Shown piece after piece: positions 1 through 64,000 of a stretch of DNA of 64,000 nucleotides. Below the pieces are notes generated by a model. It searched no databases. It was not told where the DNA came from and was given only the letters and a program-made list of their open reading frames with translations. Source of the stretch: Arachidicoccus rhizosphaerae (GTDB taxonomy: Bacteria; Bacteroidota; Bacteroidia; Chitinophagales; Chitinophagaceae). The position numbers and the translations under genes are program-made. Position 1 is the stretch's first letter, and each line of letters opens with the position of its first letter. The stretch spans positions 186,001 through 250,000 of the forward strand of contig NZ_FNQY01000002.1 of the NCBI RefSeq assembly GCF_900107765.1. The letters run 5' to 3'.

Positions 1-495
1 GTAATATTAAACTGGACTACCTACACCGAATCCAACAATAAAGGCTTTCGGATTCAAAAATCTATGGATGGAATTAATTTTCAGGATCTGGATTTTGTGG
101 CCAGTCAGGCTTATAATGGTGTCAGCAGCAGCGCCTTAGATTATAGTTTTCGCGCAGGGCTGTTAGACGGGACTGCGTATTACCGTTTTGTTCAGGAAGA
201 TCAAAATGGGACAAAAAAGAGTTCTAATGTAATTCGCTTAATAAATAACCTTCTTGAATTTAAGGTCCAGGCTTATCCCAATCCCGTCCAAAATACATTA
301 CAGGTAAAAATTATTGGAAAAAGGTCTGCAAATGCGGGGTTAACCTTATTGAATTTTGCCGGTAAGGTATTGCGTAGGCAGCCCGTTACGGGGGCACAAA
401 CTAAGATCGATATGCAAGGTCTGGCGGCTGGTATTTATTTGCTGAGGTATAAGGATAATGCAAATACTACAGTAATAAAAGTGATTAAACAATAA
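1..495 (+). CDS. T9SS C-terminal sorting domain protein, 3' fragment
   Basis: The reading frame is open from the first base of the window, so this is the C-terminal end of a larger secreted protein whose start lies to the left. The first codons read NWTTYTESNNKGF, followed by the RIQKSMDG type of motif, which is common just before the sorting domain of type IX secretion cargo in Bacteroidota. The last ~75 residues (from YPNPVQNTL to the end) have the form of the type A T9SS sorting signal: YPNP start, a central GK-type turn, then LAAGIYLLRY and a short basic tail. Such domains direct export across the outer membrane and are then removed or anchored. The catalytic or binding part is outside the window, so its function cannot be stated. 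Confidence 0.88.
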   Translation, partial: VILNWTTYTESNNKGFRIQKSMDGINFQDLDFVASQAYNGVSSSALDYSFRAGLLDGTAYYRFVQEDQNGTKKSSNVIRLINNLLEFKVQAYPNPVQNTLQVKIIGKRSANAGLTLLNFAGKVLRRQPVTGAQTKIDMQGLAAGIYLLRYKDNANTTVIKVIKQ

Positions 496-1038
496 TCCGG
501 TGTTTAAATAGGGGGATATGTATAACTAATTGTTAATCAGTAAATTGATTTTGAGCCGGTGATTATCCAGCTTCATTAAAGATATTGAAGGATACTGTTT
601 TATCCGGTTTTGGCGAAAAACCACCCTTTTGGGTAGGACTGAAAAATGGAATTTTACCGTTCTTTATGCATCCATGGAAATGGATGGATCACTCAAAATC
701 AGTGTTGGACAGTTATTTATCAGTATGTTAGGATTATTTATGTTTCCGACTAGGGATCACCTATATAATCAGAGTTATCCATTAGCTGATCTTTAACTGA
801 TTGTAAATCACTGAAATAATAAGTTATTTGCGATGTTAAGTTGATATTGCCAAAACGCATAAACTGTATGAGATTTGCGATAAATGAGGGATTTTCGTGG
901 GGTCGCAACCAAATTTGCCTTTCTTTTCAGGAAGGTATAGTGTCAGTGTTCAGGGTGAGAACTTTAAGGGTAGTTCTTGCCCTGATTTGATTTGGGGCTA
1001 ACTGTTATGAAATATAAAATCTTTTTAGTAAATTCTTG
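496..1038. other. intergenic region without a recognisable gene
   Basis: No ORF with coding character was found on either strand. It holds a short inverted repeat near 668-688 and a stronger hairpin at 951-984. The hairpin has 13-bp arms (CAGGGTGAGAACT and AGTTCTTGCCCTG, two G-U pairs) followed by a T-rich stretch. It could be a terminator, but it lies ~450 bases after the upstream gene. Confidence 0.5.
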
Positions 1039-1046
1039 TACCTTTG
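1039..1046 (+). promoter_or_regulatory. Bacteroidota -7 promoter element for the B12 locus
   Basis: TACCTTTG matches the Bacteroidota -7 consensus TAnnTTTG. It sits just before the first paired element of the cobalamin riboswitch, so the transcript would begin with the aptamer. No good -33 TTTG is seen at the expected distance. Confidence 0.55.
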
Positions 1047-1051
1047 CCGCC

Positions 1052-1225
1052 GATACGGTTTTTGCTTCGGCAAAATTAAAAGGGAAGTTGGTGCAATCCC
1101 AACGCTATCCCCGTAGCTGTAAACTTTCTTACAATGCGTGATTGTAAGTTTCTGAAAAGTGTCACTGCCAGATAATAATTGGTGGGAAGACCCAGAGCAA
1201 AGTGAGCCAGAAGACCTGCCTGATC
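1052..1225 (+). promoter_or_regulatory. cobalamin (vitamin B12) riboswitch
   Basis: The conserved cobalamin-riboswitch blocks occur in order: AAAAGGGAA at ~1078, GTGCAATCC, the GCTATCCCCGTAGCTGTAA block at ~1111-1130, a CACTGCC segment at ~1163, GGTGGGAAG at ~1181, and the B12 box AGCCAGAAGACCTGCC at 1205-1220. The aptamer lies ~180 bases before a BtuB-like receptor. In this class, adenosylcobalamin binding represses expression of uptake genes. Downstream repeats at 1243-1322 may form the expression platform. Confidence 0.95.
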
Positions 1226-1402
1226 AATTTTAATAGCTAAAAACAGACTTTCGGGTGAAAGGTCTTCAGCGCATGTTATTGCTTAGGACAGACTGTCTGT
1301 TGGTTCTCTCAACATAGTCTGTGTGTTCAGGTGATTTCAGTCCTGCTGTTTTCCTGCTTCCTATTTTTAAGGAACCCCGGTGTCTGCTATCGTTTGATAA
1401 CA

Positions 1403-3529
1403 ATGATAAATGATAATTTGGGCAGCATACGTAAAATTTCTTCATTCCTTGCAGGATGGATCGGGTTATGTATATTCATATTGTTGTCTGGTGTCTTAAC
1501 CGCCCAATCCTCCATTCATTCATTACCAACCCGGAATAAAAACACCGAGAGACCGGTTGCTGATACCTCCCTGCCTTTCAATGATTCGGCAAATATATTG
1601 CAGGATGTAAATCTGTATACCACCATTTTACCGGCTGTTATTAGCTGCATAGATCCCATTCAGGTAATTACCCGTAAATACCCGGTCTGGCAGGACGGTT
1701 TAAGCGTATCTGATATGGTACGATATTTTTCAGGGGTACAGTTAAAGGATTATGGCGGTGTCGGAGGACTTAAAACGGTCGATGTCCGCAGTCTGGGTAC
1801 CAGACATACGGCGGTTTTAATGGATGGCTTACCTCTTGAAAATGCACAAAATGGCCAGGTTGATTTAGGAAAATATGGATTGAATGATTTAAGCAGTATC
1901 TCCATTTACAAAAATCAAAATAGTCAGATATTCCAGCCGGCAACGGCCTTTGCAAGCAGTAATGCCATTTATTTGGAATCCAGGATGGAGTCCCTGGATA
2001 GTCTACGGCCGCAAAAAGGAAGTCTTAGTATGGGTACAGGTTCTTTTGGATTATATAATGGGTCCTTTTATGGTGCTAAAAGGTTATCGAATCTGTTTCA
2101 GATAGAAGCAAGTGTGGATGCCATGACTACCAAAGGAGATTATCCTTATACGTATACCAATGGCGTATATGATACGACCCTTAAAAGAAATAATGGAGAT
2201 GTAAAACGTTTCAATGGCAAATTGAGTTTGTATGGGCATTTTGAGGATAGCAGCGCTTTATCCGTGATTGTGTATGGATTCAGAAGACAGATGGGACTGC
2301 CTGGTGCCATTGTCAGCAATAAATTTACCAATAAGGAAAGGCAGGACGAATCGGACTTTTATGGACAAACATCCTATTTTAAGCCGGTAGGAACAAAGGA
2401 TAAAATTAAAGTACAGTTTAAATACAATTATAACTATCTAAAGTACAGCAACCCGGAAATTAATAAACTTTACCTGGTAAATGGCGATACAATTAAAGGA
2501 GTGCTTGCCAATCATTACAGGCAATCTTCTTATTTTTTCTCAGCGGCTAATCTTTATCAGATATTACCTGGCTGGGATCTGGACCTATCCGCTGACGTGC
2601 ATTATGATCATTTAAGGATGGATCTCAATGGCCTGGAAAACCCATACAGATGGACCTATTATGGTGCTATTGCCAGTTATGTGACCATTAGCAGGGTTCA
2701 ATTAGCAGGTAATCTTCTATATACAAATGTTCGGGACCATCAGCAGATAAATGACGGGATAATAGGAAAACAAAAATTATCTCCTGCTTTCAGCGCCAGC
2801 TGGCAACCTTTTGAGGGGCTGCCCGTTAAATTCAGGTCTTTTTTTAAAAAGTCCTTTCAGATGCCGACTTTTAATGATTTATATCTGACCCAGTATAATC
2901 AGACAGAGCTGCGCCCTGAAAATAGTGAACAGTATAGTCTTGGAATTTCCTATTACAAAGGCTGGTCGGGCCTTTTTAAAAATCTTCAATTGGAACTGGA
3001 TGGGTATTATAATGAAGTCAAAGACAAGATAGTGGCGATTCCTACAACAAGCTTATTTCGGTGGCAAATGGTAAATCTGGGGCTGGCTAAAATTAAAGGC
3101 CTTGAATTTACAGCAAAATCAACGTTTGAACTCAACGGGTGGCTGTTGCTTTCTACCCTTGAATATACTTATCAGGATGCCAGAGATTATACAAAGCCAG
3201 GTTCCGTAACCTATAAAAATGAATTGCCTTATATACCCAGGCATAGCGGCTCTTTTATTTTATCCATCTTAAAAGACAGGTTCGGGATGAATTATAGTTT
3301 TATTTATGACGGTGAAAGGTACAGTGAACGTTTTAATAGCCTGGTAAGTTATGTGCCCGCCTGGTACACCCACGATGTTTCCTTTAATTATCGCCTGCCA
3401 ATAAAGGGGCCTCTGACATCGGCTCTATTATTATCAGTAGATAATGTTTTTAATCAGCATTATGATGTAATTGAAAATTATCCAATGCCGGGTAGAAATT
3501 TTAAAATAGGTGTTCAATTTGATTTTTAA
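1403..3529 (+). CDS. btuB: TonB-dependent outer-membrane receptor, BtuB-like (cobalamin uptake)
   Basis: A 708-residue TonB-dependent receptor predicted to import cobalamin across the outer membrane. The ATG at 1403 is preferred over an upstream in-frame GTG at 1331, because it gives a normal signal peptide (hydrophobic core about residues 15-32, cleavage after LTA). The plug domain is visible at about residues 95-175, with VRSLGTRHTAVLMDG and the VDLGKYGLNDL element. It is followed by a long Tyr/aromatic-rich 22-strand-type barrel ending in phenylalanine. There is no N-terminal carboxypeptidase-like domain, so it is BtuB-like, not SusC-like. The cobalamin riboswitch just upstream is the main evidence for substrate. 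The next gene starts two bases after its stop, indicating one transcript with the surface lipoproteins. Confidence 0.88.
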   Translation: MINDNLGSIRKISSFLAGWIGLCIFILLSGVLTAQSSIHSLPTRNKNTERPVADTSLPFNDSANILQDVNLYTTILPAVISCIDPIQVITRKYPVWQDGLSVSDMVRYFSGVQLKDYGGVGGLKTVDVRSLGTRHTAVLMDGLPLENAQNGQVDLGKYGLNDLSSISIYKNQNSQIFQPATAFASSNAIYLESRMESLDSLRPQKGSLSMGTGSFGLYNGSFYGAKRLSNLFQIEASVDAMTTKGDYPYTYTNGVYDTTLKRNNGDVKRFNGKLSLYGHFEDSSALSVIVYGFRRQMGLPGAIVSNKFTNKERQDESDFYGQTSYFKPVGTKDKIKVQFKYNYNYLKYSNPEINKLYLVNGDTIKGVLANHYRQSSYFFSAANLYQILPGWDLDLSADVHYDHLRMDLNGLENPYRWTYYGAIASYVTISRVQLAGNLLYTNVRDHQQINDGIIGKQKLSPAFSASWQPFEGLPVKFRSFFKKSFQMPTFNDLYLTQYNQTELRPENSEQYSLGISYYKGWSGLFKNLQLELDGYYNEVKDKIVAIPTTSLFRWQMVNLGLAKIKGLEFTAKSTFELNGWLLLSTLEYTYQDARDYTKPGSVTYKNELPYIPRHSGSFILSILKDRFGMNYSFIYDGERYSERFNSLVSYVPAWYTHDVSFNYRLPIKGPLTSALLLSVDNVFNQHYDVIENYPMPGRNFKIGVQFDF

Positions 3530-3530
3530 T

Positions 3531-4655
3531 ATGAAACTTCTAAAACCTTATATCCTCTTTTGCACCTTTGGAATCCTGGTTATGCTAATGGCCGGATGCC
3601 GTAAAGAGGTGGGAGTGATTGCGCCTGAAACAACGCAATTAATGAACCCGGGTGAATATGGGTCCGGTATGGATTTCTATTTACTCAATGAAGGGAATAT
3701 GGGCAGCAATCATTGTAGCCTGGATTTTTTCAATCATTCAGCGGGAACCTATGCACTGAATATCTATGAAAGTGTAAATCCAAGTGTTACATTAGGTTTG
3801 GGGGATGTTGGTAATGATATTGAAATTTATGGAGGAAAGCTATATGTTGTTGTAAACGGTTCCGGCAAAGTTGAAGTATTGGAGAAAGGGTCAGCGGTAA
3901 AATTATGTCAGATCGAAGTCCCTAATTGCAGGAGTCTGGCATTTTGGAACTCAAAAGTTTTTGTTACTTCCTATAACGGATTTGTGGGTGTTGTTGACAC
4001 GTCCGTATTACAAAACGGGGCTGGGAGCGTTCAGCTAGACAAGCAAATAGCGGTGGGACGTGAGCCTGAAGGCTTAGCCGTGGCTGCTAATCAGTTGTAT
4101 GTTGCCAACAGCGGCGGATACAGCCCTCCGCTCTATGACCATACGGTATCGGTGATCGATTTAAATACCCTAAGCGTCTCTAAGACAATTGACTTAGGCA
4201 TTAACCTGAATGATGTGCAGGCAGATAATTACGGGCATGTCGTAGTGAGCGCCAGAGGAAACTATGCGGAGGTTGCTCCCAGCTTTTATGTACTGGACGC
4301 GTCAACGGGTGAGGTATTAAAACATGAACAGATACCTGTCGGCAACTTTGCCATAAGCGATAGTATCCTGTATTATTTTACATCATCCTATCAGGCAAAC
4401 AATCAGAAGGTAAGCTATAAGCGCTACAATCTTAAAACGCTGTCGGCTATAGCTGGAAGCTTTCTGACGAGTAATCTTTCCGAAAAAATACAATTTCCGT
4501 ATGCCCTGAAAGTTGATCCTAAAGGTAATAGGATTCTGATTTCAGATGCCGGAGATTATACCTCTCCCGGTACTTTGTATTGGGTAGATATGGAAGGTAA
4601 TGTGCTTTGGCAGGTTCAAACCGGTGAAATTCCCGGTCATATTGCCTTTTTGTAA
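3531..4655 (+). CDS. surface lipoprotein with beta-propeller (DUF5074/YncE-like), BtuG-like
   Basis: A 374-residue lipoprotein with lipobox LMAGC (Cys23). The ATG at 3531 is chosen over an in-frame GTG at 3510 that overlaps the receptor gene. After the lipobox come FYLLNEGNMGSN and repeated blade-like units such as KLYVVVNGSGKVEVLE and QLYVANSGGYSPP. These fit a seven-bladed YncE/DUF5074-type propeller. In Bacteroides, BtuG proteins of this architecture sit beside BtuB, bind cobalamin at the cell surface and cap the receptor. The same gene order behind a B12 riboswitch supports a BtuG role here; the ligand assignment is inference. The spacing to btuB is a single base plus the stop codon. Confidence 0.78.
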   Translation: MKLLKPYILFCTFGILVMLMAGCRKEVGVIAPETTQLMNPGEYGSGMDFYLLNEGNMGSNHCSLDFFNHSAGTYALNIYESVNPSVTLGLGDVGNDIEIYGGKLYVVVNGSGKVEVLEKGSAVKLCQIEVPNCRSLAFWNSKVFVTSYNGFVGVVDTSVLQNGAGSVQLDKQIAVGREPEGLAVAANQLYVANSGGYSPPLYDHTVSVIDLNTLSVSKTIDLGINLNDVQADNYGHVVVSARGNYAEVAPSFYVLDASTGEVLKHEQIPVGNFAISDSILYYFTSSYQANNQKVSYKRYNLKTLSAIAGSFLTSNLSEKIQFPYALKVDPKGNRILISDAGDYTSPGTLYWVDMEGNVLWQVQTGEIPGHIAFL

Positions 4656-4717
4656 TTGCTGGCTTTAAGGGGCAGCATAAACGGATGAAAAATAGAAATA
4701 ATAAAAAACAATAGTAA

Positions 4718-5617
4718 ATGAAAAAGATGAAATGGAGTATCAAAGTAGCCACTGTGGCAGTTTGTATTTGTACGCTGGCTGTAAGCTCCTGTAGTAAGTC
4801 AGATAGTGTGAGTGATACTGAAGACGAGCAGTTAATAAGGCCGGTTACAGATTCCAGTAGCGCCTATGTGGATACGGTATTTAGTTTTACACCTGCTCCC
4901 GGGCAGTTTGTAAATACGGATTATGCAGATATTAACACGGTTAGTAAGATTACAGAGAATAAAACCATTTCTCTTGGGGCCTGGGGCGGTCAGATTGTGT
5001 TAGGTTTTGACCATACAGTCATCAATAATGAAGGAAACGATCTGCTTATTTTGGGCAATGCGGCGGCTACCTCAGCCGAACCCGGTATCGTCTGGGTGAG
5101 TTATGACGCCAACCGGAACGGATTACCCGATGATACCTGGTACGAATTGAAGGGGAGTGCTTATGGTGCTGAGGGTTACGAAAGGAATTACAAAGTGACT
5201 TATTTCAATCCGGGCGACGGAAATACAACCTCCGATATTATGTGGGTAGATAACCATAATGATACCGGGTATGTGAAATTAAATGTCTATCACAAACAGT
5301 CTTATTTCCCGGCCTGGATAACGGCCTCTAGCTATACTTTGGAAGGAAGTAAGTTGCCGGATACCAATATCGATATGAGCAACCCTACCTATATCAAAAG
5401 TCTGCCTTTTGAATTCGGTTACGTTGATAATATTGCCACGGCAGCGGGCGGCGATTCCCTGGATATCAGCAACGCCATTGATGCAGACGGTAATGCCATC
5501 GCTTTAAAGGGAATAGACTTTATAAAAATTCAGACAGGGATAATGAAGGATATGGGCTGGTTAGGCGAACTCTCCACTGAAGTGACAAGTGTGGCGGACG
5601 CGTCCCTGTTAAAATAA
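4718..5617 (+). CDS. surface lipoprotein of the B12 locus, possible cobalamin-binding accessory protein
   Basis: A 299-residue lipoprotein with a signal peptide ending in VSSC (Cys25). I do not recognise a named domain with certainty. It resembles Bacteroidota 'cell surface protein' genes found near BtuB/YncE-like genes. Visible features are TPAPGQF, a LGAWGGQIVLGFDH segment, an EPGIVWVSYD motif and a DANRNGLPDD loop (residues 130-139) that looks like a calcium-binding loop. Aromatic-rich segments follow (YFPAWI). The gene lies between two propeller lipoproteins in the same orientation, 62 bases after the first. It could be a BtuH-type cobalamin-binding lipoprotein or a structural partner of the receptor. 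The function is inferred from context only. Confidence 0.7.
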   Translation: MKKMKWSIKVATVAVCICTLAVSSCSKSDSVSDTEDEQLIRPVTDSSSAYVDTVFSFTPAPGQFVNTDYADINTVSKITENKTISLGAWGGQIVLGFDHTVINNEGNDLLILGNAAATSAEPGIVWVSYDANRNGLPDDTWYELKGSAYGAEGYERNYKVTYFNPGDGNTTSDIMWVDNHNDTGYVKLNVYHKQSYFPAWITASSYTLEGSKLPDTNIDMSNPTYIKSLPFEFGYVDNIATAAGGDSLDISNAIDADGNAIALKGIDFIKIQTGIMKDMGWLGELSTEVTSVADASLLK

Positions 5618-5656
5618 ATCTTTAAAAATTTTATTACTTTAATCAATTAGAAAAAA

Positions 5657-6778
5657 ATGAAACAATTATTCACTCTAAAAACAAAAAGCCCAAATCGATT
5701 TAAGCTTTCTCCCGTGCTTTGGGCTTGCTTAATGGTCATTGTTTTAATGACTGCTTGTAGTAAAAATGATGACAATTCAGTAACTACACCCACCGGCCCT
5801 TACGCCAACGGATTTTTCATTTTAAATGAAGGATGGTATGGCCATGAAAACGGGAGTGTTAATTTCTATCAGTATGGTGCAGATACCCTACAGCTCAGCG
5901 CCTTTGCTGCGGCCAATAATGGAAACAGCCCTACCACAAGTACAGCGACTTTAGAGGACGGCGCGATCATCGGAAATGACCTGTTTTTGATCTCTACCGC
6001 TGGCGGTCCTATTACAGTGGCAGATGCTGCCACGCTGCAACAAGTCGGACAGATCACCATGGATGGGTCGAGTTTCAGGGCAATTGCTGCTATAGATGCG
6101 AATACGGCTGTGGTAAGTAGTGGCTCTGATATATATACCATTGATTTAAATTCACTTACCATTAATACCACCCCGGTTTATGCAGGGAATTACATTAAAA
6201 AATTATTGAAAGTGGGAGATTATCTTCTGGCCAGCAGTAATAACGGCGTGGATATCATTAAAATAAGTGATTGGAGTCTGGTAAAGCATTTTGACGGACC
6301 AACGGAAGGTTATGTAACCACTAAAGATGGTACGGTGTATGGTGCAGGTGGCAAACTTTTGGTAAGTGTGAACGCTGCTAGTCAGGATACTACCCAGATC
6401 GCACTCAATCAAGCCATTTGGGTGGATGATTATGCTTATCATGCGCCAAGCCTGGTTGCATCTTCTAAAGAGAATGCCATTTTTTATATCGCAAAACCTA
6501 CAAGTGGTTATTCCGGCAATGAAATCTATAAATACACCAAAGGAGACGCCGGGTCATTAAATGCACCTTTTATTACTTTACCAACAGGTGAGACCTTTTA
6601 TTCTACCGGACTCGGCTATGACAAGCAAAACAATCAGATCGTAACCTGGTCCATTACCGGTTATAGCGAAACAGATAGTAATTTCTTACGTTTTTATGAT
6701 GCGACAACCGGAGATTTGGTCAAATCCATTGAATATAAACATATTTACTTCCCAGGGAACATTGTATTTTATAATTAA
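5657..6778 (+). CDS. second DUF5074/YncE-like propeller surface lipoprotein, BtuG-like paralogue
   Basis: A 373-residue lipoprotein; the signal peptide ends in VLMTAC (Cys34). It opens with the same FFILNEGWYGHENG element as the first propeller protein (FYLLNEGNMGSN there). It continues with blade-like repeats (GNDLFLISTAGGPITVAD, VVSSGSDIYTIDLNS, YLLASSNNGVDIIKISD). The family is therefore the same, though sequence similarity between the two looks low outside these elements. It is the last gene of the riboswitch-controlled cluster, 39 bases after its neighbour, and is followed by a large hairpin. It may bind cobalamin or another corrinoid; the ligand is not shown by the sequence. Confidence 0.72.
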   Translation: MKQLFTLKTKSPNRFKLSPVLWACLMVIVLMTACSKNDDNSVTTPTGPYANGFFILNEGWYGHENGSVNFYQYGADTLQLSAFAAANNGNSPTTSTATLEDGAIIGNDLFLISTAGGPITVADAATLQQVGQITMDGSSFRAIAAIDANTAVVSSGSDIYTIDLNSLTINTTPVYAGNYIKKLLKVGDYLLASSNNGVDIIKISDWSLVKHFDGPTEGYVTTKDGTVYGAGGKLLVSVNAASQDTTQIALNQAIWVDDYAYHAPSLVASSKENAIFYIAKPTSGYSGNEIYKYTKGDAGSLNAPFITLPTGETFYSTGLGYDKQNNQIVTWSITGYSETDSNFLRFYDATTGDLVKSIEYKHIYFPGNIVFYN

Positions 6779-6824
6779 GCAGGTTTGGGCTAGTAGCTTT
6801 AATTGATAAGTCAGGCCACTATCT

Positions 6825-6876
6825 ATACATACAAGAGCCATTTTGGAGGTCGATCCAAAATGGCTCTTGTATGTAT
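6825..6876. terminator. long perfect inverted repeat, probable bidirectional terminator
   Basis: Two perfectly complementary 23-base arms (6825-6847 and 6854-6876) with a six-base loop lie between the convergent B12 locus and alcohol dehydrogenase gene. No clear T-tract follows on either strand, so intrinsic termination is likely but not certain. Confidence 0.6.
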
Positions 6877-6933
6877 CAGCCTGATTGAAAATCTATTTTT
6901 CCTTATCAGAGTAATTGTTTAGGTTGTCTTTCG

Positions 6934-7971
6934 TCAGAGCGTGGCCATGTCGATAACGAACCGGTAACGCACATCACTGTTCAGTACCCTTTGGTAGGCT
7001 TCATTGACATAACTGATGTTAATGACTTCAACGTCAGAGGTAATTTGGTGCTCGGCACAAAAATCCAGCATTTCCTGAGTTTCGGGAATGCCGCCGATAG
7101 AAGATCCCGTGATAGCCCTGTTGAACGGTAACCCTTTTAACTGGAGTCCTCCCGGAGGTAATCCCACGCAGATATGCACGCCATTGTCTTTTAGTAAAGA
7201 CATGTAAAAATCATAATCATGAGGCGCGGATACCGTGTCAATGATATAATCAAAATAGCGTTTCAGCGGCTGAACCTGCTCTACCTCCTTGGTATTGCAG
7301 AACTTATGGGCACCCAGTCTTTGAGCGTCCTGTTTTTTACTTTCGGATCTGCTCAGCAGGGTAACTTCCGCACCCAGGGCAACTAAAAATTTAACGGCCA
7401 TATGCCCCAGACCTCCCAGTCCCAAAACGGCAACCTTGTGTCCTTTGCCAATATTCCATTTTTTGATAGGAGAATAGGTGGTAATGCCGGCACATAAAAG
7501 GGGGGCAACGCCTTTAAGATCTAATTTTTCAGAAACACGAACGACAAAATCCTTGTTACAGACTATTTTGTTGGAATAGCCACCGTACGTAGGTGTCTTT
7601 TTGTCTCTTTCCACCGAATTGTAGGTCCATACAGTTTCTCCTTTCTCGCAAAATTGTTCGTGTCCGCTTTTGCAACTAGGGCATTCGTGGCAGCTGTCTA
7701 CCATACAACCAATACCGACTAGATCGCCTGCTTTAAAATTCACGGCATGCGAACCTACCCGGACAATTCGCCCGACAATTTCATGGCCTGGCACCATAGG
7801 GAAAATGCCAGGACGCCATTCACTTCTGACCTGATGAATATCAGAGTGACAGATGCCGCAGTATAATATGTCTATTTCCACGTCATCCGCTCCAACCTCT
7901 CTGCGCTCAAAATCCCAGGGACCAAGTGGGTCCTTTTCATTTTGAGCAGCGTATCCTTTTACTGGTATCAT
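6934..7971 (-). CDS. zinc-dependent alcohol dehydrogenase, NAD(P)(H) (cinnamyl-alcohol/YahK type)
   Basis: A 345-residue medium-chain dehydrogenase/reductase. The catalytic zinc ligands are visible as Cys38 (CGICHSD), His63-Glu64 (PGHEIVG) and Cys160. The structural zinc site is the four-cysteine lobe Cys94, Cys97, Cys100 and Cys108. The nucleotide-binding motif GLGGLGH lies at 184-190. Length and motifs fit the broad-substrate aldehyde reductase/alcohol dehydrogenase subgroup (YahK, AdhA, Cad-like), which usually prefers NADP(H). The substrate cannot be set from sequence. The gene is downstream of the M3 peptidase gene with 22 bases between them, so they may be cotranscribed, though no functional link is obvious. 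Confidence 0.9.
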   Translation of the reverse strand: MIPVKGYAAQNEKDPLGPWDFERREVGADDVEIDILYCGICHSDIHQVRSEWRPGIFPMVPGHEIVGRIVRVGSHAVNFKAGDLVGIGCMVDSCHECPSCKSGHEQFCEKGETVWTYNSVERDKKTPTYGGYSNKIVCNKDFVVRVSEKLDLKGVAPLLCAGITTYSPIKKWNIGKGHKVAVLGLGGLGHMAVKFLVALGAEVTLLSRSESKKQDAQRLGAHKFCNTKEVEQVQPLKRYFDYIIDTVSAPHDYDFYMSLLKDNGVHICVGLPPGGLQLKGLPFNRAITGSSIGGIPETQEMLDFCAEHQITSDVEVINISYVNEAYQRVLNSDVRYRFVIDMATL

Positions 7972-7993
7972 AACTTTATATTTTTATCATTTG

Positions 7994-9730
7994 CTAATTT
8001 TCGAGAAGCGCTTGCATTTGTTCATGAACAAAGTCCATCAGTTTTTTAATATGAGCAGGTGAAAGATCGAATTTCAAACCAGCCGCTTCATATAACTCTG
8101 GTAAGGTCCTTGTGCCGCCAAGGCTGAGTGCCTTTATATAATTATCCAAAGCCTCTTGATGATTTTGTTGGTATTGCATCCACATGCCTATGGCCCCTAA
8201 CTGTGCAATCCCATATTCTATATAATAGAACGGGACCTCAAAAAGATGGAGCTGACGCTGCCAGCTGCAGGCCCGGAACTGCTCCAGACCTTCCTGATTG
8301 ACAACTGAAGAAGATAACTCATTTAAGATGCTCAGCCAGCTTGCTTCCCGTTGCTCAAGCGTATGTTGCGGGTTTTCATAAACCCAATGCTGAAATTTAT
8401 CAATAATGGCAATCCATGGAAAAATCGTTATGACTCTTTCTAACTGATGGATTTTAGCCCGGCGTAGCTCTTCTTTATCTTTAAAAAATACATCCCAGTG
8501 GTCCATACTGAGTAACTCCATTGACATAGAAGCTACTTCGGCAATTTCCATTGGATACTCCTTAAAAGCACTGAGCGCCAAAGGGTGCGCTAAAAATGAA
8601 TGAATCGCATGACCGCCTTCATGTACAATAGTGGTGACATCACTCATCTGCCCGGCTGCATTCATAAATATAAAGGGTGCCCCGCTTTCAGCCAGCGGAC
8701 AATTGTACCCTCCGGGCGCTTTACCTTTTCTGCTTTCTAAGTCAAAATGTTTTAATTCATCCATTTTGCGCAGACAACCCGCAAAAAATGGATTTAGTTG
8801 TTCAAAACAGGCTTCTGTTTTTGCCAACAAATCTTTGCCATTGGTAAAAGGACGTAAAGGCTCTGTATTGGCCGGTTCGGCTTCCAGATCCCAGGGCCTT
8901 AAATCATCTAACCCCAGTTTCTGCTTTTTGTAATGATTGATTTGATCCACTAATGGTAAAACATGCAACTTAACGGCTTCATGGAACTGAAAACAATCTT
9001 CTTTGGTATAATCAAAACGGCCCAGTTCTGCAAATTTGTAATCCCGATAGTTTTCAAAACCGGCATTGACGGCTACCTGTTGTCTTTTTTGTATCAGCTC
9101 AGAATATAAATGATTAAACGCATCCTTATCCTGAAGCCTTCTGTTCTGGACTTTCATATAAACATCGCGTCTGAGGTTTCGCTCAGGGCTTTCCAGAAAT
9201 TTAGCAGCTTGCTGAAGCGTAAATTCCTTGCCATCGACTTCCACGGTCATTTTACCGGCAATGGCGCCATATTGTTGTTGTAAAACACTGAGCTCGGCCT
9301 GGATGGGAATGTTCTGGGGGCGGAAAAGTTCGATACTTCTACGTACGCTTCTTAAATAGGTATGATATAAGGCAGGCTCCAGTTCTTCCACAAAGGGGGA
9401 GTCAATTAATTTTCTGTTGAGTTTGTCTGAATAGGGCTGGAGTCTGGGCTGAATCTCCATACAAAAATAGGTAAATGCGTCTTCCAGTGCCTTATCTGTT
9501 GTATCACAAGTCATTTTAATCTGGCGCCAACAAGCGTCTTCACTGATAACAGCCTCTAATTCACTGAGATCCTTTAACCACTGTTCCAAATCAGATTTAC
9601 TGTTGATGGAACGTTCCGATAATTCTTTAAAGAAGGGTTCCAGGGTTTCCCAGGTGGTCACTGTAAAATCCTTTGGGACAAATTCTCTGGGCAATTTCTG
9701 AATATCAGCAGTAGGTGTCGTATTTGCCAT
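7994..9730 (-). CDS. M3 family oligoendopeptidase
   Basis: A 578-residue zinc metallopeptidase of the M3 (thimet/PepF) family. The zinc-binding motif HEGGH is at residues 370-374 in the context TIVHEGGHAIHSF, with the downstream Glu in the EYPMEIAEVASMSME stretch, as typical of M3B. Length matches the family, and there is no signal peptide, so it is cytoplasmic. These enzymes cleave short peptides in protein and signal-peptide turnover. The start at 9730 gives MANTTPTADIQKL and fits the family N-terminus. Confidence 0.93.
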   Translation of the reverse strand: MANTTPTADIQKLPREFVPKDFTVTTWETLEPFFKELSERSINSKSDLEQWLKDLSELEAVISEDACWRQIKMTCDTTDKALEDAFTYFCMEIQPRLQPYSDKLNRKLIDSPFVEELEPALYHTYLRSVRRSIELFRPQNIPIQAELSVLQQQYGAIAGKMTVEVDGKEFTLQQAAKFLESPERNLRRDVYMKVQNRRLQDKDAFNHLYSELIQKRQQVAVNAGFENYRDYKFAELGRFDYTKEDCFQFHEAVKLHVLPLVDQINHYKKQKLGLDDLRPWDLEAEPANTEPLRPFTNGKDLLAKTEACFEQLNPFFAGCLRKMDELKHFDLESRKGKAPGGYNCPLAESGAPFIFMNAAGQMSDVTTIVHEGGHAIHSFLAHPLALSAFKEYPMEIAEVASMSMELLSMDHWDVFFKDKEELRRAKIHQLERVITIFPWIAIIDKFQHWVYENPQHTLEQREASWLSILNELSSSVVNQEGLEQFRACSWQRQLHLFEVPFYYIEYGIAQLGAIGMWMQYQQNHQEALDNYIKALSLGGTRTLPELYEAAGLKFDLSPAHIKKLMDFVHEQMQALLEN

Positions 9731-9920
9731 ATATTTTAATCTGTTTTAATGTTGTCAAAATAAAAATAAATCTAATTGGGAATCAATTTGTTAATGAATC
9801 CCCTCTAGCTTCGTTTGTGTCAAAAATACCACAAAAAAAGCGCAAGCAAATGGTTTTAACCTTTTGCTTACGCTTGCTAGCATATTGTTTAAAACTGCTT
9901 TGGCCATTTTGGCCGCCGCA

Positions 9921-10493
9921 TTATTCTTTATCTGCTTTTTTCTTTGGAGCCGCCTTTTTCTTAGGCTTTGCTTCTTCTGTTGGCTTGGCATCCGCTGCGG
10001 CAGTTTGCTTTTTAGCAGCCGCTTTTTTAGGGGCCTTGGCCTTTTTTTCTACGGCCGGCTGTTCAGCCGGAGCCTGTTGCGCTTCCAGCTCATCATCCAC
10101 CTCTTGGTTTGCAGAGGACTCCAGGCTTACACTATTGTCTACCAGAATATTGTACCATCTCACCATTTTTTTCATATCGCTGGTATATACTCTTTCAAAA
10201 TCCATATCTGGATATACATCCGTAAAATAAGCTTTTACTGCAGCAATGTCTTTATAATCGGGAATCGGTTTTCCGGCAGCCTGCATGGCTCTGAAAACTT
10301 CGATCAGGTTCACATTTTCGCGGATTGTATAAACCTCAATGCTTTCCAAATGGGAAAAGTGGTGGCTTCTGGAAGAGGCAAATTTTGTGGTTTTGTCCTC
10401 TAAGGAACGTACGATAGCACCATCTGCCTTACTACCGATCAATTCAAAAAGACCACCTAGTCCAGTGACGGAAATAATTTTGTTGTATTCCAT
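9921..10493 (-). CDS. DUF5606 domain protein with Lys/Ala/Pro-rich histone-like tail
   Basis: A 190-residue protein. The start at 10493 is preferred over an in-frame ATG at 10568, because a promoter (10516-10547) falls between the two and the homologous N-terminus MEYNKIISVTGLGGL begins here. Residues ~1-125 form the DUF5606 domain, a Bacteroidota-specific domain of unknown function (MxxNKIIxVTGLGGLFEL, FSHLESIEVYT). Residues ~150-190 are a low-complexity tail made almost only of Lys, Ala, Pro and Glu (for example KKAAAKK, KPKKKAAPKKK), like histone H1 or other nucleic-acid-binding tails. The tail suggests binding to DNA or RNA or electrostatic scaffolding; this is inference. It stands alone, between a peptidase gene and ligA. 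Confidence 0.85.
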   Translation of the reverse strand: MEYNKIISVTGLGGLFELIGSKADGAIVRSLEDKTTKFASSRSHHFSHLESIEVYTIRENVNLIEVFRAMQAAGKPIPDYKDIAAVKAYFTDVYPDMDFERVYTSDMKKMVRWYNILVDNSVSLESSANQEVDDELEAQQAPAEQPAVEKKAKAPKKAAAKKQTAAADAKPTEEAKPKKKAAPKKKADKE

Positions 10494-10515
10494 TTGATAG
10501 TTTGATTTAAGGCTG

Positions 10516-10547
10516 CGAAAATACTTAAGTGAGCCTAGACAGCCAAA
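10516..10547 (-). promoter_or_regulatory. promoter of the DUF5606 gene
   Basis: On the minus strand TTTG (10547-10544), a 20-base spacer and TATTTTCG (10523-10516) follow the Bacteroidota TTTG-N19/21-TAnnTTTG pattern with one mismatch. Its position just before the ATG at 10493 supports that start. Confidence 0.55.
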
Positions 10548-10786
10548 TTTGAAAGAATTTTGGACCAATTTTGCTTTAACTAATTGATAATTAGGTGTAT
10601 TTTTCTTTTGAATATCCCTGTTAGTTGTTTTTTAGAACCTCCGGTTCACCAAAGACGGTCCCGGGCCGTGATACAATAACCCAATAGCGAATTAACCAGG
10701 AACTGAGCCCTGATTGGCAATTTTTAATTAACATTGCCACTGAAAACACTCCAAAAACACTCATATAAGTAAGTAAAGCCCCATAA

Positions 10787-12891
<2,105 letters not shown>

Positions 12892-12892
<1 letters not shown>

Positions 12893-13620
12893 TGCCCGCT
12901 TTTAAAGCGGCGATTATGGATAAGAATATTTATGAAAATAAGTTAGGACATCAGCCTATCCGTGCCATTATTACCGGAGCTACCGGTATGGTAGGGGAAG
13001 GCGTCTTAAATACCTGTTTGGAAAACAGTGACGTGGAGGCCGTTTTGGTAGTGAGTAGAAGGCCAACAGGTATCTCTCATCCTAAATTAAAAGAAATTAT
13101 TCATCAGGATTTTTTTGATTGTTCAGGTATTGCCGGTCAGTTGGACGGGTATAACGCCTGTTTTTTTTGTTTGGGGGTGACCTCCCTGGGTAAGACTGAA
13201 GCAGCCTACCATAAGCTGACTTATGAATTAACCCTACAGTTTGCCAAAACCCTATGTCTGATCAATAAGAATATGACTTTTTGTTATATTTCCGGAAAAG
13301 GGACGGACAGGTCTGCAAAAAGTGCCATTATGTGGTCGCGGGTGAAAGGAATAACAGAAAGGGACCTGGACCGCTTACCGTTTTCCAAGGTCTTTTGCTT
13401 TCGTCCAAGCATAATCATTCCGACGCCTGGCAATCGCCATACTTTAAAAATCTATCATTATTTTAGCTGGTTATTCCCCTTGCTTAGCAAATGCTTTCCT
13501 GCTTCTTTTTGTACGCTAAAGGAGTTGAGTCAGGCCATGGTGAATGCTGTAAATCTTCCCATCGACAGAGCTATTTATGAAGTAGCGGATATTCATGAAG
13601 CTGCTACGCCGGATCATTGA
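12892..13620 (+). CDS. NAD(P)-binding Rossmann protein (atypical SDR, HTATIP2-like)
   Basis: A 242-residue protein with an N-terminal dinucleotide-binding motif ITGATGMVGEG (residues ~28-38). This is followed by SRRP, a FFCLGVTSLGKTE segment and a FCYISGKGTD strand, as in atypical short-chain dehydrogenases related to the HTATIP2/oxidoreductase group. The classical Tyr-x-x-x-Lys pair is not clear. Substrate unknown. The start used overlaps the ligA stop (TAATG), which suggests translational coupling. An alternative start at 12916 removes eight residues and leaves the Rossmann motif intact. Confidence 0.8.
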
Positions 13621-13685
13621 GCCCGCTTTAGCGGTCATAAACGTACCTCCATTACCTTAAATAAAGCTGGATTGTGATTCGTTGT

Positions 13686-14807
13686 CTATTGATCGGACTC
13701 TTTTTTGTCCGATTGTCTTTTTTCGCTATTTGGAATAGCTCCTGTAGCTTTTGCCGTATCATTATTCTTGGGCAATAATTGCTTTTTCTTCCCGGAACTG
13801 CCTGAACCGTATTCAAATTTATAAATCTGACAAAGTAATAAGAAGTAGGCAATCATTAAAGGCCCGAAGATAAGTCCCATCAATCCAAAAATTTGCAGTC
13901 CCAGGATAACGCCAAAAACAGTAATCAAGGGGTGTACATCTCCGAATTTTTTCATTAAGGCAAACCGCAAGACGTTGTCACTATTGGATACAATAATACC
14001 ACAATAGGCTAATAATCCTATACCCATGCCAATTTCCCCATTGGCCATTGTAATAATACAAATAGGAACCCAGACAATCATTGTTCCTACCACCGGTATT
14101 ATGGATGCGGCACCTGTCAGCAATCCCCAGAAAATAAATTCTTTAATCCCAAAGATCCAATAGCCCAAAATGGCTAAAAGTGCCTGACAAAGGGCCAGGA
14201 CAGGAATACCTATTGCATTGGATACCACCATGTTTTTGGTTTCCTGCCAAAGTGTGGATTTGTTTTGTTCATTGAGTGGCAAAAAAGATTCAATTTTCTT
14301 CTCCATTTTACGACCACCCATCAGCATAAAATAAAAAATGAAAAAAGCAACGGCTAAATTTGAAACAACTGAAGCTGTGGCATTTAGAATTTTAGGAATA
14401 TAAGCTGCCAGCTTTTTGAAGTTTTCTAAAATTGCTTGATTAGATACGTCTAATGAAGGGAAATGGCTTTTGACTAAATCTACCGTGTGGGTTAATTTGT
14501 CTGTTATGGTAGGGGCTTGGTCAATTGCCTGATTGATTCTCGGAATCAGTACTTTGATGATGGAAAATATTGGAAACACAACCAAAATAATACTTCCCAG
14601 GATTAATACAAGCGCGGCCGCCCATTTTTTCCAGTGTTTTTGCTCAATCAGCTTATAATACCAGCTTCTATATAGAACATATAAGGTAATTGCCCCAAAA
14701 AATCCAGGCAGAAAATATTTAAGCTGTACAATGATTTCTATTCCAATAAAAGTTATCAGAATCAAAAGCACGACCTGTTTTATCAGATTGGTACTTATTT
14801 TTTCCAT
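13686..14807 (-). CDS. AI-2E family transporter (PerM/YdiK type)
   Basis: A 373-residue polytopic inner-membrane protein. It has two hydrophobic segments near the N-terminus, one central segment after a long loop (~residues 80-150), and a C-terminal block of several segments including GLLTGAASIIPVVGTMIVWVP and FGVILGLQIFGLMGLIFGPL. These are hallmark motifs of the AI-2E/UPF0118 family. Members export small molecules or act as Na+/H+ antiporters; AI-2 transport itself is shown for few, so the substrate is open. The C-terminal tail is hydrophilic and rich in Lys, Ser and Asp. The gene has no close same-strand partner. Confidence 0.9.
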   Translation of the reverse strand: MEKISTNLIKQVVLLILITFIGIEIIVQLKYFLPGFFGAITLYVLYRSWYYKLIEQKHWKKWAAALVLILGSIILVVFPIFSIIKVLIPRINQAIDQAPTITDKLTHTVDLVKSHFPSLDVSNQAILENFKKLAAYIPKILNATASVVSNLAVAFFIFYFMLMGGRKMEKKIESFLPLNEQNKSTLWQETKNMVVSNAIGIPVLALCQALLAILGYWIFGIKEFIFWGLLTGAASIIPVVGTMIVWVPICIITMANGEIGMGIGLLAYCGIIVSNSDNVLRFALMKKFGDVHPLITVFGVILGLQIFGLMGLIFGPLMIAYFLLLCQIYKFEYGSGSSGKKKQLLPKNNDTAKATGAIPNSEKRQSDKKESDQ

Positions 14808-16464
<1,657 letters not shown>

Positions 16465-16493
16465 TTCTAACAAAATATTTATTTAATATCTTT

Positions 16494-16543
16494 AAACCCG
16501 GTGAAGAATCATTTAAATGATCTCTTTACCGGGTTTTTGTTTG
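16494..16543 (+). terminator. intrinsic terminator after eno
   Basis: AAACCCGGT pairs with ACCGGGTTT, with further imperfect pairing inside the loop. A T-rich run (TTTTTGTTT) follows immediately. Confidence 0.88.
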
Positions 16544-16586
16544 GGGTAACTCACTTTGAAGCCCATATTGCAATCAAAAGGTATAA

Positions 16587-19500
16587 ATGCGCAAAAGGCA
16601 ACTAGCAATGAGCAAAAGGCGGCCGCATGACAAAGGGGGCGTAAATTGTCGACAACTACTTTTGGGTATAGGCATTGTCCTGTCCATTTTATTGTTGAGC
16701 ATAGGCGCGTCCCGGGCTCAACAATTTGGAGGAAACCCGCCTTCTTTAAAATGGCGACAGCTAAAAAATGATTCCATCAATATTATTTTTCCAAAATGCC
16801 AGGATACCACTGCATTAAAAATAGCTGCCCAGATTAATTATTTACGTCATTATCCGGGTTATAGCCTGGGTCCCAGAATGGAAAATCCGCCCATCCTGAT
16901 ACAGACTGAGACGGCTAATAGTAATGGTTATGTAGGGATGGGGCCATATAGAAGTGAGTTTTATCTCAGTTCCCCGATGGATGTATTGAATCTGGGTAGC
17001 TTAGACTGGGCCAGTACACTGGCTTTACATGAGTATCGCCATATCATGCAATATGATAATATCAATATAGGGCTGACAAGAGTCGTGGACTTTGCACTGG
17101 GGGATAATGCCAGGTCACTTTTCAGTGATATGGCGGTTCCCAACTGGTTCTTTGAAGGAGATGCGGTATATAGTGAAACCCTTCATAGTACACAGGGGCG
17201 AGGAAGGCTGCCCAGATTTATGAATATATATCCTGTTTTAAAAAAAGACGGCAAAAACTATAATTATCAGAAATTAAGAAACGGTTCCTATAAAGATCTT
17301 ATTCCCGGCCATTATAATTTGGGTTATATACTGGTAGCCTTTGGTTATCAGAAATACGGGGATGATTTCTGGGGGCGGGTTATCAGGGACGCGGCCAGGT
17401 ATAAAGGTCTGTTTTATCCATTTCAAAAAGCCATCCAAAGACAATCGGGTATTTCATTTAAAAGGTTTCGTGAACAGGCGCTGAGCGCTTATCAGCAGGC
17501 TTTTGATTTGTTGGACTGGAAAACAATGGCTTCCGGTAAAATGGCAATTCCATTGCCTAAGGCCAAACAAACAAATGACGATACGCGGATTACACCCATA
17601 AATGAGATCAGGACTAATGAAGTAGTGGATTATATGTATCCTTACCCGTTTAAAACTAGGCTAAATGACGGACAGGATGCGGAAGGAGTCGTCGCCCTTA
17701 AAACGCCGTCTACTTCCCTAAGTCATTTTGTCTTACTTCAAAACGGTACGGAAAAGAAGGTAGGAGAGGCGCCCATTTCCCGGGACGGGTATTTTGGCTA
17801 TAATGATCAGTATCTTATTTATACCCGCTTTCAGGTGGATCCGAGATGGAGTTATAAGGAGTACAGTGATCTGGAAATTTTGGATGTTTTGACCGGCCAA
17901 AGGCATAGGATTACGCATAAGTCCCGATATTTTACGCCGGATATTACCCTTAGAAAAGATTCCTCACGGGAAGTGACTAAGGCGCACCCAGAACAGCCGC
18001 CAACCGGGATGCTAATAGCTGCCAGCAGACTTACCACTGATGAGAAATCATCCATTGACCTGTTAGATGCCAGGGGGCAACTGAAGCAAAGGTGGACGGC
18101 GCCAAAGGGAGTGATCTATAATTATCCGAAATTTTTTCATCTGAATCTTACGCCATATGTAATTCAGCAGGAGAACCGGCAAGGTGATTCGGGTTTAAAT
18201 ACTGGCGATGCTGAAGGAAATACCGGGATATTATTTATGATTCGCCAGCCTGATGGCCGGATGGGCATTGGATATGACCGCATTTCATCTGAATCTAGCA
18301 CTCAAGAGTCAAATCTGGCTGTAAAATTTTTAGTGCCTTTAAAAGATCAGTTATTGGCCTATCCTGTTGTCAGTAATGGTAACCTTTTTTATTCAAGCGT
18401 TGAGCCCACAAAGGATAATCCGTATACGGAATTATGGCAACTGGATTTAAGTGGTGTAGCTAGTGATAATGTCACCTCGAAACTGGCGGAACCAATATTG
18501 GTAAAAAAGTTTGTCAGGGACGGGGCGCAGGGATTTATCCGTAAAAATAAAGCAGCGGTCATAAGCCTTCAGACGGCCATGGGTTATCGCCTTTTTACTT
18601 CAGCGCTACCGCTGGATAAAGATTCTTTGGCCATAAGGGATAAGCCTTCTTTCCTGGGATTTAAAGGCTATCTGCCTTTAAAGGACAAGGCTCATTCTGA
18701 GGTATTCTCGGCATTATGGGCTGGACCATCTCAGGCAAAGACAGGGGCGGACACTTTAAATATGGATCAAAAGCATACACTTTTAGAAAATGAAATCAGT
18801 CTGTCTAAATGGCAGCAGTCTATTAAAAAGTATCCCTTGCTTAGTCATCCGTTTCATTTTCATAGTCTGCAGCCATCTGTGGAAGATCCTGTTTATGCAT
18901 TGAAATTATTAGGACAAAATACCTTAAATACTCTTCAGACGACATTGTCTTATAATTATAATCGTGTAACAGAAATAAATGCTGTCGGCGCTGATATGAG
19001 TCTGGGCTTATGGTATCTGGAGCCATTTATGCAAATGGATTATAGCTGGAATCACCAGGCAGCCGATAGTAAGGGCAATTATTACGGATACCAGGAACTT
19101 ACCAGTCAGCTGGGGGTGCAGTTACCCCTGAATTTTACGGGTGGCCGCTGGTCGCGCAGCCTTTATGTATCTACTGCGCTTAGTCAGAGCGACCTATACT
19201 GGTCTGATCCTGCGCCTAAGGCAGGGGCTGCCTTAACCCAGATCAGGTATTTATTTTCCCGGGTGCAGTATTCGGTGAATGCCCGGCAGTCCAGTCGTCA
19301 GTTTTATCCCAGATGGGGACTCTATACTTACAGTGAATTAAACAGTCCTTTGGACGGGAAGGGACCTAAGCAGTGGATGACCAGTTCTACCATTTATTTA
19401 CCCGGAATATTACCGACCCATAGCTTTAGGTGGAATCTGGCTTATCAAAACAGGGATACAGTAGGTGCATATGGATATAGTAGCAGGTTTCCATTTTCAA

Positions 19501-19823
19501 GAGGGTATACCAGACCCTCTTTTGCGACCATGTGGAAATTTGGATTGGACTATGACCTTCCTATTTGTTATCCTGATTTCGGGTTCGCTTCCATGGCCTA
19601 TTTCTCCAGAATCAGGGCGAACGTTTATTTTGATCAGAGTTATGGTTTTGATAATCAGAAATACAGAACGAGTTACGGTTCCGTCGGTGGGGCTGTTTAT
19701 GCAGATATGAATCTTGGTAATCAATATCCGATTACCATTGGTCTGCGCTATAATTATCTGCTTCATAAAAACTATCCTCTGAAAAACAATTGGGAATTTA
19801 TACTACCCATTCATATCTTTTAA
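16587..19823 (+). CDS. large outer-membrane protein: gluzincin-like metallopeptidase domain, propeller-like region, C-terminal barrel
   Basis: A 1078-residue exported protein. The signal peptide core lies at about residues 23-44, with cleavage near SRAQ. An alternative start is Met8 at 16608. Residues ~50-310 resemble the 'peptidase MA-like' metallopeptidases, with the zinc motif HEYRH at 148-152 and a downstream WFFEGDAVYSE motif, whose Glu190 could be the third zinc ligand. Residues ~330-700 contain blade-like repeats of TolB/WD type. Residues ~790-1078 are rich in alternating aromatic strands ending in LPIHIF, consistent with an outer-membrane barrel. Similar Bacteroidota proteins are annotated only as hypothetical or surface-antigen-like. 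Substrate unknown; proteolytic activity is inferred from the motif. Confidence 0.72.
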   Translation: MRKRQLAMSKRRPHDKGGVNCRQLLLGIGIVLSILLLSIGASRAQQFGGNPPSLKWRQLKNDSINIIFPKCQDTTALKIAAQINYLRHYPGYSLGPRMENPPILIQTETANSNGYVGMGPYRSEFYLSSPMDVLNLGSLDWASTLALHEYRHIMQYDNINIGLTRVVDFALGDNARSLFSDMAVPNWFFEGDAVYSETLHSTQGRGRLPRFMNIYPVLKKDGKNYNYQKLRNGSYKDLIPGHYNLGYILVAFGYQKYGDDFWGRVIRDAARYKGLFYPFQKAIQRQSGISFKRFREQALSAYQQAFDLLDWKTMASGKMAIPLPKAKQTNDDTRITPINEIRTNEVVDYMYPYPFKTRLNDGQDAEGVVALKTPSTSLSHFVLLQNGTEKKVGEAPISRDGYFGYNDQYLIYTRFQVDPRWSYKEYSDLEILDVLTGQRHRITHKSRYFTPDITLRKDSSREVTKAHPEQPPTGMLIAASRLTTDEKSSIDLLDARGQLKQRWTAPKGVIYNYPKFFHLNLTPYVIQQENRQGDSGLNTGDAEGNTGILFMIRQPDGRMGIGYDRISSESSTQESNLAVKFLVPLKDQLLAYPVVSNGNLFYSSVEPTKDNPYTELWQLDLSGVASDNVTSKLAEPILVKKFVRDGAQGFIRKNKAAVISLQTAMGYRLFTSALPLDKDSLAIRDKPSFLGFKGYLPLKDKAHSEVFSALWAGPSQAKTGADTLNMDQKHTLLENEISLSKWQQSIKKYPLLSHPFHFHSLQPSVEDPVYALKLLGQNTLNTLQTTLSYNYNRVTEINAVGADMSLGLWYLEPFMQMDYSWNHQAADSKGNYYGYQELTSQLGVQLPLNFTGGRWSRSLYVSTALSQSDLYWSDPAPKAGAALTQIRYLFSRVQYSVNARQSSRQFYPRWGLYTYSELNSPLDGKGPKQWMTSSTIYLPGILPTHSFRWNLAYQNRDTVGAYGYSSRFPFSRGYTRPSFATMWKFGLDYDLPICYPDFGFASMAYFSRIRANVYFDQSYGFDNQKYRTSYGSVGGAVYADMNLGNQYPITIGLRYNYLLHKNYPLKNNWEFILPIHIF

Positions 19824-19852
19824 TTAGGGGCCACTTTAGGCAGAAGAATAAA

Positions 19853-19884
19853 AAAAGAGCACTTCACGTCGAAGTGCTCTTTTA
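19853..19884. terminator. bidirectional terminator between convergent genes
   Basis: Perfect 13-base arms (19853-19865 and 19871-19883) with a five-base loop. An A-run precedes and a T-run follows, so it can act on both strands. It separates the outer-membrane protein gene from the convergent protease gene. Confidence 0.88.
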
Positions 19885-19926
19885 TCGAATCTTACTTGTT
19901 TAATATGTTTCGTTGAAAACCTAATC

Positions 19927-21027
19927 TTAGTTGTATGCCTTAACATTAAAAACATACTGACGTAAAGCCGTGAGTTGTTGTTCTCTGTTTACACCTTTTA
20001 GATTATGATTGCTTTTTAATGCGGATACGTTGACGGCACTGGTATCTTTTTCCTGCCAGCTTTGCAGTGCCTGAACGATCTCCTGGGATTTGATGGCAAA
20101 AGTGACACCTTGTGCATTGGCTTCCCGGGTACTTAAAATGCCGATAATATCTCCGTATTTATTAAATACCGGTCCCCCGGAATTTCCTGGATTGGCCAGT
20201 AAGGAGATCTGTACAGTAGCAGTATCACCATCAAACCCGGATAAAGCACTTAAATAACCTTTATTATAGGTAATATCATTACGAGGGTAGCCTAAGGTGA
20301 AAACATCCGCCCCAAGACTTACATTCGTACTTTTCAGGTCGTACGGAAGCGTTTTGAAAGGCTGATAATCACTGTCAGTAATTTTGAGAATCGCCAAATC
20401 CTTGACATGATCCACATATACGATGGAAGTTTTAAATTCCTGGCCCTGATCATTGGCTACAACAGCGCTGCTGCCTTTTAATACGTGGGCATTCGTCAGT
20501 AATAAGCCTTTGCCATCAATTAAAAAGGCGGAGCCGCCACTTTTAACAACGGCACCTTCCGGAAGTTTGGTCGCTTCTTTGATTTGGCTATATTGGTAAT
20601 CCTGGGTCTTTTTCAGTTGCTCAATATCTCGGCTAAGCAGTTCCACCGTTTGACGGCTTGCAGTGCCAAAAGTGGAAATAACACCACTGATAATAAGGGC
20701 GGTAAGGCCAGCGATGCAGGCGGCAATAGCGGTCGTTTTCTTATACCGATGCCATAATTGGACAATTTTGCCTTTGGAAATCTTCTTTTGATCTTCCGCG
20801 ATAGACCCTTTTTCCAGTAAATGATCATGGGTGCTGCTCAAACTGGTCATTAGTTTTTTTCTTTCTGCAAACTGAGCCATTTTGTCCATGAATATCTTGT
20901 GACTAACAACCATATGATCCAATTCCGGATTTTCCAGTCGCATCTGTTCAAAATAGGCCTTTTCCTCGGGGAGCATCTCATCATTGAAGTACCTTTCCAG
21001 GCTTTCTATTAATAATTGTTCACTCAT
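19927..21027 (-). CDS. membrane-anchored trypsin-like (S1C, DegP-type) protease with N-terminal anti-sigma-like domain
   Basis: A 366-residue protein; the ATG at 21027 is preferred over an in-frame codon at 21057, which would overlap the sigma gene. Residues 1-60 look like the cytoplasmic part of Bacteroidota anti-sigma proteins (SLERYFNDEMLPEEKAYFEQ followed by NPELDHMV). A transmembrane segment lies at ~98-119, followed by a short coiled linker. The rest is an S1C protease domain in the periplasm with His181 (TNAHVLKG), Asp210 (KDLAILK) and Ser283 (GNSGGPV). No PDZ domain follows. It starts 10 bases after an ECF sigma gene, so it probably regulates that sigma factor. Joining sensor protease and anti-sigma domain in one chain is unusual and is inferred from architecture. 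Confidence 0.82.
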   Translation of the reverse strand: MSEQLLIESLERYFNDEMLPEEKAYFEQMRLENPELDHMVVSHKIFMDKMAQFAERKKLMTSLSSTHDHLLEKGSIAEDQKKISKGKIVQLWHRYKKTTAIAACIAGLTALIISGVISTFGTASRQTVELLSRDIEQLKKTQDYQYSQIKEATKLPEGAVVKSGGSAFLIDGKGLLLTNAHVLKGSSAVVANDQGQEFKTSIVYVDHVKDLAILKITDSDYQPFKTLPYDLKSTNVSLGADVFTLGYPRNDITYNKGYLSALSGFDGDTATVQISLLANPGNSGGPVFNKYGDIIGILSTREANAQGVTFAIKSQEIVQALQSWQEKDTSAVNVSALKSNHNLKGVNREQQLTALRQYVFNVKAYN

Positions 21028-21037
21028 GGTCTCTTTA

Positions 21038-21604
21038 TTATTTTGAATACTGCGCAAAAAATAGCTTTTTTAAGCGCATTAAACATTTATATTTCTGTGT
21101 CTTGGCGTTATCTGAATTCGTATAGCCAAATATTTCAACTAAATCCGCCATGGATTTTTTCTGTATATAAAATGCTTCTAACAGACTCTTGCAGGGTTCT
21201 CCAAGTTTTGCAAAGGCAGATTCCATAATCTGAAACTCTTCATCCTTCTTTTCTGCCATTTCCAGGTCCTCTTCTACAGCAATGACCGGTTCCAGTATAC
21301 TGAGGTCAGTATTGCTTACAAACAGGCCATGGTGTTTTAATTTCTTGAGCCACAGTCTTTTAGAAATCGCATACAAATAAGTTTTCAACTGACAGGTCAG
21401 TTTGAAATCACTTTTGCATGCTTTTTCATATAATATGACCATCGCCTCCTGAAAGACATCCCTTGCATCGTCGTAAGAGCCATTATTATTGAGTACCAGT
21501 GCCTGAATCAGGCTAAAATTACCGGCATAAATGGTTTGGATGGCTTTTGTGTCATTTTCAACCAATCCTCGTAATAATTGCTGTTCTTTCTGATCTGAAT
21601 TCAC
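21038..21604 (-). CDS. ECF-type RNA polymerase sigma factor
   Basis: A 188-residue sigma-70 family protein. Region 2 is seen at about residues 25-85 (DARDVFQEAMVILYEKA, then LKTYLYAISKRLWLKKLK) and region 4 at ~125-185 (LGEPCKSLLEAFYIQKKSMADLVEIFGY, a helix-turn-helix). There is no region 1 or 3, as in ECF factors. It is followed at 10 bases by a membrane protease with an anti-sigma-like N-terminus. The divergent upstream region contains a TGGGTTAC octamer in both orientations that may be its own promoter element. Confidence 0.9.
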   Translation of the reverse strand: MNSDQKEQQLLRGLVENDTKAIQTIYAGNFSLIQALVLNNNGSYDDARDVFQEAMVILYEKACKSDFKLTCQLKTYLYAISKRLWLKKLKHHGLFVSNTDLSILEPVIAVEEDLEMAEKKDEEFQIMESAFAKLGEPCKSLLEAFYIQKKSMADLVEIFGYTNSDNAKTQKYKCLMRLKKLFFAQYSK

Positions 21605-21639
21605 CCAGGTCTTCTTTTAATGCTTAATAGTGCCTAAAA

Positions 21640-21697
21640 GTAACCCAATTTCAAAGGGAAAAATAATTTTTTAGAAAAAATAAAATTCATGGGTTAC
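21640..21697. promoter_or_regulatory. divergent inverted octamers, possible ECF sigma promoter elements
   Basis: GTAACCCA (21640-21647) and TGGGTTAC (21690-21697) form an inverted pair. Each half therefore reads TGGGTTAC towards one of the divergent genes: the sigma factor (minus) and the small lipoprotein (plus). A TATTAA lies downstream of each half, at different spacing (10 and 16 bases). They could be -35 elements for the ECF sigma factor; this is speculative. Confidence 0.35.
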
Positions 21698-21758
21698 CTT
21701 TTTCTGATTCGGGTATTAATAACTGAAAATTCAAAACAAAAATTAAATTAAAAACAAG

Positions 21759-21998
21759 ATGAAAAAGTTATTATTTGTTGCTGTTTTAGGTTTAGGTTTA
21801 TCTTTTGCTGCTTGCGGTGGTGCAAACTCTGATGCTGCTGCTAGCGCTGATTCTTTAGCAAATGCTACTACAGAAACTATCGATTCTACAGCTAACGCTG
21901 CAGTTGATTCTGTAAACGCTACTGCTGATTCTGCAAAAGCTTCAGTTGATACTGCTGCTGCTGCTGTTAAAGATGCTGCTGACGCTGCTACTAAATAA
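21759..21998 (+). CDS. small Ala/Asp/Ser/Thr-rich lipoprotein
   Basis: A 79-residue protein with signal peptide and lipobox LSFAAC (Cys19). The mature part is low complexity, made mostly of Ala, Asp, Ser, Thr and Val in a loose repeat of the form DSxxNAxxDS / DTAAAAVKDAA. This would form an amphipathic helix, comparable to small Lpp-like or entericidin-like envelope lipoproteins. No named family is recognised. It is divergent from the ECF sigma factor gene and followed by its own terminator, so it may be abundantly expressed and may be a target of that sigma factor (inference). Confidence 0.75.
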   Translation: MKKLLFVAVLGLGLSFAACGGANSDAAASADSLANATTETIDSTANAAVDSVNATADSAKASVDTAAAAVKDAADAATK

Positions 21999-22037
21999 TT
22001 ATATTTAGTAAAATCTGTCTAACACAGTAATAAAAGT

Positions 22038-22090
22038 AAAAAGGAGTTGATCCTCATGTCTTTATGGCAAAAATTAACTCCTTTTTTCTT
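22038..22090 (+). terminator. intrinsic terminator after the small lipoprotein
   Basis: AAAAAGGAGTT (22038-22048) pairs with AACTCCTTTTT (from 22076), then a T-rich run. Confidence 0.85.
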
Positions 22091-22517
22091 TTAGGTATTT
22101 GCCGGAATTATTCGTTCGGGCTATTATCAAGACGAATTTGACTTCTTAAAGACTTATTATATAGTATTTTTAGATTTTTTCTGAAAATATTTAAGATTTT
22201 TCATATGGCAAGCAATCGTTAGAGGCCGTCCTTATTCTTAGGGAGGGCTTTTTTGTATACAGGCTTTTCGAGGGCCCGAAAATTATAGCCTGGCATCCTT
22301 CAAGAAACATTGAGCATTACTTGATTTTAGCAGACCTCTTAAAACAGCTCCGAAACCGAGAGATGAGAGGGTGCCAATCGTTTACTGATAACCATAAAGC
22401 CAGTCATCGCAAAGGGGAAAAGGGAAATATTCGGGGTTATTCAAAGTAGTTCTGGAGGACGCTGAACCTGTTGAACATCAGAAAACTAACACATGATCTG
22501 TTAATTTCAAAAAAAAT
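22091..22517. other. intergenic region with a second terminator-like hairpin
   Basis: No ORF with coding character. A GC-rich imperfect hairpin with a T6 tail at 22223-22256 looks like another terminator ~135 bases after the lipoprotein's terminator. A small RNA could lie between the two, but no promoter or known RNA family was recognised. The stretch 22260-22517 shows nothing I can name. Confidence 0.4.
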
Positions 22518-22548
22518 TTTGTGGGTAATAATTATGTACGTAACTTTG
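22518..22548 (+). promoter_or_regulatory. promoter of the aromatic amino-acid cluster
   Basis: TTTG at 22518-22521, a 19-base spacer, then TAACTTTG at 22541-22548: an exact match to the Bacteroidota consensus TTTG-N19/21-TAnnTTTG. Transcription would start around 22554-22558, 60-65 bases before the leader peptide ATG. Confidence 0.82.
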
Positions 22549-22617
22549 ACCCCGTTAATAAATAAAAAAAAAGTATATAAAAAATACTTAATAACTATTC
22601 GGAGACAATAAAACACC

Positions 22618-22680
22618 ATGGCACAGTCCTTTAATTTTTATTTTGAGTTTTTTAGCTTCTTTTATTTTAAAAAGAAGTAG
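22618..22680 (+). CDS. Phe/Tyr-rich leader peptide of the pheA attenuator
   Basis: A 20-codon ORF starting ATG GCA CAG TCC and ending in three Lys codons and TAG. Eight of the 20 codons are Phe (residues 5, 7, 9, 11, 12, 14, 15, 17) and two are Tyr (8, 16). GGAGAC lies 11 bases before the ATG. The ORF is inside the transcript of the aromatic cluster, between its promoter and an intrinsic terminator that precedes pheA. This is the same arrangement as the E. coli pheL and pheM leader peptides. Ribosome stalling at Phe codons when Phe-tRNA is scarce would leave the sequence after the stop codon free to form an antiterminator. Confidence 0.85.
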   Translation: MAQSFNFYFEFFSFFYFKKK

Positions 22681-22729
22681 GGCTGGTGTTGTATAACGTT
22701 AATCATCTTAAACATAAATAACCCATCCC
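22680..22729 (+). promoter_or_regulatory. predicted antiterminator stem of the phe attenuator
   Basis: GGGCTGGTGTTGT (22680-22692) can pair with ATAACCCATCCC (22718-22729), with one mismatch and one bulge. The left arm begins at the last base of the leader's stop codon, so a ribosome at the stop would cover it. The right arm overlaps the left arm of the terminator (22725-22731), so the two stems exclude each other. Confidence 0.65.
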
Positions 22730-22758
22730 GATCATTTAGGTGTCGGGATTTTTGTTTT
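22725..22758 (+). terminator. attenuator terminator before pheA
   Basis: Seven-base perfect stem ATCCCGA/TCGGGAT (22725-22731, 22743-22749) with an 11-base loop, followed directly by TTTTGTTTT. It lies 23 bases before the pheA start codon, where a terminator makes sense only as an attenuator. Confidence 0.87.
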
Positions 22759-22780
22759 AACAGCATTATTTTAATCAACT

Positions 22781-23635
22781 ATGGAATCTCGTAAAGGTAA
22801 TACTGCTCCCAAAAAAATAGCTATTCAGGGCTATGAGGGATGTTTTCATCAGGAGGCTGCTCAATATTATTATGGTAAACAGGTTGAAGTGATTCCCTGT
22901 GACAGTTTCCGGGATGTCGTCAAAGTTGCTTCTGATAAAAAAATAAGCGACGGCGGCATTATGGCCATTGAAAACACCATTGCCGGTAGTATTTTACCCA
23001 ATTATAATCTTTTGCAGAAAAGCAAACTGAAAATTGTTGGAGAGGTTTATCTTTTGATCAGGCAAAACCTCATGGTCAGCATTGGCGTACCACTGGAAGA
23101 CATTAAAGAAGTCCATTCTCATCCAATGGCCATTCAGCAATGTTTTAAATTTTTGGATGAGTATAACTGGAAATTGGTGGAAACAGAGGACACCGCACTG
23201 AGTGCCCGTAAGCTCAGTAAAAGCAAAAGCCCGCATGTGGCTGTCATTGCCAGTAAGCTGGCTGCCGAAATCTATGATTTAGAGCTTATTGCCCCTAATA
23301 TTCATACACTTAAAAACAACTATACCCGTTTTTTAATCCTCAACAGGGAAGAAGATGTGGTAGATATTCCGGATGCCAATAAAGCTTCCATTTATTTCCA
23401 TACTGATAATTCTAAGGGGAGCCTGGCCAAAGTGCTCAACAAGATCAATGAAGTGGATATAAACCTAAGCAAATTACAGAGTTTCCCTATACCTGGTAGC
23501 GACTGGAAATATAGCTTTCACGCAGATATGGAGTTTGATTCCAGAGATAAATTTGAACTGGCGCTGGATTTAATCCGGCCTTTGACCGAGGAACTGCGCA
23601 TTAACGGGATATACAGAAAAGGCAAAACAATATAA
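22781..23635 (+). CDS. pheA: prephenate dehydratase
   Basis: A 284-residue monofunctional enzyme converting prephenate to phenylpyruvate, the committed step to phenylalanine. The N-terminal catalytic domain shows GYEGCFHQEAA (17-27), AIENTIAGS (62-70) and the catalytic TRF motif at 182-184 (NNYTRFLIL). A C-terminal ACT domain (~200-280, KGSLAKVLNKINEVDINLSK) is the usual site of allosteric inhibition by Phe. There is no chorismate mutase domain; that activity is fused to the DAHP synthase of the same cluster. It is the first structural gene behind the Phe-rich leader and attenuator. Confidence 0.96.
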   Translation: MESRKGNTAPKKIAIQGYEGCFHQEAAQYYYGKQVEVIPCDSFRDVVKVASDKKISDGGIMAIENTIAGSILPNYNLLQKSKLKIVGEVYLLIRQNLMVSIGVPLEDIKEVHSHPMAIQQCFKFLDEYNWKLVETEDTALSARKLSKSKSPHVAVIASKLAAEIYDLELIAPNIHTLKNNYTRFLILNREEDVVDIPDANKASIYFHTDNSKGSLAKVLNKINEVDINLSKLQSFPIPGSDWKYSFHADMEFDSRDKFELALDLIRPLTEELRINGIYRKGKTI

Positions 23636-23660
23636 GACGCATCAAGCGATAATAAATTTT

Positions 23661-24830
23661 ATGAGTCAGGTAGCAGTAGCAGACAGATTACAGGGAATTC
23701 AGGAGTATTATTTCTCTAAGAAGTTAAGAGAAATAGATGAACTCAATAAGGCGGGAAAGCAGATTATTAATCTGGGTATCGGAAGTCCCGATTTACCTCC
23801 GGATCCTACTGTTATTCAGGAACTTTATGAACAGGCGTTAAAGCCCAATGTTCATGGTTACCAGTCTTATAAAGGAGCTGCGGGGCTTAGAGAAGCCATC
23901 AGCCAATGGTACAGCAAATGGTATGGCGTTCAGGTGGATCCCAATAAGGAGGTGTTACCACTGATGGGATCTAAAGAAGGCATTATGCATATCTGCATGA
24001 CTTATTTGAATCCGGGCGACGAGGTCCTGGTACCCAATCCGGGGTATCCGACCTATGCCAGCAATGTCGCCCTTACCGGTGCCAAAGCCGTCACCTATTC
24101 TCTTACAGAAAGTAAAGGGTGGGAGCCTGATTTTGATCAGCTGGAACAGCTTGATTTTTCAAAGATTAAGCTCATGTTCGTCAACTATCCGGGCATGCCC
24201 ACCGGCAAAGCGGCCAGTAAGGAGTTATTTGAAAAGTTGGTAGATTTTGCAAGAAAACATCAGATTCTTTTAATTCATGATAATCCATATAGCTTTATTT
24301 TAAATGATCATCCCATTAGCTTATTAAGCGTACCTGGTGCACTGGATGTGGCTATTGAATTGAATTCACTGAGCAAATCCCATAATATGGCCGGATGGCG
24401 TATAGGTATGCTGCTCGGCTCCGAACAGCGTATCCTGGAGATCTTAAGATTTAAAAGTAACATGGACAGTGGTATGTTTCTGCCTTTACAACTTGCAGGA
24501 GCAAAAGCTTTGACATTGGATAAGGATTTTCATGATCAGGTCAATCAGATATATAAGGAAAGAAGGCTGAAAGTTGAAGAACTTTTAGCATTACTGAACT
24601 GCAGCTATGACAAAAGCCAGGTTGGTCTATTTATGTGGGCTAAGATTCCTGCAAAATATAAAGACGGGTATGAACTGGCAGATGCAGTGCTGTACGGTGC
24701 TGATGTATTTATTACTCCTGGCGGAATATTTGGTTCTGAAGGAGATGGATTTATCCGTATCAGTTTATGTGGAGATGTCAGCCGTTTTGATGAGGCGATT
24801 TCCAGAGTAAAAAAGATGAAACATTCTTAA
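23661..24830 (+). CDS. PLP-dependent aminotransferase class I/II (aromatic or prephenate type)
   Basis: A 389-residue fold-type I aminotransferase. Visible are the N-terminal LGIGSPDLPPD, PNPGYPTYASNVALTGA, the NYPGMPTGKAAS substrate/PLP motif and the Schiff-base Lys239 in SLSKSHNMAGWRIG. A C-terminal RISLC segment carries the carboxylate-binding Arg. Its place between pheA and tyrA, 25 bases after pheA, indicates that it transaminates phenylpyruvate and 4-hydroxyphenylpyruvate (or prephenate) to finish Phe and Tyr synthesis. Substrate assignment is from context. Confidence 0.9.
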   Translation: MSQVAVADRLQGIQEYYFSKKLREIDELNKAGKQIINLGIGSPDLPPDPTVIQELYEQALKPNVHGYQSYKGAAGLREAISQWYSKWYGVQVDPNKEVLPLMGSKEGIMHICMTYLNPGDEVLVPNPGYPTYASNVALTGAKAVTYSLTESKGWEPDFDQLEQLDFSKIKLMFVNYPGMPTGKAASKELFEKLVDFARKHQILLIHDNPYSFILNDHPISLLSVPGALDVAIELNSLSKSHNMAGWRIGMLLGSEQRILEILRFKSNMDSGMFLPLQLAGAKALTLDKDFHDQVNQIYKERRLKVEELLALLNCSYDKSQVGLFMWAKIPAKYKDGYELADAVLYGADVFITPGGIFGSEGDGFIRISLCGDVSRFDEAISRVKKMKHS

Positions 24831-24869
24831 GAAAAAAGGGCCGTCATTTATTAAAAGGCCTAGCAAAAA

Positions 24870-25772
24870 ATGGAACAGAAAAACTTGACAACAACTATAA
24901 TCGGACTTGGCCTTATCGGAGGTACCATGGCCTGGGCTTTAAGAGATCAAGGTCTCTCAGGGCATATTATAGGTGTGGATAATAATGAGGAGCACAGCAG
25001 AAGAGCGCTTGAATTAGGGATTATTGATGAACTGTTAACCCTGGAAGAGGCTGTGAAGGCGGCAGATTTAATTATCCTGGCCATACCGGTTACGGCCGCG
25101 GCCAAACTCTTGCCAGAGTTATTAAACATGGTTGATCATCAGGTGATTACGGATGTGGGATCTACCAAAAGAGGACTGGTCCTGGCGGCCGAAGGTCATC
25201 CCAGACGCGGTCGGTATGTACCTGCCCACCCAATGTGGGGAACGGAATTCAGTGGCCCGGATGCAGCTTCCAGAAATGTGTTGGAAGGCGTTGTTAATAT
25301 TATCTGCGACCCGGCAGACAGTGATAAGGATGCATTAAGCCTGGTGGAGTATTTACTTACCTCACTTGGCATGCGAATCGTTTATATGGACAGTTTAAGT
25401 CATGATACCCATCTGGCATATGTGTCTCATATCTCTCATATCTCTAGTTTTGCTTTGGCAAACACCGTTTTGGAAAAAGAAAAGGAAGAGGACACGATCT
25501 TCAATCTGGCCAGTTCCGGATTTGAAAGCACCGTCCGCCTGGCAAAAAGCAACAGCGCCACCTGGGTACCGGTCTTTAAGCAAAATAAAGAGAATGTACT
25601 GGATGTATTGAATGAATATATTTCTCAGCTTCGCAAGTTTAAAGCTTCTTTGGAAAAAGAAAACTGGTCGTATTTAAATGAACTTATTGAGTCTTCAAAT
25701 AAAATCAGAAAGGTGCTGGACAAAAAGCAAGGAGAAAAACAAGAACAAAAAAAAGTTACTCCGAATAAATAA
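24870..25772 (+). CDS. tyrA: prephenate dehydrogenase
   Basis: A 300-residue enzyme oxidising prephenate to 4-hydroxyphenylpyruvate for tyrosine. The NAD(P)-binding motif GLGLIGG is at residues 12-18. VGSTKRGL, the PAHPMWGTEFSGP active-site motif and THLAYVSHISHISSFALA follow as in the TyrA family. There is no ACT domain and no chorismate mutase domain. The C-terminus is a Lys/Glu/Gln-rich tail. It starts 39 bases after the aminotransferase gene in the same operon. Confidence 0.95.
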   Translation: MEQKNLTTTIIGLGLIGGTMAWALRDQGLSGHIIGVDNNEEHSRRALELGIIDELLTLEEAVKAADLIILAIPVTAAAKLLPELLNMVDHQVITDVGSTKRGLVLAAEGHPRRGRYVPAHPMWGTEFSGPDAASRNVLEGVVNIICDPADSDKDALSLVEYLLTSLGMRIVYMDSLSHDTHLAYVSHISHISSFALANTVLEKEKEEDTIFNLASSGFESTVRLAKSNSATWVPVFKQNKENVLDVLNEYISQLRKFKASLEKENWSYLNELIESSNKIRKVLDKKQGEKQEQKKVTPNK

Positions 25773-25846
25773 GGAGTGACAACAATTAAAAAGCGTAAAC
25801 ACGGTGCTGGTTTCAGTGAAGGAACGGCGCCAATTAAATACATATA

Positions 25847-27541
25847 ATGATTACATTTGAACAACTGGGACTGGATGATCGTTTGGTAAAGGCTACCAGC
25901 GAATTAGGATACATCCACCCAACACCCATTCAGGAACAGGCAATACCTGTACTTTTGAGTGGAACTAAGGACCTGATTGGTTTGGCACAAACCGGAACAG
26001 GTAAGACAGCAGCATTTTCCTTACCGCTGCTAAGTATATTAAAGGAGGATAAAAAATATCCACAGGCACTAATCGTGTGTCCTACCCGTGAACTCTGTTT
26101 GCAGATTGTGAAAGAGATTGTAGGGTTTAAAAAATTCATGAAAGAGATAAATGTAGTTGCTGTTTATGGAGGAGCTTCCATCAGCCTGCAGATCCGGGAC
26201 ATTAAAAGAGGCGTGCAGGTTATTGTAGCCACTCCCGGAAGACTCATTGACCTGATTGAAAGAAAGGCCGTGAATTTAGAAAAGATCCAATATGTGGTAC
26301 TGGATGAAGCGGATGAAATGCTGAATATGGGATTCCAGGATGACATTGAGTTTATCTTAAACAACACGCCAATCAGAGAAAGTACCTGGTTATTTAGTGC
26401 AACAATGCCACCGGCTATCCGTAAGGTGTCCAAAAAGTATATGGATAATCCGGTTGAGATTACAGTAGGTAAAGCCAATACGGTAAACACCAATATTGAT
26501 CATCAGTATTATGTAACTTCTGCGCAGCACAGATATGAGACCTTAAAAAGGTTGATTGATTTTAATCCGGGTATTTACGGGATTATTTTTACCCGTACCA
26601 AAGCGGATGCGCAAAATATTGCAGAGAAACTGACCCGTGAAGGTTATGATATTGACGCCTTGCATGGTGACCTTACACAGCCTCAGCGTGACCGTGTCAT
26701 GAAGCAGTTCAGAGACAGAAGCCTGCAATTATTAATTGCTACGGACGTAGCCGCACGAGGAATAGACGTTAAAGAAATTACCCATGTCATTAACTATGAA
26801 CTGCCAGATGACGTGGAAGTATATACGCATAGAAGTGGTCGTACGGGCAGGGCCGGTTCAACCGGTATCTGTATCAGTATTATTCACTCCAGGGAATCTT
26901 ACCGCCTCAAACAGATTCAAAAGATAGTTCAGGCTCCGTTTAATAAAATGGAAATTCCTTCCGGTAAGGATGTTTGTCGTAAACAGTTCTTCTATTTTAT
27001 GGATAAACTGCTAAAAGCCGATGTATCTCACGGAGATTATGAATCCTATGTTCCGATGCTGGAAGAAAGATTTGCGGATATATCCAAGGAAGAAGTGCTG
27101 AAAAGAGTGGCTGCTCTTGAATTTGACAGGTTCCTGCAATATTATGAAAATGCGGGTGACTTAAATGTCAGACAAGGAGAAAACAGAGCAGACCGCAGAG
27201 ACCGTCAGATGGGTAGAGAGCGTTCGGACCATTCAGATCGCGGCGAACGGGGAGCCAGAAACGGCAAAAGAGATAACCGCGATTTTCAGGGAGAAACAGC
27301 CAGATTGTTTATTAATATAGGTACCAAGGACGGTTTTTATAAAGCCAGCTTCCTGCAGTTTATTCTGGATATGAGTGATCTGAGAAAAGAAGTCCTGGGC
27401 CGCATTGACATGAAAGAAATGAACTCCTGGGTGGAAATTGATAAGAAAGCCGCTAATCAGATGATTCGCTCTTTGGATGGTAAAAAATTCAAAGGTCGTA
27501 AAATCAGGATGAATGATGCGGATTCAGGCGGACGCAGATAA
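25847..27541 (+). CDS. DEAD-box ATP-dependent RNA helicase with DbpA-type RNA-binding domain
   Basis: A 564-residue helicase. Motifs in order: Q motif (HPTPIQEQAIP), motif I AQTGTGKT (47-54), Ia PTRELCLQ, DEAD at 153-156, SAT, and the C-terminal RecA-like domain with HRSGRTGRAG. A linker rich in Arg, Asp and Gly (~443-475) leads to a C-terminal DbpA/CsdA-type RNA-binding domain (INIGTKDGFYKASFLQFI). Such enzymes act in ribosome assembly, mRNA decay or cold adaptation. It is unusual that the gene lies inside the aromatic amino-acid cluster, 74 bases after tyrA and 69 bases before the DAHP synthase gene, in the same direction. It may be cotranscribed; no separate promoter was seen. Confidence 0.94.
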   Translation: MITFEQLGLDDRLVKATSELGYIHPTPIQEQAIPVLLSGTKDLIGLAQTGTGKTAAFSLPLLSILKEDKKYPQALIVCPTRELCLQIVKEIVGFKKFMKEINVVAVYGGASISLQIRDIKRGVQVIVATPGRLIDLIERKAVNLEKIQYVVLDEADEMLNMGFQDDIEFILNNTPIRESTWLFSATMPPAIRKVSKKYMDNPVEITVGKANTVNTNIDHQYYVTSAQHRYETLKRLIDFNPGIYGIIFTRTKADAQNIAEKLTREGYDIDALHGDLTQPQRDRVMKQFRDRSLQLLIATDVAARGIDVKEITHVINYELPDDVEVYTHRSGRTGRAGSTGICISIIHSRESYRLKQIQKIVQAPFNKMEIPSGKDVCRKQFFYFMDKLLKADVSHGDYESYVPMLEERFADISKEEVLKRVAALEFDRFLQYYENAGDLNVRQGENRADRRDRQMGRERSDHSDRGERGARNGKRDNRDFQGETARLFINIGTKDGFYKASFLQFILDMSDLRKEVLGRIDMKEMNSWVEIDKKAANQMIRSLDGKKFKGRKIRMNDADSGGRR

Positions 27542-27610
27542 CGCTATGCGTAGAGAAAAATTAGACACAAACTTTGAAAAATAACATTAATCATCATTAA
27601 TCATTGTAAA

Positions 27611-28699
27611 ATGGAAACAGCAAACATTGCAGCACAAAAAGAGAAAGTTATGCAGGTGCTGAAAAAACGCCCACTGATTATTTCTGGGCCATGCAGTGCA
27701 GAGACTGAAGAACAGGTGATGGCTACGGCCCTTGGCCTGAAAGCTACCGGTAAAGTAGATGTATTAAGAGCTGGTATCTGGAAACCAAGAACACGTCCCG
27801 GAAGTTTTGAAGGGATCGGTACAAAGGGCTTGCCTTGGCTGCAGGCTGCTAAAGATGCCACTGGTTTATTAACCGCTGTAGAAGTCGCCACTCCAAAACA
27901 AGCAGAAGACGCCTTACATTTTGGTGTTGATATTTTATGGCTGGGAGCCAGAACTACGGTTAACCCATTCAGCGTTCAGGACTTGGCCGATGCGCTTCGT
28001 GGTGTTGATGTACCTGTATTGATTAAAAACCCCATTAATCCGGATCTGGAACTTTGGACAGGTGCCGTTGAAAGAATTGACCGCGCCGGTATTAAAGATA
28101 TAGGACTGATTCACCGCGGGTTCGCTTCATATGGTAATAGTGAATATCGCAATGCGCCTATGTGGCACCTTGCTATTGAAATGAAACGTCGTTATCCTGA
28201 ACTGTTGTTCATCAATGACCCGTCTCATATCTGTGGTCGTCGTGATAATCTGGTGGCTGTGGCTCAGGAAGCCATCGATCTGGATTATGATGGTTTGATT
28301 ATTGAATCTCATATTGATCCGGATAAAGCCTGGAGTGATGCCAAGCAGCAGGTGACACCGGAAAGACTGGGTGCCATGCTGGATGAGATTGTATGGCGCA
28401 AGGAAACGGTACATGCTCCTGATCATCAGACGCTGGAAAAATATCGTCAGCAGATCAATCATTTAGATGATGAAATGATCCAGTTAATCGGTCAAAGAAT
28501 GAAAATTGCCGATCAGATCGGAAAATATAAAAAAGAAAACGGTATTACCATTCTTCAGACTAACCGCTGGAATGAAATTCTGGAAAAGGCTGTACTGAAG
28601 GGTGAGAAAAAAGGTCTTAGCAAAGAGTTTATTACCAAATATTTTGATGCCATCCATATGGAAAGCATTGCGCATCAAAATAAAGTGATGAACGATTAG
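27611..28699 (+). CDS. bifunctional DAHP synthase / chorismate mutase
   Basis: A 362-residue fusion. Residues ~1-260 are a type I-beta (KDO8P-like) DAHP synthase, with GPCSAETEEQ, RAGIWKPRTRPGSFEG, KNPINPD and INDPSHICGRR. It condenses PEP and erythrose 4-phosphate, the entry step to the shikimate pathway. Residues ~275-360 are an AroQ-type chorismate mutase (LEKYRQQINHLDDEMIQLI, then RMKIADQIGKYKKENG), which makes prephenate. The mutase domain in such fusions often serves as a feedback sensor for chorismate or prephenate. It sits in the cluster whose pheA and tyrA lack a mutase of their own. Confidence 0.95.
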   Translation: METANIAAQKEKVMQVLKKRPLIISGPCSAETEEQVMATALGLKATGKVDVLRAGIWKPRTRPGSFEGIGTKGLPWLQAAKDATGLLTAVEVATPKQAEDALHFGVDILWLGARTTVNPFSVQDLADALRGVDVPVLIKNPINPDLELWTGAVERIDRAGIKDIGLIHRGFASYGNSEYRNAPMWHLAIEMKRRYPELLFINDPSHICGRRDNLVAVAQEAIDLDYDGLIIESHIDPDKAWSDAKQQVTPERLGAMLDEIVWRKETVHAPDHQTLEKYRQQINHLDDEMIQLIGQRMKIADQIGKYKKENGITILQTNRWNEILEKAVLKGEKKGLSKEFITKYFDAIHMESIAHQNKVMND

Positions 28700-28729
28700 T
28701 CAGGATACACTCCAACTGTAATTGCTGTA

Positions 28730-29854
28730 ATGTTTTCAAAGAAAGCCTCGCTGCGGCCTGTCATAAAGGCCGCAGCAGCGCTATATGCTGAACGTTATAA
28801 AAAGAAAAAGCCCTTGAAAAAGACAATTAAATACAGTTCCGGAACCACTGTCTTTCATTTTGACAGCAGTCTGGATCAGCTGGATAAGTTAGCAGATAAA
28901 AATGCTGCTTTTATTATTACAGATGATAATCTCTATCATTATTATCAGAAAAAATTAAAAGGCTGGAAGGTCTTACTTATTAAGGCAGGAGAAGCCTATA
29001 AAAATATGGATGCGGTCCAACAGCTCATCGGCCAGCTGATTGAGGCCGGAGCAGACCGTAAATCCACCATTATAGGAATGGGAGGCGGTGTGGTTACAGA
29101 CATCGCGGGATTTGTCGCTTCTATATATTTAAGGGGTGTTGATTTTGGGTTTATCCCCACTTCTGTCCTGGCCATGGTGGACGCCTCCATTGGAGGTAAA
29201 AATGGCGTGGATGTCGGTATATTTAAGAACATGGCCGGCATAATACGGCAGCCCAGATTTTTGCTATATGATTATAGTTTGCTGAAAACACTGCCTAATG
29301 AAGAGTGGGTAGGAGGTTTTGCAGAAATTATTAAACATGCCTGTATTAAAGATGCTGCCATGTTTAAATTGCTGGAACAGCATAGCCTGAAAGATTTTAA
29401 AAAGACCCCTGACTTGTTAAGCCAGCTGATTGCCCGCAATGTGCTGATTAAAGCTAAAGTTGTTCAGCTGGACGAAACCGAACAAGGGGACAGAAAATTG
29501 CTCAATTACGGCCATACCCTAGGTCATGCCATTGAAAATACCTACCAGTTACCACATGGCAGTGCCGTTTCTATTGGTATGGTGGTGGCCGCCTATTTGT
29601 CAAAAGCTGTATTAGATTTTAATCAATCCGAAAGAATTATAAAATTGGTACAGGCCTATGGCCTGCCTGCTTATTATGATTATGATCCTCAGGACGCGCT
29701 GGCAAAAATGCGTTCCGATAAAAAAAGGGTTAAAGATCAAATCCATTTTGTTTTACTGGAAAAGATTGGCAAAGCTGTCCATCAACCGCTCACCATGGAG
29801 CAAATTGCACCGGTCGTGGAATTAATGGGAGCTAAGGGTCAATCAAATAAATAA
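28730..29854 (+). CDS. aroB: 3-dehydroquinate synthase
   Basis: A 374-residue NAD-dependent enzyme that cyclises DAHP to 3-dehydroquinate. GMGGGVVTDIAGFVAS, the PTSVLAMVDASIGGKNGVD signature, the zinc-ligand Glu in GGFAEIIKHACI and the two His motifs LNYGHTLGHAIE and LPHGSAVSIGM are present. It begins 30 bases after the DAHP synthase gene. There is a short N-terminal extension relative to many homologues. Confidence 0.96.
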   Translation: MFSKKASLRPVIKAAAALYAERYKKKKPLKKTIKYSSGTTVFHFDSSLDQLDKLADKNAAFIITDDNLYHYYQKKLKGWKVLLIKAGEAYKNMDAVQQLIGQLIEAGADRKSTIIGMGGGVVTDIAGFVASIYLRGVDFGFIPTSVLAMVDASIGGKNGVDVGIFKNMAGIIRQPRFLLYDYSLLKTLPNEEWVGGFAEIIKHACIKDAAMFKLLEQHSLKDFKKTPDLLSQLIARNVLIKAKVVQLDETEQGDRKLLNYGHTLGHAIENTYQLPHGSAVSIGMVVAAYLSKAVLDFNQSERIIKLVQAYGLPAYYDYDPQDALAKMRSDKKRVKDQIHFVLLEKIGKAVHQPLTMEQIAPVVELMGAKGQSNK

Positions 29855-29867
29855 TTATTATTCCGCA

Positions 29868-31187
29868 ATGACTTTTGAAAATATAGAAATCTCATATAGC
29901 GTCAGGGTTCATCCGGGCAATGTGTCCGGACAGATCACTGCTCCGGCCTCTAAAAGTTCCATGCAGCGAGCTGCTGCGGCGGCACTGGTAAGTGGCGGTA
30001 AATCCATTATAGAAAATCCCGGCATCTCCAATGATGATCAGGCGTCGGTAGGTGTTATCGAAGCACTGGGTGCGACGGTTCGTGCCACCGCTACAGGTGC
30101 TTTAGAGGTGGATGCGACGGTACTGACCACAGACGCAGATCAAGAAATTAAGGTTCATTTTGGCGAAAGCGGACTTGGTATCAGAATGTTTACTTCCATT
30201 GCTGCACTACGCAGCGGCCTGACCCGTATTGAAGGGCAGGGGAGTCTGACCAGCCGGCCTATGGACTTTTTTGATCAAACCTTACCACAGTTGGGCGTAT
30301 CCATAAAAAGTAACCAGGGGAAATTACCGCTGGAAATAAAGGGTCCCCTGGTGCCCCAAAATATCACGATTGACGGTTCCTTAAGTTCTCAGTTTTTAAC
30401 CGGACTCTTATTAGCCTATAGTGCTGCTGATGCAAGGGACGTGACCATAACGGTCAGTAATTTAAAAAGCAGGCCTTATGTTGATCTGACTTTGAAGGTT
30501 ATGGCAGATTTTGGCCTTAAGCTTCCTCAAAATAATAATTACGAAAGTTTTTATTTTGGTAAACAAGAGAAGCCAACCAACCAGGCCACCACCACCTACC
30601 AGGTCGAAGGTGACTGGAGCGGAGGCGCTTTTTTACTCGTGGCCGGGGCTATTAAAGGCCCGATAACGGTCAAAGGGCTGGACCCCGTATCCACGCAGGC
30701 AGATAAAGCTATTTTGCAGGCATTGCAGCAGAGCGGTTGTCAGCTGTCTGTGGAACAAAATCAGATTCAGATTGGCCCTGCCACCGGTCCTTTAAAAGCA
30801 TTTCAGTTTGATGCCACGGATTGTCCGGATCTGTTCCCGCCGCTGGTAGCGCTGGCTGCTTATTGTGAAGGGAAATCAGTCATCCAGGGGGTTACCAGGT
30901 TAGCCCATAAGGAAAGCAACAGAGCGCTTACTTTGCAGGAGGAATTTGCAAAACTGGGCGTGCAGGTATTATTGCAGGATGATTTAATGATTATTGAAGG
31001 CGGAGGTATTATTAATGGTAATACCGCTACCCATTCCAGACATGATCACCGCATTGCCATGGCAGCTGCTGTAGCGGCTTTGGGGGCAGATGGTCCGGTT
31101 GAGATTCAGGAGGCCGCGGCTGTTAAAAAATCTTATCCTAATTTTTACCAGCATCTAGCAAACTTAGGTGTAACTTTAAGTTATTAA
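29868..31187 (+). CDS. aroA: 3-phosphoshikimate 1-carboxyvinyltransferase (EPSP synthase)
   Basis: A 439-residue enzyme adding the enolpyruvyl group of PEP to shikimate 3-phosphate. The Lys-Ser motif PASKSSMQRAAAAALVSGG near the N-terminus, FGESGLGIRMFTSIAA, GSLTSRPM, GSLSSQFLTGLL, the catalytic Asp in ATDCPDLFPPL and HRIAMAAAVAAL are all recognisable. The start lies 13 bases after aroB. In the usual active-site loop the glycine-rich element reads GESGLGIR, where many class I enzymes have GNAGTAMR. Confidence 0.95.
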   Translation: MTFENIEISYSVRVHPGNVSGQITAPASKSSMQRAAAAALVSGGKSIIENPGISNDDQASVGVIEALGATVRATATGALEVDATVLTTDADQEIKVHFGESGLGIRMFTSIAALRSGLTRIEGQGSLTSRPMDFFDQTLPQLGVSIKSNQGKLPLEIKGPLVPQNITIDGSLSSQFLTGLLLAYSAADARDVTITVSNLKSRPYVDLTLKVMADFGLKLPQNNNYESFYFGKQEKPTNQATTTYQVEGDWSGGAFLLVAGAIKGPITVKGLDPVSTQADKAILQALQQSGCQLSVEQNQIQIGPATGPLKAFQFDATDCPDLFPPLVALAAYCEGKSVIQGVTRLAHKESNRALTLQEEFAKLGVQVLLQDDLMIIEGGGIINGNTATHSRHDHRIAMAAAVAALGADGPVEIQEAAAVKKSYPNFYQHLANLGVTLSY

Positions 31188-31219
31188 TAGACAGCTTTTT
31201 GTATTAAAAATTATTCAAT

Positions 31220-31846
31220 ATGTCTCAACAGGAAAAATCATCCGCGAAAATCAGGGCTATTTTTACAGATATTGGTGGTGTTTTACTCAATAATGGTTGG
31301 GACAGAACCAAAAGAGCGCTGGCGGTGAAAACCTTTGGTTTGGACGCTGAAGAACTGAATGAACGTCATCATTTGACCTTTGATACCTATGAATCCGGTA
31401 AAATCACTTTGGATGAGTACCTGAACCGGATTGTGTTTTATACACCCAGAGATTTTACCCGGGAGGAATTTAAAGCTTTTATGTTCGCCCAAAGTGAGGC
31501 GATTCCCGAAATGATTGAACTGATCAGTGACTTGAAAAAAAAGCATGACCTGCATATTGTGGTGGTCAGTAATGAAGGTAGGGAACTTAATGATCACAGA
31601 ATCCGGCATTTTGGGCTGGATAAATTCGTGGATGCTTTTATCTCTTCCAGCTTTGTACATATCCGTAAACCGGATGAGGATATTTTTAAATTAGCGTTGG
31701 ATATAGCCCAGATGCGTCCTGAGCAGGTCGTATTTATAGACGACAGGCCGATGTTCGTTCAAGTGGCCTCTCTTTTGGGTATTAAAGGAATTGTACATAA
31801 GGACTATAACAGCACTAAGGCTATGCTGGCGTCTTTACTGAACTAG
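31220..31846 (+). CDS. HAD-superfamily phosphatase (subfamily IA)
   Basis: A 208-residue haloacid dehalogenase-like hydrolase. Motif I is FTDIGGVLL (nucleophilic Asp), motif II VVVSNEG, motif III Lys in HIRKPDEDIFKLA and motif IV FIDDRP. A small helical cap lies between motifs I and II. The substrate is unknown. Its place between aroA and aroC, 32 bases after aroA, suggests cotranscription with the shikimate genes, but no shikimate-pathway step needs this enzyme. It may be a house-cleaning phosphatase. Confidence 0.88.
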   Translation: MSQQEKSSAKIRAIFTDIGGVLLNNGWDRTKRALAVKTFGLDAEELNERHHLTFDTYESGKITLDEYLNRIVFYTPRDFTREEFKAFMFAQSEAIPEMIELISDLKKKHDLHIVVVSNEGRELNDHRIRHFGLDKFVDAFISSSFVHIRKPDEDIFKLALDIAQMRPEQVVFIDDRPMFVQVASLLGIKGIVHKDYNSTKAMLASLLN

Positions 31847-31969
31847 CCTGTGGCCCAGGTTAAAAAACAACTGCGCCGGATATAGCAGTAGCCAGCAGGA
31901 GCCGTTAGGCGTCAATCACTAAACGATAAGCCAGGTTGTCTGACAGGGCAATATTTAAAATATTATATT

Positions 31970-32974
31970 ATGAATGGATTTGGCAGATTATTTAGATTAA
32001 CCATATTTGGAGAATCCCATGGAGCCAGCGTTGGTATTAATATTGATGGCGTACCGGCAGGATTGCCACTGACAGTGGAGGATTTTATTGCGGATATGGA
32101 AAGGCGCAAAGGGGGCAAACAAAAAGGCGCTACCCCCAGACAGGAAGCGGACCTGCCTATTTTTAAAAGTGGTATTTTCAACGACTTTGCCACAGGAGCG
32201 CCCATAACGATACTTTTTGAAAACAATAATACCCGTTCTGAAGATTACCAGAAACACCGTTCACATCCAAGACCCGGTCATGCCGATTTTGTAGCACATG
32301 AGAAATTTGGCGGGTTTGAAGATTTCAGGGGGGGAGGCAGTTTTAGCGCCAGACTTACGGCAGGCATTGTAGCTGCCGGCGTCATTGCCAAGAAAATCAT
32401 GGCGCCTAAGGACATTCGCATTGAGGCCAGGGTAACCGAGATTGGAGGCAATAAAGATATTGAGGCAGGACTGCAACAGGCTATTGAGAAAAAAGACAGC
32501 GTAGGGGCTATTATTGAATGTCGGGTAAGCGGCCTTCCCATTGGACTGGGGGAACCCTTCTTTGACAGTATGGAGTCCGCATTAGCGCATGCCGCCATGG
32601 CGATACCGGCCGTAAGGGGAGTGGAATTCGGGACCGGATTTGCTGCAGCTGCCATGTATGGGCTGGAGCATAATGATGCCATAGTAGATACCAAAGGGAC
32701 GACCAGCACCAATCACGCCGGCGGCGTAGTCGGCGGGATCAGCAATGGAAATGAACTGGTGTACAGAATTGCGGTAAAACCCACCTCATCTACCCCGCAG
32801 ACGCAAAACACCTTAAACTGGGACACCGGAGAAATATCTGAATTTTCGGTCAAAGGCAGACATGATTTATGTGTAGGCTTAAGAGCTCCGGTTATTCTGG
32901 AGGCGATGACAGCCATTGTATTAGTCGATTTTTTGATGCTGGCGGGAAAGGTTGACCGCATCTGGAATGCATAA
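31970..32974 (+). CDS. aroC: chorismate synthase
   Basis: A 334-residue FMN-dependent enzyme converting EPSP to chorismate, the last step of the shared aromatic pathway. The N-terminal RLTIFGESHGASVG, the RPGHADFVAHEKFGGFEDFRGGG signature and the C-terminal SVKGRHDLCVGLRAPVILEA are present. It is slightly shorter than many homologues (350-390 aa) but keeps all signature regions. It is the last gene of the aromatic cluster; dehydroquinase, shikimate dehydrogenase and shikimate kinase genes are not in the window. Confidence 0.96.
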   Translation: MNGFGRLFRLTIFGESHGASVGINIDGVPAGLPLTVEDFIADMERRKGGKQKGATPRQEADLPIFKSGIFNDFATGAPITILFENNNTRSEDYQKHRSHPRPGHADFVAHEKFGGFEDFRGGGSFSARLTAGIVAAGVIAKKIMAPKDIRIEARVTEIGGNKDIEAGLQQAIEKKDSVGAIIECRVSGLPIGLGEPFFDSMESALAHAAMAIPAVRGVEFGTGFAAAAMYGLEHNDAIVDTKGTTSTNHAGGVVGGISNGNELVYRIAVKPTSSTPQTQNTLNWDTGEISEFSVKGRHDLCVGLRAPVILEAMTAIVLVDFLMLAGKVDRIWNA

Positions 32975-33076
32975 AAACTAACGATAAGTTGTTTTATTGA
33001 TTTGTGTTCGGTGCAAAATGTTTATTTTTAGGCTCAAATGGTTAAAAATAGACTCAACTAAACCCGATAAATCAAG

Positions 33077-35134
33077 ATGCTTCTTTCATCCAGAAAAATA
33101 TTAATGGGCACAGCCGCTATTATAGGCTGTGCCATTTTTGCTTCCTGCCATTCAGATAACCAGCAAAATACGGATATCCTATCTGAACATATTGATACGA
33201 CTGTCCGGCCTCAGGACGATTTCTTTGACTTTGCAAACGGAGGCTGGATCAGGAAAAATCCGATTCCGGCTGCCTATAAAAGCTGGGGCATCGGCAACGA
33301 GGTAGAGCTGGATCTGTATCAGCGGCTGAAAAAAATAAATGAAGACGCCGCGAGTAAACAAACGAATACAGACCAGGCGGGCGGCAAGATCAGCCAGAAA
33401 ATCGCTGCTTTCTATAAAAGCGGCATGGACAGTGTCTCTCTTGCCAGGCAAAGCATTGCTATTCTCACCCCTGAACTGTCGATGATAGATTCCATCAAAA
33501 ACCTGGAGGACCTGATTAAGACCAGTGGGCGGTTATCAGCCGAAGGCGTCTCCAATTTACTGGGTAACTATATCAGTCAGGATGATAAAAACAGCAGTAA
33601 GATGGTGGTGCAGTTTGTCCAGGGAGGCCTGGGACTGCCCAACAGGGATTATTATTTAAAAGAGGATGCCCGGACGGTCAAAATAAGGGCTGCCTATTTA
33701 ATCCATATCGCACAGATGTTTGTGCTGGCAGGAATGGATAAGCAGGAGGCGGCCGCCACGGCCCAGGAAATTTTTAATATTGAAAAACAACTGGCCACTG
33801 CCAGTAAGCCTCTGGAAGCGCTTCGCGATCCTTATGCCAATTACCATAAGTTTGAGCTAAGTGCTTTAGATAAGCTGCAGGCTCCTTTTAACTTTTCCAG
33901 CTATTTACAGGTGCAGGGCATTCAGGTGGATTCAGTCGTTGTGGGGCAGCCGGCATTCTATAAGGCATTAGGAGGCCTGTTGACCACGGTGCCGCTTCCG
34001 CAATGGAAACTTTATCTTAAATGGCATTTACTGCATCATTTAGGTCAATTTGTAAATACTGATTTTGAAAAGGAAAACTTTGAATTTTATGGCAAAACCA
34101 TGAGTGGCCTCAAAGATATGAAGCCCAGATGGCGCAGGGTATTGGAAGTCGAGGAGAACTGCATGGGAGAAGCCCTGGGGCAACTGTTTGTCAAAGCTTA
34201 TTTTCCTGAGAAGGCAAAACAGCGCTACACGCACCTGGTTGAAGATATCAGAGCAGCGCTCAAAGACCGGATCGAACAACTGGACTGGATGAGCAGTGCC
34301 ACCAAACAAAAAGCCTTATATAAACTCAGTAAGATCACGGCTAAAGTAGGCTATCCGGATAAATGGAAGGACTTTTCAGCCATGGAGATTAAGCAACAGC
34401 CATATGTTTTAAATATTATATCGGCCTCCAGATGGTGGCATCAATATGAGGTGAATAAACTGGGCAAACCGGTTGACCGTTCTGAGTGGGATATGACGCC
34501 TCAGACCTATAACGCTTATTACAATCCAGCCAATAATGAAATTGTTTTACCTGCCGGCATATTTACCGTACCGGGCAAAAATGATGATCAATTGGATGAC
34601 GCCATCGTTTACGGATATGCGGGTGCTTCTACCATTGGCCATGAGATTACACATGGGTTTGATGATCAGGGCAGGCTCTATGATGCAAACGGCAATTTAA
34701 GCGACTGGTGGACAGCCGAGGATGCTGCTAACTTTAAAAAACGGGCGGCAGTAATGGTCAAACAGTTTAATGGTTATATTCCGGTGGATAGCCTGCATAT
34801 AAACGGGGAGGCCACCCTTGGCGAGAATATCGCTGACCTGGGAGGGATCCTGCTCGGCTGGGAAGCATTTAAAAAGACGCCGGAATATACATCCGGCAAA
34901 AAAATAGACGGCTTTACGCCTGCACAGCGTTTTTTCATGGGCTATGCACTTGGCTGGCTCTATACCATCCGGCCGGAGGCGCTGGCTCAAGGGGTGCTTA
35001 CAGATGTGCATTCGCCCGCAAAGTTCAGGGTTAACGGACCCTTTGCAGATGTAGATGCATTTTATGAGGCCTGGAATGTAAAGCCTGGTGACAGCATGTA
35101 TATCGCTCCTGAAAACAGGGTGCGGATCTGGTAA
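33077..35134 (+). CDS. M13 family zinc metallopeptidase (neprilysin/PepO-like lipoprotein)
   Basis: A 685-residue peptidase with a signal peptide and a lipobox-like FASC (about residue 24), so probably membrane-anchored outside the cytoplasm. The N-terminal M13 domain begins with VRPQDDFFDFANGGWIRKNPIP. The zinc site is HEITH at 522-526 (STIGHEITHGFDDQG) with the third ligand Glu583 in GENIADLGG. The C-terminus has the usual PAKFRVNGPFAD and ends in RVRIW. The family cleaves peptides up to ~40 residues. It stands as a single gene with no evident operon partner. Confidence 0.95.
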   Translation: MLLSSRKILMGTAAIIGCAIFASCHSDNQQNTDILSEHIDTTVRPQDDFFDFANGGWIRKNPIPAAYKSWGIGNEVELDLYQRLKKINEDAASKQTNTDQAGGKISQKIAAFYKSGMDSVSLARQSIAILTPELSMIDSIKNLEDLIKTSGRLSAEGVSNLLGNYISQDDKNSSKMVVQFVQGGLGLPNRDYYLKEDARTVKIRAAYLIHIAQMFVLAGMDKQEAAATAQEIFNIEKQLATASKPLEALRDPYANYHKFELSALDKLQAPFNFSSYLQVQGIQVDSVVVGQPAFYKALGGLLTTVPLPQWKLYLKWHLLHHLGQFVNTDFEKENFEFYGKTMSGLKDMKPRWRRVLEVEENCMGEALGQLFVKAYFPEKAKQRYTHLVEDIRAALKDRIEQLDWMSSATKQKALYKLSKITAKVGYPDKWKDFSAMEIKQQPYVLNIISASRWWHQYEVNKLGKPVDRSEWDMTPQTYNAYYNPANNEIVLPAGIFTVPGKNDDQLDDAIVYGYAGASTIGHEITHGFDDQGRLYDANGNLSDWWTAEDAANFKKRAAVMVKQFNGYIPVDSLHINGEATLGENIADLGGILLGWEAFKKTPEYTSGKKIDGFTPAQRFFMGYALGWLYTIRPEALAQGVLTDVHSPAKFRVNGPFADVDAFYEAWNVKPGDSMYIAPENRVRIW

Positions 35135-35210
35135 TTATTTTGCCATTCCGTTACAAATCCGGTATTTTGCAGGGGTATTCAATCTGAAACACTAAAAATC
35201 TGATTATCAA

Positions 35211-36194
35211 GTGCATTCATTTAAGGAATTAATAGATTTATTTTGTGAGCGGTTTAATCAGCCGCAGTTCCCGACGGCGCCTGCCGGCTTATATGAACCG
35301 GCAAGTTATTTTTTGGGCATTGGCGGTAAAAGAATCCGTCCGGCGGCCTGTCTGATGGGTAATGAACTATTCGGAGATATTAAGGAAGATTGTTGGCAAA
35401 TTGCCACCGCCATTGAGCTGTTCCATAATTTTACCCTGATGCATGATGATATTATGGACAAGGCTGCTTTAAGAAGGGGCCAGACAACAGTGCATGTCCG
35501 TAATGGGGAAAACACCGCCATTCTAAGCGGCGATGTCATGCTGGTGCAGGCATATCACTGCCTGGAGGATATCTCTGTCGAATACCAATCCTGGATACTG
35601 AAGCTCTTTAATCAAACCGCAAGAGAGGTATGTGAAGGGCAGCAATATGATATGGACTATGAAGCGGTGAAGGAGGTGTCTTTGGAGGATTATATTCAAA
35701 TGATTAAACTCAAAACTTCGGTTTTATTGGCCGCAAGTCTTAAAATGGGCGCTATCGTCGCCGGTGCTACTGTTCACAATTGCGACAGAGTGTATAGTTT
35801 TGGTAAAAACCTGGGAATTGCGTTTCAATTGCAGGATGATTATCTGGATTGTTTCGGTGACCCTGAGAAGTTTGGTAAACAGGTGGGTGGTGATATATTA
35901 AGAAACAAAAAGACCTGCTTATTAATTAAAGCAAAGGAACTGGCCGGCGGCCCGCAGAAGCAAGCACTGGAAGATCTACTTGCTTTTCAACCTGAGACAG
36001 AGGCGCAGCAAGAGGAAAAAGTAAAGGGTGTCCTTGATATTTACCGCAAAACCGGTGTACAGGAAGTAACCAGGGCCTTAATTGAGCAGTATGCCCAAAA
36101 AGCAATGAACCACCTGGATCAGGTGGTCGTAGTCAGTACAAGAAAACAGCCGCTGCAACAACTGGCCGAATATCTTTTACAAAGGGATTATTAA
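35211..36194 (+). CDS. trans-polyprenyl diphosphate synthase
   Basis: A 327-residue isoprenyl diphosphate synthase. The first aspartate-rich motif is DDIMD (79-83) in LMHDDIMDKAALRRG, the second DDYLD in FQLQDDYLDCFGD; GGKRIRPAACLM precedes the first. It extends allylic diphosphates with isopentenyl diphosphate to make precursors of quinones or polyprenols. The product length cannot be told reliably. No ATG is near, so the GTG at 35211 is taken as start; it gives the expected N-terminus. Confidence 0.92.
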   Translation: MHSFKELIDLFCERFNQPQFPTAPAGLYEPASYFLGIGGKRIRPAACLMGNELFGDIKEDCWQIATAIELFHNFTLMHDDIMDKAALRRGQTTVHVRNGENTAILSGDVMLVQAYHCLEDISVEYQSWILKLFNQTAREVCEGQQYDMDYEAVKEVSLEDYIQMIKLKTSVLLAASLKMGAIVAGATVHNCDRVYSFGKNLGIAFQLQDDYLDCFGDPEKFGKQVGGDILRNKKTCLLIKAKELAGGPQKQALEDLLAFQPETEAQQEEKVKGVLDIYRKTGVQEVTRALIEQYAQKAMNHLDQVVVVSTRKQPLQQLAEYLLQRDY

Positions 36195-36291
36195 TTGGAT
36201 GGCTAGGTCGGGAGGGTGGCGATAACCGCGATGGCCAGAGACTGCGGCTGCGGTCCGGGTTCTATAAGTATAAATAACTAAATTAAGATCA

Positions 36292-37971
36292 ATGAGTAAC
36301 GCGCTATTTAGGAAAAAGTCGATTGATGCTATTCAAAAGGAATATGACAGAGGGCAGGAAGACGGCCAGCCCATGAACCTTAAAAAAGTGCTTACTGTAA
36401 GGGATCTGACATTTATGGGTGTAGCTGCGGTCATTGGTGCGGGTATCTTCTCAACGATTGGCAAGGCCGCCTTTGAAGGGGGCCCGGGTGTTATTTTCCT
36501 TTTTCTCATTACTGCCGTTACTTGTGGTTTTACTGCCCTTTGCTATGCGGAATTTGCTTCACGGGTGCCGGTGTCTGGATCGGCTTATACTTATTCCTAT
36601 GTTACTTTTGGAGAATTGATTGCCTGGGTAATAGGCTGGGCGCTAATTTTGGAATATGCCATCGGAAATATCGTCGTGGCCATTTCCTGGAGTGCCTATT
36701 TTAATAATTTACTAATCGGGATGCATATTCACCTGCCGGATTGGTTGACCATTGGGTATCAGACCGCTAAGATTAAATATGACAGTGCGGTGGCGGCAGG
36801 TCTGCCACTAGGTGATTTGGTGTATACCAACGCACCCAGTGTGGGTCCTTTGAAGTTTATCATTAATCTGCCCGCCTTCCTTATTGTAGTGATTATCACC
36901 ATTCTTGCCTATATCGGTATTTCGGAGAGTAAGAAAAGTGCCAATTTTATGGTAGGCCTGAAACTGGTTTTACTGGCCTTTATCGTAATTTTTGGTTTTT
37001 ACCTGATTATAGCGGATGGGACATCAGATAACTGGTCTCCGTTTTTGCCTAATGGAATGGATGGGGTTTTACGTGGAGTGTCTTCGGTATTTTTCGCCTA
37101 TATAGGTTTTGATGCGATTTCCACGACAGCAGAAGAATGCAAGAACCCCAGGCGTGACATGCCTAAAGGGATGCTGTATTCGCTGCTTATCTGTACCGTT
37201 ATTTATATATTAGTGGCACTTGTTATCACGGGGCTGGTAAATTATAAGGAATTTGAAGGCGTAGCTGATCCTTTAGCCTATGTCTTCAATAAAATTAATA
37301 TGCCGAAAGTCGGGCTGATTATCGCTGTGAGTGCGGTGGCAGCCTCCACCAGTGTACTACTGGTATTTCAGATCGGACAGCCCAGAATCTGGATGAGTAT
37401 GAGCCGGGACGGCCTACTGCCTAAAAGATTTGCTCAGGTTAGCAAGCGGTTTAAAACACCCGCCTTTGCTACCTTAATAACAGGCCTGTTGGTAGGGATC
37501 CCCACCTTATTTATTGATGATCTATTGATGACGGATCTGACCAGCATCGGCACTTTATTCGCATTCGTACTGGTCTGCAGCGGGGTGCTGGTGTTGCCCA
37601 AAGTAAACAAGGCCAGGGATCAGTTTAAATTGCCGTATATCAATGCGCGTTATATTGTTCCCGTGTTGGTGGCGGTTTTTATTTATTTTTTCAAGGACAG
37701 ATTATCAGCAGCCTGTGCCAATTTGTCTACAGAATCTTATGAAGAGATTCTGTTTATTTTGTTTATCGTGGTGGCCATCATTGCTGCTGTGCTGAGTTTT
37801 ATCAAAGGCTATTCATTAATACCTGTTCTGGGCACACTTTGTTGCCTGTACTTAATGATTACCATTCCTGCCAAGAGCTGGCTGGTATTTTTTGGCTGGA
37901 TGGCTGTCGGTCTAATTGTGTACTTTATTTATGGTTATCGTCATAGCAGGCTGATTGGTAAAAAAGGTTAA
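36292..37971 (+). CDS. APC-family amino-acid permease
   Basis: A 559-residue inner-membrane transporter with about 12-14 hydrophobic segments. The N-terminal MGVAAVIGAGIFSTIGKAAFEGGPG and the FAYIGFDAISTTAEECKNPRRDMP motif are typical of cationic amino-acid transporter-like members of the APC superfamily (YfnA-type). The substrate could be a cationic or other amino acid; sequence alone does not decide. The gene is separate from the aromatic cluster and lies ~100 bases after the polyprenyl synthase gene. Confidence 0.92.
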   Translation: MSNALFRKKSIDAIQKEYDRGQEDGQPMNLKKVLTVRDLTFMGVAAVIGAGIFSTIGKAAFEGGPGVIFLFLITAVTCGFTALCYAEFASRVPVSGSAYTYSYVTFGELIAWVIGWALILEYAIGNIVVAISWSAYFNNLLIGMHIHLPDWLTIGYQTAKIKYDSAVAAGLPLGDLVYTNAPSVGPLKFIINLPAFLIVVIITILAYIGISESKKSANFMVGLKLVLLAFIVIFGFYLIIADGTSDNWSPFLPNGMDGVLRGVSSVFFAYIGFDAISTTAEECKNPRRDMPKGMLYSLLICTVIYILVALVITGLVNYKEFEGVADPLAYVFNKINMPKVGLIIAVSAVAASTSVLLVFQIGQPRIWMSMSRDGLLPKRFAQVSKRFKTPAFATLITGLLVGIPTLFIDDLLMTDLTSIGTLFAFVLVCSGVLVLPKVNKARDQFKLPYINARYIVPVLVAVFIYFFKDRLSAACANLSTESYEEILFILFIVVAIIAAVLSFIKGYSLIPVLGTLCCLYLMITIPAKSWLVFFGWMAVGLIVYFIYGYRHSRLIGKKG

Positions 37972-37998
37972 AAGCCCGAAGGAGCAACCAGAAAATCC

Positions 37999-38247
37999 TT
38001 ACCGGGTAGCTTTGTCCTGTCCGATGAACAAATAGAGTAGCGGCCCCAGCATGGGCAGGATAATAATTAGAATAATCCATACTTTTTTCAGGTTGCCACT
38101 ATAGGTTTTAGGCAAAATATCTTTCAGGCAGTAAGCCATAAAGGCCAAAGGAATCACGCCGAAAAATATAATCAGTGGCACAATGGAACGTGGCTGCGGC
38201 TGGCTGGTGGCCACCTGACAGATCTGTTGAATAGAGACAAAAGACAT
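37999..38247 (-). CDS. small PLDc_N-type membrane protein
   Basis: An 82-residue protein with two transmembrane segments (about residues 22-42 and 54-74). The second contains VWIILIIILPMLGPLLYLFIGQ, which matches the phospholipase D-nuclease/cardiolipin synthase N-terminal (PLDc_N) domain. No PLD catalytic domain follows, so it is a stand-alone domain of unknown role. It lies just upstream of murB in the same orientation, separated from the murB stop by 30 bases on the opposite end; a functional link is not evident. Confidence 0.75.
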   Translation of the reverse strand: MSFVSIQQICQVATSQPQPRSIVPLIIFFGVIPLAFMAYCLKDILPKTYSGNLKKVWIILIIILPMLGPLLYLFIGQDKATR

Positions 38248-38277
38248 GAGAATACGGATATGGTTTCTGAATGATTG

Positions 38278-39318
38278 TTATATAATATTGACTTCCCTTT
38301 CCAGGGTAATTCCAAACTTTTCTTTTACACTGCGGATGATCTTTTCGGATAAGGCCAGAATGTCTTTGCCGGAAGCATGGCCGTAATTTACAAGCACCAG
38401 TGCTTGTTTATGGTGCACGCCGGCGTCACCATCGCGGTATCCTTTCCATCCACAGGCTTCAATTAAAAAGCCGGCAGCTACTTTAATGGACGGCGAAGTT
38501 TTGGGCGCTTCCTGAGAAAGCGGATATCCGGGTAAATTAGGATGGTTCAATTTCAGGTGCTCAAAATGACTGACATCAATGGTTGGGTTTTTAAAGAAAC
38601 TTCCCGCATTGCCAATCACTGTAGGATCCGGTAACTTACTTTGTCGTATGCGGATAACGGCGTTTGAGACATCCCGGATGGAGGGCATACTGGTGGCAGG
38701 GTTGATGCCTGCATGCGCTAACTCTTCTTTAATGGCACCATATTCCAGGTGCAGCACCGGCTCTTTTAATAACCGGAAAGTTACGCTTAAGATAATATAC
38801 TGTCCTTTCAAAGCGGTTTTGAAGATACTTTCCCGATAACCAAACTTACAATCAGCTTTCGTAAAGGTTTGGATGGTCTGGTCCTCCATCCGCATAGCCT
38901 CCAGTTCAAAGAAATAATCTTTGATTTCAACGCCGTAAGCACCAATATTTTGCATAGGGGAAGCTCCTGCAAGACCAGGAATCAGGCTGAGGTTTTCAAG
39001 CCCGGCATATCCGTGTTCCACACAGTACAAGACAAATGGATGCCAGGGTTCGCCGGCTGCCACCTGAACATAATAATAATCAGCATCCTGTTTTAACAGA
39101 TGAATCCCTTTCAGGTTATTTTTTAAAAGCAGACCCTGGAAAGCCTGGGTGAATAAAATATTACTGCCCCCTCCTAATATATATTTAGGCAACCCTTGGT
39201 TGTCTTTCAACAGGGCGCTCAACTGCTCAATCCGATCAAATGCAGCAAATTTCGGAGCGTCCACACTAATCCCAAATGTATTCAGGGACTTGATATTATA
39301 ATTTTCCTGTATTTGCAT
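38278..39318 (-). CDS. murB: UDP-N-acetylmuramate dehydrogenase
   Basis: A 346-residue FAD enzyme reducing UDP-N-acetylenolpyruvoylglucosamine to UDP-MurNAc in peptidoglycan synthesis. The FAD-binding region shows YILGGGSNILF and GLENLSLIPGLAGASPMQNIGAYG, and the type I substrate region includes FGYRESIFK and the catalytic-Ser motif GNAGSFFKNP. The C-terminus (AAGFLIEACGWKG, then VHHKQALVLVN) is complete. The start at 39318 (MQIQENYNIKSLNTFGI) fits the family. It follows the porin gene by a gap of 41 bases. Confidence 0.96.
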   Translation of the reverse strand: MQIQENYNIKSLNTFGISVDAPKFAAFDRIEQLSALLKDNQGLPKYILGGGSNILFTQAFQGLLLKNNLKGIHLLKQDADYYYVQVAAGEPWHPFVLYCVEHGYAGLENLSLIPGLAGASPMQNIGAYGVEIKDYFFELEAMRMEDQTIQTFTKADCKFGYRESIFKTALKGQYIILSVTFRLLKEPVLHLEYGAIKEELAHAGINPATSMPSIRDVSNAVIRIRQSKLPDPTVIGNAGSFFKNPTIDVSHFEHLKLNHPNLPGYPLSQEAPKTSPSIKVAAGFLIEACGWKGYRDGDAGVHHKQALVLVNYGHASGKDILALSEKIIRSVKEKFGITLEREVNII

Positions 39319-39359
39319 AAATGAGGAATCTAATATAGAAGCATCTTTTGTGCTTTGAA

Positions 39360-41495
39360 TTAATTAATAAAATACCACCATACACCCATTCTCAGCCATA
39401 GGGCCTGACCAGGCATATTGGAACTGACATAATTATAATGGTTGAATCCAAAGGAGCCGCCGCTGTAATTGAAGGTATTCAGGTTAGATAGTTCGCCAAA
39501 GAATCTGAAGCGCTTAATCCGGAAATTAACGTAAAAGGAAATGTCAGGCCTGTTGTTAATCCGGTTTTCATCCTGATAGTAAAATTGTCCTGTAAACGGA
39601 GAATAGCTATCGGCCTTGTATGGCGATACATAACGTACGTCAATACCTGTTGCCAGATACAGATTGTTATAAAAATGACCTTCAAATGCGATGCGGTTTC
39701 TTAAGATCATCAGTGGCAGATTCACCGGTGCTTCTCCGAGTCTTTGCTGTACATCCGCATCTAAATACCAGTGGAAGAATTTCCCGAGTCGGGTATGTTT
39801 TTGAGCGCCTACCTGTAAAACATTGAACAGTCCACTGAATTGCGCTGCCGTGAACACGTCTTTGAAATAGGTGTAATTGGAAACAAAATAATAGTTCCCC
39901 GTCAGGCTCAGCCCAAAAGAGGGGAGGTAATACCTGGCGTAGGCCCTGGAAATATTTTCTTTATTGAGGTCGCTGACGCCGATTACCGGAAAATCTGAGT
40001 GCGCATGATAGCTGACTTTAGCCGTATCGGTGGTAAAGGAGCCTTCGCTGCCGATATTATAAATAAAAGAAGGCGTCCGGTTTACGTTCATAAATCCCAG
40101 TTCCAAACCACCGAGTTTGTCCCCGAAATCTCTTCTGAGGCTTCCCTGTACATTATAATCTCCGGCGTAGTTGCCGGCAAGGTATAGATTGCCCGCTAAC
40201 TGAATATCCCATTTGTCATTTTTAGAACGGTTGCGATATTCCGTACCGACAAAAATATTATTATAATTGATTTTGTAATTTTCTCCCAGCCTTCCGTTTA
40301 ATATCTGAAAATCACCATGGAGTTTTAAAAATTGATTTTTATTCTTTTTGTCCGGGTAGGTATAAATGGCAAACTGGTTGGTTAAGTCTTTCCATTTGTC
40401 TTCAAATAGTATCGTATCTGTGGGGACAATAAAATTATAATAATTCAGATAATCATCAGAGGTCGGGTTATAATCGTGATAGTTATATCCATGGGTGGAG
40501 TAGGATACGGAGTGTTCCAGCCGCAGTCTGGGATAAAACTGATAATACGTCACCGTATCCTGTACCACGGAATCCTTCTGCCCAAAATCAAATGACTGTC
40601 GCAGGTATAAGGAAATGTCTGTAAAAGTATTACCGGTGACAACGGTTGCATTGAACGGATTACTGGTGGAGGTATTACTGTTACCGAGTTTGACGCCGGC
40701 CTGAAAAGGATCACCCAGGGAGAGGTCCTTGAGTTGTTCGGGATCGACCAGGCCGCCGTTGGTAGCCGCCTTCAGGTTATTACGGATAAATATCAGGTTG
40801 GCAGAATATCTTTTATTGGTGCTTTTGACAGAAACGTTCGCTCTTAAATTACTATTGGCATTGTTCTGGTTTTTAAAGGCACCCGGGGCATTCAGCAGCC
40901 GGTATTCAAAGGTGAAATTGACATTCCGGTTTCTGTTTTGAGTATGCAACAGGTCAATGTATTGTTCCCCTTTGCCCCCCAGCATATACCCCAGTTCGGA
41001 ATAAGGACGGGTAGAGGTAAAATACCGGGTGTTCTTTAGCGTGAACTTTGCATAATCCATGCTGTGTATCCCTTCGTCCCAACCGGGTTGCATATAAGGA
41101 CTGAACAGTAAGGACTGCGCCGGAGAACCGATATTGCCAAGGTCGTTGGCGCTATAGGGCAGCTGCAATCTGCTTTTGAAATCACTGATCGAGCTATCCA
41201 TATGATGGTCCAGGGTAGAATCAAAATACCGGTAGCTGATCGTAATGGAATCTTCAAACTTGTCCCTCATTTTAAGAGAGTCGCTGCCAGTCTGATTGGG
41301 CGCGATGGGGCGTCCCTGGTTATCGGTCTGATAGGTCTGTGTCTGCGAATCGTCCGTAACCTGGGCCAGCACCCGGGTCTGCCCCATAAGGGTCAGCAAA
41401 ATAATGGCCAGTACACATCCTGTCCACCTTTTTTTAACCAATAGTTTTCGGGTGGAAAAATAAGTTAAGAAAATCCTTTGTATGTTTTTCTGCAT
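39360..41495 (-). CDS. putative outer-membrane porin (Porin_10 family)
   Basis: A 711-residue protein with an N-terminal signal segment (about residues 24-45, ending RVLAQ) and a long beta-strand-rich body with many alternating Tyr/Asn/Phe strands. The order of elements (a DSITISYRYFDSTLDHHMDSSI segment, an ARYYLPSFGLSLTGNYY strand near the C-terminus, ending LRMGVWWYFIN) resembles the Bacteroidota 'putative porin' family. It probably forms a barrel in the outer membrane; no plug domain is present, so it is not TonB-dependent. Substrate unknown. A shorter start at a downstream Met is possible because the N-terminal stretch before the hydrophobic core is long. Confidence 0.8.
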   Translation of the reverse strand: MQKNIQRIFLTYFSTRKLLVKKRWTGCVLAIILLTLMGQTRVLAQVTDDSQTQTYQTDNQGRPIAPNQTGSDSLKMRDKFEDSITISYRYFDSTLDHHMDSSISDFKSRLQLPYSANDLGNIGSPAQSLLFSPYMQPGWDEGIHSMDYAKFTLKNTRYFTSTRPYSELGYMLGGKGEQYIDLLHTQNRNRNVNFTFEYRLLNAPGAFKNQNNANSNLRANVSVKSTNKRYSANLIFIRNNLKAATNGGLVDPEQLKDLSLGDPFQAGVKLGNSNTSTSNPFNATVVTGNTFTDISLYLRQSFDFGQKDSVVQDTVTYYQFYPRLRLEHSVSYSTHGYNYHDYNPTSDDYLNYYNFIVPTDTILFEDKWKDLTNQFAIYTYPDKKNKNQFLKLHGDFQILNGRLGENYKINYNNIFVGTEYRNRSKNDKWDIQLAGNLYLAGNYAGDYNVQGSLRRDFGDKLGGLELGFMNVNRTPSFIYNIGSEGSFTTDTAKVSYHAHSDFPVIGVSDLNKENISRAYARYYLPSFGLSLTGNYYFVSNYTYFKDVFTAAQFSGLFNVLQVGAQKHTRLGKFFHWYLDADVQQRLGEAPVNLPLMILRNRIAFEGHFYNNLYLATGIDVRYVSPYKADSYSPFTGQFYYQDENRINNRPDISFYVNFRIKRFRFFGELSNLNTFNYSGGSFGFNHYNYVSSNMPGQALWLRMGVWWYFIN

Positions 41496-41573
41496 GAATC
41501 AGTGTTCAAATCTTTTGTGAGACTGCGGGCTTTTATATTCAGCTTTTCAATGTTATTACTCCATGACTTTTCC

Positions 41574-42863
41574 TTAGACAGATAGTTCATCATACTCTTG
41601 TCCCAGCCAGGTTTGTTTTTTGGAGGGCAATAGGATTATTCTTAAGGTGGAATCATTGGTAAAATAACTGATCATCCAGTTGAAAAATACCAGCAATTTA
41701 TTGCGAACGCCCAAAATTAACATCAGATGCAAAAACATCCATATCAGCCAGGCTAATCTTCCGTGAAAGTGTAATTTAGGGAAATCAACAACGGCTTTTC
41801 GTTTTCCGATGGTGGCCATCGTGCCCGGGCTTTTATAGGTAAAGGCAGCCGGTTGTTTGCCTCTGGACAGGGCCTTAAAGTTGCGAGCCAGATTTTCAGC
41901 CTGCTTATTAGCCACATGTGCGAGCTGCGCATGGCCTTTTGGCCACCGGGTGGTCTCCATATAGGAAATGTCTCCCACGGCGTACACGTCCGGTAAGTCC
42001 TTGACCTGATGAAATTCATTGACGATGAGTCTGTTACCTCTTGTGATGCATTCTTTGGGAATGCCGGCAGGCACATTGCCAATAACGCCGGCGGCCCAGA
42101 TGAGGGTTTTGCTGCGAATCTGGGTACCATTTTCCAGATAGACAATATCACCGTCGTAATCCGTAACATGTATATCTGTCTGAATATGAATACCCATCTG
42201 TTCCAGATAACGCCTGGAGTTTTTCTGGGACTGCTCACTCATGGACGAAAGCGTGCTGGAGCTGCCTTCTATCAGATTGATTTTCAGATTGCTAAAATCT
42301 ATAAGCGGATAATCTTTAGGCAGCACTTTAGATTTCATTTCGGCCAGCGCGCCGGCAAGTTCAACTCCTGTGGGACCCCCTCCGACAATGGTGATATTAT
42401 TATAAGCTTCTTTATCTTCAGCGGTTCGGGCAGATAAGGAAGCCTCGAAGTTCAACAGGATCTTATTGCGCAGTGCAATCGCCTGATTGGTGGACTTCAT
42501 CGGGAAGGCATTTTGTTCAATATTTTTATTGCCAAAATAATTGTTCGTACAGCCGGTGGCAATCACCAGATAATCATAATCATAGATATTGTTTCTGGTA
42601 AAGACTTTTTTGGCCTTTGTGTCAATCTGGCGAATCATGCCCACTCTGACATTCACATTGCGTTTGCCCTGAAAAATACGTCTTAAAGGGAAAGAAATGG
42701 CGGTTGCCTCCAGGCGGGCGGAAGCGACCTGATAGAAAAGGGGCTGGAACTGATGAAAATTATGAATATCAATAATGGTGATCTGGTAATCCGAATTATG
42801 CAGTTTTCGGGCTAACTTGAGACCGGCAAAGCCGGCACCTATAATAACTAATTTTTTCTGCAT
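41574..42863 (-). CDS. type II NADH:quinone oxidoreductase-like FAD protein
   Basis: A 429-residue flavoprotein with two Rossmann motifs: VIIGAGFAGLKLARKL at the N-terminus for FAD, and ITIVGGGPTGVELAGALAEM near residue 160 for NAD(P)H. VYAVGDISY near residue 295 completes FAD binding. A hydrophobic or amphipathic C-terminal segment (RLAWLIWMFLHLMLILGVRNKLLVF) is the usual membrane-binding part of NDH-2. Such enzymes pass electrons from NADH to quinones without pumping protons. It is a single gene with no complex I genes nearby. Confidence 0.92.
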   Translation of the reverse strand: MQKKLVIIGAGFAGLKLARKLHNSDYQITIIDIHNFHQFQPLFYQVASARLEATAISFPLRRIFQGKRNVNVRVGMIRQIDTKAKKVFTRNNIYDYDYLVIATGCTNNYFGNKNIEQNAFPMKSTNQAIALRNKILLNFEASLSARTAEDKEAYNNITIVGGGPTGVELAGALAEMKSKVLPKDYPLIDFSNLKINLIEGSSSTLSSMSEQSQKNSRRYLEQMGIHIQTDIHVTDYDGDIVYLENGTQIRSKTLIWAAGVIGNVPAGIPKECITRGNRLIVNEFHQVKDLPDVYAVGDISYMETTRWPKGHAQLAHVANKQAENLARNFKALSRGKQPAAFTYKSPGTMATIGKRKAVVDFPKLHFHGRLAWLIWMFLHLMLILGVRNKLLVFFNWMISYFTNDSTLRIILLPSKKQTWLGQEYDELSV

Positions 42864-42950
42864 ATATATTTACATTAATTACCTTTAAAATAGAATCTCT
42901 TTAAAGCTGCAATTTACCCTATAAGTGGCAATTAATGTATAACAGATCCG

Positions 42951-43313
42951 CTAAATTTGTCCCATTCTCATCCTGAGCACTACAAAAGCCATGATAATGA
43001 CTGAAATAATGATAATTATGGCTACAATAAACCAAAATAAGTGATTGGTTTCCAATGATTTTTTGTGTCGTCTGCTCCCGGTTTTAGATGTAAGCGCTTT
43101 GTTGATCCGGTGGGTCTGCCTGTAGACTTCCCTGGCCCCCTGAAATTTATTCAGCCCCTCGATCGCATCCTTGAAAAACGGATCCTCTGCCCGGGTTTCC
43201 TGATCCCCTTGAGCGCCCTGTCCGCTATCCATAGCAGCGTCCAATTGCTCCTGGAGCCATTTTTCCAGCTCTTTATTGCTGGCAGAGGGTGATATTTTTT
43301 TGGGATCAGCCAT
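42951..43313 (-). CDS. small tail-anchored membrane protein, candidate anti-sigma factor
   Basis: A 120-residue protein that I cannot place in a named family. Residues 1-88 are hydrophilic and cytoplasmic in prediction, with a DPFFKDAIEGLNKF motif at about 44-57 that resembles the DPFxxDAxEG motif seen in several Bacteroidota membrane proteins coupled to ECF sigma factors. Basic residues (SRRHKK) precede one strongly hydrophobic segment (~92-114) close to the C-terminus. The gene overlaps the end of an ECF sigma factor gene by eight bases, so translation is probably coupled. A role as anti-sigma factor is inferred from this context. Confidence 0.65.
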   Translation of the reverse strand: MADPKKISPSASNKELEKWLQEQLDAAMDSGQGAQGDQETRAEDPFFKDAIEGLNKFQGAREVYRQTHRINKALTSKTGSRRHKKSLETNHLFWFIVAIIIIISVIIMAFVVLRMRMGQI

Positions 43314-43875
43314 TAGGCGGAAGATTTTTTAATAGATAGTTCTTAAGGTTTCTTTTACCATTCTGGATATAACTTTTAACCTGATCACCATTATAACCGG
43401 TAATAAGGGCAATTTGCTGGTAGGAGTGGTTTTCCAGATAATACAGTGAGATACAGGTTTTCTGTTCGTGGCCCAGCATCTCAAGGGCCGATTGCATCTG
43501 ATCCAGTAATAACTCCCGATTTTCCAACTGTTCTAACTGGTTATCTGCGTGTATTTCCACGAGTTCCTCCTTTAACTGTTCAACCCTGCTATGCTTCTGG
43601 CCTCTTAAATGCATTAAACAGTGATTTTTCGCCACTGTATAGAGCCAGTTCTTAAAATTAGTGATTTTATGTCGGCTAACGGTTTGTAAAACATGAAAAA
43701 ATATCTGTTGCGTAGCATCTTTAGCCTGTTCACTATCGCCTAAATACTTCATGGTAACCCCCAAAACTAAAACCGTATAACGCTGAAGTAAGATTCCAAG
43801 CCAATAATTATCCTGACTCTGCATATATTTGCTGAGTAAAAGGTCATCATTGTATTTTTGATGGTGGTGACTCAA
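43306..43875 (-). CDS. ECF-type RNA polymerase sigma factor
   Basis: A 189-residue sigma-70 family protein with region 2 at ~25-95 (GDSEQAKDATQQIFFHVLQ, NFKNWLYTVAKNHCLMHLR) and region 4 at ~120-180 (LEMLGHEQKTCISLYYLENHSYQQIALITGYN, then VKSYIQNGKRNLKNYL). Architecture and length are those of ECF factors. The gene overlaps the next one, a small membrane protein, by eight bases. Its targets and inducing signal are unknown. Confidence 0.92.
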   Translation of the reverse strand: MSHHHQKYNDDLLLSKYMQSQDNYWLGILLQRYTVLVLGVTMKYLGDSEQAKDATQQIFFHVLQTVSRHKITNFKNWLYTVAKNHCLMHLRGQKHSRVEQLKEELVEIHADNQLEQLENRELLLDQMQSALEMLGHEQKTCISLYYLENHSYQQIALITGYNGDQVKSYIQNGKRNLKNYLLKNLPPNG

Positions 43876-43991
43876 AAGGGAATCGTTTTTTTTAAAAGAT
43901 GCATTTTAAACGAAAATTCCATAAAATGCCTTAAAAGAAAGCTGTTCTCGGGCTAAAAGCAGCCTAAGATAATTAAATTTAGTGAGAATAT

Positions 43992-44744
43992 ATGTTTCAC
44001 GTTATAGGTATTACACCCATTGCTCCGATCCGGCAGGAGCCGTCCCACCGCGCTGAGATGGTCAGCCAGTTATTATTTGGAGAAGTGGCTGAACTATTAA
44101 ACCGGGATGGAGATTTCCTGCAGGTAAGAACTGTCTTTGATCAATATGTAGGTTGGGTACAGGCGAGTCAGGTAGGGGACGTGCTGGAAAGCTGGAGGGA
44201 GAAAACGACTGTCATCGGATATCTTGACAGACCTTTAACCATAAAGGTGGGCGGACAACCTATGTGCATTTATCCGGGGTCGCCCGTTTGGAAAAGCGAC
44301 ACGATAGCCGGTTTAAAATTGGATTATGGAAAACTGCCTTCTATAAGAACCAAAAGGAAATCTAAGGCAGGGTTGCAGCAGGCGGTGATGGCCTATATGA
44401 ATACATCTTATTTATGGGGTGGTAAAACAACGGCGGGCACCGACTGCAGTGGACTGGTACAGCAGGTATATAAACTATTCGGAATAAATTTACCCAGAGA
44501 TGCCTATCAACAGGCTGAAGTAGGAGAAGTGGTTGGTTTTCTGGAAGAATCACAACCTGGCGATCTGGCTTTTTTTGATAATGCTGAAGGCAGAATAACG
44601 CATGTCGGGATTTTACTGGGTCCGAATAAAATTATTCACGCTTCAGGGCAGGTCAGAATTGATATGATCGATTCTCAGGGAATCAAGCAAAAAATCAGTC
44701 GGAAGCGCACACATTTTTTAAGAATTATAAAAAGAGTTTGGTAG
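43992..44744 (+). CDS. NlpC/P60 (C40) cell-wall peptidase with SH3 domain
   Basis: A 250-residue protein with an SH3-like region at about residues 1-65 (PIRQEPSHRAEMVSQLLFGE) and a second SH3-like stretch to ~120. The NlpC/P60 domain (~125-250) has catalytic Cys152 (GTDCSGLVQQ), His204 (RITHVGILLG) and the third polar residue His216. The family cleaves gamma-D-glutamyl-diamino acid bonds in peptidoglycan stem peptides. There is no signal peptide in the predicted start region, so it may act on recycled muropeptides in the cytoplasm or be exported in another way. Confidence 0.9.
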   Translation: MFHVIGITPIAPIRQEPSHRAEMVSQLLFGEVAELLNRDGDFLQVRTVFDQYVGWVQASQVGDVLESWREKTTVIGYLDRPLTIKVGGQPMCIYPGSPVWKSDTIAGLKLDYGKLPSIRTKRKSKAGLQQAVMAYMNTSYLWGGKTTAGTDCSGLVQQVYKLFGINLPRDAYQQAEVGEVVGFLEESQPGDLAFFDNAEGRITHVGILLGPNKIIHASGQVRIDMIDSQGIKQKISRKRTHFLRIIKRVW

Positions 44745-44747
44745 AAG

Positions 44748-44779
44748 TTTGGCTGCTAATTATTTTCTCCTTATCTTTG
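44748..44779 (+). promoter_or_regulatory. promoter of the initiator tRNA gene
   Basis: TTTG at 44748-44751, a 20-base spacer and TATCTTTG at 44772-44779 match the Bacteroidota promoter consensus. Transcription would start near 44786, about 140 bases before the tRNA, giving a long 5' leader that includes a GGGGCC/GGCCCC hairpin at ~44893-44905. Confidence 0.75.
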
Positions 44780-44925
44780 CAACCCGTTTGGGAAACAAGG
44801 AATACAGAAAGCAGCTCAGGTAGATGAGCCGGCGGTTTTCAAAAGGGATAGAAGGGATTAAAAAAACAGTACAAAGCGATAAACGAATTCAAGGGGCCTG
44901 GCCCCATTAATGATAAAGATTATAT

Positions 44926-44997
<72 letters not shown>

Positions 44998-45002
44998 CAA
45001 CA

Positions 45003-45032
45003 AAAAAGCTCCACAATTGTGGGGCTTTTTTA
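45003..45032 (+). terminator. intrinsic terminator after tRNA-fMet
   Basis: AAAAAGCTCCACAA pairs with TTGTGGGGCTTTTT (one G-U pair) with essentially no spacer beyond the turn, and a T-run follows. Confidence 0.85.
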
Positions 45033-45137
45033 CTATCTGATTTTTCAGTAATGATCATGCAAAATTACCTGCCTCACAAGCGTAATCGCATCAGAAAGAT
45101 TTAGTTGGAGGGTTTTTTTCGTTCGGTATTAAAATTC

Positions 45138-45145
45138 TACCTTTG
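45138..45145 (+). promoter_or_regulatory. -7 promoter element upstream of era
   Basis: TACCTTTG matches the TAnnTTTG consensus, 42 bases before the era start codon. The -33 region is only T-rich, without a good TTTG. Confidence 0.5.
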
Positions 45146-45186
45146 TCTCTGGTAACGGTTCCTATTTATTTGTTTAACACCTTTAC

Positions 45187-46059
45187 ATGAAATCTGGGTT
45201 CGTCAATATCTTTGGAAAACCAAATGCTGGCAAAAGCACACTGCTAAATGCACTTTTAGGAGAAAAGCTGGCTATTGTTTCCAGTAAGGTACAGACGACC
45301 AGGCATCGGATTAAAGGTTTTTTAAATAAAAAAGACGAGTACCAGATTATCCTCTCAGATACGCCCGGAATCATTGAGCCTAAATACAAACTCCATCAAA
45401 AAATGATGGGAAATGTAAAAAGCGCCCTGGAGGATGCAGATGTAGCTGTTTTGCTGGTGGATATTTTAGATGACTGGCAGGCGTGTGTGGAACTCTTTAA
45501 TGCCCTCAGATTAAAAGTACCCTGTATCGTTGCCATCAACAAAATTGACAAGGCGGATCCGGCTAAGGTTAAAGAGGCCAAGGCCTTTTTTGGAAGCTTA
45601 CCCTACTGTAAAAAGGTGGTGACACTGAGTGCGATCAATCAGACAATTTTTGAAAAACTGATTCATGCAGTCGTAGATCTGCTCCCGGAAGGAATGGCCT
45701 TTTACGATGAAGATGAACTGACCGATCTGCCGACAAAGTTTTTTGTAGGAGAGCTGATACGTGAAAAAATTTATCAGCTTTTCCAGGATGAGATTCCTTA
45801 TCATACAGCAGTAATGGTCAATACTTTTAAAGAAAAATCGACCCTGATTAAGATTCAGGCGGATATCATTGTGCAAAGGGAAACGCAGAAAATGATCCTG
45901 ATCGGCGAAAAGGGTAATATGATAAAAAAGATAGGAACGCTTGCCAGAGAAGACATCGAAAAATTCCTGGAACAGAAAGTATTCCTGGAACTTTTTGTAA
46001 AAGTTCGACCTAAATGGCGGGAAAACGATGCACAATTAAAGGAATACGGATACAATTAA
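45187..46059 (+). CDS. era: GTPase Era
   Basis: A 290-residue GTPase needed for 30S ribosomal subunit maturation. G1 is GKPNAGKST (residues ~8-16), the switch region VQTTRHRIKG, G3 DTPG, G4 NKID and G5 SAIN. The C-terminal KH domain (~205-285) has the conserved IGEKGNMIKKIG. The N-terminus MKSGFVNIFGKPNAGKST is typical. It is followed after 182 bases by der, another ribosome-assembly GTPase. Confidence 0.97.
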   Translation: MKSGFVNIFGKPNAGKSTLLNALLGEKLAIVSSKVQTTRHRIKGFLNKKDEYQIILSDTPGIIEPKYKLHQKMMGNVKSALEDADVAVLLVDILDDWQACVELFNALRLKVPCIVAINKIDKADPAKVKEAKAFFGSLPYCKKVVTLSAINQTIFEKLIHAVVDLLPEGMAFYDEDELTDLPTKFFVGELIREKIYQLFQDEIPYHTAVMVNTFKEKSTLIKIQADIIVQRETQKMILIGEKGNMIKKIGTLAREDIEKFLEQKVFLELFVKVRPKWRENDAQLKEYGYN

Positions 46060-46241
46060 TATCCAGTCATCCCTATCCATCGTCAGTAGTAAATGAAATA
46101 ATAATAGATCAGTTAGATACGCACAAAGTAAACAAGGTTTTTTTAGGGTAAGGTACATATAGGCAGATTATTAAAATCTTAGGATATGGCGAGGCCAGCA
46201 AGTTCAATGCCGCCCTGATCCATCCATCCAAAAAATATTTT

Positions 46242-47555
46242 ATGAGTTATACAGTAGCTATAGTCGGGCGACCAAATGTGGGGAAGAGCACCTTTTTTAA
46301 TCGCCTGTTGGAAGAAAGAAAGGCCATCGTGGATGATGTCAGCGGCGTAACCAGGGATCGTCAATACGGCGTCACTGAATGGAATGGCCGTTCCTTTAAT
46401 GTGATTGATACTGGTGGGTTTGTCCACGGCTCGGAGGATGTCTTTGAAATAGAGATCTGTAAACAGGTTAAAACAGCCATTGATGAGGCGGATGTAATTA
46501 TTTTTATGACCGATGCGGCCACCGGTATTACCGATTTGGATGACTCTCTGGCCAATATCCTGCGCAGGGCCACCAAACCTGTTTTAGTAGCTGTAAATAA
46601 AGTAGACAATAATAACCGGTATTTAGAGGCGACTGAATTTTATATTCTTGGTTTTGAACAGGTGTTTTTTATCAGCTCCATGAGCGGAAGCGGAACAGGG
46701 GAACTGCTGGATGCTGTAACAGCTCTGATGCCTGCTGAGGCAGAGATCGCTGTTGAAAAAACAGATTTACCCAAAATTGCCATTATTGGCCAGCCCAATG
46801 TAGGTAAGTCTTCTTTATTAAATGCATTAACCGGGCAGGAGCGTACGATAGTCAGTGATATTGCCGGTACGACCCGTGATACCATCCATACCCATTATAA
46901 TCTTTTTCAAAAAGAATTCATGCTGATTGATACGGCAGGCATCAGAAAGAAGAATAAAGAAAAAGATGATTTGGAATTCTATTCCGTAATCCGGGCCATC
47001 AAGGCCATGGATGAGGCAGATACCTGTCTTTTGGTATTGGACGCCGAAAAAGGAATTACGGCCCAGGATATTAATATCTTTTCACTGGCAGCCAGAAAAG
47101 GCAAAGGGATTGTGTTACTGGTCAATAAATGGGATTTGATTGAAGATAAAGCTACCAATACCGCCAGAGATTATGAGCATGAACTCAAGAAAAGAATAGC
47201 GCCTTTTAATGATATCCCCATTATATTTATCTCCGCGAAGGAAAAAACCAGAATCTTTAAGGCAATTGAAATCGCACTGGAGGTCTGTGAGAATAAAAAA
47301 CAAAGAATCGCTACCAGCAAGCTGAATGAAGTGATGCTAAAGGCTATTGAGGCCTACCATGCACCTGTAGTGAGGGGCAATTCCATTAAGATTAAATATG
47401 TCATGCAGTTGCCCACGCATGTTCCGTCCTTTGCTTTCTTTGCTAATTTCCCGGATGATATCAAGACGCCTTATAAAAATTATCTGGAAAATCAATTACG
47501 CAGCCATTTTAACTTTAAAGGGGTGCCGGTTAGAATTTTCTTTAGAAAAAAATAG
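46242..47555 (+). CDS. der: GTPase Der (EngA)
   Basis: A 437-residue GTPase with two tandem G domains, acting in 50S subunit assembly. The first G1 is GRPNVGKST at ~8-16 with TRDRQYG and DTGG. The second is GQPNVGKSS at ~187-195 with TTRDT, DTAGIRKK and NKWD. A C-terminal KH-like domain (~355-437) ends in FFRKK. Length is typical. It ends before a strong bidirectional terminator. Confidence 0.98.
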   Translation: MSYTVAIVGRPNVGKSTFFNRLLEERKAIVDDVSGVTRDRQYGVTEWNGRSFNVIDTGGFVHGSEDVFEIEICKQVKTAIDEADVIIFMTDAATGITDLDDSLANILRRATKPVLVAVNKVDNNNRYLEATEFYILGFEQVFFISSMSGSGTGELLDAVTALMPAEAEIAVEKTDLPKIAIIGQPNVGKSSLLNALTGQERTIVSDIAGTTRDTIHTHYNLFQKEFMLIDTAGIRKKNKEKDDLEFYSVIRAIKAMDEADTCLLVLDAEKGITAQDINIFSLAARKGKGIVLLVNKWDLIEDKATNTARDYEHELKKRIAPFNDIPIIFISAKEKTRIFKAIEIALEVCENKKQRIATSKLNEVMLKAIEAYHAPVVRGNSIKIKYVMQLPTHVPSFAFFANFPDDIKTPYKNYLENQLRSHFNFKGVPVRIFFRKK

Positions 47556-47606
47556 CCGTGGTTCGGGTGAACAACCCTTTTTGAGTCATTGCGATGGATA
47601 TTTCCA

Positions 47607-47644
47607 CAACAATAAAGCCCCTATATGCAGGGGCTTTATTGTTG
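47607..47644. terminator. bidirectional terminator between der and the LTA-synthase-like gene
   Basis: Perfect 16-base arms (47607-47622 and 47629-47644) with a six-base loop lie between convergent genes. The stem contains AATAAAGCCCCT. Confidence 0.82.
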
Positions 47645-47673
47645 GCTGTACTCTAAAAGTGAGCGCTGCCGGG

Positions 47674-49683
47674 TTAATGTACTTTGTTATTTAAAATCAT
47701 GTATTTATCTGTCTGATACAAGGCATTAATGAGGGATTCATAATGATTTTTGATGGAATCAGTCAGTTTAACCGGGTTGTTGTTAAACATATTAAATACC
47801 TTGGGCTTTTGCTGGCGGTCCACATCGTAAAAATAATATAAGGAATCCTGAATTAAACCGATGGTAATATTGCTGGGATCATAGATAAATACGCCGTTAT
47901 GATCCGGGTTTTCCCGCATATGCGGACTCATCAGATCTCTTCCCATCGTCGTGTTTTTATAGGGTAATTTTGCCAGACCCAATACGGTGGGTAGTAAATC
48001 CACCTGAGATGCATAGCTGTTGATCTGTTCGGGTTGAATCAGACCGGGCGCATAAAATAGTAACGGAATATGCATATTCACTAAAGAACCGTTATTCCAG
48101 GCGTCCGGATAGTACTTACTGGCATCTCCTTTCGTTCCGTGATCACCCACAAAGACAAAAATGGTGTTTTTAAAATAGGCCTCTTTTTTGGCGGCTTCTA
48201 TAAAATGCCGGTAACAGTAATCGGTATAACGGAAGGCATTCAGCTCGGCCAGGCTGGTATAACCATTGGCTAATACTTCCTTTTCAGGGATATTCACCAG
48301 TTTGAAACTGTCTTTGTCATCCTCTGGTATGGTGTAAGGACGATGATTATCAGCTGTTTGGATGATAGCAAAGAAAGGTCCTTTCTTTTGCGCAAAATCC
48401 TGATTGGCTCTTTCAAAGATATGTTTGTCTGAAACACCCCAGACATTGATTTTGGGCGCATCATAATCGGGTTGTTCGATCGTCTTTAACCCTGGGATAT
48501 TGTTTTCAAGCAGTCCCCGGATATTAGCCCAGCTTAAACTGCCGCCGATATAATAGCTTTTGTCGTAGTTTTTAAAGGCGTTGATCATCGTATGCTGGTT
48601 GACTGCCCCGGGATTACGACTGGAGGTAGAATTGCGTTCCACGTCCGGTAGTCCGGTTACCACCGCCCAGACGCCCCTGGCCGTTCCGACGGAAGGGGAG
48701 AAACAATGGGTGAAAAACAATCCTTGCTTGGACAGGGAATCAAAATAAGGGGTCGGATTCAGTGTATTGCCGGACATGGAACTTTTGACATAACTGAATG
48801 ATTCACAGATCACCACTACGACATTGGGCGGCTGGACACTGGGGGTGTCCGGTGTTATGATTCTTTCGTAATTTAATTTTTCTGCGTCCGGGTTCTTAAT
48901 ATCCAGAAAATCCACTAGCTGCGGATACGCTTTTTTAACGGCCTCTTTATTATAAGAGACATTGGAATGCTGTAGGGTGCTAAAAAAACTCTGAAAGGGG
49001 TTGAGCGCCATATTGGAGGCATAATCACTGCCCAGGGTAAAAGCATCACTCCATCTGAGCGGATACTGGCCCAGCCGGCCAAATATAAAAAATGCCAGGA
49101 GTAAAAAATAAGCAATGCCAACGGAAATCCTGGGCTTCTTTGCAACGCTAAAGGTTTGATTACCACTTGCTTCCCATCTTTTTTTTATAGCTCTGTAGCT
49201 CCGGCGTATGAACAGATGTAATAGATATGTGCCTGCAATCAGCGTGAGCAGAATCCAGAAAACAGGATAAGTTTCCATGACCATCCCAAAGGAAGCGTCT
49301 TCCTGCAGGTATTCTAAGACACTTGCATTCAAACTGGCGCCCAGATAAGCAAAATAACCGAAACCGGCTATATAGAAAAAGACAAAAAGAAAAGAGAAAA
49401 TGCCCCAGAATATAAAGGCCGTCTTTTTTCCTGCCTTTGTTTTAAAAGGATGCAGTCCGGGGATCAAGGAAAGTAAAAAGCCCACCAAAGCCGCCACCGA
49501 CACAATCCTCAGGTCATAACGAAGACCCAGGAAGAAAGCTCTGCCCATTGGATGGTCAATATCCAATGCCGGTTTGGGGAACACGTTCATCTCAATGATG
49601 CGCAAAGCGGACATTAGAACTATAAAAAATATGCTAATTATCAATAACCATTGGATAGAACTTGGTATTTTTATGCGCTTCAT
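47674..49683 (-). CDS. LTA synthase family sulfatase-like membrane protein
   Basis: A 669-residue protein with five N-terminal transmembrane segments (first ~220 residues) and a large extracytoplasmic alkaline-phosphatase/sulfatase-fold domain. That domain begins PNVVVVICESFSYVKSSM; the probable nucleophile is the Thr in SPSVGTARGVWAVVTGLP. FVFVGDHGTKGDASKYY carries metal-binding Asp and His residues. In Gram-positives these enzymes make lipoteichoic acid; in Gram-negatives relatives add phosphoglycerol or phosphoethanolamine groups to envelope glycans or lipids. The substrate here is unknown. A -7-like TACTTTTG lies at 49708-49701 (minus strand) just upstream. Confidence 0.88.
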   Translation of the reverse strand: MKRIKIPSSIQWLLIISIFFIVLMSALRIIEMNVFPKPALDIDHPMGRAFFLGLRYDLRIVSVAALVGFLLSLIPGLHPFKTKAGKKTAFIFWGIFSFLFVFFYIAGFGYFAYLGASLNASVLEYLQEDASFGMVMETYPVFWILLTLIAGTYLLHLFIRRSYRAIKKRWEASGNQTFSVAKKPRISVGIAYFLLLAFFIFGRLGQYPLRWSDAFTLGSDYASNMALNPFQSFFSTLQHSNVSYNKEAVKKAYPQLVDFLDIKNPDAEKLNYERIITPDTPSVQPPNVVVVICESFSYVKSSMSGNTLNPTPYFDSLSKQGLFFTHCFSPSVGTARGVWAVVTGLPDVERNSTSSRNPGAVNQHTMINAFKNYDKSYYIGGSLSWANIRGLLENNIPGLKTIEQPDYDAPKINVWGVSDKHIFERANQDFAQKKGPFFAIIQTADNHRPYTIPEDDKDSFKLVNIPEKEVLANGYTSLAELNAFRYTDYCYRHFIEAAKKEAYFKNTIFVFVGDHGTKGDASKYYPDAWNNGSLVNMHIPLLFYAPGLIQPEQINSYASQVDLLPTVLGLAKLPYKNTTMGRDLMSPHMRENPDHNGVFIYDPSNITIGLIQDSLYYFYDVDRQQKPKVFNMFNNNPVKLTDSIKNHYESLINALYQTDKYMILNNKVH

Positions 49684-49734
49684 GAGCTGATTTTTGGCTC
49701 CAAAAGTAGTAAATTTTTAAACCTACGCTATTAA

Positions 49735-50424
49735 ATGATATTTTCCTACTTTGAAAATTTTGATAAATATCTATTTCTAAAAATAAATACGGTCTGGACA
49801 AGTCCATTTTTGGACGCGGTTTTGCCATGGTGGCGGGATAAAAATACCTGGATTCCTTTGTATATATTTCTGGCGCTGTTTGCTTTTATAAATTTTGGGA
49901 AAAAGGCGCTGCCCTGGTTTTTATTTGTACTGGCCACGGCAGCACTGATGGATCAGATCAGCAGTCATTTTTTAAAGGAGTTTTTTGACAGGGTCAGACC
50001 CTGCAATGATGTGGTCATGCGATTAAAGGAACGCCTTTTAGTCAGGCACCGGCCCCAGAGTGGTAGTTTCCCGTCCTCCCATGCCAGTAATCATTTTGCG
50101 CTGGCTGTTTTCTTTTTTCTGACCTTAAGGCAATATTTTGGAAAATGGACCTGGCTGTTTTTTTTCTGGGCGGCTACGATTTGTTACGGGCAGTTATATG
50201 TGGGTGTGCATTATCCGACAGATATCGTCGCAGGTGCGCTGCTGGGTTCCTTGATCGGCTGGGGAATGTATTTTCTATTTACCCGATTTTTTAAAATGCC
50301 TGCTTTGGATGCTTCGACCAAGGGTGGTAAGAACACTATTGCCAGTATCCTGCCAGCTGTTCAAGGGGAGGCCGTAAGTCCGGTTGCACAAGCGTCCAAT
50401 ACGCATAAAACGAAAGGCTTATGA
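49735..50424 (+). CDS. PAP2-family membrane phosphatase
   Basis: A 229-residue integral membrane protein with the three phosphatase motifs of the PAP2 superfamily: KEFFDRVRP at 81-89, PSSHASNHF at ~113-121 and GVHYPTDIVAG at about 156-166. About five or six hydrophobic segments surround these. Such enzymes dephosphorylate phosphatidic acid, undecaprenyl pyrophosphate or lipid A. It is divergent from the LTA-synthase-like gene and overlaps rlmH by four bases (ATGA). The tail after residue ~185 is hydrophilic. Confidence 0.92.
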   Translation: MIFSYFENFDKYLFLKINTVWTSPFLDAVLPWWRDKNTWIPLYIFLALFAFINFGKKALPWFLFVLATAALMDQISSHFLKEFFDRVRPCNDVVMRLKERLLVRHRPQSGSFPSSHASNHFALAVFFFLTLRQYFGKWTWLFFFWAATICYGQLYVGVHYPTDIVAGALLGSLIGWGMYFLFTRFFKMPALDASTKGGKNTIASILPAVQGEAVSPVAQASNTHKTKGL

Positions 50425-50894
50425 AAATAGCATTATGGTCGGTCGGTAAATCACATGACAGGCAGTTGCATGCAGCCATCGAAGAATTTACCAACCGGAT
50501 TCAAAAATATTACCCTGCAGCGTGGCATATTATTGCTCCTCCGAAAAATGCGGCATCCCTGGATATGTCTACTTTAAAAAAGCAGGAAGGGCAGCTGATT
50601 TTAGGACAACTGCAAGCCCAGGATCATTTGGTATTACTGGATGAAAAGGGTAAAATGTTCAGTTCACCGGATCTGGCTGGCTTTATAGAAGATCAGGCTA
50701 CGGCCAGTTCCAAAAGAATTGTATTTTTAATTGGCGGCGCTTTTGGCGTGGATGATACGGTCAGGCAAAGGGCGGATACCGTCTGGAGTCTGTCAAAGCT
50801 TGTTTTTCCGCATATGCTGGTCAGGTTGATTTTAGCCGAACAGGTGTACCGGGCATGCAGTATAATCCGTGGAGAAAAATATCATCATATGTAG
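50421..50894 (+). CDS. rlmH: 23S rRNA (pseudouridine1915-N3)-methyltransferase RlmH
   Basis: A 157-residue SPOUT methyltransferase that methylates pseudouridine 1915 in helix 69 of 23S rRNA. The knot region shows VFLIGGAFGVDDTVRQRAD and the C-terminal LSKLVFPHMLVRLILAEQVYRACSIIRGEKYHH, which is the RlmH signature. Length is exact for the family. It starts within the stop codon of the PAP2 gene (4-base overlap), which suggests coupled translation. Confidence 0.96.
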   Translation: MKIALWSVGKSHDRQLHAAIEEFTNRIQKYYPAAWHIIAPPKNAASLDMSTLKKQEGQLILGQLQAQDHLVLLDEKGKMFSSPDLAGFIEDQATASSKRIVFLIGGAFGVDDTVRQRADTVWSLSKLVFPHMLVRLILAEQVYRACSIIRGEKYHHM

Positions 50895-50941
50895 CGGGGG
50901 ATCTCAAATTATTAACTGTGACATTGAAATAAGACGATTTT

Positions 50942-51595
50942 ATGGAAAACCTGAGTGTAACGCTTATCATTATAGTTATCACCTGTATTGTATCATTTAG
51001 GGCCTTTTCTAATGAGGCCTTAATGAGCAAACTGATCTTTTATCCGCCTGCCATTAGCGAGAACGGGCAGTGGTACCGTTTTTTTAGTTGCGGGCTGATT
51101 CATGCTGATTTTGGGCATCTGGCCTTTAATATGTATGCGTTTTATACTTTTGGCATTGTGGTGGAAGATGCTTTCAGGTCCATTTTCGGGGATGGCCTGG
51201 GGCGATTTTTTTATGCGTTATTATATGTGACGGCCTTACTCGTCTGTTTGTTACCTACTTATGTAAAAAATAAAGATAATTACGCCTATCAGAGTCTGGG
51301 CGCATCAGGGGCGGTATCTGCCATCGTTTTTGTCAGTATCCTGCTGATGCCTACCGCAGAGATCGGGCTTATATTTATTCCGTTTTTTACCCTTCCTTCT
51401 TTTATTTTCGGCGTGATTTATCTGGCCATTACCGCATGGCTGGACAGAAGAGGCAGCTCCAGAATAAATCATTCGGCGCATCTGTACGGCGGCTTATATG
51501 GAATTGCCTTTTTAATCGTGATTTGTCAGTTATTCTCTCATTTTAATGTACTGGCGCAGTTCGTATTACAGGTTCGCAGCTATTTTCAGATATAA
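50942..51595 (+). CDS. rhomboid family intramembrane serine protease
   Basis: A 217-residue membrane protein with about six transmembrane segments. The HxxxN motif is HLAFN (His59, Asn63), the catalytic Ser122 is in GASGAVSAIVF and the catalytic His180 is in HSAHLYGGLYG. Rhomboids cut transmembrane substrates within the membrane. There is no extra cytoplasmic domain. It lies 47 bases after rlmH; substrate unknown. Confidence 0.93.
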   Translation: MENLSVTLIIIVITCIVSFRAFSNEALMSKLIFYPPAISENGQWYRFFSCGLIHADFGHLAFNMYAFYTFGIVVEDAFRSIFGDGLGRFFYALLYVTALLVCLLPTYVKNKDNYAYQSLGASGAVSAIVFVSILLMPTAEIGLIFIPFFTLPSFIFGVIYLAITAWLDRRGSSRINHSAHLYGGLYGIAFLIVICQLFSHFNVLAQFVLQVRSYFQI

Positions 51596-51751
51596 ACAGC
51601 TCAGTCATAGCGGGAGGTAATGAATGCCAGGCATGTCCACAGACCCGGACCTGCTTAATGCAATAGCTTATTTGCTGACGGCCTAGTTAACGACCGGTAG
51701 TTTGTGCCGGTAAGGATTTAAGTAGTTTTTTAGGCTATAAATGGCTCTTTT

Positions 51752-51783
51752 TTTGTCTTTCCCATAGATTGCCAGTAATTTTG
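51752..51783 (+). promoter_or_regulatory. promoter of hisF-hisIE
   Basis: TTTG at 51752-51755, 20-base spacer and TAATTTTG at 51776-51783 match the Bacteroidota consensus. The predicted start of transcription is only about 10 bases before the hisF ATG, so no leader peptide fits. Confidence 0.7.
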
Positions 51784-51797
51784 AGCTCCTATTAATT

Positions 51798-52556
51798 ATG
51801 TTAACAAAAAGAATCATTCCCTGCCTGGACATAAAGGACGGCAGGACCGTAAAGGGGGTTAATTTTGAGAGCCTGAGAGATGCAGGAGATCCTGTTGAAC
51901 TGGGTAAGTTTTATGCGGATCAGGGAGCGGATGAACTGGTGTTTTTAGATATTACGGCCACGGTCGAAAAAAGAAAGACATTAAGGGAACTGGTGAGTAA
52001 AATAGCCCGGCATATCAATATTCCATTTACGGTTGGCGGTGGTATCAGTTCTGTACAGGACGGTAAGGCTTTACTCGATAACGGAGCCGATAAGACCTCG
52101 GTTAATTCTGCTGCGTTTAAACGCCCGGAATTAATCAGTGAACTGGCAGAAGCTTTCGGCAGTCAGTGCGTTGTTCTGGCCATAGATACTAAAAAGGAAG
52201 CCGACGGCAACTGGTATGTGTATCTGAATGGCGGACGGTTGAAAACCGATATTTTATGTGAAGACTGGGCCAGAAAGGGCGTTGAACTGGGGGCAGGAGA
52301 AATTCTGCTGACCTCCATGAATAATGATGGAACGAAGCAGGGATTTGCACTGGATATAACCAATAGATTAGCCACGACACTTCCTGTGCCGATTATTGCA
52401 AGCGGCGGTGGCGGTACGGTAGCGCATTTTATTGATGTATTTAAAAATGCACATGCAGACGCGGCGCTGGCGGCCAGTATTTTTCATTTCAGGGAAATAG
52501 AAATAGGCGCATTAAAAGCTGAGCTGGCGGCAGCTGGTATTGATGTAAGAAGGTAA
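51798..52556 (+). CDS. hisF: imidazole glycerol phosphate synthase subunit HisF
   Basis: A 252-residue (beta/alpha)8 enzyme forming imidazole glycerol phosphate and AICAR from PRFAR and ammonia. N-terminal [19 protein letters not shown] with catalytic Asp11, [16 protein letters not shown] (Asp near 130) and the C-terminal phosphate-binding ASGGGGT are present. The partner glutaminase HisH is not in the window. It is followed at 37 bases by hisIE, so the last steps of the his pathway are split from the rest here. Confidence 0.97.
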
Positions 52557-52593
52557 TCAGATCGGAGGGCAAGGCGCTTGCAGCTCCATTCAG

Positions 52594-53241
52594 ATGAAAC
52601 AAAATAACAGGTACGAAAAAGAAAATTTTAAAAGCATGGAAATTAATTATGCAAAATATCCCGACGGTTTAGTGCCTGCCATCGTGCAGGATGTCAAAAC
52701 CAGTAAGGTGCTTATGCTGGGGTTTATGAACGCGGAGGCGGTGGCTAGGACCAAGGAACTGGGCAAAGTGACTTTTTTCAGCCGGACCAAAAACAGGCTT
52801 TGGACAAAAGGAGAACAAAGTGAAAACTATCTGCTGTTAAAGGATATGAAAGTAGATTGTGATAATGATACTTTACTGATTAAAGCCGAACCTTTGGGGC
52901 CGGTATGTCATACCGGGGCTGATACCTGTTGGGATGAGAAAAATGAGTGTGGCAGCTTTTTGGTGCAACTTGAAAATATAATTGAACAGCGTAAAACATC
53001 CGGTGGTGAGCAGTCCTATGTCAACAGCCTTTTTAAAAAGGGGATTAATAAAATCGCACAAAAAGTAGGGGAGGAAGCAGTGGAGGTCGTTATTGAGGCA
53101 AAAGATAACGATGAGCAGCTATTCTTAAATGAAAGTGCTGATTTACTTTTCCATTATCTGATTTTACTCAATGCAAAAGGTTACCGTCTCGAAGATGTAT
53201 TGAAAGTCCTTCGTCACCGTCATGACCAGGCAGCGAAATAG
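52594..53241 (+). CDS. hisIE: bifunctional phosphoribosyl-AMP cyclohydrolase / phosphoribosyl-ATP diphosphatase
   Basis: A 215-residue fusion catalysing steps two and three of histidine synthesis. The HisI part (to ~residue 125) shows VLMLGFMNAEA, FFSRTKNRLWTKGEQSEN and the zinc-binding CDNDTLLI and GPVCHTGADTCW. The HisE part (~130-215) shows KINKIAQKVGEEAVEVVIEA and NESADLLFHYLILL. An alternative start at 52636 (MEINYAKYPDGLVP) removes 14 residues not needed by the family and may be the true start. Confidence 0.95.
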   Translation: MKQNNRYEKENFKSMEINYAKYPDGLVPAIVQDVKTSKVLMLGFMNAEAVARTKELGKVTFFSRTKNRLWTKGEQSENYLLLKDMKVDCDNDTLLIKAEPLGPVCHTGADTCWDEKNECGSFLVQLENIIEQRKTSGGEQSYVNSLFKKGINKIAQKVGEEAVEVVIEAKDNDEQLFLNESADLLFHYLILLNAKGYRLEDVLKVLRHRHDQAAK

Positions 53242-53360
53242 TGTGCCTTTAAATTTAAAAAAACGGAATTAACTGTATTTGGAAAATTGGAGGCTGTGGC
53301 CCTGATTTGCCACAATACAGTTTTTTTATGGCCTTGTTCTTTCCGTTCAATTACAACGTT

Positions 53361-54254
53361 ATGCAGCAACTTTTATTCACCAGGTTTACTTGTCTACGCT
53401 TAGATAGAAAATGGGGCCTTGCTATCCTTTTTGTCATGCTGTGCGGAGTAGCCCAGGCGCAAAATATGATGACAGCACTTAGTGAGCCCGATGAGATTGC
53501 CTGGTATAATCAGCATTTTGCCGGTCTGGAAGACAGCGTTACTCATTATCAGGAAGCCATCAAAAAACCTCAGATCCCCATGGAGCGCAGCGCCAACCTG
53601 GCTGCTTATCAGAAAGAACTAGGGGCATACAGGGCGGCGATGCGGCAATTTGTCGTGGCACACCGAAAGGAGGATACGGCAGCCAAAGCGTTGCTTATTA
53701 GCTGTTTTAGAGAAATAGAAATCAATCAGGATACCTTGAACGCGCTGGCGGGGCTGCTGGAAGGACCGGGAGCGGATAATGCTTATTCCACCTATCTAAG
53801 TCAGGAACTGAAGGGGCGGGCGAATAATGAGGTCGGCAAACCTTTTATTGATTTTAGCCTGCCAGATGATAAAGGGGTGAATATTTCCAGCAGTAACTAC
53901 AGAGGCAAATACCTCTTGGTACTGTTCTGGGCCAGCTGGTGCGGCCCCTGTAGAGCAGAGATGCCTTCTTTTATATCTGTGTATCAGCAGTTTACCCCGG
54001 GCCCCCTGGAAGTTGTGGCGGTAAGTGTGGATACGGATAAAAATGCCTGGCTCCATGCCAAAAAGCAAGACGGAACGACCTGGTTCAATGTATTTGACGC
54101 TAAGGCCTGGAATAGTCCGGTGGTGCGTGATTATGCGATTCACCGTATTCCCCAGAATATCCTGGTGGGTCCTGACGGGCATATTGCCGCCAAAAATATT
54201 TCCGCCGCAGGACTCCAGAAATTGCTTGGAAAAGCGGTAGCCAGCCATCCTTAG
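53361..54254 (+). CDS. exported TlpA/ResA-like thioredoxin-fold protein
   Basis: A 297-residue protein with a signal peptide (basic stretch, then GLAILFVMLCGVAQA). The ATG at 53361 is chosen; an ATG at 53328 and a TTG at 53307 are in frame further upstream. Residues ~35-165 form an all-helical or mixed N-terminal domain I do not recognise. The C-terminal thioredoxin fold has WCGPC with Cys194 and Cys197 (FWASWCGPCRAEMPSF) and the cis-Pro motif RIPQNILV. Such proteins reduce disulfides in the periplasm, often for cytochrome maturation. The exact partner is unknown. Confidence 0.87.
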   Translation: MQQLLFTRFTCLRLDRKWGLAILFVMLCGVAQAQNMMTALSEPDEIAWYNQHFAGLEDSVTHYQEAIKKPQIPMERSANLAAYQKELGAYRAAMRQFVVAHRKEDTAAKALLISCFREIEINQDTLNALAGLLEGPGADNAYSTYLSQELKGRANNEVGKPFIDFSLPDDKGVNISSSNYRGKYLLVLFWASWCGPCRAEMPSFISVYQQFTPGPLEVVAVSVDTDKNAWLHAKKQDGTTWFNVFDAKAWNSPVVRDYAIHRIPQNILVGPDGHIAAKNISAAGLQKLLGKAVASHP

Positions 54255-54326
54255 CTGGGGTAATTCTTACCCAAAATCATCAATAACCCTTATCTTCGCA
54301 ATCCAAAAAACGAAATCATTTTTTAT

Positions 54327-56159
54327 ATGTATCGCTCACATACCTGCGGTGAATTAACACTGTCTAATGTACAACAAGAAGTTACCCTGTCTGGATGGGT
54401 TCAAACCATACGTAAATTCGGATCTATCACTTTTGTGGATTTAAGAGATCGTTATGGGCTGACTCAGTTGCTTTTTGGAGAAAATTTAAACGGTCAGCTG
54501 GATCAACAGCCATTGGGCCGTGAATTTGTATTACAGGTAAAAGGGAAGGTGGCTGAGCGTTCAAATAAAAACCCCCAACTGCCAACCGGGGAAATTGAAA
54601 TACTGGTCGAAAGCTTTACGATTCTCAATAAATCTGCCGTACCTCCGTTTACCATCCAGGATGATACGGATGGAGGAGAGGACTTGCGCATGAAATACCG
54701 GTATCTGGATTTAAGAAGAAATGCCGTCAAGAAAAATCTGCAACTGCGGTATCAGGTAGGTCGTTCCGTTAGAAATTATCTGCATGAACAGTCCTTTATG
54801 GATATTGAAACGCCGTTTTTGATTAAATCTACGCCAGAGGGTGCCAGGGACTTTATCGTGCCTTCCAGAATGAATGAAGGGGAGTTTTATGCGTTGCCCC
54901 AATCTCCCCAGACATTTAAACAATTACTAATGATCAGCGGTTATGACCGTTATTATCAGATTGTCAAATGTTTCAGAGATGAAGATTTAAGAGCCGACCG
55001 GCAACCCGAGTTTACACAAATTGACTGTGAAATGTCCTTTGTGGAGCAGGAAGATGTCCTAAAGATGTTTGAAGGACTGATTCGCAGGGTGTTTAAGGAT
55101 GTTTTGAGTAAAGAGTATACGGAGGAGATCATCCGTATCAGCTGGGAAGAGGCCATGTGGCGTTTCGGAAACGATAAGCCAGATATCCGCTTTGGCATGG
55201 AACTGGCCAATTTAAAATTCCCCGCACATACCTTCCCCGAAAAAGAGCCGGTTACCGGTATTTTTGAAGACGTGGATTTTAAGGTATTTAATGAAGCGGA
55301 AACCGTAGTGGCCATGGCCGTGCCGGGCGCCAACAGCTATACACGTAAGGAAATAGATGAATTGACTGCCTGGGTGAAAAGACCTCAAATCGGCATGATG
55401 GGACTGGTATACGTCAAATGTCAGGAAGATGGCAGCTTTAAAAGCAGTGTAGATAAATTTTATGATGCAACCAGACTCCAGAAAATTGCCGAAGCCACCG
55501 GGGCGAAACCAGGGGATTTGATATTAATACTGGCCGGAAAGGAAGAAAGGACAAGGAAAGCTATCAGCGAATTGCGACTGGAAATGGGTAAGCGCCTTGG
55601 GCTTCGTAAATCAGACGAATATAAATTACTCTGGGTCCTGGACTTTCCGCTGTTTGAATATGCATCGGAAGAAAATAGGTGGGTGGCCAGGCATCATCCG
55701 TTCACTTCACCCAAACCCAGTGATATTGAACATATGATTTCCAATGATCCGACGATCAGTGATCCGGAAAGATATCTGGAACATCCTTATGCAAATATTA
55801 AGGCCAACGCCTATGATATGGTGTTGAATGGTAATGAAATAGGAGGAGGTTCCATTAGAATCTTCCAAAGAGAGCTGCAGGAGAAAATGTTTGCCGCTCT
55901 GGGAATGGATGAAAAGGAACAGCAGGAGAAATTTGGATTTTTACTGGGTGCTTTCCAGTATGGAGCGCCGCCACACGGTGGTCTGGCCTTTGGTTTTGAC
56001 AGATTGTGCGCGCTACTGGGTGGTAGTGAAAGTATTCGAGATTTTATTGCCTTCCCTAAAAACAACAGTGGGCGTGACGTGATGATCGATGCGCCTGCCA
56101 GTGTAGACCAGAAACAGCTGGATGAACTGGGCCTGGCATTATCTCCCAATCAGCAATAA
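54327..56159 (+). CDS. aspS: aspartyl-tRNA synthetase
   Basis: A 610-residue class II synthetase of the bacterial type. An N-terminal OB-fold anticodon-binding domain ([13 protein letters not shown], then [20 protein letters not shown]) is followed by the class II core with motif 2 [16 protein letters not shown] and motif 3 GLAFGFDRL. Between them lies the GAD insertion domain found in bacterial enzymes. The [15 protein letters not shown] segment is typical. A TATCTTCG promoter-like element is at 54291-54298. It is a single gene followed by a long terminator. Confidence 0.98.
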
Positions 56160-56178
56160 TAAAACAACCTGATTAGAT

Positions 56179-56231
56179 TATATATCAAAAGCCTCCTTTG
56201 AATTGATTTCAAAGGAGGCTTTTGATATATA
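56179..56231. terminator. bidirectional terminator after aspS
   Basis: Perfect 22-base arms (56179-56200 and 56210-56231) with a nine-base loop separate the convergent aspS and cyclophilin genes. The stem includes AAAAGCCTCCTTTG. Confidence 0.82.
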
Positions 56232-56242
56232 TGAATGGTCGC

Positions 56243-56845
56243 TTAGAGTTCTTTAATGTCATAAATGGGAATCGGAGGATCAAAGGACTGACCGCGTTCA
56301 GGTTTATTATATAATAGCATGACGACATCCATCCCCCGGACAACCCTGCCAAAGGCTGCGTAACCTAAATGGTCCGGATTGTTCACACCACCTGAATCAT
56401 AGCCGGGCTGATCGCCGATAACAATAAAAAATTCAGCATTTGCGGTGCCGGGTTCTTCTCTGGCTAAGGAAATGGTCCCTGTTTTATGCAAAATGCCTGT
56501 TCTTTTGGTGGATTCATGGGCGATACCCTTCAGGGTTTGTAATTTATCGGGGTTCGTCTGCCAGATACCACCTTGAATGAGTTCCGCTTTGGGGGCATCT
56601 GAGGCCTGATTGTCGGCATTGAGCACCCGGTAGAAACTTGCATTATTATACAGTCCTTGTTTGATATAGGAGAGGAAGGCTTTACAGGTTTGTGGCGCAC
56701 GATCCGGGTATATTTCTACTTCAATATCCCCGAATTTGGTTTCTATTAATACATGTGGATGTGCATATTTGTGGCCGCAGCTCATTAACAGGGCGGAAAA
56801 AATACAAATAAAGAGCAGGGCCGGGGTCGTTTTTTTTGCATGCAT
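56243..56845 (-). CDS. cyclophilin-type peptidyl-prolyl isomerase, lipoprotein
   Basis: A 200-residue lipoprotein with lipobox LLMSC (Cys23) and a cyclophilin domain. The start of the fold reads IETKFGDIEVEIYPDRAPQTCKAFLSYI, followed by ASFYRVL, GTISLAREEPGTANAEFFIVIGD and GYAAFGRVVRGMDVV. The active-site Phe-Arg pair is in FYRVL. It catalyses proline isomerisation for folding of envelope proteins. It lies alone at the end of the aspS region, with a convergent terminator. Confidence 0.94.
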   Translation of the reverse strand: MHAKKTTPALLFICIFSALLMSCGHKYAHPHVLIETKFGDIEVEIYPDRAPQTCKAFLSYIKQGLYNNASFYRVLNADNQASDAPKAELIQGGIWQTNPDKLQTLKGIAHESTKRTGILHKTGTISLAREEPGTANAEFFIVIGDQPGYDSGGVNNPDHLGYAAFGRVVRGMDVVMLLYNKPERGQSFDPPIPIYDIKEL

Positions 56846-56993
56846 AATACCGATGTATACTGTTAATCACAAATTTAGCTGTTTTTGGTAATTGTTATGG
56901 AATTACCCGCTTTTTTCTATAAAATGGCGGCTACCTCTTTTTGGGGGTTCTGTCAATGCCCGGAAATAATTTAACTTTTATGCGGTATTCTTT

Positions 56994-57001
56994 TAACTTT
57001 G
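56994..57001 (+). promoter_or_regulatory. -7 promoter element of the alpha/beta hydrolase gene
   Basis: TAACTTTG matches the TAnnTTTG consensus, 30 bases before the start codon. The -33 region is weak (no TTTG at 19-21 bases). Confidence 0.5.
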
Positions 57002-57030
57002 GACAACAAATTCAGTGAAAAAATAACTAT

Positions 57031-57948
57031 ATGAAAAAATTGCTGGCATTAATACTAGTGGTCATTGTTTGTCAATCGCTTAAAGCGCAAAGCAGTGATC
57101 AGTCTTTATTGAAGATGCAGGACGGTACCGGTCTTTTTGTCAAGCAGTCGGGCAACGGCCCGCTCTGTATATTTGTCCACGGAGGTCCGGGCGCGTGGAG
57201 TAAGTCTTTTGAAAATTTAAAAGGTTCCCTGCTTGAAAAGGAGCTGTCCATGGTTTACTATGATCAAAGAGGGTGCGGACGTTCTCAAAACGCCGCCGCG
57301 GATGATTATAGCCTGGAAAAAATGATCAGTGATATTGAACAGATCCGCACGCACTACGGCGTGGATAAAATATATCTGATGGCTCATTCCTTCGGGGGAA
57401 TACTGGCCGTTAATTATGCAGCCCGGTATCCGGAGCATCTGGCAGGCATAATCCTGGCTAATGTGACTTTACATCTTTCTTATTCTCTACAAAATCAATT
57501 GACCTATATTAACGGGTTGCTGGGGACGACATTTAAACCGGAGAATAATTCAGACAGCGCGCTTTTCTCTACTTTTCTAAGGGCCAAACAGGCCCTTGGA
57601 GAAAAAGGATTGAATTATAAAATGCTTTCAGATAACAAAGCGCATGTAGAGGAGGTGGACAAAATTGACCAAAGCAATCCCAGCAGTTATGGGTTTGCGA
57701 AAGTTGTATTTAACATGCCTGTCTACTGGAAAAACTATATTCCTTTATCAGAAAAAATCCGGGTGCCGGTGCTGGTGATTACCGGCAATAAAGATCATTC
57801 CATTGGCGAAAATCACTACCGGTCTTTCAGGTTCCCGCAAATGACTCTGAAAAAAATTGACGGCGGCCATTTGTTGTATTATGATAATAACGCTGAATTT
57901 ATCCGTACCGTTTTTGATTTTGTGCATCAACAGCCAGCAGAACAGTAA
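57031..57948 (+). CDS. exported alpha/beta hydrolase (prolyl iminopeptidase-like)
   Basis: A 305-residue protein with a signal peptide (KKLLALILVVIVCQSLKAQ). The oxyanion-hole motif HGGPG is at 50-54, DQRGCGRS at 78-85, the nucleophile Ser120 in MAHSFGG, an acid Asp in TGNKDHS and the catalytic His in DGGHLLYYD. HGGPG plus DQRGCGRS is typical of the prolyl iminopeptidase subfamily of alpha/beta hydrolases. Peptidase or esterase activity in the periplasm is likely, but the substrate is not known. Confidence 0.9.
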   Translation: MKKLLALILVVIVCQSLKAQSSDQSLLKMQDGTGLFVKQSGNGPLCIFVHGGPGAWSKSFENLKGSLLEKELSMVYYDQRGCGRSQNAAADDYSLEKMISDIEQIRTHYGVDKIYLMAHSFGGILAVNYAARYPEHLAGIILANVTLHLSYSLQNQLTYINGLLGTTFKPENNSDSALFSTFLRAKQALGEKGLNYKMLSDNKAHVEEVDKIDQSNPSSYGFAKVVFNMPVYWKNYIPLSEKIRVPVLVITGNKDHSIGENHYRSFRFPQMTLKKIDGGHLLYYDNNAEFIRTVFDFVHQQPAEQ

Positions 57949-57984
57949 ATCAGGGGAGCAGCGGGAGCGAAAGCGGCCTTCAGG

Positions 57985-59952
57985 CTATTTTAATACGATA
58001 GCCGCCAGCGCGGGCAGATGTACTTTTAAACGGTAATGCTTGGATTTTTTATCCAGTGGCTCCATCATAATATCGGTATTGAATACATCTCCCGTACCCC
58101 AGTAAGCCTCTTTATTGGAATTGAAAATTTCTGACCATTTCGTTTTCCCGTATAACTCCAGTTCCCAATTCCAATGTACCTGGGGGCGCATATTTAAAAT
58201 AATGACCAGGTCGTCCTTGGATTTTAGTCCTTTTCTTTTAAATACGATAACAGCTTGGTCTTCATGATGCAGATTGACCCACTCAAATCCTGCCGGTTCA
58301 AATTGCTTCTCAAATAATGCAGCCTCCATGCGGTACAGCATATTTAAATCAGCAATGCATTTTTTCATGCCCTGATGGCTGGGCCACATCAGTAATGACC
58401 AGGGCAGTTCGCTTTTATAATCCCATTCTTTGGTGGAAGCTATTTCGTTGCCCATAAACAATAATTTAGCCCCCGGATGACAGAACATGTAAGTATATAA
58501 TAAACGCAGATTGGCAAATTTTTGCCAATCGTCTCCCGGCATCTTATAGATCATCGGGCTTTTGCCATGCACTACTTCGTCATGGCTTAATGGTAACATA
58601 AAGTTCTCATTATAGTAATAGGCCATGGAGAAGGTGAATTCATTTTGATGATAAGGACGATGCACCGGTTCCCTTTGAAAATATTTAATCGTATCATGCA
58701 TCCAGCCCATCATCCATTTCATGCCGAATCCCATGCCGCCCTGGTAGGTTGGCCGGCTGATGCCGGGCCAGTCGGTGGACTCCTCGGCAATAACCTGAAT
58801 GGAAGGGAAGTCTCGGTAAAGGGTCTCGTTCAGTAATTTGATAAATGAGATGGCTTCCGTATTGCCGTTTCCGCCAAATTCGTTGGGCTCCCACTGTCCT
58901 TCCTCTCTACTGTAATCTAAACGCAGGATGGAACTTACCGCGTCCACCCGGATACCATCCGCATGATAGATGCCGCACCAGTAGTGGGCGCTGGACAGTA
59001 AAAAGCTTCTGACTTCACCTCTTGAATAATTAAAAATATAGGAGTTCCAGTCGGGGTGATAGCCTTTTCTGGTATCTGCATATTCATAGACATGCGATCC
59101 GTCAAAGCGGTAAAGGCCATGAGCATCTCTTGGAAAATGAGAGGGCACCCAGTCCAGTATCACGCCGATTTGTTCATTATGGAACGCATCTATTAATTTC
59201 ATAAAGTCCTCTGGTGTGCCAAAGCGGCTGGTGGGGGCAAAATACCCCACCCCCTGATAGCCCCAGCTTCCGTCATAAGGAAATTCCATAACGGGCATCA
59301 GTTCTACATGGGTAAAGCCCATTTCCTTGACATAAGGCACGAGTAAATCAATCATATTCAGATAACTGTTATAGCTATCTTCATTTTGAGGATCGGGACG
59401 CATCCAGCTCCCCAGATGTACTTCATAAACGGAGAACGGTGCATTGAGCTGGTTGACTTTTTTTCTTTTACGCATCCATTCTTTATCTGTCCAGGGGTAT
59501 TCAGGCTGATAGGTAATCGTGGCTGTCAGGGGACGTTTTTCCCAATAACAGGCGTAAGGATCCCCCTTATCCAAAACTTCAGATTCAGGCGTGATAATCC
59601 TGTATTTATAAAGCTCACCCATGCCGACACCCGGAATAAAACCTTCCCAAATGCCTGAACTATCCTGTCTTACAATCAGTGGGTGACTGTCGGTGTCCCA
59701 AGCGTTAAAATCGCCAACAACGGCTACGCTGGCGGCATTAGGCGCCCAGACCGCAAAATAACTACCTCTGGAGCCCATGACCTCGATTTGGTGATTGCCC
59801 AGTAATTCATGCATGCCACAATGTATGCCCTGCTGGAACATGGTGATATCTTCATCCGTAAATAAAGAATAATTCCAGACGGGTTTACTGCTGTCCACAA
59901 AATAACGCTGTTCATATTTTGTTTTAGAAGGAGTGGGCATGGGTTTTCTCAA
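57985..59952 (-). CDS. glgB: 1,4-alpha-glucan branching enzyme
   Basis: A 655-residue GH13 enzyme introducing alpha-1,6 branches into glycogen. The N-terminal CBM48 domain (~40-130, FAVWAPNAASVAVVGDFNAW) precedes the catalytic barrel with GVILDWVPSHFP, the nucleophile Asp337 (GIRVDAVSSILRLDY), the acid/base Glu390 (VIAEESTDWP) and PLSHDEVVHGKSPM. A C-terminal beta domain ends the protein. No other glycogen genes (glgA, glgC, glgP, glgX) are in the window. Confidence 0.96.
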   Translation of the reverse strand: MRKPMPTPSKTKYEQRYFVDSSKPVWNYSLFTDEDITMFQQGIHCGMHELLGNHQIEVMGSRGSYFAVWAPNAASVAVVGDFNAWDTDSHPLIVRQDSSGIWEGFIPGVGMGELYKYRIITPESEVLDKGDPYACYWEKRPLTATITYQPEYPWTDKEWMRKRKKVNQLNAPFSVYEVHLGSWMRPDPQNEDSYNSYLNMIDLLVPYVKEMGFTHVELMPVMEFPYDGSWGYQGVGYFAPTSRFGTPEDFMKLIDAFHNEQIGVILDWVPSHFPRDAHGLYRFDGSHVYEYADTRKGYHPDWNSYIFNYSRGEVRSFLLSSAHYWCGIYHADGIRVDAVSSILRLDYSREEGQWEPNEFGGNGNTEAISFIKLLNETLYRDFPSIQVIAEESTDWPGISRPTYQGGMGFGMKWMMGWMHDTIKYFQREPVHRPYHQNEFTFSMAYYYNENFMLPLSHDEVVHGKSPMIYKMPGDDWQKFANLRLLYTYMFCHPGAKLLFMGNEIASTKEWDYKSELPWSLLMWPSHQGMKKCIADLNMLYRMEAALFEKQFEPAGFEWVNLHHEDQAVIVFKRKGLKSKDDLVIILNMRPQVHWNWELELYGKTKWSEIFNSNKEAYWGTGDVFNTDIMMEPLDKKSKHYRLKVHLPALAAIVLK

Positions 59953-60087
59953 TTTTTAAGCAATATACAACATTCCAAAGGAATAAAATTGTTGCAATTA
60001 AGCAGATAAAGTTTTATTTTCACTGGCAGAAATAGCAGCAATGGGATTAATAAATAATTTTTTTCCTGCAATATTTTGGTGAAAACT

Positions 60088-60768
60088 ATGTCAGCATTCA
60101 GACCCATAATGAAAACCTTGCGCATACTGGTGGCAGCACTCCTGATAGTAGGGGGGCACGAGGCTGCAGTGGCGCAAAAAACAGTCGGCGATTTGACCTT
60201 AAATTATGAGCTGGCCGCCGGAAATAATCAGCACCTTGATTCTAATATAATTACTTCTGCCTCTAAAACCTTATTGATCAGGGGAGGCATGTCAAAATCA
60301 ACCATGGTTTTTAATGGTTTTTCTCAGTCCATCATCTATAATCAAAATGGCGAAAAGGCCTATGTGCTCTATCATTTAAACGATCAGGATTATATGTCTG
60401 TACTCTCTCAGACTCAGTGGGAGAATCAATATCGTAAGTATAAGGATATGAAGGTGCAGCTTAATGCCAAGGATACCAAGACGATCTTGGGCTATAGGTG
60501 TATTAAGGCGGTTGCCAGCCTTAAAGACGGTACACAAATCAATATGTATTATACACCGGAACTTAAGACAACTGTCGGTGATAATCCATATGAGTTTAAG
60601 CAGATTCCAGGCCTTATCTTAGAATATGAAGCCCAGGTCATGCATAAGTATAAAATTACTTTTACGGCCACTAAAATTGATTTTGGACCCGTTCCTGCTG
60701 CGGCATTCATTATTCCCAAAGAAGGATACAGGTTATTGGATCCCAATATGTTGAAGCAAAACGACTAA
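60088..60768 (+). CDS. GLPGLI family exported protein
   Basis: A 226-residue protein with a signal peptide (RILVAALLIVGGHEAAVAQ). The ATG at 60088 is preferred to a TTG at 60076; Met at 60109 is also possible. The C-terminal half carries the family's named motif in the form QIPGLILEYE, after TKTILGYRCIKAVA and YYTPEL segments that match GLPGLI proteins. The family is widespread in Bacteroidota, often in several copies per genome and next to TonB-dependent receptors. Its function is unknown; no receptor gene is adjacent here. Confidence 0.85.
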   Translation: MSAFRPIMKTLRILVAALLIVGGHEAAVAQKTVGDLTLNYELAAGNNQHLDSNIITSASKTLLIRGGMSKSTMVFNGFSQSIIYNQNGEKAYVLYHLNDQDYMSVLSQTQWENQYRKYKDMKVQLNAKDTKTILGYRCIKAVASLKDGTQINMYYTPELKTTVGDNPYEFKQIPGLILEYEAQVMHKYKITFTATKIDFGPVPAAAFIIPKEGYRLLDPNMLKQND

Positions 60769-61013
60769 TCCCTGTCTTTTATAGAATTGCCCGTTATTTT
60801 TTCACGGAAGCCTAACTATTGCGGAGTCGTTCCTCTACTATTTAATTGTTATCCAATTTTATCTGAATTGTTATTTAGTGTTCCAATTTTCAGACTAAAA
60901 AACAAAAATAGCTACATTCACAGCACTGCTTAGCCGGGTTTTAGGGGCATGGCAGCAGCCTGGTGCATTTTCAATGATGCCCATGCCAGGTGTTTATTAT
61001 CAAAATCAAATGC

Positions 61014-63329
61014 ATGAAAACAAGACTTTTGAAAACAAGGCGCTGGATGGGCGCCCTCGTGGTAGCAGCCGGATTTATCCATACCACGGTGAATGGACAG
61101 TTTGTAACGCATCTGCAGGATCCGGTGGATTATGTGAATCCACTGATGGGAACCGACTCTAAATTTGAATTATCTAATGGGAATACTTATCCTTCCATCG
61201 GTTTGCCCTGGGGAATGAATATGTGGACACCCCAAACCGGTGAAATGGGCAGTGGATGGCAATATACGTACGGGGCAGATAAAATAAGAGGCTTTAAACA
61301 AACGCACCAGCCATCTCCCTGGATGAATGATTATGGACAGTTTTCCATTATGCCAACCACAGGGGGGATTAAAGTAGATCAGAATAAACGGGCCAGCTGG
61401 TTCTCTCATAAAGCAGAGATCGTAAAACCCTATTATTATAAGGTCTTTTTAGCGGATGCCAATGTTACGACTGAATTGACGCCGACAGAAAGGTCGGCGC
61501 AGTTTCAGATTACTTATCCAAATGAGGATAGTGCTGCCCTTGTCATCGACGCGTTTGATCGCGGCTCCTATATAAAAGTGCTGCCCGAACAACAAAAAAT
61601 TGTCGGTTATACTTCCAGGTATTCCAGGGGTAAACTTAAAAACTTTAAAAATTATTTTGTTATATACCTGGACAAGCCCTTTAGTTACAGTCAGATTTAT
61701 GACGATACCACTTTGACAGATAAAAAGGAGCTGCAGGCAAACCATGTTCTGGCTGTCATAGGCTTTAGTACTAAACAAGGAGAGAAGGTACATGCGAGAG
61801 TCGCCTCCTCATTTATAAGTGAGGCGCAGGCCGAGCTCAATCTGAAAAGAGAACAAGGAACCAAAAGTTTTGATCAATTGGCCGCTGAAGGCCGGAAGAT
61901 CTGGAATGAAAAATTAGGCCGTATCAAAGCAGAAGGCGGTTCTGTGGATCAGACCCGGACATTTTATTCCTGCCTGTACCGGATGATGTTTTTCCCGTGT
62001 AAACTCTATGAAATAGATGCCCAGGGTAAACCCGTTCACTGGAGCCCTTATAACGGAGAAGTGAAGCCGGGATATATGTTTGCAGGCACCGGATTCTGGG
62101 ATACTTTCAGAGCTTTATATCCGTTTTTAAGCCTGGTATTCCCAGACATTAATAAGGAAATGCAACAAGGCTTGATCAATGATTATAAAGAAGGAGGATG
62201 GTTACCTGAATGGTCCAGCCCTGGTTATTCCAATATTATGCTTGGGCAGAATTCAGCTTCTGTTGTAGCCGGTGCTTACCTGAAAGGTATTCGCGGATAT
62301 GATATCAATACATTATATGAGGCGATTGTTCACGGTGCACATAGTAAGGGACCAGAGGCTTCAGGACGCAGCGGCTTTGAGGATTATGATCAATACGGTT
62401 ATATCCCGAGTGATAGCAAAACAGGTAACAGCGTTGCCCGCACGCTTGAATATGCCTACGATGACTATGCGATATATGCCTTAGGCAAGGCGCTGGGAAA
62501 ACCAAAGTCTGAGACAGATCTTTACCGTAAAAGAGCCCTGAATTATAAAAATGTTTTTGATCCTTCCACCAATTTTATGCGTGGGAAGAATGCAGACGGT
62601 TCTTTTGTCGCGGATTTTGATCCCTATAGCTGGAGCCGGGATTTTATTGAGGGCAATAGCTGGCATTATACCTGGTCCGTATTTCAGGATATACAGGGAT
62701 TGATGGATCTGATGGGCGGGAAAAAATATTTTATCCAAAAGCTGGATTCTGTTTTCTCAGCTCCGCCGCTCTTTGCAGCACCCGGCCATAAGGCCAGAGG
62801 TATGATTCATGAAATGCGGGAAATGCAGGTGATGAATATGGGGCAGTATGCGCATGGGAATCAGCCCATCCAGCATATGATTTACCTATATAGTTATGCC
62901 GGCGCACCGTGGAAGGCGCAGTATTGGGTAAGAGAAGCCATCAATAGACTATATAAGGCGACCCCGGATGGATATTGCGGAGATGAGGATAACGGCCAGA
63001 CCTCTGCCTGGTATGTATTTTCCGCCATGGGATTTTATCCGGTCTGCCCGGCATCTGCTGAGTATATCCTGGGTGCCCCTTTGTTTAAAAAGATGACCGT
63101 ACAACTGGAAAACGGGAAGTCTTTTTCCATCAATGCGCCGCAAAATAGTAGAGACAACCGGTATATTGAAAGCATGACGGTGAACGGCAAGCCGTATACA
63201 AAAAATTATATCAGTCATCAGGACCTGCTAAACGGTGCTCAGATACAGGTAAAAATGGGCAGTCAGCCTAATGAGCAAAGAGGGATAGCGCCTGCAGACA
63301 GACCCTTCTCACTTTCTTTAACTAAGTAA
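61014..63329 (+). CDS. GH92 family alpha-mannosidase-like glycoside hydrolase
   Basis: A 771-residue secreted enzyme. The ATG at 61014 is preferred to a GTG at 60990, since it gives a standard signal peptide (RRWMGALVVAAGFIHTTVNGQ). The GH92 fold begins with DYVNPLMGTD and continues through YPSIGLPWGMNMWTP and AGTGFWDTFRALYP, with the catalytic acidic region near GYCGDEDNGQTSAWYVFSAMGFYPVCP. GH92 enzymes are calcium-dependent exo-alpha-mannosidases acting on N-glycan mannose. No SusC/SusD pair or regulator is adjacent, so it is not in an obvious polysaccharide-utilisation locus. Confidence 0.93.
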   Translation: MKTRLLKTRRWMGALVVAAGFIHTTVNGQFVTHLQDPVDYVNPLMGTDSKFELSNGNTYPSIGLPWGMNMWTPQTGEMGSGWQYTYGADKIRGFKQTHQPSPWMNDYGQFSIMPTTGGIKVDQNKRASWFSHKAEIVKPYYYKVFLADANVTTELTPTERSAQFQITYPNEDSAALVIDAFDRGSYIKVLPEQQKIVGYTSRYSRGKLKNFKNYFVIYLDKPFSYSQIYDDTTLTDKKELQANHVLAVIGFSTKQGEKVHARVASSFISEAQAELNLKREQGTKSFDQLAAEGRKIWNEKLGRIKAEGGSVDQTRTFYSCLYRMMFFPCKLYEIDAQGKPVHWSPYNGEVKPGYMFAGTGFWDTFRALYPFLSLVFPDINKEMQQGLINDYKEGGWLPEWSSPGYSNIMLGQNSASVVAGAYLKGIRGYDINTLYEAIVHGAHSKGPEASGRSGFEDYDQYGYIPSDSKTGNSVARTLEYAYDDYAIYALGKALGKPKSETDLYRKRALNYKNVFDPSTNFMRGKNADGSFVADFDPYSWSRDFIEGNSWHYTWSVFQDIQGLMDLMGGKKYFIQKLDSVFSAPPLFAAPGHKARGMIHEMREMQVMNMGQYAHGNQPIQHMIYLYSYAGAPWKAQYWVREAINRLYKATPDGYCGDEDNGQTSAWYVFSAMGFYPVCPASAEYILGAPLFKKMTVQLENGKSFSINAPQNSRDNRYIESMTVNGKPYTKNYISHQDLLNGAQIQVKMGSQPNEQRGIAPADRPFSLSLTK

Positions 63330-63501
63330 TCCAGCGTAGCGGTCTTTTAGAAACGTCGCCATGGAGTAAAACGGGGCAGCTTTATCCGGATATTGGAGGC
63401 TGCCCTGTTTGTCTTTAGCCCTTCAATGGCTACAACCAGTTTGCCGTCAAAATGGTGGTCAAAAGCACTGAGCGCTTCCGGTAAGAAAATAAAACCGCAG
63501 C
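63330..63501. other. intergenic region with terminator-like hairpin
   Basis: Between the convergent GH92 and CPBP genes. ACGGGGCAGC (from 63371) pairs with GCTGCCCTGT (to ~63408) across a 17-20 base loop, followed by TTTGTCTTT. This is a probable terminator for the GH92 gene. Confidence 0.55.
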
Positions 63502-64000
63502 TCAGATGGAGCCTATTAATAAATGGAATAGTAAAGGCAGGGTGTTGGTAATGCAATGCAATAACAAACCAAAGAAAAAGCCGTATTTGATCCGGACATA
63601 ACCAAATCCAAAACCCATAATCAGCTGAGGTAAAACAAAAACAGGATAAAAATAGATCAGGTTATAATGGATGGGGGCGAAATTGAAAATGTGCCCCAGT
63701 CCAAAAATAATGGCTGCCAGATAGTAAAAAATCTTCCTTTTTTTTTAAACTGACCGACAAGGCAGGGGTTGTTGATTTTCTGGTGGAAACCATGAAGATA
63801 AGGGCCAACAGCGCCAATATCCCTTCATAAATATACTTAAACGCAGAAAGATGGATGCCCGTGATTCTGAAAAGAATCAGCGTTAAAATGAGGCCAGCTG
63901 CCATGATTAGGTGACTTACTTTATAGTCCTGCCAAAGTCTGAATATGCATTCTTCTAAAAATGGAACAAGAAACGGAAATAAAAGGAATTTTTGGATAGG
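63502..64000 (-). pseudogene. CPBP family intramembrane metalloprotease, frameshifted, 5' part outside window
   Basis: On the minus strand the frame open from the right edge encodes PFLEECIFRLW (~63955-63938), the EExxxR motif of CPBP (Abi/CAAX-protease-like) proteins, then two hydrophobic segments. At a run of nine A bases (minus strand; T-run 63738-63746) this frame goes off into 26 unrelated residues and stops near 63662. Reading on in the other frame gives 78 codons with FGLGH (FxxxH motif) and HCITN (HxxxN motif), ending TGA at 63502-63504. The three family motifs are thus split between two frames. Removing one A would join them. It may be a pseudogene, a sequencing error, or expressed through slippage. 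The N-terminus lies beyond the window. Confidence 0.8.

Follow-up and report, generated by a model that had tools for sequence, protein, structure and literature searches.

A conserved Phe/Tyr-rich leader ORF upstream of pheA in Arachidicoccus rhizosphaerae and its relatives: a probable ribosome-mediated transcription attenuator

Introduction

In E. coli, the pheL leader combines a Phe-rich open reading frame (ORF), mutually exclusive RNA stems and a terminator, and an attenuator at aroR-aroF of C. glutamicum was reportedly described by Neshat et al. in 2014. The available text of PMC11802643 describes control of E. coli pheA through pheL, and a C. glutamicum aroR leader for which limitation of Phe is the signal while Tyr availability has no effect. 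According to the accessible part of PMC7298713, the first nucleotides of the S. meliloti trpL transcript are the leader ATG itself. Bacteroidota mostly lack Shine-Dalgarno initiation (PMC7366714, available sections), and for Flavobacterium psychrophilum the accessible sections of PMC9723704 report ‘strong clues’ that amino acid operons are preceded by leader-peptide attenuators; among the structured 5' regions treated in these sections, no pheA leader, arms or leaderless state is named. In the literature as far as its text was accessible, our search found no description of a Phe/Tyr attenuator in Bacteroidota or of leaderless attenuators in this phylum, and an earlier prediction may be contained in Vitreschak 2004 or Lopatovskaya 2010.

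Here we analyse a leader in front of pheA in a 64,000-nt stretch of the Arachidicoccus rhizosphaerae genome (hereafter the window; all coordinates are positions within it, and all features from the promoter to aroA lie on the + strand). The locus resembles E. coli pheL-pheA (Rfam RF01859, Phe_leader) in having a leader peptide gene before pheA and in its predicted control by charged Phe-tRNA. It differs in the constant presence of Tyr codons, in a gene run that includes tyrA and shikimate genes, and in a promoter of the Bacteroidota type. The RF01859 model, which matches 2/14 control genomes (E. coli among them), found nothing in the genome of the window at E 0.001. With C. glutamicum aroR-aroF, as far as the available text describes it, the family shares the combination of Phe and Tyr codons (Phe-Tyr-Phe) and the DAHP synthase target, a DAHP synthase gene being directly 3' of the leader in L164, L166, L168, L171 and L185; the C. 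glutamicum codon run is much shorter in that text, and the organism belongs to another phylum. The trpL/rnTrpL system of S. meliloti provides a precedent for leaderless leader peptides, since its transcript begins at the leader ORF ATG, but it concerns Trp and a single operon in an alphaproteobacterium. The mechanism proposed below is classical attenuation, a known kind, in a Bacteroidota family for which we found no description. Leaderless loading and dual codons would make this attenuator a variant, should experiments bear them out.

Results

A Phe/Tyr-rich leader ORF precedes pheA and a run of aromatic amino acid genes

The leader ORF (22618-22680) runs from an ATG at 22618 to a TAG ending at 22680; its 20 codons encode MAQSFNFYFEFFSFFYFKKK, with 8 Phe and 2 Tyr, exactly as given in the initial annotation. 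The run of control codons, from the first to the last Phe codon, spans 22630-22668, as read from the sequence and used in the ribosome-position model. This density of Phe/Tyr codons (10 within the best 16-codon window) exceeds chance: at least 10 such codons occurred in 1/10,000 dinucleotide shuffles of 22381-22783 and in 0/10,000 of 22549-22780. The ORF, whose translation is predicted, is thus rich in codons for the products of its own pathway, as is characteristic of ribosome-mediated attenuators.

The pheA gene (22781-23635; prephenate dehydratase, Pfam PF00800, E 1.3e-55) has its ATG at 22781, 22 nt past the terminator tail described below. It is followed by genes for a class I/II aminotransferase (23661-24830; PF00155), the prephenate dehydrogenase TyrA (24870-25772; PF02153, PF20463), a DEAD-box RNA helicase with a DbpA domain (25847-27541; PF00270, PF03880), a DAHP synthase fused to chorismate mutase (27611-28699; PF00793, PF01817), the 3-dehydroquinate synthase AroB (28730-29854; PF01761, PF24621) and the EPSP synthase AroA (29868-31187; PF00275). 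All seven genes share the + orientation and lie 13-74 nt apart, and a single operon from pheA to aroA is plausible. From these short gaps we infer control of the whole cluster (22781-31187) by the leader, a cluster that has the DEAD-box helicase gene inside it. By eye, sequence like the end of a DEAD-box helicase gene also lies directly 5' of the Phe leader in L010, L012, L014, L017 and L083. Elsewhere in the window, a cobalamin riboswitch (Rfam RF00174, 97 bits) was detected at 1039-1237.

Upstream of the leader, a -33 element, TTTG (22518-22521), is separated by a 19-nt spacer from the -7 box TAACTTTG (22541-22548), and 6/6 loci of the window's genus have an exact TAnnTTTG box. This TTTG-N19-TAnnTTTG arrangement fits the Bacteroidota consensus quoted in the accessible part of PMC7366714. 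The ‘exact’ promoter initially annotated therefore stands as a pattern, but not as a significant match in its own right, since the whole window holds five occurrences against 2.4 expected and 12/100 shuffles held five or more. According to the available text of PMC9723704, the TAnnTTTG box occupies -12 to -5; the length of the 5' untranslated region (UTR) was accordingly predicted as the gap between box and start codon minus 4. With a start 5 nt after the box, the leader of the window would have a 5' UTR of ~65 nt (22553-22617).

The predicted terminator and antiterminator of the window are mutually exclusive

Four RNA arms were delineated in the window. Arm 1 (CACCATGGCACAGTCC, 22614-22629) can pair with arm 2 (AGGGCTGGTGTTGT, 22679-22692), which begins inside the leader stop codon; the core of arm 2, AGGGCTGG (22679-22686), likewise begins within the TAG, confirming the antiterminator arm that had been noted at the end of the leader. 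Its partner, CCCATCCC (22722-22729), lies in arm 3 (22718-22732) and overlaps the 5' arm of a predicted intrinsic terminator (22725-22758), which is built of ATCCCGAT (22725-22732), GTCGGGAT (22742-22749) and a T-rich tail to 22758. Through this overlap of CCCATCCC and ATCCCGAT, the earlier claim of a mutually exclusive terminator with a T-rich tail before pheA holds as well. As expected of ribosome-mediated attenuators, the modelled terminator lies between the leader and the first structural gene, and the modelled antiterminator excludes it and would be masked once a ribosome reaches the stop codon.

The two structures are of moderate and nearly equal stability. The terminator hairpin has a folding energy of -11.5 kcal/mol (z -2.8; 1/200 shuffles as good), versus -11.7 kcal/mol for the antiterminator, which contains a C-U mismatch and reaches a z of only -1.7 (14/200 shuffles as good); the fold of the whole leader has a z of -1.1. 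An automatic terminator scan called no terminator, probably because the loop has 9 nt and the scan a limit of 8. By itself the window is only moderately convincing, and it is the comparison with relatives that settles the case.

Leader and competing stems are conserved upstream of pheA in relatives

Fifty-nine genomes were searched for PheA; 35 had a relative, and the best 30 of these 35 loci were read. A Phe/Tyr-rich ORF was located 5' of pheA in 29/30, the one exception being L029, where pheA has no visible leader. A second set comprised named records, the best 80 of at least 582 confirmed candidates, many of them titled Chitinophagaceae or Filimonas, Niastella and Flavihumibacter, and others Bacteroidetes, Sphingobacteriales or uncultured. 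In these best 80, 77 loci had a Phe/Tyr leader 5' of pheA (with a GTG start in L083), and none was visible in L086, L093 and L096. Together this amounts to 106/110 loci, a total whose members are not independent of one another because the two sets overlap (L037 equals L007 in both sequence and position) and many of the loci are closely related. In dinucleotide shuffles of the 110 loci, eight of which were in the wrong orientation, seven or more Phe plus Tyr codons occurred in 35/2200 and nine or more in 0/2200. A hairpin followed by a T-run was found 14-45 nt past the leader stop at 98/98 loci where it was sought (the window's among them, L096 dropped), usually built on TCCCGGC/GCCGGGA, by a hairpin finder that had no null of its own. 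At the level of prediction, this recurrence of the leader in relatives settles the attenuator case for the window. Two Phe/Tyr leaders, apparently in tandem, precede a single pheA in L027 and L030.

Tyr codons were present in 103/103 leaders counted, with means of 5.8 Phe and 3.7 Tyr per leader. The sensor region as read from these codons consists of Phe plus Tyr, not Phe alone. Of the Phe-tRNA sensor originally proposed, the Phe codons are thus kept in relatives, while the restriction to Phe codons falls. The presence of Tyr codons in all leaders fits a gene run that serves both amino acids. Since C. glutamicum aroR has Tyr codons but is reported to lack a Tyr response, we put forward Tyr sensing by the leader only as a hypothesis.

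Arm 2 (GCCGGGAATGCTTTTGTTGA, at the leader end) is in most loci complementary both to arm 1 (around AAAGCATAC, close to the start of the leader) and to arm 3 (TCAACATAAAGAGTCCCGGC), and arm 3 is in turn complementary to arm 4 (GCCGGGACT). Three stems (1:2, 2:3 and 3:4) compete through these common arms. We aligned 88 sequences; of the 98, those from the window's genus, L024, L030 and two duplicates were left out. For the 2:3 stem, 78.3% of cells were paired, against 25-48% in slid controls, and 10/14 pairs showed changes on both sides; cells with such both-sided change numbered 56, versus 28 in shuffles. The number of both-sided-change pairs was reached by 7/500 shuffles and that of further pair types by 62/500. 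Pairing amounted to 96% of cells in the 3:4 helix, 71% in the main 1:2 helix and only 55% in the inner 1:2 helix. For the whole 1:2/3:4 model, paired cells, both-sided-change cells and the covariation score were above all shuffles; its both-sided-change pairs were reached by 218/500 shuffles and its further pair types by 160/500, and slid versions equalled or exceeded its number of both-sided pairs.

Because alignment shuffles ignore the relatedness of the sequences, we also made an alignment-free test that compared how well an arm pairs with the partner from its own locus and with one from another locus. This covered 90 of 95 loci, the window's genus included (in the other 5/95 the separate arms were too short). 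Own partners were favoured for 1:2 (-14.9 vs -12.4 kcal/mol swapped, z -8.7) and for 2:3 (-20.1 vs -16.8 kcal/mol, z -12.9), in both cases with 0/2000 permutations reaching this difference. The control pairings 1:3, control codons with 2, control codons with 3, and upstream sequence with 2 gave no own-partner excess in the 90 loci. The expectations that relatives would retain enriched Phe codons and both alternative stems were thus borne out, the stems with compensatory change. The ORF and its conservation, the three competing stems, their maintained pairing and the geometry are established here by computation.

A ribosome-position model links the control codons to terminator formation

In the model, the leading edge of the ribosome was set 13 nt past the first base of the A-site codon. 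In the available text of PMC4833913, the leading edge extends at most 12 nt beyond the stop codon. Across 95 loci, the core of arm 3 paired upstream with a mean probability of 0.84 with the ribosome on the Phe/Tyr codons versus 0.01 with the ribosome at the stop codon, and the difference was greater than 0.3 in 94/95. The window itself gave 0.42 on the Phe/Tyr codons and 0.02 at the stop codon; we suspect that the lower value reflects an antiterminator that overlaps the terminator arm only in part. When the ribosome was placed on a middle control codon, the probability was 0.89, compared to 0.44 when the sequence before arm 3 was shuffled, and the real sequence was above all 15 shuffles in 71/95 loci. 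Ribosome-free RNA also favoured the 2:3 antiterminator (0.85 in the model), and the 1:2 pairing, although maintained in the family, did not beat 2:3 at equilibrium. Basal termination via 1:2 is therefore unsupported at equilibrium and would need kinetics.

We interpret the element as a ribosome-mediated transcription attenuator that senses the charging of Phe-tRNA, probably together with that of Tyr-tRNA, and assign this reading a probability of about 0.92. Termination, tRNA sensing, the start site and the extent of the operon are what we infer within it. Transcription would start shortly 3' of the TAnnTTTG box, and a ribosome would trail the polymerase through the leader ORF. When Phe- or Tyr-tRNA is short, the ribosome would stall within the Phe/Tyr run and leave arm 2 free to pair with arm 3, which would block the terminator and allow pheA and the genes behind it to be transcribed. 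When the tRNAs are charged, the ribosome would reach the stop codon and cover arm 2, so that the terminator of arms 3 and 4 would form. Arm 2 may also be sequestered by arm 1, where the ORF begins.

Leaders of this kind extend across the phylum and to other amino acids

An RNA model, R1, built on the 88 aligned leader sequences, matched 75/395 genomes across the phylum and 198/294 in the window's family. Besides the window's own, 83 phylum matches were read. Sixty of these adjoin a pheA- or DAHP-synthase-like gene, and 59/60 have a Phe/Tyr ORF, 10 in the window's family and 49 outside it, many of the latter from one genus; the remaining one, L190, shows no such ORF. The other 23/83 have no aromatic gene in the stretch read and look false, so the raw genome tallies are inflated. 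R1 is unspecific at E 1e-3 and misses genomes with visible leaders (G001, G005, G034). It may serve as an annotation aid for aromatic operons, which had no Rfam match here.

Comparable leaders were found before other amino acid genes, in counts made without a shuffle test. His-rich leaders preceded hisG in 12/12 hisG-bearing genomes of 19 searched, their terminators being judged by eye. Ile/Val-rich leaders preceded ilvD at 7/15 full-length loci (six genomes of the window's genus and one other; one leader has a TTG start), and Trp-rich leaders were present at 9/23 chorismate-binding loci, a set that probably includes trpE paralogues. The window's genome has four leader kinds: Phe/Tyr (L001), His (L117), Ile/Val (L126) and Trp (L229). 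The His-rich leader 5' of hisG, MFKKAHTHHHHFLFNG, has a terminator and is of the same kind in L111-L122. The Ile/Val-rich leader 5' of ilvD, MKTSVKNIIPVVVIIIVVVIISSFRGGGFVL, is likewise accompanied by a terminator. The Trp leader MILNRVNIHWWWQCSKTSGSFEV (L229:683-754) lies 5' of a trpE-like gene; its start codon is 4 nt past a TAAATTTG box, giving a predicted 5' UTR of zero, and a terminator lies 3' of it. Two ilvD-like fragments in G000:C49:2790-3102 (L138, L139) each contain an in-frame stop and are perhaps a decayed paralogue.

Weighing other readings of the locus

A small functional, aromatic-rich peptide with its own terminator, linked to pheA merely by position, would account for the peptide ends that many loci conserve (KAYR close to the start, RPGMLLL towards the end). 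These ends, however, are encoded by the codons making up arms 1 and 2, and where the RNA arms differ the peptide changes along with them and pairing is kept (L016 and L020 have VVFAKA instead of GMLLL). The Phe/Tyr run in between varies in length and order, and R1, a model of RNA without gene information, still found matches adjoining pheA- or DAHP-synthase-like genes in 60/83 cases, which makes a purely positional link improbable. Alternative terminator and antiterminator stems are also common to leaders read by an RNA-binding factor, a riboswitch ligand or an uncharged tRNA (T-box), in which case the ORF would be incidental. Yet what is most clearly constrained beside the stems is the identity of codons in an open frame, a feature for which ligand sensors have no use, and the His, Trp and Ile/Val operons of the same genome have their own leaders with the matching amino acid. 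No Rfam family reached the gathering score at the window's leader or at ten leader loci; a T-box was absent from the Rfam matches up to E 10 in window positions 22000-23200 and from those at gathering score in the window. We consider such a sensor very improbable.

That a T-rich intergenic stretch merely happens to read as Phe codons draws on the AT-richness of the region and the modest structure scores of the window itself. The observed Phe/Tyr density, reached by 0 to 1 of 10,000 shuffles, and the recurrence of the feature in 106/110 loci of the two overlapping sets leave this reading with next to no probability. On the evidence given against each, the small-protein, T-box and chance readings were rejected. 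The attenuator reading gives the family a wider meaning: conserved, probable ribosome-mediated attenuators in a phylum mostly without Shine-Dalgarno initiation would be workable only if transcription and translation are coupled. Coupling in Bacteroidota and early ribosome loading thereby become testable at one element of ~150 nt.

Leader start codons lie close to the predicted promoter in the window's family

The hexamer GGAGAC before the leader ATG had been put forward as a Shine-Dalgarno site, but as such it is absent in relatives: L003 has AGAGAC, L002 only AGAGAG, and L004-L006 have nothing resembling it directly 5' of the leader start. We rejected this role, the motif being lost in relatives, most of which beyond the genus have no room for it.

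The distance between box and start codon was surveyed for 96 Phe leaders from other genera than the window's; duplicate or truncated loci (L037, L084 and L094) were dropped, and L030 and L096 were also excluded. A box with at least 5/6 fixed bases lay within 20 nt of the start in 94/96, and the gap was 4-10 nt in 87/96, corresponding to a predicted 5' UTR of 0-6 nt. Exact boxes at gaps of 4-10 numbered 71, including 29 at gap 7; at the remaining distances, surveyed to 72 nt, they were rare. This contrasts with Bacteroides thetaiotaomicron, in which 3.7% of 5' UTRs are <10 nt (PMC7366714, available sections), and with F. psychrophilum, in which 5.5% of mRNAs are leaderless (PMC9723704, accessible part). 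For the other amino acids, 8 of the 9 Trp leaders were checked, and all (8/8, three with a 5-of-6 box) had gaps of 4-6, i.e. a predicted UTR of 0-2 nt. Gaps were 4-10 in 9/12 His leaders and ranged from 0 to 35 in five Ile/Val leaders checked; an internal ATG was used in the box check for L230 and L235.

In other families, 29/49 confirmed loci were checked using the best-scoring box; gaps were 2-10 in 6 and 15-45 in 23, and a leaderless state is therefore not typical of the phylum. With start sites as predicted here, a leaderless or near-leaderless start is typical of the window's family. We give even odds to a joint reading of these patterns, in which amino acid attenuators of Chitinophagaceae sit on leaderless messages and one ancestral Phe/Tyr attenuator had its 5' UTR gained or lost. 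In its leaderless part, transcripts of the Phe/Tyr, Trp and most His leaders would begin at, or a few nt before, the start codon. Ribosomes would then load on the nascent 5' end without a Shine-Dalgarno site, and their coupling to the polymerase would begin with the first codon. The ancestral attenuator would predate the split of several Bacteroidota families and have been kept before pheA or the DAHP synthase gene.

The window's genus is the exception within its family, with box gaps of 35-70 nt in 6/6 loci and predicted 5' UTRs of 31-66 nt. The 5' UTR is A-rich in this genus, and in the window a stretch at 22571-22589, AAGTATATAAAAAATACTT, can fold into a small hairpin. In L004-L006, TATATAA recurs close to the start codon.
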